A DNA stretch of 20,670 nucleotides from positions 1-20,670 of IMG/VR virus record IMGVR_UViG_3300050821_015519. One strand, given 5' to 3'. Below the pieces are notes generated by a model. The model was not told the DNA's origin. It ran no database searches and saw only the letters and a program-made list of their open reading frames with translations. The stretch is from a virus. The position numbers and the translations under genes were made by a program. Below are positions 1 through 20,670 of this stretch, piece after piece; the stretch's first letter is position 1, and the number at the start of each line of letters is the position of its first letter.

Positions 1-1
1 C

Positions 2-1093
2 GGGCGGCTGGAGCCGCTTGCCGCCCTGTATAACGGTCGGAAGAAAACTTTCGCCGAGGGCACCTACTACCTGCGGTACACCGAGAACGGGAAACAGCGG
101 TACGAGGCTGTGGGCACCGACCCCGCCATCGCCACGGCGAAGCGGATCGAGCGCAGCGGGTACTTGGACGCCCGCGCTGCGGGATTGCACGTCGTGGAGG
201 CTCCCCTGCCTCAAACGCACGGCGGCGGACTCGCCGAGACCATCGAGACCTACCTCGCCGAAATCCGGGCGAACAAGAAGAAGCGAACATGGCAGGCTTA
301 CGCAAACTCGCTGGCGTTCTTCGCACGCAGTTGCAAGAAGGTTCAAGTGCAGAGCATCGGGCGCACGGACATGCTGGAGTTCAAAACTTTCCTCAAGTCT
401 CAGCAGATGGGGAAGCGCAGCGTCTACAACAATTTTCTCAACGTCATGGTCTTTCTCAAGTGGGCGAAGGTGCAGACGGGCATCCTCAAGAACGACTGGC
501 CTCCGAAGCCGGAGCGGGAGCCGGAAGAATACTCGGATGCCGAGATCGAGAAGCTGCTCACGGCGGCGCTCGACGAGGAGCGCCTGATTCTGAATTGCTT
601 CTTGTGCTCAGGCGTCCGCAGCGGCGAACTGGCGCACTTGACCTACGGGGACATCGACTTCACTCATAGCGTGTGGACCATACGGGACAAGGAAGATTGG
701 GACACCAAGACCGAAGGCTCCAAGCGAAACGTCCCCGTCCCCGAATGGCTGACGAAGAAAATCGCCGACCGCATGTCCAACGGACGACGCAAGACTGACC
801 TCATCTTCTTCAACTCGAATGGCGGGCCAAACCTTCACTTGCTCCGCATCGTGAAGCGTGTCGCCAAGCGTGCGGGTCTGACGGACATCAGAGTGGACGA
901 TCACAAGTGGAGGAGCACCGCCATAAGCCGCTGGCTGCGTGCGGGAAACAGCGTGCAAGACGTAATGAGTTGGTGCGGTCATAAGAGTCTTTCCACCGTG
1001 CTTCGGTACGCAGCCAAGCTCAACCTCCAGAAGCCTGAGACCCGCGCCAAGGCGACTTCCGCTTTTGCAAAGTTCGATGGCGTCGGGGACTAG
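2..1093 (+). CDS. int: Tyrosine-type phage integrase (5'-truncated by window edge)
   Basis: Site-specific recombinase that would integrate and excise the phage genome through a covalent phosphotyrosine intermediate. The frame is open from base 2, so the true start lies to the left; the GTG at 110 is internal. An N-terminal arm-type DNA-binding region (TYYLRYTENGKQRYEAVG) leads into a SAM-like core-binding domain (around ETIETYLAEIRANKKKRTW). The catalytic domain follows, with Arg in CSGVRSGEL, a likely Lys in KTEGSKRNVP, the H-x-x-R box in DDHKWRSTAISRW, His in WCGHKS and the nucleophile Tyr in STVLRYA. All catalytic positions appear intact, so the enzyme should be active. It reads toward the accessory island. 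The H-x-x-R box has Trp where Leu or Ile is common. Confidence 0.95.
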   Translation, partial: GRLEPLAALYNGRKKTFAEGTYYLRYTENGKQRYEAVGTDPAIATAKRIERSGYLDARAAGLHVVEAPLPQTHGGGLAETIETYLAEIRANKKKRTWQAYANSLAFFARSCKKVQVQSIGRTDMLEFKTFLKSQQMGKRSVYNNFLNVMVFLKWAKVQTGILKNDWPPKPEREPEEYSDAEIEKLLTAALDEERLILNCFLCSGVRSGELAHLTYGDIDFTHSVWTIRDKEDWDTKTEGSKRNVPVPEWLTKKIADRMSNGRRKTDLIFFNSNGGPNLHLLRIVKRVAKRAGLTDIRVDDHKWRSTAISRWLRAGNSVQDVMSWCGHKSLSTVLRYAAKLNLQKPETRAKATSAFAKFDGVGD

Positions 1094-1308
1094 CATTAGA
1101 GTGCGCTCATGGCGAAGAAACAAAAACGAAGTCGCTCCGACCAAAATCTACTTCTCCTCCTGTACGACCGAGGAAGCCGGATCGTCAAAGCAGCCTGATT
1201 AACCGTGTAGCTTCTAAGCAGATCGTCAAAAATCGGGCAGCCGCCATATCTTTCGCTGATTTGGTTCTCAGTGGCAGTGCGCATCAGTCCAGAGTAGAAT
1301 CTGCTTCA

Positions 1309-1830
1309 ATGTCAGTTTTACCGCCTGAACCCAGTACGATCAAATCCATCCTCGAAATCTTGCTCAAGCCATTCACGCTGATCTTTAACCCAATAGCCGA
1401 ACGCATCGGCAACAGACTCAAACGTAAGCCAAAACTGTACTTCAACATTCATCCAGTCGGATCAGTTTGGTGCTATGCGTGGAGCGGCGCTAAACCGATG
1501 ATGCAAGTGCGTTTCGATGCCGACATAACGAACGATGGGAATGAAGGAGTAATGCTCTTAGATGGATACGTCAAAGGCACGAAGGCAAAAATACCACTCA
1601 TGCGGAAAATAACAATCCCGCCGACAACCACGATCACGGACAAAATAATTGCGGTGTTTGTTGAACCAATAGTTGGTGAGGGGGGTAAAGATTTCACAGG
1701 AAAGATCGTGTTCGTCGATCAGTTGAAGCGCAAACATTACACCGACAAGACCACGTTCACGTGGGTGGGAACGACTGATCCGCCGAAACCACCAATCCCC
1801 CCTGTGGTAAAATCAGGCGAGACGCCGTAG
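1309..1830 (+). CDS. Unrecognised protein: N-terminal hydrophobic helix plus predicted beta-rich domain
   Basis: About 173 aa, not recognised. Residues about 10-32 (IKSILEILLKPFTLIFNPI) form a hydrophobic or amphipathic helix that could lie on or in the membrane. The basic stretch NRLKRKPK follows. The rest alternates hydrophobic and polar residues as in a beta-sandwich (MQVRFDADITNDGNEG, FTGKIVFVDQLKRKHY) and ends in a Pro-rich tail (PPKPPIPPVV). I chose the ATG at 1309 over an upstream in-frame TTG at 1261, although no strong Shine-Dalgarno is visible. Base composition is noticeably less GC-rich than the integrase. The last ten bases, including the TAG stop, lie inside the following tRNA gene. 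Position beside integrase and defence genes suggests an accessory cargo gene; function unknown. Confidence 0.6.
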   Translation: MSVLPPEPSTIKSILEILLKPFTLIFNPIAERIGNRLKRKPKLYFNIHPVGSVWCYAWSGAKPMMQVRFDADITNDGNEGVMLLDGYVKGTKAKIPLMRKITIPPTTTITDKIIAVFVEPIVGEGGKDFTGKIVFVDQLKRKHYTDKTTFTWVGTTDPPKPPIPPVVKSGETP

Positions 1831-1896
1831 CTCAACGGATAGAGCGTCGGACTTCTAATCCGAATGTTGCGAGTTCAAGTCTCGCCGGGGTCGCCA
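1821..1896 (+). tRNA. tRNA-Arg, anticodon TCT, CCA encoded
   Basis: A complete 76-nt cloverleaf. Acceptor GACGCCG pairs with CGGGGTC (1886-1892), with one G-G mismatch at tRNA position 4-69. D stem is GCTC/GAGC, anticodon stem TCGGA/TCCGA with loop CTTCTAA (anticodon 1854-1856), variable loop 5 nt, and T stem GCGAG/CTCGC with loop TTCAAGT. Discriminator G is followed by encoded CCA. It decodes AGA/AGG, codons likely rare in this GC-rich sequence, and tRNA-Arg(TCT) is a commonly phage-borne isoacceptor. Integrase lies on one side and phage genes on the other, so it is probably cargo rather than a prophage boundary. No second copy of its 3' half is visible in the window. Confidence 0.92.
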
Positions 1897-1921
1897 TTTT
1901 TCACCAAGTAGTGACGAAGCC

Positions 1922-2326
1922 TTGGACAACCTGACTCCAAGCGAACGCAGTAAGCAAATGGGCTTGGTTCGGTCTAAGGACACGAAGCCCGAAATGTTGG
2001 TCAGGAGGCTTGTGCATCGGCTCGGCTACCGCTACAGCCTCCACCGAACCGACCTGCCGGGCAAGCCAGACTTGACGTTTCCTTCGCGAAGAAAACTGAT
2101 CTTTATCAACGGCTGTTTCTGGCATGGGCACAAATGCAAGCTGGGTCGCATGCCGAAGTCTCGCCTCGAATACTGGGGCGCGAAGATCAGAGGCAACCAC
2201 GAGCGTGACAAGCACAACCTCAGACGCTTGCGTGGCATGCGCTGGAGAGTTCTGGTGTTGTGGGAGTGCCAACTGCGGGAACCTGACTCAATCGCTCGCC
2301 GAATACGGAAGTTCTTGGAAGCCTGA
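1922..2326 (+). CDS. vsr: Very short patch repair endonuclease (Vsr)
   Basis: Nicks DNA 5' to the T of T:G mismatches formed when 5-methylcytosine deaminates, starting repair that restores the methyltransferase site. The 134-aa length is normal. The N-terminus carries the family hallmark MGLVRSKDTKPEM. The catalytic Asp is D50 in GKPDLTF, and His is H68 in the CFWHGHKC block. Zinc ligands C65, H70, C72 and C116 (LWECQ) are all present and match E. coli Vsr with an offset of one. The start is taken at TTG 1922, 25 nt after the tRNA, because homology begins immediately and no nearby ATG fits. It lies about 1.2 kb from a C5 methyltransferase on the same strand, its expected partner. Confidence 0.95.
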   Translation: MDNLTPSERSKQMGLVRSKDTKPEMLVRRLVHRLGYRYSLHRTDLPGKPDLTFPSRRKLIFINGCFWHGHKCKLGRMPKSRLEYWGAKIRGNHERDKHNLRRLRGMRWRVLVLWECQLREPDSIARRIRKFLEA

Positions 2327-2350
2327 TTCAGGTAGTGACTCAGTTTGATT

Positions 2351-2677
2351 TTATGTGCTAGCCGCAGTCGCCTTGGGGGTTGTTTGCCCGCCGATCACTT
2401 CAACGTGCTGAAGTTGGACTTGATCATCGTTGAACGTAAAGAAGATTCGTAGATCGGGCATCTTTCCGTAGCCGCGAGTCTTAATCAAAGACAGCCGCGT
2501 ACCCTCTATAACTGGACACTCCTCCGGCTTATAGCACAGAGCGTGGGTCAACCCTGCCATTACCTCATCCAGTCTTTGATAAGGAATCTTCAAAGCCTGA
2601 AAGGCAGTAGTGAACCTTTCGGTTTCAACAATCTCCCTGATGTGATTATGCGACGGAGTGTTGCTCAACCAAGTCAA
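2351..2677 (-). CDS. RelE/ParE-like toxin of a Panacea-type toxin-antitoxin pair
   Basis: Small basic protein of about 108 aa resembling RelE/HigB-superfamily toxins. The core strand region KTRGYGKMPDLRIFFTFNDD followed by VQLQHVEVI matches the conserved Arg-containing beta-strand of that fold. Many such toxins cleave mRNA on the ribosome, and some ParE types target gyrase; the sequence alone does not decide which. It is the distal gene of a minus-strand pair and its start region overlaps the antitoxin end by 32 nt, which implies translational coupling. The start is uncertain. TTG at 2677 gives the longest form and TTG at 2668 is also possible; no ATG exists near the N-terminus. Toxin-second order is usual for Panacea pairs. 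Confidence 0.8.
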   Translation of the reverse strand: MTWLSNTPSHNHIREIVETERFTTAFQALKIPYQRLDEVMAGLTHALCYKPEECPVIEGTRLSLIKTRGYGKMPDLRIFFTFNDDQVQLQHVEVIGGQTTPKATAAST

Positions 2678-3215
2678 GCTCCCTGGCGACGGCCCTACCG
2701 CGCTCTATGTCGGCGGGAGTTGGCTCTTCATGTGACAGGAAAACTGTTTCATATGGGATGGTTTGTCCTAGACTGGGGGTCATCTTCCAGCACATCCAAT
2801 CGTGGGTGAGTTCAGACACGTCTTTTCCATCGGTGCCTTTAACGGCATCAATGACGGCGTCCACAAGGGAGATTTCGGCGGCGGTAAATCCCTTCAAGTT
2901 TGGCTCGCGCAAATTGACTGGCCGTCTCCACTTTCGCAGGGGAAGATTTTGCAGCCCCAAAGACTTTTCCTTTTCCATCTGCTCTTTGAGTTCCCGAATG
3001 TGCCTAGGAGCAGGACCGTATTCCATTTTGATGTACTCCGTGCCGGTGATAGGCTCACCCGATAAGGCGTACATCAGGAAATCAGAAAAAAACAAAACTT
3101 TGCTTAGCTTTAAGGAGTCGAACGATTGATCGTTGGCACACTTCTGGCTAACATACAAAATCAGTTCCTTAAACTGATCGGTCTTTTCTTCAAACTTTCG
3201 CAGTGCGGCGCTCAT
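2646..3215 (-). CDS. Panacea-domain (DUF4065/SocA-like) antitoxin
   Basis: Protein of 189 aa with the Panacea domain signature: KLSKVLFFSDFLMYALSG (residues about 36-53), then a Gly-Pro block MEYGPAPRHIREL (about 64-76), and conserved acidic/Trp helices (LTHDWMCWKM) further on. In PanAT systems this domain neutralises diverse unrelated toxins encoded beside it. The start is ATG 3215, preceded by GGAAG about 9 nt upstream; the longer frame reaching 3311 has no better start. The downstream RelE-like gene overlaps its 3' end. A plausible promoter and palindromic operator lie at 3271-3315. The pair runs opposite to the flanking Vsr and methyltransferase genes, like a self-contained insertion in the restriction-modification island. 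Confidence 0.87.
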   Translation of the reverse strand: MSAALRKFEEKTDQFKELILYVSQKCANDQSFDSLKLSKVLFFSDFLMYALSGEPITGTEYIKMEYGPAPRHIRELKEQMEKEKSLGLQNLPLRKWRRPVNLREPNLKGFTAAEISLVDAVIDAVKGTDGKDVSELTHDWMCWKMTPSLGQTIPYETVFLSHEEPTPADIERGRAVARELDLVEQHSVA

Positions 3216-3270
3216 AGTAGTTACTTCCGTTCCAAGAATGCCCAAAAACAGGATCGCAGGGGCAGGGGAA

Positions 3271-3315
3271 CCCATACACCGTATTTCTGGCCGCGTCAAG
3301 GGTAAATACACCCTT
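3271..3315 (-). promoter_or_regulatory. Candidate promoter and palindromic operator of the toxin-antitoxin pair
   Basis: On the minus strand TTGACG (3294-3299) and TATGGG (3271-3276) are separated by 17 nt, a sigma70-like arrangement with a weak -10. Overlapping the -35 end is an inverted repeat, AAGGGT (3298-3303) and ACCCTT (3310-3315), with a 6-nt spacer. A dyad here suits autoregulation, which is usual for toxin-antitoxin operons. This is inference from sequence only. Confidence 0.4.
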
Positions 3316-3443
3316 CCCGCACATTAAGTGTACAACGGATTAACCTGCAATACCAAGCGCTGTTTTTGGCAGCGTTGCGCTATCCACTAATCCCACAATT
3401 TCGTCGATACTTGATTCCAGTCTCATTTCTCTTTCGCTATTTG

Positions 3444-3477
3444 TTCTCCACAGGGTTTTGTGGGATACTTTTCCACA
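3444..3477. promoter_or_regulatory. Cluster of three DnaA-box-like 9-mers upstream of the methyltransferase
   Basis: TTCTCCACA (3444-3452), TATCCCACA on the minus strand (3459-3467) and TTTTCCACA (3469-3477) lie within 34 bp. Each resembles the DnaA box TTATCCACA. The first two form an imperfect dyad, CCACA...TGTGG. The surrounding 3312-3533 stretch is gene-free and AT-richer. The cluster could bind DnaA or act as an operator for the methyltransferase gene that begins 57 nt downstream. Confidence 0.3.
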
Positions 3478-3533
3478 GTTCGGCACCGATTCACGTTGCG
3501 CATGCGAGCGAGGACGTGTAGAAAGAATCTACG

Positions 3534-4532
3534 ATGGCGACGGCTCTGCGCTCGATAGCGCGTCCAATCCAAAGCGTTCTCCCACTTGGCATCGACCTGC
3601 CGTCCAAACCAGCGGAAAAGGAGCACACGCTTGTCTCAATGTTCTCCGGCTGCGGCGGCATGGATTTTGGGTTCCTCGGCGGCTTCAGGGTCTTCAGTCG
3701 CTTCTACCGCCGCCTTCCATTCCGCATCGTCTGGGCGAACGAGCACAATCCCGCAGCTTGCAGGACGTACCGCCGCAACATCGGAACAGACATCATTTGT
3801 GATGACGTGTGGGATGTAATTGACTCGATGCCTGAACAGGCCGACGTGCTGATCGGAGGCTTTCCTTGTCAGGACGTGTCCGTGAACGGCAAGCGCGTCG
3901 GCGTGAACGGGAAGCGCACCGGGCTTTACAAGGCGATGCTGGAGGGGATTCGCAAGACGCGCCCCAAAGTTTTCGTCGCTGAGAATGTGAAGGGGCTGCT
4001 GATGAAGCACCACCATCGGTTGATTCATCAGGTTGTCGAGGATTTCGAGTCGCTGGGATACAAGGTGTCGTACCAGCTTTACCTCGCCTCTCGGTACGGC
4101 GTTCCCCAGACGCGGGAGCGCGTATTCATCGTGGGAACATCCTCGAAGACCAAACCCTTCGTTCACCCGCCCGCGCTGAAACGGGAGCCGCTCACCGCCA
4201 AGGAAGCAATCTCCGACCTTGAGCGCCTGTGGGAATGTCCGGCGATGAACCACGTCTGGAGCCGGGCGAACAAAAGCCCGGAGCAAGGAGATCGCAGGCT
4301 CAAACCCGACCGCCCGGCGTACACCGTTCGAGCCGAGTGCCACGGCAACATCCAGTACCACTATCGGCTCCCGCGCCGCATCTCCATGCGCGAAGCAGCC
4401 CGCTTCCAGTCGTTTCCAGACACGTTCATTTTCGAGGCGAAGCTGAGGGAAACAGAGAGGCAAGTCGGGAACGCAGTTCCCCCGGTGCTCGCTTGGCACG
4501 TGGCGAAGGCTGTCTGCGCCTGTCTGGAGTAG
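3534..4532 (+). CDS. DNA (cytosine-5-)-methyltransferase
   Basis: Transfers a methyl group from S-adenosylmethionine to C5 of cytosine in a specific DNA site. At 332 aa it contains the ordered family motifs: motif I SMFSGCGGMDFGF (SAM binding, around residues 35-47), motif IV GGFPCQDVS with catalytic C112, motif VI ENVKGLL with E150, motif VIII YGVPQTRERVFIVG, motif IX around MREAARFQSFPDTF, and motif X QVGNAVPPVLAWHVAKAV. All catalytic residues are present. The variable target-recognition region between motifs VIII and IX is short, so the site cannot be predicted. The ATG at 3534 is the natural start. It ends 3 nt from the convergent restriction enzyme gene and is probably its protective partner; the upstream Vsr would repair its deamination products. 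Confidence 0.96.
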   Translation: MATALRSIARPIQSVLPLGIDLPSKPAEKEHTLVSMFSGCGGMDFGFLGGFRVFSRFYRRLPFRIVWANEHNPAACRTYRRNIGTDIICDDVWDVIDSMPEQADVLIGGFPCQDVSVNGKRVGVNGKRTGLYKAMLEGIRKTRPKVFVAENVKGLLMKHHHRLIHQVVEDFESLGYKVSYQLYLASRYGVPQTRERVFIVGTSSKTKPFVHPPALKREPLTAKEAISDLERLWECPAMNHVWSRANKSPEQGDRRLKPDRPAYTVRAECHGNIQYHYRLPRRISMREAARFQSFPDTFIFEAKLRETERQVGNAVPPVLAWHVAKAVCACLE

Positions 4533-4535
4533 CTG

Positions 4536-5537
4536 TCAATCGCGGAAGAGTTCCTTCGACGGAACCCACCCTTGGGCGAGCTTGTCGGCGCGTGCAAGCC
4601 ATTCCTTGACACGCTTCGCAGGCGGAACCGAGACGCCCCAGTATTCCACGAACAGCGCATCCTCCAGCCGCTTCGCCGCGAGCTTCATTTCCGACTCGAT
4701 GTCCTGAAGGGCGCGGAGGATGTAGTTCCCGCCGCGAGTCTGGTCTGCCCGCATCGCCACGCTTCCCGCAGAGAACAAGTCCCTCGCCTGCGAGCACAGG
4801 ACGCCGTGGTACGTGAGTAAGTAGACGGCCGCATCGTCGTACTTGTTCTTCGACCGCGAGGGCTTCACTACCTGCGGACAAAGCAGAGCGGCTTCGGCAC
4901 GCAGCTTCCGCTTTTCCGCCTGCGGGAGCTTCATGTACAGCCTCACCTGAAGCGGCAGCGAATGTTCCTGATCCTTGGTCGGCTTGGCTTCCAACCACCA
5001 CAGATGCTCGCCCTCCTTCAGGCGACCGAGAGCATACTTTCGGATCAAGTCCATTTTCCCCTGCTCAGAAAGCTCTCGGAACTTCTCGTATGTGATGCCG
5101 AACTTCTTGAACAGAGGCTTCTTCGTGCCGATCTCAACCTCGAACCGGGGCACATGGGACGTTCTGACGTGCATCACAACATCTTCGTAATGTCCCCACT
5201 TGACGGCTGGAGTCCCGCCCATCTTCCCAAAGAGGATGTAGATATGCTTTACATTTGCGTCCCGCCTGCCCTCGAACACGCTGTTCGCGACGCTGCGCCA
5301 AGAGTTCTTCGAGTTGACCTTCACCTCGATTCCGAACTCTCCCACCACTATGTCTGGGAAGACTTGGGGGATCGCAGCATCGACCTCGATACCTTTCTGC
5401 TTTGCCAGTTCGCGTAGGAGCAGCCTCGCCCTGTCCTCGAAGGCGCTTGGCACCCGAAGGGCGGGATCGTCGCGCACCTGCCGCGTGAGCTTGGTCGCGA
5501 CAGCGTCCAGCAATTCCTCGAAGTCCTTTTCCGTCAT
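4536..5537 (-). CDS. Probable type II restriction endonuclease, PD-(D/E)XK fold
   Basis: Likely cuts DNA lacking the partner methylation. From ATG 5537 it is 333 aa. Residues 61-73 give a textbook nuclease signature: PD (61-62) in QVFPDIVVGEFG and EVK (71-73) in IEVKVNSKNSW, where the acidic residues would bind Mg2+ and Lys assists catalysis. A helical N-terminus precedes it (MTEKDFEELLDAVATKL), and a long C-terminal half of unknown function (KEGEHLWWLEAKP, EYWGVSVPPAKRVKEWL) may recognise DNA. A longer TTG start at 5567 is possible; a GGAGG lies 18 nt upstream of the ATG, too far to decide. It converges on the methyltransferase with only a 3-nt gap, the strongest contextual support. I do not recognise the specificity family. 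Confidence 0.82.
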   Translation of the reverse strand: MTEKDFEELLDAVATKLTRQVRDDPALRVPSAFEDRARLLLRELAKQKGIEVDAAIPQVFPDIVVGEFGIEVKVNSKNSWRSVANSVFEGRRDANVKHIYILFGKMGGTPAVKWGHYEDVVMHVRTSHVPRFEVEIGTKKPLFKKFGITYEKFRELSEQGKMDLIRKYALGRLKEGEHLWWLEAKPTKDQEHSLPLQVRLYMKLPQAEKRKLRAEAALLCPQVVKPSRSKNKYDDAAVYLLTYHGVLCSQARDLFSAGSVAMRADQTRGGNYILRALQDIESEMKLAAKRLEDALFVEYWGVSVPPAKRVKEWLARADKLAQGWVPSKELFRD

Positions 5538-5648
5538 TCGTCGGACAGGATAGGCCCTCCGGGCCAAAAAGGCCAGTTGAGGCGAGCGCGAAGCCCGTCA
5601 GGAAGTATTGGATAAGGATGGCGAGAACCGCTGCGAGTAGGTCGGGCA

Positions 5649-5846
5649 TCACGTCTTCTTCACCGACTCGGCGATGGCACGAAGATACCCGGTTTGCTCA
5701 GCCAGTTCGAGATTGGTCTTGTCCTGCTTGCGCCCCTGCTCCTCGACTGCGCTACTGTTTGGGACAGCGGAACAGGTATTTGATGAACGCCAGAGTCCCG
5801 AAGGCGTAGAACGCCGTCTGGATCAATGCGGCAAAGACCGAGACAT
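5649..5846 (-). pseudogene. Broken small membrane-protein gene (two compensating frame shifts)
   Basis: A GGAGG Shine-Dalgarno sits 9 nt before ATG 5846, but that frame stops after seven codons. In the neighbouring frame the sequence encodes a convincing membrane helix (VSVFAALIQTAFYAFGTLAF, then IKYLF) that ends at TAG 5752-5754. Back in the ATG frame a hydrophilic tail follows (SAVEEQGRKQDKTNLELAEQ, then TGYLRAIAESVKKT) and stops at 5649-5651. Joined, these would form a TM-plus-coiled-coil protein of about 65 aa. CCC and AAA runs mark the second switch point. Its stop overlaps a second hydrophobic ORF start (ATG 5649, MPDLLAAVLAILIQYFLTGF) that runs into the restriction gene in another frame. 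It could be a decayed gene or a sequencing artefact. Confidence 0.35.
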
Positions 5847-5926
5847 ACTGGCAACCCTCCGCCTAGCTTAAAACCTAAAACGACTTTGTCTAACCATTTT
5901 TTCTAAGCCCATTGCAGACACGAGCG

Positions 5927-5983
5927 CGATTCGCCGCTATCCCACCCGCCTCAAGCGGAGAGGGGGCGGAGTAACGCGAATCG
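5927..5983. repeat. Inverted repeat in the leader of the regulatory gene pair
   Basis: CGATTCGC (5927-5934) and GCGAATCG (5976-5983) are perfect 8-bp inverted copies separated by 41 bp that include a local CCGC/GCGG hairpin. They lie within the roughly 175-bp gene-free leader upstream of the HTH gene at 6024 and could be paired binding sites for that regulator. No promoter hexamers with good spacing were found. Confidence 0.3.
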
Positions 5984-6000
5984 AAAACTCCGACTATCGA

Positions 6001-6023
6001 GACCTTATATAGAGGTCATATCC
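6001..6023 (+). promoter_or_regulatory. Hairpin overlapping the ribosome binding site of the HTH gene
   Basis: GACCT (6001-6005) and AGGTC (6013-6017) are inverted copies around the AT-only core TATATA. The Shine-Dalgarno AGAGGT (6011-6016) of the gene starting at 6024 lies in the right arm. The arm could hide the site in mRNA, or the dyad could be a protein operator overlapping a TATATA -10-like element. Confidence 0.35.
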
Positions 6024-6290
6024 ATGACAAAACGAGAAATGTGGCAGGCGGTCAAGGAACTGCGGGCGAAGCCCGCGCCGGACACCCATGCGCGGGTCGC
6101 CGCGATCAAGGACGAGTTCGAGCGAGCCGTCGCGAACTACATCGTCGCCAATCCTACGATCAGATTGCCAGAGATCGGACGCCTATTCGGGATCGCCAAA
6201 ACCCAAGTCGGCGCAATCGTAACGAAATTCAACGTCCACCGTCACCGTGGAGCAGGCAGTCCCGCGTACGGCATCCGGGGGACAAAATGA
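6024..6290 (+). CDS. Small helix-turn-helix DNA-binding protein
   Basis: An 88-aa basic protein. The C-terminal half has a helix-turn-helix of the homeodomain-like/resolvase type: IRLPEIGRLFGIAKTQVGAI (residues about 46-65), with the turn at FGIA and a recognition helix KTQVGAIVTKF. The N-terminal half is helical (TKREMWQAVKELRAK, then HARVAAIKDEFERAVANYIV). A good Shine-Dalgarno AGAGGT precedes ATG 6024. Its stop overlaps the next gene start (ATGA), so the two are co-translated. As the first gene after the accessory island it is a likely early phage regulator. Whether it activates or represses cannot be told, and it does not resemble CI or Cro in length or layout. Confidence 0.7.
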   Translation: MTKREMWQAVKELRAKPAPDTHARVAAIKDEFERAVANYIVANPTIRLPEIGRLFGIAKTQVGAIVTKFNVHRHRGAGSPAYGIRGTK

Positions 6291-6613
6291 GAACGACAGG
6301 AAATCCGAGCCAGCCGATTTGTCCGAGCACCTACGGTCCTGCCTACGACCACGAGAAGGACGGCGCTCGGCTCACCGGGCAATTGAAGGACATCGCCGAC
6401 TTGATGGAGCAGGCGAACGCACAGGACGCTTGGCTGACGCTCAGCGAGATCGAGCAGCGGACGGGATACCCGCAGAGTTCAATCTCGGCACAGCTTCGCC
6501 ATCTCCGCAAGCGTGAGTTCGGAAGCCATTCGGTGTTGAAGCGCCGCCGCGAGAACCGTGAGGGCGCGACCCGTGGGACGTGGGAGTACAGGGTGTGTAG
6601 GCGCTGCGGATGA
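6287..6613 (+). CDS. Winged helix-turn-helix phage protein
   Basis: A 108-aa protein starting at ATG 6287, which overlaps the preceding stop (ATGA). Residues about 51-75 form a winged HTH (LTLSEIEQRTGYPQSSISAQ, then LRHLRK) and the segment GTWEYRV forms the beta wing. This arrangement recurs in small phage proteins that look like MarR- or Rrf2-type DNA-binding modules without an effector domain. The tail RVCRRCG has two cysteines. The longer frame from 6041 overlaps the preceding gene and is not the true start. Regulation of the early region is the likely role, perhaps together with the coupled HTH protein; the target is unknown. Confidence 0.7.
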   Translation: MRTTGNPSQPICPSTYGPAYDHEKDGARLTGQLKDIADLMEQANAQDAWLTLSEIEQRTGYPQSSISAQLRHLRKREFGSHSVLKRRRENREGATRGTWEYRVCRRCG

Positions 6614-6669
6614 CGGGTGGGCCGGAGCTTTGCGCGGGTTCGACTTCGGAGAGGGGCCAGCTAAAGATG

Positions 6670-6745
6670 AAGGGCGCTCCGCAATACGTGGGGTCATCCA
6701 TCCTATGCTTCCCTCTAGGAGGTAGGTTGGAAACGGAGCGCCCTT
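6670..6745. repeat. 12-bp perfect inverted repeat with 52-nt loop (possible structured RNA)
   Basis: AAGGGCGCTCCG (6670-6681) pairs perfectly with CGGAGCGCCCTT (6734-6745). The loop contains its own small hairpin, CCTC-TAG-GAGG. It begins 57 nt after the winged-HTH gene. There is no T-run after the right arm, so it is a poor intrinsic terminator and could instead be a structured leader, a small RNA or an attenuator. Confidence 0.5.
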
Positions 6746-6875
6746 ATTTGTAGAGAGCCGTCATATTCCTAAATCGGACTGTTGTCAAGAGGATAAATCT
6801 GGAGAATCGGGAGTGTATCGGAATGCGCGGCCTGTCTCCTTCGTCAAGCTCGCCGGGGCATTCGTATTCCGAAAC

Positions 6876-6904
6876 GAGTTGCTGAGAAAACGGCTACGCA
6901 ACTC
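6876..6904. repeat. 7-bp inverted repeat, GAGTTGC/GCAACTC
   Basis: GAGTTGC (6876-6882) and GCAACTC (6898-6904) are separated by 15 nt. It lies between the two larger inverted repeats in the gene-free interval 6614-7135, adding to the impression of a structured transcript or an operator region. Confidence 0.3.
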
Positions 6905-6930
6905 TTAGGTGTAGGTTCTCCAGCTAGACG

Positions 6931-6978
6931 AAGGGACGGCGGGATTCCTTAGAGCCTTCCAGCCGTCCCTTTCTTTTT
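6931..6978 (+). terminator. Candidate intrinsic terminator (10-bp stem, T tract)
   Basis: AAGGGACGGC (6931-6940) and GCCGTCCCTT (6962-6971) form a perfect 10-bp stem. The right arm runs into TTCTTTTT (6971-6978). The 21-nt loop is longer than usual for an intrinsic terminator. It would end transcription from the HTH pair, or of an RNA made across 6614-6930, before the next operon. Confidence 0.5.
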
Positions 6979-7135
6979 CCCCACTGTGCTTTTTCCTGTC
7001 CCGCGCAAAACTATCTCATAAGTCCCGCAAAATCAACGGCTTCCCGCCGGACAATTCCTTGACACCCGCTGTATACTACCGATGCCGGAACTGTTGAGCA
7101 TCGACAAAATTCATAGCAGGAGAAGAGGACAAACA

Positions 7136-7450
7136 ATGGACAAGCAACTGGGAGTTGAATACCTGAACAACGCTGAACTCAGCGAGTACATCAGCGAGAA
7201 CAAGCTGTCTTTCCCGTTCTGCCTTGAGGACATCGTTTTCCAGATCAAGCAGATGGTCGCACAGGGCGTAGCCCCAGAGGAAATCTTCAACCTGTACGCA
7301 GCCCTGCCCTCGTCGTCCTTCCAACTCAGGGTGATGATCAATCGCACCATCAACGAGGCAGTGAAGCCCAAGCCAAGCAGGAAAGAAAAGTTCCTCAATG
7401 AAGTCCTTGCTGGCGTCGCCAAAGACCTCAAGAAAGAGGGGCTGCTATGA
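7136..7450 (+). CDS. Unrecognised phage protein, first gene of an early operon
   Basis: A 104-aa protein, not recognised. The ATG at 7136 is preceded by a purine-rich Shine-Dalgarno (AGGAGAAGAGGAC); an in-frame ATG at 7082 lacks one. It is mostly helical: an N-terminal part with VEYLNNAELSEYISENKLSF, a middle FCLEDIVFQIKQMVAQG, and a basic C-terminus VKPKPSRKEKFLNEVLAG with KDLKKEG. No cysteines or motif suggest catalysis beyond general helical packing. The stop overlaps the next start (ATGA), making it the head of a five-gene chain running to 9219. A TATACT at 7072-7077 could be its -10 element, but no -35 sits at the right distance. Confidence 0.7.
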   Translation: MDKQLGVEYLNNAELSEYISENKLSFPFCLEDIVFQIKQMVAQGVAPEEIFNLYAALPSSSFQLRVMINRTINEAVKPKPSRKEKFLNEVLAGVAKDLKKEGLL

Positions 7451-7737
7451 GTCCCAATCAGGAATGGAACGACGCCCTGCTCGCCACGGCGAAACGGATG
7501 GACGTGAAGGACATTGAGAAGGCGCAGAAGGAAGCCCGTGTCGCCCTGCGCCTTGCGGCGAAGGTGAAGCGTGACCCCCTCAAGGACGAGTTGAAGGCGC
7601 TCAGCGACGCCCTCAACCGTGACATCGCTGCCTCCAACGCACGGATAGCTGCGGAGTTCTCCACCCTGCGCCAGACGCAGGCTGAGGGCAAAGTCCTCGC
7701 CATCGCCATAGGCGCTCACGACAAGAGGGGGATGTGA
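7447..7737 (+). CDS. Unrecognised small helical protein
   Basis: A 96-aa, Ala/Lys-rich protein predicted to be almost wholly alpha-helical, with heptad-like patterning across KDIEKAQKEARVALRLAAK and LKDELKALSDALNRDIAASN. It is probably a coiled-coil or adaptor protein. ATG 7447 overlaps the upstream stop, with GAGGGG as Shine-Dalgarno. Its own stop TGA (7735-7737) overlaps the next gene start, so all three genes are translationally coupled and may act together in fixed ratio. No enzymatic motif is visible. Confidence 0.65.
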   Translation: MSPNQEWNDALLATAKRMDVKDIEKAQKEARVALRLAAKVKRDPLKDELKALSDALNRDIAASNARIAAEFSTLRQTQAEGKVLAIAIGAHDKRGM

Positions 7738-8807
7738 TGAACCCGCAAACGGAATTCCAATCACTTCTCCGCCAGCACAAGTTCCGGCTCGTGCGGCAGA
7801 ACAAGCACTACGTCTATCAGGAGCCGGAGGGTCGGCTGCTCGTCGTCAGCAAGACGCCGAGCGACCGCCGTGCGTACAGCAACATGGTCAGCAACATCAA
7901 GCAGATCATGCGCAATCCCGTGCCGAGTTCCGAGGCGCTCGAAGAGTCACGCCAGAAAAAGGAACTCGAAGCGGAGATCGTCCTCGCGGCGCAGCAAAAG
8001 AAAAAGGCTGGCGCGAGCCGCCCCAACGGGAAGTCCAAGGGCAACGGCTTTTACTACGACGACGTTCCCAAGGTGTTCGTGCCGGACGAAGTGAAGGAGC
8101 AGGCACGCAACGACAAGGCGTGGGACGGGCTTATCCGGCATGTGAGGAAGCAGCGGAAGGAAATGGAGCGGCGGCTACGCTCGATGCTCCAGTTTGCCTT
8201 TGTCGTCGCAGTGGTCGAAGTCGCAAGACTGCGGCTTGCGGTGAACATCAAGAGCGGACGAAAGAGCCGGAGCGAGTATTTGCCCGCCATGCGCCGCAAA
8301 GAGGAGCGAAAGCGCGTCTTGGGTGAGTGGGTTGCCCACGTGGGCAGCTACTTTTCGCCACACGACGACGACGCCGAGAATTTGCTCGCATATTTGATGG
8401 GCGACTTTTCTGCGGGGCAATTGAACCTGCTCGTTTTCGACAACGAGGAAATCTCGGAAGAGTTCGCGGAACTCATCGAGTCACGAATGTTTTTGCTGGC
8501 GTTCGCCTTTTGGGATGCCGCCGACTTCTACCGCAAGCCTAGTTGGATGCCGGAGCTACCCTGCCTCCCAAGCATAGAAGAGGAGCAGCGCATGAGAGAA
8601 AAGATAAGGGAAATGGGGTCGTCCCCCGGCTCTCGCTCTATGGTGCGTGCGCTCGCCGTCGCAATCGACGGGTTCAACCACACGGAAAACGTTCGCCCGC
8701 TGCCCCCGGAACTCAAAGAGTTGCTCCCCCTCGCCGAGAAGGTGCTCCGGCAAGCGAGGGCAAAGGCGAAGGCAAAGAGCGTCATGGCGACCGCAGCCGC
8801 CGCTTAA
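7737..8807 (+). CDS. Protein with HicA-like N-terminal domain and large unknown C-terminal region
   Basis: A 356-aa protein starting at ATG 7737 (GAGGGGG 6 nt upstream; GTG 7734 is an alternative). Residues about 5-58 look like the dsRBD-like HicA/YcfA fold: FQSLLRQHKFRLVRQNKHYV, then YQEPEGRLLVVSKTPSDRRA and SNIKQIM. H24 sits where HicA toxins carry their catalytic His (typically G-S-H-H). HicA toxins are usually only 60-80 aa; here about 300 residues follow. They comprise a basic linker (QQKKKAGASRPNGKSKG), a hydrophobic helix (LQFAFVVAVVEVARLRLAV) and two helical segments (YFSPHDDDAENLLAYLMG, LLAFAFWDAADFY). No HicB-like antitoxin follows. It may be an RNA-binding or host-takeover protein; the domain assignment is by eye. 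Confidence 0.6.
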   Translation: MNPQTEFQSLLRQHKFRLVRQNKHYVYQEPEGRLLVVSKTPSDRRAYSNMVSNIKQIMRNPVPSSEALEESRQKKELEAEIVLAAQQKKKAGASRPNGKSKGNGFYYDDVPKVFVPDEVKEQARNDKAWDGLIRHVRKQRKEMERRLRSMLQFAFVVAVVEVARLRLAVNIKSGRKSRSEYLPAMRRKEERKRVLGEWVAHVGSYFSPHDDDAENLLAYLMGDFSAGQLNLLVFDNEEISEEFAELIESRMFLLAFAFWDAADFYRKPSWMPELPCLPSIEEEQRMREKIREMGSSPGSRSMVRALAVAIDGFNHTENVRPLPPELKELLPLAEKVLRQARAKAKAKSVMATAAAA

Positions 8808-8854
8808 ACCGAATTGAACGGATTAGTGAGTAGATGTCAAAAAGGAGAAACGAC

Positions 8855-8998
8855 ATGGGCAGTGGATATACAGGCAGGTATCCCAAGCTGAGCGGCAATT
8901 CTCACGACCGCCGCAAGCAGCGCCGAGCGGCGGAGCGTCGAGCGGAGAAAAGAGAAAACCGCATTCCCGGCGAACGCAAGACGAGGAGAACAGCATGA
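8855..8998 (+). CDS. Very small Arg/Lys-rich protein
   Basis: A 47-aa ORF. AAGGAG lies 9 nt before ATG 8855; an in-frame ATG at 8834 would add seven residues. After MGSGYTGRYPKLSGNSHD the protein is strongly basic (RRKQRRAAERRAEKRENR), suggesting nucleic-acid binding. The TGA overlaps the next ATG (8995), continuing the coupled operon. No family recognised. Confidence 0.5.
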   Translation: MGSGYTGRYPKLSGNSHDRRKQRRAAERRAEKRENRIPGERKTRRTA

Positions 8999-9219
8999 GC
9001 AAGCGTGACAAGACCCACAAGCAGGGGCGGGACTTCCCGCCGATCATCGTGGAGGAGCTTCCGGTGAAGCCCGCGCCCAAGAAGCAGAAGAAGCCGCTCG
9101 ACCCGGAGATGGCGCAAAGGAAGATCAGGGCGCTGGAGAAGTTCCTGTCGGACGGCGACATCGACGCGAAGCAGTTCTGGACGATGAAGGACCGCATCAT
9201 CGCAGCAATGGTGGGGTAA
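8995..9219 (+). CDS. Unrecognised small phage protein, last gene of the 7136-9219 operon
   Basis: A 74-aa protein with GAGGAGA before ATG 8995. The N-terminal third is basic and disordered-looking (MSKRDKTHKQGRDF). A Pro/Lys linker (VKPAPKKQKKPLDPE) then leads to one or two helices (MAQRKIRALEKFLSDGDIDA, KQFWTMKDRIIAAMVG). The C-terminal part resembles short-C-terminal-domain or SHOCT-like helices, in which a small helical hairpin with G-x-I followed by an acidic or Lys residue recurs at protein ends. This resemblance is weak. The gene ends directly before the repeat-rich gene-free region. Confidence 0.6.
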   Translation: MSKRDKTHKQGRDFPPIIVEELPVKPAPKKQKKPLDPEMAQRKIRALEKFLSDGDIDAKQFWTMKDRIIAAMVG

Positions 9220-9231
9220 AACCCAATGTTT

Positions 9232-9278
9232 CTAAGAGACTCTAAGAGTCGTGTAAGAGGCTCTTACAAGGCTCTTAG
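9232..9278. repeat. Cluster of five YTAAGAG heptamers in mixed orientation
   Basis: CTAAGAG occurs at 9232-9238 and 9242-9248, and GTAAGAG at 9253-9259. Inverted copies CTCTTAC at 9261-9267 and CTCTTAG at 9272-9278 complete the set. They form two near-perfect palindromes, GACTCT-A-AGAGTC (9238-9250) and GTAAGAG-G-CTCTTAC (9253-9267). Spacing of 10 to 11 bp places the sites on one DNA face. Confidence 0.7.
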
Positions 9279-9308
9279 GGACTCTTTATGCTTCAAAGCT
9301 TTAAGGTG

Positions 9309-9459
9309 TTGAAGTGGTTATGTGTTTAGGTTTTGAAGTGGCAAGGGGTTTAGGTTCGGATGCGCCAAAGAAGTAAGGGGTTGAAGTTTTGAAGTGAGGA
9401 AGTTGTTTTGCTTTTAAGTCATGTAGACAGGAAGCCTAGAAGCCTTGAAGTTTTGAAGC
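9309..9459 (+). repeat. Six direct TTGAAGT/TTGAAGC repeats
   Basis: TTGAAGT lies at 9309-9315, 9333-9339, 9381-9387, 9389-9395 and 9445-9451, and TTGAAGC at 9453-9459. The last four form two closely spaced pairs, TTGAAGTTTTGAAG, with an 8-bp step. TTTAGGTT also occurs twice (near 9325 and 9349). This is an iteron-like arrangement. Confidence 0.6.
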
Positions 9460-9467
9460 TTCCTGTC
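9426..9467. repeat. 10-bp perfect inverted repeat
   Basis: GACAGGAAGC (9426-9435) and GCTTCCTGTC (9458-9467) enclose a 22-nt loop holding the last TTGAAG pair. The right arm is not followed by a T-run, so termination is unlikely. It may be a cruciform or a binding site at the right end of the repeat array. Confidence 0.55.
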
Positions 9468-9615
9468 GACACTTCTTGCAAGCAAGACAAACCCAAACTC
9501 GCTAGACCCATAGTTCGTTAGCGAAGCAAGAGAGAACCAAAAACAAAACTCTCGCTACCAGACCCCTTATGAAGTAGCAGTACGCAGTTAAATTTCGGAC
9601 ATAGGAGTTAGACAG

Positions 9616-10056
9616 ATGTGGACACCCAAGCAACGGCTTCACCCGAAGATCATAGACGCCCTGTACATGGGGGGCTTCTCCACCCTACAGATAGAGTTCC
9701 TCGGCTGGCTCAGCTACAACGCCGCCGCGTTGAACAATTCCCGCAACCCGGTCAAAGCCGCACACACGATTCTTGCCAAGGCGAATGACACGGAATCAAA
9801 CATGCACAGGATGCTGCTCACCTTTGAGAATCGCAAGATGGATTCCATTGAACCTACCGAGAAAGAGGAGCATGAGGTTGCCGACAAGGTGCTGGATGAT
9901 CTTGAATGGGCTATCAAATCGGCAATCACCAAGGCTCAGATGAGCGCCTCGGACTATGAGGATCACACCAAGCAGGGCGTCTCGGACGGCGTGCCCATGA
10001 CCAAGGAAGTGTTGGAGTCGGAACTGGCACCCGACGAGGAGGATTCAGATGAGTAA
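9616..10056 (+). CDS. Unrecognised phage protein with acidic tail
   Basis: A 146-aa protein; ATG 9616 follows ATAGGAG at about 8 nt. The N-terminal two-thirds is helical (HPKIIDALYMGGFSTLQIEF, then NPVKAAHTILAKANDTESNM). A Glu-rich helix (TEKEEHEVADKVLDDLEWAI) and a strongly acidic C-terminus (APDEEDSDE) follow. It is the first gene after the repeat region and overlaps the next gene start (ATGA), so it heads a small operon. An acidic tail is compatible with a DNA mimic or a protein-protein adaptor, but nothing in the sequence identifies a partner. Confidence 0.65.
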   Translation: MWTPKQRLHPKIIDALYMGGFSTLQIEFLGWLSYNAAALNNSRNPVKAAHTILAKANDTESNMHRMLLTFENRKMDSIEPTEKEEHEVADKVLDDLEWAIKSAITKAQMSASDYEDHTKQGVSDGVPMTKEVLESELAPDEEDSDE

Positions 10057-10216
10057 GGCAGAGATAGTGGCGACGCACCCGGCGTTCGGCGAGGTCACGT
10101 TCGTGATCGAAGCAGAGGACACGGTGAAGGCGTTCAGCATTTGGAAGCAGATCGTTTTCAGTTCCCGGCAGTGGGTCGTGAAGTCCAACACCGTCGCGGA
10201 TAAGGTAGGGGTGTAA
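10049..10216 (+). CDS. Unrecognised 55-aa protein
   Basis: ATG 10049 overlaps the preceding stop and uses GAGGAGG, about 9 nt upstream inside the previous gene. The sequence begins MSKAEIVATHPAFGEVTFVI and ends in a beta-like segment RQWVVKSNTVADKVGV. It alternates hydrophobic and polar residues like a small beta-rich fold. No family recognised; the short length and good coupling support it as a real phage gene. Confidence 0.5.
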   Translation: MSKAEIVATHPAFGEVTFVIEAEDTVKAFSIWKQIVFSSRQWVVKSNTVADKVGV

Positions 10217-10264
10217 CCGATTCTCGGCGGCACGCAGTATTTAGGGGATTGAAGGCTGATTCAC

Positions 10265-10438
10265 ATGGCGACAAAACTACTCACGGCGCGGGACGTAGCA
10301 GCGATGCTCAACCTGCATCCGATTACGGTCTACCGTTGGGCGCGGCAACTCCGAATCCCAAGCGTCAAGATCGGCTATGCGCTGCGCTTCCGTCCGGAGC
10401 AGATCGAGAAATTCCTGAGCGAGCGGGAGGTAGGGTAA
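10265..10438 (+). CDS. Excisionase-type (HTH_17/MerR-like) DNA-binding protein
   Basis: A 57-aa protein matching the single-domain excisionase/MerR-like winged HTH in length and pattern. It has LLTARDVAAMLNLHPITVYR (residues about 5-24), then WARQLRIPSVKIGYALRFRP with the wing Gly and the conserved RF, and the closing helix EQIEKFLSER. Such proteins bend DNA and direct integrase toward excision, or act as small regulators. It is far from the integrase in this window (about 9 kb), which weakens the Xis reading, although in a circular phage map both could still cooperate. The stop overlaps the next start (TAATG). Confidence 0.8.
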   Translation: MATKLLTARDVAAMLNLHPITVYRWARQLRIPSVKIGYALRFRPEQIEKFLSEREVG

Positions 10439-10590
10439 TGGCAGTAGGAGACGGAGATCGGCTGGCAAGCGGACGCAATTCATCGGCGTCATGGGGACCG
10501 CTCAACGTCTCTCAGGACAAGTGGGACGCCGCAGTAGGCAAGCCGAAGGCGAAGCGCCGGAAGCGCCCGCGCAAGAAAGCGAAAGACTAA
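10438..10590 (+). CDS. Small basic protein with Lys/Arg-rich tail
   Basis: A 50-aa protein; ATG 10438 shares a base with the preceding TAA, with GGGAGG just upstream, so it is coupled to the excisionase-like gene. The first half is Gly/Ser-rich (GDGDRLASGRNSSASWG). The C-terminus is a dense basic tract (KPKAKRRKRPRKKAKD) expected to bind nucleic acid. Its 3' end overlaps the convergent HTH/zinc-ribbon gene by 4 nt. No family recognised. Confidence 0.5.
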   Translation: MAVGDGDRLASGRNSSASWGPLNVSQDKWDAAVGKPKAKRRKRPRKKAKD

Positions 10591-10895
10591 CCCGTTCGAC
10601 GCAGCCTAACGGGGTCATGCTTGTAGCACATCCGGCAAACGGTGTCCCGCTCCGTGGGGAAAGCGCCCGGAGTTTTCCACTTGCCGCACCGACCGCATTT
10701 TTTCTTTCCATCCGCCCGGACAATCATCCTGCCGTAAACCTTTGCCGGGATTCCCAACGCACGCACATGGCGTCTGACCGCACGTTCATGCTTTCCAAGC
10801 CTGCGGGCAATCTCGGAATAAGAGATTCCCTTGGCGAGCAGCGCCCGAACCCGTTCCCTTACCGCAGCGTCGAATGGCCGTCCGGCTTTTCCCAT
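10587..10895 (-). CDS. HTH plus zinc-ribbon DNA-binding protein
   Basis: A 102-aa protein from ATG 10895, chosen because GGAG lies 9 nt upstream; ATG 10910 or TTG 10982 would be longer but lack one. The N-terminal half holds a resolvase-like helix-turn-helix, RERVRALLAKGISYSEIARR then LGKHERAVRRHVRALGI. The C-terminal half is a Cys4 zinc ribbon, KKCGRCGKWKTPGAFP...TVCRMCYK, of a type common in phage proteins and near HNH nucleases; no nuclease residues follow. It lies downstream of the minus-strand clamp-loader operon with an 83-nt gap and is probably a regulator. It is convergent with the plus-strand excisionase-like operon. Confidence 0.72.
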   Translation of the reverse strand: MGKAGRPFDAAVRERVRALLAKGISYSEIARRLGKHERAVRRHVRALGIPAKVYGRMIVRADGKKKCGRCGKWKTPGAFPTERDTVCRMCYKHDPVRLRRTG

Positions 10896-10978
10896 CTCAC
10901 TGTGCTCCATATTTTCGCGGGAATTTTCAGGCGCTTTGCGGGAGGGATTTGACTGGAATCCGCCCGACACTGAGCCTG

Positions 10979-11203
10979 TCAAGACTTCATTACCTTGACG
11001 ATTTGTTCAGCGTCCACACGATTGACGACATTATCGTGAATGATTGTGACTTTGCGACCATCTACCGTGTCCTCCATGTAGCAAACCTTCGCCTCGACGG
11101 TGCGCCCGTCGAATAGCTTGACGCGGACAGTGGAGCCATGCCGATAGCGGACGATGGAGCCTCTCTTCATGGACGCCATCGTATCACGCTGACGCTGCCT
11201 CAT
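10979..11203 (-). CDS. Small unrecognised protein, last gene of the minus-strand operon
   Basis: A 74-aa protein. The start at ATG 11203 is chosen because it overlaps the previous gene stop (ATGA), the pattern used throughout this operon; ATGs at 11179 and 11170 are alternatives. The predicted fold is a small beta-barrel: SIVRYRHGSTVRVKLFDGRT, VEAKVCYMEDTVDGRKVTII, then HDNVVNRVDAEQIVKV. It resembles SH3- or KOW-like nucleic-acid-binding folds in pattern, but no family can be assigned. The longer frame reaching 11359 overlaps a better-supported gene and is rejected. Confidence 0.6.
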   Translation of the reverse strand: MRQRQRDTMASMKRGSIVRYRHGSTVRVKLFDGRTVEAKVCYMEDTVDGRKVTIIHDNVVNRVDAEQIVKVMKS

Positions 11204-11379
11204 AGTTTGTGGAACCTCGCGCCTTGTGGCGTCCGAGTGCTCCCCGTTTGCGTGTACGCCCCGTCTTTCCAGTAGTGCCAGAGAATCAGACCTTTGGAAC
11301 GGACACCTATGTATCCGTTCCCGTCTGAGAAGTACCCCGACACGCGGTAGGTTCGGCACAGTTCGCTAATCGTTCTCAT
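11200..11379 (-). CDS. Small unrecognised protein
   Basis: A 59-aa ORF whose ATG (11379) overlaps the ATPase stop as ATGA and whose TGA overlaps the next gene start in the same way. This double overlap is the main evidence that it is real. The sequence runs MRTISELCRTYRVSGYFSDG, then NGYIGVRSKGLILWHYWKDG and AYTQTGSTRTPQGARFHKL. It is aromatic-rich with short beta-strand character. No motif is recognised. Its position between the clamp-loader ATPase and a small basic protein suggests an accessory replication or regulatory role. Confidence 0.5.
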   Translation of the reverse strand: MRTISELCRTYRVSGYFSDGNGYIGVRSKGLILWHYWKDGAYTQTGSTRTPQGARFHKL

Positions 11380-12056
11380 GCCGCGAGCAACTCCGTCTCT
11401 AGGGACATGAGCGCATCCCTCACGTTGTTTTTGGCGTCCCGCATGATGCGGAGAAAGTTAGGTTTCTCGCTGGCATCGGGAGCCTCGCGCTGGAAGATGC
11501 TGGCGAGCAACTCCGCACCCGGCTCAGCGAGTCCGTGAGAGGAAAAGTCTATCTGCCGTGTGCGGCTCAGGAATCGAGGCTCAAGACCATCTGTCGAATT
11601 GCAAGTGAATATGAAGATGGTTTGCGGCGGATATGCCGTGCCGTCTAGCTTGCTGAGAAAATGCAACTGAGAGGCATTACTCATCTTGTCCGCCTCGTCC
11701 ACTAGAACGACATGGAACGTGTTGCCTTTTGGCACGTACCAGCATTGGCGGATCACGTCGCTGACGTTCGCTACGTTGCACTCCTGAGAGGGGATGTGTT
11801 TGATCTCCGCCCCTAGCTGTTTCGCCAAGGCGATAGCGAACGTGGTCTTGCCAGTCCCCGGAGGTCCACAAAACAGCCATGCTGACTTGTACGGAGCCTC
11901 AAGGAATTTAGTGAAGATGCGTTTCGGTTTGTCCAGCCCGATAAACTCGCTGATAGTTTCGGGCTGATACTTTTCGCTGAGTGCTTGAGGAAAGGCAAAG
12001 CCTGACTGCTCTGCCCTGACTCTCACACTGTCTGTGACGCCATCAAACAGACTCAT
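11376..12056 (-). CDS. AAA+ ATPase, clamp-loader/RFC small-subunit-like
   Basis: A 226-aa AAA+ ATPase starting at ATG 12056 with AAGGA about 8 nt upstream. An N-terminal block typical of RFC/RuvB-like proteins (LSEKYQPETISEFIGLDK, residues about 27-43) precedes Walker A GPPGTGKT (64-71), Walker B VVLVDEAD (116-123), sensor 1 in IFTCNSTDGLEPRF (N153) and a likely Arg finger in SRTR (164-167). A short helical lid with NNVRDALMSLE follows. It lacks the C-terminal collar domain of full clamp loaders, so it is shorter than RFC-small or DnaX. Phage clamp loaders (such as T4 gp44) load sliding clamps on DNA. No clamp or polymerase gene is visible here, so it may work with host factors. Confidence 0.87.
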   Translation of the reverse strand: MSLFDGVTDSVRVRAEQSGFAFPQALSEKYQPETISEFIGLDKPKRIFTKFLEAPYKSAWLFCGPPGTGKTTFAIALAKQLGAEIKHIPSQECNVANVSDVIRQCWYVPKGNTFHVVLVDEADKMSNASQLHFLSKLDGTAYPPQTIFIFTCNSTDGLEPRFLSRTRQIDFSSHGLAEPGAELLASIFQREAPDASEKPNFLRIMRDAKNNVRDALMSLETELLAA

Positions 12057-12330
12057 ATCTCCATCCTTTCTCTCGCGTCCAGCGAGCAATCGGCTTGTCT
12101 TGATTTGTTCTGACTGAGACTTGCGTTACGGACGGATCACTAACAACTGCCTCGACTGCGCGACGAATCGCGTGTAGTCCGGGGAAGAGAAAACTGCCAG
12201 CACTAGGGAGCCTTGCTTCTTTGTAGTGCTGGACAGGATTCCAGAGGCAATAAGCCGCACCTTGCGGCTTGCCTCGTTTGTCTTTGCCAGTGAAGAAAAC
12301 GTCAGCGCGGTACGGAGTCAATTCACTCAC
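12043..12330 (-). CDS. Unrecognised 95-aa protein upstream of the ATPase
   Basis: GTG 12330 overlaps the preceding stop (GTGA), and the 3' end overlaps the ATPase start by 14 nt, so it is part of the coupled minus-strand operon. The sequence mixes aromatic and basic residues, with segments YRADVFFTGKDKRGKPQGAA and FLFPGLHAIRRAVEAVVSDP, then VTQVSVRTNQDKPIARW. The layout is an alpha/beta fold, with strands likely around residues 8-14 and 69-75. No family recognised. Tight linkage to a clamp-loader-like ATPase suggests a replication or repair accessory function, but nothing in the sequence proves it. Confidence 0.6.
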   Translation of the reverse strand: MSELTPYRADVFFTGKDKRGKPQGAAYCLWNPVQHYKEARLPSAGSFLFPGLHAIRRAVEAVVSDPSVTQVSVRTNQDKPIARWTREKGWRYESV

Positions 12331-12893
12331 GATTTACCCTCACTTTCTGGAGTGAAACAAACGGACAGCCATACTCCTGAGAACAATCGAGCGAGTCCGT
12401 TGCATCCGTCTAACTGGCGAGACTCGAAGTACATTGTTCCGTCCGCATCCTCACGGTTATGTGCTGCCCATCCGTGAGTGCAAGACAAGGCGAGAGAGAT
12501 AACCGGATCATCGCAGCCTGAGTCCTGAGCATCGGACTCAAATTGCTCAATCGCTTCGATTAACTCCTGCTTGGCTTGATCCCATAGTGAGGAATATGCG
12601 GAGTAGGCTAAAGCACTCGCATAGGCTCTACGCGCATCTTCCCACTCCGTTGCTTTGTAGGTTTTATCTCCGCAGAAGTCCTCTGCGGACTGCCAGTATT
12701 CCTTTTCCAGTTCGCTGATAACTTCGCTTTCCTCATGCGTGTAAGGCGCGAATGAATCGAAGTCAAAGTCATCCTCAAGTGTTTCAATTTCATGGCGCAA
12801 GTCATCTGCCGATCCGCTTTTTTCTGATAGCGTCTCAGCAAGTCTGCTTTGCGCGTATTCCCCGATGTCGAGTTTTCCCATCGTTATTCCCAT
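12327..12893 (-). CDS. Unrecognised acidic protein, 188 aa
   Basis: A strongly acidic helical protein, with clusters such as ETLEDDFDFDSFAPY, SEVISELEKEYWQSAEDF and KQELIEAIEQFESDAQDSG. A Cys/His-bearing region follows (SCTHGWAAHNREDAD). The strong negative charge could mimic DNA, as some phage anti-restriction proteins do, or it could be a plain adaptor. ATG 12893 overlaps the preceding gene end by 10 nt; ATG 12881 (GGGA 8 nt upstream) is an alternative start. Its stop is coupled to the next gene (GTGA). No family recognised. Confidence 0.65.
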   Translation of the reverse strand: MGITMGKLDIGEYAQSRLAETLSEKSGSADDLRHEIETLEDDFDFDSFAPYTHEESEVISELEKEYWQSAEDFCGDKTYKATEWEDARRAYASALAYSAYSSLWDQAKQELIEAIEQFESDAQDSGCDDPVISLALSCTHGWAAHNREDADGTMYFESRQLDGCNGLARLFSGVWLSVCFTPESEGKS

Positions 12894-13096
12894 GCCTGTC
12901 TGCCGTTGACACGGACACGAACGAGTCCCAAGGACTCCATTGCGTCACGCATGGCGTTTCTGTTTTCTCGCTGACGTTTGTTGCGCTCTGCTCGCTTCAC
13001 ACGTTCCGAGCAGACCGCATTGCTGGCTGCGCTAAGGTGCATATCGCAGTATCGGCAGTGCCCTTCCGAGTCGAACCGATGTTCGCTGACGTACAT
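12884..13096 (-). CDS. Small Cys/His zinc-binding-like protein, first gene of the minus-strand operon
   Basis: A 70-aa protein with a good Shine-Dalgarno (AAAGGAAAA) before ATG 13096. Cys and His residues are arranged as in a small zinc knuckle: HRFDSEGHCRYCDMHLSAAS then NAVCSERV, giving CxxC with a third Cys downstream and flanking His. A very basic helix (KRAERNKRQRENRNAMRDAM) and a short C-terminal strand (VRVRVNGRQAWE) follow. It is probably a nucleic-acid-binding regulator. Transcription begins at the sigma70 promoter 37-64 nt upstream of its start. The end overlaps the next gene. Confidence 0.65.
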   Translation of the reverse strand: MYVSEHRFDSEGHCRYCDMHLSAASNAVCSERVKRAERNKRQRENRNAMRDAMESLGLVRVRVNGRQAWE

Positions 13097-13132
13097 TTGT
13101 TTTTCCTTTCTGTTTTGGTTTGCTTGCAGGTC

Positions 13133-13160
13133 AGAATAGCAGACTCGGACACAATGTCAA
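13133..13160 (-). promoter_or_regulatory. Strong sigma70-type promoter for the minus-strand operon
   Basis: On the minus strand, TTGACA (13155-13160, perfect -35) and TATTCT (13133-13138, -10 with 4 of 6 consensus bases) are separated by 16 nt. Transcription would start near 13126, leaving a leader of about 30 nt before ATG 13096. It is the best promoter match in the window and drives the clamp-loader operon leftward. Confidence 0.8.
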
Positions 13161-13244
13161 GCACTATTTTTTGCTGACGTGAAATTCTTTCGTTGAGAAA
13201 GCGGACTTTTGCTCAGTATCAATAGAGGATGAATACGGTAGACC

Positions 13245-13436
13245 GTGCCAGCAAAAATCACAGCGGAACTGCTCGCAAAGCGGATCGCTCAGACTGCGAA
13301 AACCGACAAGGCGCGGGTTCGGGCGCTTGAACTCCTGATGATGCTTGAGGGCAAATTGCCGTTAGGCGGGGCGCAAACCGAGTCGGAACTGGCGCAGCTA
13401 GTCGCAGACGATCAAGCGAAAGAGTCCGCAGAGTAG
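13245..13436 (+). CDS. Short terminase-small-subunit-like ORF (possible remnant)
   Basis: A 63-aa protein, GTG 13245. Helices ITAELLAKRIAQTAKTDKAR and VRALELLMMLEGKLPL recall the region of phage small terminases where a conserved R-x-x-A-L-E-L-L helix precedes the oligomerisation domain. Full small terminases are usually 130-200 aa, so this would be partial or a minimal relative. A TAG lies one codon upstream, so the start cannot be further left in this frame. AGAGGAT lies about 15 nt upstream, farther than ideal. An overlapping ATG 13230 frame ends after 33 codons. It is separated from the large terminase by about 2.5 kb. Confidence 0.5.
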   Translation: MPAKITAELLAKRIAQTAKTDKARVRALELLMMLEGKLPLGGAQTESELAQLVADDQAKESAE

Positions 13437-13529
13437 GCGCAAACCGGGTGCAAAGTGCTCGGCAATCATGCGCAGTAAGAGGAAATTGGGAACAAACCGG
13501 GCGCAACGCGCAGTAACAGGCAGTAACAA
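13371..13529 (+). repeat. GCGCAAACCG and CAGTAACA direct repeats
   Basis: GCGCAAACCG occurs at 13371-13380 and 13437-13446, with a partial copy CAAACCG at 13493-13499. CGCAGTAA occurs at 13471-13478, and the near-identical tandem decamers GCAGTAACAG/GCAGTAACAA fill 13510-13529. The array straddles the end of the small-terminase-like ORF and leads into a terminator. A terminase-binding (pac) site is one possible reading. Confidence 0.5.
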
Positions 13530-13553
13530 GGGGGAAATAAGTCCCTTGTTTTG
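13525..13553 (+). terminator. Intrinsic terminator after the small-terminase-like ORF
   Basis: AACAAGGG (13525-13532) and CCCTTGTT (13543-13550) form an 8-bp stem with a 10-nt loop, followed by TT. The T tract is short, so strength is moderate. The remaining gene-free DNA to 13746 holds two short palindromes (CCCCATTGGGG and GTCCCAAGGGAC near 13685-13708), which could terminate the convergent minus-strand gene. Confidence 0.5.
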
Positions 13554-13746
13554 AGCATGGGAATAGAGTGTGAGATTCAATTCCGAGCGGGTTGGGGAGA
13601 ATTGGGATAGATAAATGATTGAAAATACTGGACTTAGGTACTCTAATATCTTTTCTTTTTCTTCGCCCCTACCCGGTGTGGCCGCCCCATTGGGGGTCCC
13701 AAGGGACTGCTATTTACCCGACAAATATTTTAGCTACGCGTTTCTT

Positions 13747-14355
13747 TCACGGACGCCGCTCTCCGAGCACTTCCGCGACGCCTTGGGGTTGGGTGCCTGA
13801 CGAGTCTTTCATTATGACTACAGCTTTCTCGCCGCACACAATCGAGGTTCGCTGAAAGGTCGCGCTTGGAGAGGCCGCGACATCCGTGACCACGCCGCAG
13901 TTTGCGAGAAATCTGCCTTGCCCCGCCCTTTCGCGCTGCCAATGGCTAAAGACGGCAAAGATGGTTCCCGCTACATCACCGTTGCGGATGGGCCATTCTC
14001 GCGTCGCCGCGCTCAGCCGTCCCGCTGTGAATTGGAATGTCATCCCGGAGAGTCCCGGTTGAGGCTGGAGAACGTCACCCAGCGTCATAGGCTGGGCAAG
14101 GTCCATCGCTAACCACTCGTCATCGTTCTGCCTGAGCGAGTAACCCTTGAGCGCCTCGGCGACCTGTGCCTTCGTCATGCCAAGCGTCACTCTGGCTGAA
14201 CCTATTTCGAGATAGTCCTCTGCCTGAACGGCTGCACGCAGTTCACCAAGTGAAGCTGGCGACGGATGCTTTTTAGGAGCCTGCGCTTGCGCAACGAGCG
14301 CCACGATGCCCGCAGCACAAACAAACAGAATCACCAAACTGATTGCTCGGTTCAT
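13747..14355 (-). CDS. Secreted protein of unknown function (moron-like)
   Basis: A 202-aa protein with GGAGG 7 nt before ATG 14355. The N-terminus is a clear Sec signal peptide: MNR, then the hydrophobic core AISLVILFVCAAGIVALVAQ, with an AQA cleavage site at about residue 26. The mature part starts with KKHPSPASLGELRAAVQAED. A region typical of small periplasmic repeat-like domains follows (ARVTLGMTKAQVAEALKGYS), reminiscent of BamE/SmpA-like folds in which G-M-T-x-x-Q-V recurs. Two cysteines (NCGVV, IVCGE) could form a disulfide in the periplasm. It is opposite in strand to the flanking phage genes, a usual sign of a moron expressed from the lysogen. No catalytic motif. Confidence 0.72.
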   Translation of the reverse strand: MNRAISLVILFVCAAGIVALVAQAQAPKKHPSPASLGELRAAVQAEDYLEIGSARVTLGMTKAQVAEALKGYSLRQNDDEWLAMDLAQPMTLGDVLQPQPGLSGMTFQFTAGRLSAATREWPIRNGDVAGTIFAVFSHWQRERAGQGRFLANCGVVTDVAASPSATFQRTSIVCGEKAVVIMKDSSGTQPQGVAEVLGERRP

Positions 14356-14530
14356 TTTGCGCCTCCTGCCTGCTCGAACAATCCCCGGATGCGACGCCTA
14401 CAATATATCCAATTCAGTCTGCCCTGATGTGGCTCCCCTTTCTCTCTGCATCGACAGCGCCTACGCCCGCCGCAACAGGTAATTTCCAGACTATCCGCCT
14501 CTCTTTGTGAGTGCAGGCATCGTCCGGCTC

Positions 14531-14566
14531 TCACCGCAGGGTGAACCTCTGCGACTAGGGTGAACC
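14531..14566 (+). repeat. Duplicated AGGGTGAACC upstream of the head module
   Basis: AGGGTGAACC occurs at 14538-14547 and 14557-14566, 19 bp apart. The first copy also pairs with TCACC (14531-14535) as a small hairpin. They sit 16-44 bp before ATG 14582 in the 226-bp gap between the secreted-protein gene and the first head gene, suggesting activator sites or structure in the leader. No standard promoter hexamers were found here. Confidence 0.45.
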
Positions 14567-14581
14567 CCTAAGGAAACCCCC

Positions 14582-15151
14582 ATGAGTCACATCATCGCAT
14601 CAGCAGGAATCAACTACGCCAACCCCGTCAAGATCGGCGGCACGGGCACGGGCGTCAAGATTTTTCCCTCCGTCCTGAGTTCCGCCGCCCCCGCGATCCT
14701 ACAGGTGTTGGAGCAGCAAAACGGGCAGGTCGTGACCCTCACGGCGAGCGGCACCCTGTTCGTCCACGGCGCGTCCCCGACCATCATCCCCACGTTGCAG
14801 AGCGGCACGTCGCTGACCAGCGGCAGCAACACCACGGTCAGCGTGCTGACCGCCGCCCAGTCCCTCACGACCAACGCGCAGTATCCGTTTGCGCTCGTGC
14901 TCGGATTGCAGGGCGACTCCGTGAGCGGCATCGTGCAGGTCGTATCCGCGCAGTTCGTCTGCAACGGCGTCGTGAGCTTGATGGCGGCTTTCACCAACAC
15001 CAGCTTGACGGGCGTGACTTTCGGCAACGTCGTGAGCACCGATGGCTTCTACAAGCCGGAGAATCCGCTCAACCTCGTGTTCGGGATCAACTTCACGGTG
15101 TCCGACGCATTGAACGCCGCATCGCTGTACGAGTACCAGTTAGAAGCCTAA
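14582..15151 (+). CDS. Probable phage structural protein, beta-rich
   Basis: A 189-aa protein, ATG 14582 with AAGGAAA 6 nt upstream. The sequence is low in charge and dominated by Gly, Ser, Thr, Val and Ala with alternating hydrophobics: KIGGTGTGVKIFPSVLSSAA, VLEQQNGQVVTLTASGTLFV and NTTVSVLTAAQSLTTNAQYP. This pattern is typical of beta-sandwich virion proteins such as head-decoration or fibre-like proteins. It is followed by a strong terminator, so it is its own transcription unit and probably made in large amounts. Position just before terminase and portal supports a capsid role. No exact family is recognised. Confidence 0.65.
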   Translation: MSHIIASAGINYANPVKIGGTGTGVKIFPSVLSSAAPAILQVLEQQNGQVVTLTASGTLFVHGASPTIIPTLQSGTSLTSGSNTTVSVLTAAQSLTTNAQYPFALVLGLQGDSVSGIVQVVSAQFVCNGVVSLMAAFTNTSLTGVTFGNVVSTDGFYKPENPLNLVFGINFTVSDALNAASLYEYQLEA

Positions 15152-15157
15152 GTCACC

Positions 15158-15181
15158 GGGGGAGCAACGCTCCCCCTTTTT
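15158..15181 (+). terminator. Strong intrinsic terminator
   Basis: GGGGGAG (15158-15164), loop CAACG, and CTCCCCC (15170-15176) form a perfect 7-bp stem followed directly by TTTTT (15177-15181). It begins 7 nt after the upstream stop codon and should end or reduce transcription between the structural gene and the terminase operon. Confidence 0.92.
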
Positions 15182-15197
15182 GATTGGCGAAAACATT

Positions 15198-15491
15198 ATG
15201 GCAAACAGCTTCAACACCAATCCGATTGTCCTCGACACCGTGATGGCCTCGACGGCGAAGAACTCCGGCGCAAACCTCACCGGGCGTTTTCGTATCCAGC
15301 AAATTTATTGGGACTCCCCGGCGACCACATCCACCGACACCACTGTCTTGCAGGACGGAAGCGGCAACGTCATTTACTCGGAAACCATAGCGACCGGGAA
15401 GCCAGTTGAGTTCATCCCGCCGTTTTCCGTCAACGACTTCAAGCTCACGACGCTCGCCGAAGGCAAGTTGTACATCTATCTCGCGTCCTAA
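15198..15491 (+). CDS. Small probable structural protein
   Basis: A 97-aa protein; ATG 15198 is preferred over TTG 15180, which lies at the terminator. No strong Shine-Dalgarno is seen. It has beta-strand character, with MANSFNTNPIVLDTVMAST, TGRFRIQQIYWDSPATTST, and GNVIYSETIATGKPVEFIPP with VNDFKLTTLAEGKLYIYLAS. The length and pattern suit a small beta-barrel virion or head-completion protein. The stop shares a base with the next start (TAATG), so it is coupled to the His-rich protein. No family recognised; function inferred from position. Confidence 0.6.
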   Translation: MANSFNTNPIVLDTVMASTAKNSGANLTGRFRIQQIYWDSPATTSTDTTVLQDGSGNVIYSETIATGKPVEFIPPFSVNDFKLTTLAEGKLYIYLAS

Positions 15492-15823
15492 TGCCCTACG
15501 AATCGCAAGCACAGGCGGGTTTCTTCCACGAGCATCCCGAAAAAGTCGGGGGAGAAAAAGTCGTGAAGGAATGGGATGCCGCTACAAAAGGAAAACATCT
15601 TCCGGAGAGAAAGCACATGAAGCACAAGAACAAGCATGGAATGAAGCACACGCACATCACTCACCACCCGGACGGCAGCCACACCGTTGAGCACGGGATG
15701 CACGAGGGCGAGCCTCAGACTTCCGCCAAAGTAAACGATGCTGACTTGATGAGTCACATGCAGGAAGCTCTCGCCGGACCAGCGGAAGCGGCTCCCGCTC
15801 CAGCAGCGCCAGAGACAGCCTAA
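15491..15823 (+). CDS. His-rich small phage protein
   Basis: A 110-aa protein, ATG 15491 overlapping the preceding stop. Its N-terminus (SQAQAGFFHEHPEKVGGEKV, then VKEWDAATKGKHLPE) resembles short phage proteins with the S-x-A-Q-x-x-F...H-P...W pattern. An unusual His/Lys-rich stretch from about residue 42 to 71 follows: KHMKHKNKHGMKHTHITHH, then PDGSHTVEHGMHEG, about a dozen histidines. It ends in an Ala/Pro tail. Such a tract could bind Zn2+, Ni2+ or Cu2+, or act as a pH-dependent switch. Location between structural genes and terminase suggests a virion or assembly role. No enzymatic motif is seen. Confidence 0.6.
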   Translation: MPYESQAQAGFFHEHPEKVGGEKVVKEWDAATKGKHLPERKHMKHKNKHGMKHTHITHHPDGSHTVEHGMHEGEPQTSAKVNDADLMSHMQEALAGPAEAAPAPAAPETA

Positions 15824-15976
15824 GTGAAGCCGTTCACCGTGGACGAACTCCTGAAATTGAAGCGACCTACTCCCGATTTGCGCTTCTACGATTCGCTCGA
15901 TTTGCAAGGCTTCATCCACGCACCGCTAACGCAGGACTACATTGCCCGTTCCCTATCACAAGTCAGAATGCCGTAG
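15824..15976 (+). CDS. 50-aa ORF overlapping the terminase start
   Basis: GTG 15824 follows the previous TAA directly. The reading MKPFTVDELLKLKRPTPDLR, FYDSLDLQGFIHAPLTQDY, then IARSLSQVRMP is compact and plausible for a small helical phage protein. Its last 35 nt overlap the terminase gene in another frame. It fills the gap between the His-rich gene and terminase exactly, which supports it. Function unknown. Confidence 0.45.
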   Translation: MKPFTVDELLKLKRPTPDLRFYDSLDLQGFIHAPLTQDYIARSLSQVRMP

Positions 15977-17714
15977 CCTTGAGAAGCTCCGGGCGATTCA
16001 CAGCGGCTCGCAGAGCGGCCTCACCTTCGAGCAATGGCTCAATCTCCGCGACCGCTGCCGCAAAGACCTTTTCTTCCTCACCGTAAGCATCCTCGGCTGG
16101 ACACGAGTCATCGAGCGTGTTCACCGCCCGGTCTGCGACTTTTTCGGCAAGCTCAACTTCGATGGCGTGTACCACGACGGCTACACGCTTGAAGAATTGC
16201 AGAATGCCATCGCACGCCAAGACCCCGACTTCAAAGAAGGCTTGCTGCTCGATCCCCGTGGCGCTTTCAAAAGCACAATCAACGGCTGCAATTGCGTTCG
16301 CTGGCTGCTCAACTGCCCGGACATCCGGATTTTCATCGTCACGGGCGAGTATGACAACGCCGTGCTTTTCTTGCAGCAGATCAAAAAGTATTTCTACCAG
16401 CCGGAAGGCGCTCCCCGCACGAAGCTCCAGCAGCTTTTCCCCGAATACATCATCGGCAAGCGTGACGGAGAATCCGAGTCCCCGCTTGAATGCCCCGCCC
16501 GCATCCACACGGAGCAGAAGGAACCCTCGCTTTGGGTCAATGCCGTCACCGCGACCCTCGCCTCTCAGCATTGCGATCTGAAGATCGGCGACGACGTTGT
16601 ATCTGACCGCAACTCCACAACGCCGGAAGCTCGCAAGAAGCTCAAGGACAAGTACGACAACGTAGACAACCTGTTGGACGAGTGGGGATATGCAATCAAC
16701 ATCGGCACCCGGTACGCACTGGACGACTACTACGGCGAGCGGCTGCGGATTCCGCAAGAGGATGCCCCGCTCAAATACTTTTGCCGTGCGGCTTGGACGG
16801 TGAAGCCTGAGTTTGCCAACCTGCCGCTCCGCGAATTGAAAGAGCACATGGTCGATCTGCTCTTCCCCGAAAAGCTCAACTGGAAAGTGCTTCGCAAGAA
16901 GCTCCTCAAGAACGAGCGGGACTTCCGCTGCCAGCAAATGAACGAGCCGCAGCCGGACGTGGATGCCGTGAACTTCAACGAGGATGTGCTGCGCTCCCAT
17001 CTGGAACAGCACTCCGCCGCTCCGCAGGACGGCGATCTCGTCATCGCATGGGACTGGGCACCGACATCCACGGACAAAGCCGACTACAGCGCCGGAGCCG
17101 TGGGTCGCATCGACAAGTCGAAGGCCGAACTCCATATACTGGAAATCGTGTTCGGGCGCTGGAAGTACAGCGAACTCGCATTCCAGATAGTAAGCCTTGC
17201 GAAGAAGCACAACCCCCGGATCATCCTCGTGGAAAAATCCGCAGGCACGGAATTGCTGCAAGGGGAAATTGCCCGCGTCGCCCGCCGACTGCAAGTCCCG
17301 ACTCCCATCATCTTCCGAGACTTCGGCAACAAGGACAACGCCAAGGCGAACCGCATCAAGGGGCTGGAAACCCTGCTCGCCGAGGACAGGCTGTTTTTCG
17401 TGCAAGGCCCGTGGATTGACGAGACCTTCGCCCAGTTCGTTCGCTACACGGGTCTCAAGAAGAACAAGGGACGCAAGGACGACATCCCCGATGCCGTGAG
17501 TATGCTCCAGTTCTTTCTCCCCGCAGAGCCTCGCACGCCAGTTGACGCCGGGGAAGCGAAGAAAGCGCAAGAGGACGCCGAGAAAAAAGCGGCGGGAGAG
17601 GCTTACATGCGGATGGTTTTCAACCGCAACCCCGCCGCTCCCCCCGTGATGCGGACGGAGCCGAACCCTCGCCGCTCCCGCTTTGACTTCCGCAATTTCG
17701 GGCTGACTCAGTAG
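15942..17714 (+). CDS. terL: Phage terminase large subunit
   Basis: The motor and nuclease that pumps DNA into the prohead and cuts concatemers. At 590 aa it has both domains. The ATPase domain has a Walker A-like loop DPRGAFKST (104-112) in the diverged form with R/K before S/T, and a Walker B-like strand LKIGDDVVSD (213-222). The C-terminal RNase H-like nuclease has AWDWAPTSTDKADYSAG (D about 370), ILVEKSAGTELLQ (E about 431) and KDDIPDAVSMLQFFLP (D about 513). The catalytic acidic residues are present. The TTG start at 15942 (AGGA 8 nt upstream) gives a natural N-terminus. A charged tail follows the nuclease. It is followed by the portal, the usual order. Confidence 0.95.
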   Translation: MPVPYHKSECRSLEKLRAIHSGSQSGLTFEQWLNLRDRCRKDLFFLTVSILGWTRVIERVHRPVCDFFGKLNFDGVYHDGYTLEELQNAIARQDPDFKEGLLLDPRGAFKSTINGCNCVRWLLNCPDIRIFIVTGEYDNAVLFLQQIKKYFYQPEGAPRTKLQQLFPEYIIGKRDGESESPLECPARIHTEQKEPSLWVNAVTATLASQHCDLKIGDDVVSDRNSTTPEARKKLKDKYDNVDNLLDEWGYAINIGTRYALDDYYGERLRIPQEDAPLKYFCRAAWTVKPEFANLPLRELKEHMVDLLFPEKLNWKVLRKKLLKNERDFRCQQMNEPQPDVDAVNFNEDVLRSHLEQHSAAPQDGDLVIAWDWAPTSTDKADYSAGAVGRIDKSKAELHILEIVFGRWKYSELAFQIVSLAKKHNPRIILVEKSAGTELLQGEIARVARRLQVPTPIIFRDFGNKDNAKANRIKGLETLLAEDRLFFVQGPWIDETFAQFVRYTGLKKNKGRKDDIPDAVSMLQFFLPAEPRTPVDAGEAKKAQEDAEKKAAGEAYMRMVFNRNPAAPPVMRTEPNPRRSRFDFRNFGLTQ

Positions 17715-17761
17715 TTTCCCGACTTTCCCCTTCCTTGTTGAGCGGCTAATCCCGCCCGACT

Positions 17762-19837
17762 ATGCCGAAACCCACGCTGCCCGCAGCCGAAGTGCTGCCG
17801 AACAATCTCCGCCACGACGAATCCGGCTCTTACCTCTACGACGACGAAGCCGCTCTAAAGATCGTCCTCGATGCGACATCGAACGGCGATGCGTGGATGA
17901 ACCAACAGAATTGGCCCGCAGGATGGTCTACCGCTTATCAGATTTACCAGTCCCCCGCAGCCGTAAGCTGCTTTGACGGTGGCGGCAACTCCAGCGCCCA
18001 CGTCCCCAATTACACCGTCTCGAACCTTTGCGATACGACCGTCCCGAAGATCATGGGCGGACTTTTTTACGAGTCTCCCCCGTTTTTGCTCCGTCCCCGT
18101 CCCGGCACAACGCAAGACATGGTGGACGCCAAGACCGCGCTCTTCGCCTATCAGCTAAGCGACATGCAGTTCGAGGAAGAGTGCGAACTCGCCGTGCTAC
18201 AGGGTGCGCTCATCGGCACGATGGTTATGAAGTGGGGCTGGACGGAGCGCACCGAAAAAACCAAGAAGTACAAGCGCCGCAAGGAGCCGCAGGAAATCCG
18301 GAACGCCGTCAGCGGCATCGTTCACAAGATTCACTCCGAGGAGTCCGATGCGTTCGACATCGAGTACGAAGAAAAGCTCATCTCCCGTCCTTGGATCAAG
18401 TATTGCGACCGTCGCTGCGTCATCGTCAACCGGGGTTGCCGGGTCGGGGACATTCGCAAGGCGAAAGATGTTGTCTACAGGGATTACGCCACCTACGAGG
18501 ACTTGGATCAGCTACGAGGCTATGAGGGCTACACAATCCCGTCAGAAGCGGAACTCCAGAATTTTTACATGCGTGAGCGGTTTACCCCCGATGGCGACAA
18601 CATCGCCGTCACGCTCCCCGAATCCATGCGGGGATGGATTCAGACTGCGCTTCCCCGCAACTACAAAGACTCCGCAGACCCACTGCAAAACGGTCTCGAA
18701 CTACTCGAATACTGGAGCAACAATTTCGTAATCGTCGTGCTGCGTCACGGCGACGACAACATCCTCATCCGCAATGAGGCGAATCCTTACAAGAAAATCC
18801 CGTTCTACAGTGCTTGCTGGCGTCCGATCCCCGATTGTTTCGACGGTCAGGGCATCGGCGTATTAGCTGGAAGCAATCAGCTTGTAGCTCAGGGCATCAC
18901 GGACTTGAGCCTCAGTCGCCTCGACTATGGCTTGCAGCCCACAGCCATCCGGTCACAGGGTTTCAACACGCCGGGGCAAGACCTCGTGTGGACGCAGGGC
19001 GGAATCATCGACGTTGAAGGCGACGTGGACAAGGCGTTCAAATTTTTGGAGTTCCCTCCGCAGGACGCAGCGGCAATGGCATGGCTCATCCAGCAGCAAG
19101 CGGAAGCCAAGGAAACGGTCGGAGCAAACCAGCAATTTTCTATGGGCGCGGGCGCTCCCGGCATCCAGACGACGGGCGCACGGAGCGGCTCCGGTGCTCA
19201 GGGCATCATGCAGGCGAACGCATCCCGCCTCGACGGTCCCATCGGACGCATCGTGCGGCAAATTTTCATCCCTTGGTTGCAGCAGATGGACGAACTCAAC
19301 AACGACCGTCTGCCGTCCAGTGTTCTCCGTGATGTTCTCAGCAAGGAAATGGGCAAGCAATTCGACGTAGATCACATCCAGTTCCGATCTGCGGAGCTTG
19401 AATACGAAGTGCTCGCGGGCGCAAAGCTCGGTCCCAAGAAGGAAATGGCGCAGTTCTTCCCGTTCCTCATCCAGCTAATGAACAACCCAACTTTCGTGAC
19501 GATGCTCAACATCGAAGGTTTCAAGTTCAAGGCGGCGAATGCCTTCAAGAACTTCGCCAGTTTCGCAGGCTGGAAGTATGCACAGGACTTCGTTGTCCCG
19601 ATGACGCCGCAAGAGCAGCAGAAGGCGGACGCACAGTTGCCCTCCGCGATCAACGCTCAGAAGGCGAAGGCAGCGAAGGACATGGAAAACCAGAAATTCG
19701 AGAACGCCGTGAAGGAAGAGCAGGAAAAACAGTTGAGCAAGGCAGGCGGGGAAGTCACCCGCACGACCATCGAGCACGCTATGGACGCCGACACATCCGG
19801 CTTGGCGGAGCCTTTCGGCTCTGACACGCAGTTATAA
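17762..19837 (+). CDS. Phage portal protein (P22-like)
   Basis: Forms the dodecameric ring at one capsid vertex through which DNA enters and to which the tail attaches. At 691 aa, its length and pattern fit podovirus-type portals of the P22 family. An N-terminal wing lies around YQIYQSPAAVSCFDGGG and CDTTVPKIMGGLFYESPPF. A central crown/stem region includes PYKKIPFYSACWRPIPDCFD and GQGIGVLAGSNQLVAQGITD. A helical C-terminus has AAMAWLIQQQAEAKETVGAN and GIMQANASRLDGPIGRIVRQ, ending in a Gln/Lys-rich coiled tail (residues about 620-665). ATG 17762 lies 47 nt after terminase. No strong Shine-Dalgarno precedes it. Other portals share the G-I-G-x-L...Q...I-T-D arrangement. Confidence 0.88.
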   Translation: MPKPTLPAAEVLPNNLRHDESGSYLYDDEAALKIVLDATSNGDAWMNQQNWPAGWSTAYQIYQSPAAVSCFDGGGNSSAHVPNYTVSNLCDTTVPKIMGGLFYESPPFLLRPRPGTTQDMVDAKTALFAYQLSDMQFEEECELAVLQGALIGTMVMKWGWTERTEKTKKYKRRKEPQEIRNAVSGIVHKIHSEESDAFDIEYEEKLISRPWIKYCDRRCVIVNRGCRVGDIRKAKDVVYRDYATYEDLDQLRGYEGYTIPSEAELQNFYMRERFTPDGDNIAVTLPESMRGWIQTALPRNYKDSADPLQNGLELLEYWSNNFVIVVLRHGDDNILIRNEANPYKKIPFYSACWRPIPDCFDGQGIGVLAGSNQLVAQGITDLSLSRLDYGLQPTAIRSQGFNTPGQDLVWTQGGIIDVEGDVDKAFKFLEFPPQDAAAMAWLIQQQAEAKETVGANQQFSMGAGAPGIQTTGARSGSGAQGIMQANASRLDGPIGRIVRQIFIPWLQQMDELNNDRLPSSVLRDVLSKEMGKQFDVDHIQFRSAELEYEVLAGAKLGPKKEMAQFFPFLIQLMNNPTFVTMLNIEGFKFKAANAFKNFASFAGWKYAQDFVVPMTPQEQQKADAQLPSAINAQKAKAAKDMENQKFENAVKEEQEKQLSKAGGEVTRTTIEHAMDADTSGLAEPFGSDTQL

Positions 19838-19846
19838 GGGAGAACC

Positions 19847-20140
19847 ATGAACGAGCAACAGAGTGACGTACAAGCGTTTCGTCTGACGCAGACCGAGAGG
19901 ATAGCCCTAGTGGGCCTTACGACCCACGACGGCTTCAAAGTGCTCGTTCAGATGATGGACGCCGCTTGCCAGCGAGCCTACGCAAAGGTCATTCAATGCG
20001 ACCCCACGGAAGAGGACAAAGTTCTCGCCTTGCAAAAGGAAGCGCGGGCGACGAGCGCATTTTGCGACCTGCTTCGCAGGGCAATCAACTGGCATGTGCA
20101 GTGCCAGAACGTCATCCGGAAGCAAGAGGACGGGAAATAA
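19847..20140 (+). CDS. Small unrecognised head-module protein
   Basis: A 97-aa protein with AAGGGAGAA before ATG 19847, 9 nt after the portal stop. It is helical (DVQAFRLTQTERIALVGLTT, then KVLVQMMDAACQRAYAKVIQ and EDKVLALQKEARATSAFCD) with a charged C-terminus. Genes in this position after a portal often encode small head-tail or scaffold-linked proteins. No family recognised. The 48-nt gap to the next gene contains nothing obvious besides its ribosome binding site. Confidence 0.65.
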   Translation: MNEQQSDVQAFRLTQTERIALVGLTTHDGFKVLVQMMDAACQRAYAKVIQCDPTEEDKVLALQKEARATSAFCDLLRRAINWHVQCQNVIRKQEDGK

Positions 20141-20188
20141 TCCGACTTTGGTTCCCTTAATTCAGACAGCGTAATTGCTGGAGGCAGC

Positions 20189-20670
20189 ATGGCAGAGCTA
20201 GAAACGGCACCCGCTAATCCGGTCGCCGAGAAGCAGTGGGAAGTAGATTACCAGCCCACCGATGACAACGGTAATCCGATTGGAACGAGGACACACCTTG
20301 GACCATTCGCTACGGCGGAAGAACTGATTGAGGCGCAGACAAAAGCGCACCAAAACGCAGTCCGGGGCTATTTCAGATTGAAGAATGCCACCCCGACCCC
20401 AAAGAAGCCGGGGTTCCAGCCGAAGCCGATCTCCGTCGATGACGAGACATCGGCTGCGCTGAGCTTGCTAGACCCAAGCAAAGCACGCAAGGCAATCCGC
20501 ACGCTAGTAGAAGCGGAGTACGGAAATATAGATGAGCGACTCACTAAGGCCGAAGAGCGAGAAGCAGCGGCGGAGCGCCAGCGAGTGGCCTATCAGTGGA
20601 TGGCTGCTCACCCCGAATTTTTTAATTGCAACGCGAACGGAAAAATCCTAGCGGACTACCTCAACTCTAA
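20189..20670 (+). CDS. Unrecognised head-module protein, cut off by window edge
   Basis: Open to the right edge, 160 codons seen. GGAGG lies 5 nt before ATG 20189. The start MAELETAPANPVAEKQWEVD leads to a strand region (DYQPTDDNGNPIGTRTHLGP). Helices (FATAEELIEAQTKAHQNAV, then RKAIRTLVEAEYGNIDERLT and KAEEREAAAERQRVAYQWMA) follow. The Glu/Ala/Arg-rich coiled-coil character after the portal fits a scaffolding-type protein, but no motif proves it. The visible sequence ends at ILADYLNS. Confidence 0.6.
   Translation, partial: MAELETAPANPVAEKQWEVDYQPTDDNGNPIGTRTHLGPFATAEELIEAQTKAHQNAVRGYFRLKNATPTPKKPGFQPKPISVDDETSAALSLLDPSKARKAIRTLVEAEYGNIDERLTKAEEREAAAERQRVAYQWMAAHPEFFNCNANGKILADYLNS

Follow-up and report, generated by a model that had tools for sequence, protein, structure and literature searches.

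Genomic setting of the gene-free region

The window analysed here is the whole stretch of 20,670 bases of IMG/VR record IMGVR_UViG_3300050821_015519, and all coordinates are 1-based on this window. It derives from a tailed phage with an integrase gene at its left end, a clamp-loader-like ATPase encoded at 11376–12089, a terminase gene at 15942–17714 and a portal gene at 17762–19837. The region that concerns us, 9220–9615, lies between an ORF of 74 amino acids and ORF146, and the initial annotation had described it as gene-free, AT-richer and purine-skewed. This description holds: no plausible gene is found there, the GC content is 43% compared with 56% for the whole window, and the skew is G-rich on the + strand. 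Two small reading frames were considered as genes and rejected by comparison with L003, the related region described below: the counterpart of the 13-codon frame at 9288 stops after two codons, and that of the small frame at 9320 encounters a stop after seven.

Adjoining the integrase, positions 1821–5567 form a defence-type island, assigned by eye except for its tRNA and its Panacea domain, which were tested by model searches. The island starts with a tRNA-Arg(TCT) (Rfam match) and contains a Vsr-like gene (1922–2326, by eye), a SocA/Panacea-domain antitoxin with a small partner (2351–3311, Panacea domain matched), a C5 cytosine methyltransferase-like gene (3534–4532, by eye) and a restriction-endonuclease-like gene (4536–5567, by eye).

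An octad array conserved together with two orphan genes

The gene-free region contains an array of 22 contiguous octads on the + strand (9285–9460) with the consensus T-T-[G/T]-A-A-G-T-G. Base 6 of the octad is a G in 22 of 22 copies, that is, at every eighth base from 9290 to 9458; base 4 is an A in 20 of the 22, base 2 is mostly T, and bases 1, 3, 5, 7 and 8 are variable. All octads share the same orientation and are poor in C (9%). The periodicity is far from what composition would produce: the self-identity of the region at lag 8 amounts to 0.54, whereas dinucleotide shuffles give 0.285 (z 6.8; value reached by 0 of 2000), with further peaks at lags 16, 24 and 32. Moreover, the 22 Gs that follow one another at step 8 in the array constitute the longest run of equal bases in the window for steps of 5 to 26, followed by a runner-up of 11, while 1000 shuffles of the region gave a maximum of 12 and a 12-octad pattern had no match in shuffles at all.

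The initial annotation had divided the same sequence into three repeat families, and whereas the repeats themselves are real, their grouping is not. Six forward copies of TTGAAGY are indeed present (9309, 9333, 9381, 9389, 9445 and 9453), accompanied by one reverse-strand copy at 9290; the starts of all six are equal modulo 8, which makes them the best-preserved members of the octad array rather than a family of their own. Across the window this word occurs 18 times versus 6.5 expected, a count that no shuffle reached. As for the five reported YTAAGAG heptamers, only three exact words exist (two on the + strand, one on the − strand), and it is the core TAAGAG that occurs in five copies. Three of these are direct, at 9233, 9243 and 9254 with steps of 10 and 11, and the other two are inverted; instead of an iteron row, the words build a single hairpin, H1, with 26-nt arms that are 85% complementary (9234–9286, + strand; RNA fold z −4.8), located just upstream of the array. 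Window-wide, YTAAGAG shows no excess (5 versus 3.1 expected). The exact 10-bp inverted repeat GACAGGAAGC / GCTTCCTGTC at 9426–9435 / 9458–9467 was described correctly and forms the perfect core of a second hairpin, H3 (9403–9490, + strand; fold z −5.6), in which the last array octads are paired with the sequence immediately after the array.

The sole relative found, L003, belongs to the prophage IMGVR_UViG_3300050821_005745, whose terminase is of a different type. Its array comprises 19 octads (L003 2501–2652), of which all 19 carry G at base 6, and sits upstream of an orthologue of ORF146. The two arrays share their register at both ends, and their lengths differ by 24 bases, which corresponds to exactly 3 octads: In four of seven gap settings, the base-level alignment contains two gaps of exactly 8 nt, which the other settings split, and the third octad missing from L003 is not cleanly placed. 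The first six octads, TTTATGCNTNAAAGCTTTAAGGTGTTGAAGTGGTTATGNGTTTAGG (9285–9332, + strand), are the most conserved stretch of this alignment. Most TTGAAGY words are gone from L003; what is conserved between the two phages is thus not the repeat words but the 8-base register. Being far beyond chance and kept in L003, this register supports the earlier view that the region is not random DNA but offers a regulator multiple binding sites. DNA patterns derived from the conserved block returned the L003 contig as the sole true match, all others being chance matches in coding sequence, and a BLAST search of the region against phages and plasmids gave no match; the exact array family found here has two members.

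Since the window and L003 cassettes are related by descent, their 41 octads are not independent, and drift was evaluated within and between the arrays. Under uniform drift, a column without mismatch has a probability of P 0.00035 and 0.00015 within the window and L003 arrays, respectively, and a base 6 that is unchanged between the two has P 0.003. Consequently, with drift so uneven between octad positions, uniform drift of a tandem repeat fails to explain the unchanged column.

When all ORFs of the window were compared with the L003 phage record, ORF146 and ORF55 were found in both, and beyond them only the integrases were distantly similar. Together with the array, these two genes are hence nearly all that the two phages share, which implies that the cassette travels between otherwise unrelated phages; judged by sequence comparison, the three elements constitute one co-inherited phage cassette. 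ORF146 (9616–10056, + strand) encodes a 146-aa orphan protein downstream of the array with 67–69% identity to its L003 orthologue (E 5e-26), and ORF55 (10049–10216, + strand) encodes a 55-aa orphan protein with 61–68% identity to its counterpart. Neither protein has a usable match in Pfam, NCBIfam or PHROGs, and scans of a genome collection with ORF146 and with a terminase alignment yielded no relatives. ORF146 is predicted to be helical with low confidence (AlphaFold pLDDT 59.5, a poor model), and a beta-beta-alpha-beta fold is predicted with fair confidence for ORF55 (pLDDT 86). The fold matches of ORF55 to an archaeal ribosomal protein, YkzG and T7 Gp2 were discarded, as all have E values of 0.25 or worse and are not significant; a weak structural resemblance to the RNA polymerase-binding YkzG (E 0.25) and to T7 Gp2 (E 1.3) is recorded as such.

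Step-8 arrays beside parA and related repeat systems

Arrays of the same architecture occur beside parA elsewhere. A scan of viral contigs with a pattern of 14 octads carrying G at base 6 gave at least 119 matches. Among the matches listed, most are simple repeats or coding repeats of 12/24 nt, which were set aside, and the two most degenerate arrays both adjoin parA. The first, L151 on contig G004, lies directly upstream of a ParA gene, and 94 of its 102 octads carry the G. The product of this gene finds its best NCBIfam match in ParA_partition (E 9e-37, below the curated cut-off of the model); the protein encoded after this ParA has a C-terminus that looks ribbon-helix-helix (RHH)-like by eye and matches no model. 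This array is probably the centromere of a plasmid or phage-plasmid. It covers positions 2213–3240 of L151, corresponding to about 70.7–71.7 kb of G004, and so takes up ~1 kb of a 118-kb viral record. The second, L152 on contig G005, consists of 23 octads (3479–3662) of the type [A/T]TA[T/A][T/C]G with invariant A3 and G6, and is located between a ParA gene and a gene for a 123-aa basic protein on the other strand. A different arrangement was seen on the reverse strand of L083 (512–660), where octamers (GTTTTGAG/GTAATGAG) are followed by inverted octamers of the ACCTTATA type and a long imperfect hairpin is possible.

As a control, twelve plasmids were chosen by ParA similarity alone, eight of them close (54–60% identity) and four more distant. 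Step 8 is outstanding before parA in L153, L155, L159, L160 and L162, with 13–14 of 14, more than any of 200 shuffles gave, and a weaker step of 8/16 is found upstream of parA in L156; step-8 G/C arrays thus precede parA in 5–6 of the 8 close ParA relatives. The intergenic stretches before parA of L154 and L161 fall short of this mark, step 8 leads in none of the stretches downstream of parA in the close relatives, and the four more distant relatives have no step-8 array. The five plasmids with outstanding arrays are Methylobacterium plasmids, in whose gene tables these arrays are unannotated. Like the phage array, the Methylobacterium plasmid and G004 arrays are intergenic and combine an invariant G (or C on the opposite strand) at step 8 with otherwise variable positions. 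They differ in that they lie directly upstream of parA, and in that the G004 consensus is GC-rich with C at base 1, whereas the octads of the phage are TTGAAGTG-like and adjoin ORF146.

Several characterised systems invite comparison. In parS of plasmid pSM19035, contiguous heptads are bound by one omega RHH dimer per repeat, at least four contiguous repeats are required for full function, and the heptad sites overlap promoters (PMC9499535). Contiguous, unspaced and non-palindromic short repeats are common to this site and to the phage array, whose non-coding site provides 22 such repeats of 8 bp (19 in L003). The pSM19035 repeats, however, are 7 bp long, number 7–10, have mixed native orientation and are accompanied by genes for ParA (Delta) and omega (PMC9499535), whereas the phage octads are present in 22 copies of one orientation with no ParA found. 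In TP228, ParG binds the degenerate boxes of parH, which are separated by AT-rich spacers (PMC7308502, PMC5016525). These boxes are both direct and inverted and function with the ParF ATPase and ParG, in contrast to the phage octads, which are all direct and have no ParF. We take box and spacer of parH to sum to an 8-bp period. Tandem metboxes, which are palindromic and few, are bound cooperatively by RHH dimers. The octad consensus TTGAAGTG lacks this operator palindrome and is repeated 22 times. The 8-bp metbox is the operator unit bound by the dimeric repressor MetJ (PMC2775130). On plasmid R388, direct repeats (stbDRs) together with StbA stabilise the replicon, for which the ParA-like StbB is not needed (PMC3098194); the stbDRs are 9-bp repeats spaced by 2 bp (an 11-bp step), and no relative of StbA was recognised in the phage. 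Finally, tandem octanucleotide repeats in Geobacter have been annotated as predicted global regulator sites (PMC2700814). Taken by analogy, the phage array fits the way of working of contiguous 7–8-bp repeats that are coated by RHH proteins.

Interpretation of the array

On these grounds we hold, with moderate confidence, that the array is a centromere- or operator-like site that would be cooperatively coated, as duplex DNA, by a DNA-binding protein, probably a product of the cassette. The coating could be performed by a cassette protein or by a ParB-like protein of the host or of a co-resident element. As co-inheritance points to the cassette, ORF146 is the first candidate and appears a likelier binder than ORF55, for which the predicted fold is not RHH. 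The RHH model PF01402 matched nothing at all, including the candidates beside parA in G004 and G005, and is therefore uninformative here. The bound protein would control the cassette promoter, and the coated array may additionally hold or position phage DNA; it might serve the cassette as an operator, act as a centromere-like site or, like the pSM19035 site, combine the two roles. Models of ParA-type ATPases (PF13614, PF01656) found no match in the window, a near-identical record and the L003 phage, all three of which are fragments. For this reason we do not classify the array as a partition locus, against which we also count that both phages carry integrases, and by analogy it is best described as working like the repeat centromere of a type Ib locus, which combines it with ParA and an RHH ParB, not as being one.

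The main rival, which we regard as unlikely, places the function in RNA: Along a + transcript bounded by the two hairpins, an oligomeric RNA-binding protein would recognise one site per 8 nt and in this way, as TRAP does, regulate the genes that follow. The uniform orientation and C-poverty of the octads suit such an element, as does a location that could be a 5' leader, and in the window the whole region folds better on the + strand (z −4.8) than on the other (z −3.3). Hairpins also recur in L003 with changed bases, H1 as a weaker structure in the same place (z −2.1) and H3 with z about −2, its upper stem re-formed, as judged from these two sequences. The lower stem of H3, however, is lost in L003, where the + strand of the whole region folds no better than shuffles (z −0.8) and the − strand folds better (z −2.3). 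Rfam recognises only the tRNA-Arg of the window, which lies outside the region; weak microRNA-like matches remain far below the gathering score. TRAP sites consist of NAG triplets every 4–5 nt, whereas the array has a period of 8 and a lag-4 signal below the null. Lastly, the step-8 arrays beside parA argue for a DNA role of this architecture.

The initial annotation had named a replication origin as one of two readings; such an origin, with initiator iterons, we now consider improbable. An AT-rich and repeat-rich stretch devoid of genes would be an apt place for it, and the phage has a clamp-loader-like ATPase, but the iteron words TTGAAGY are not conserved in L003, the TAAGAG words belong to a hairpin, and the octads are contiguous and far outnumber usual iterons. 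Moreover, no initiator or helicase loader gene was recognised adjacent to the region and no Rep family among the neighbouring genes (Pfam, PHROGs), and the GC skew does not switch within 9220–9615, the cumulative skew turning near 6.2 kb and 10.7 kb. Least probable of all is a decayed, functionless product of slippage: viral contigs often contain tandem arrays of octamers and most of the pattern matches listed are near-perfect simple repeats, but here the positions of the octad have drifted to very different degrees, the G survives in 41 of 41 octads of two phages, the register survives a change in length, and two phages that are otherwise unrelated retain the array along with ORF146 and ORF55.

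A more specific form of the centromere- or operator-like reading is a maintenance cassette in which an orphan octad centromere and ORF146, as a DNA-binding protein of a new type, would work without a ParA of their own, either by anchoring phage DNA on the nucleoid of the host or with a ParA borrowed from the host or from a co-resident plasmid; this we consider rather doubtful. If the cassette does bind its own array, it would define a new protein family. Beyond this phage, the strict rule of a G every 8 bases with the remaining positions free offers an alignment-free signature for sites coated by oligomerising DNA-binding proteins, and it may serve to find the centromeres of the ParA family of Methylobacterium plasmids. 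With this rule, unrelated contigs and plasmids were found to carry parA-linked arrays, and the same architecture is present in phages without a recognisable ParA, which raises the question of what role a centromere-like array plays in an integrating phage.
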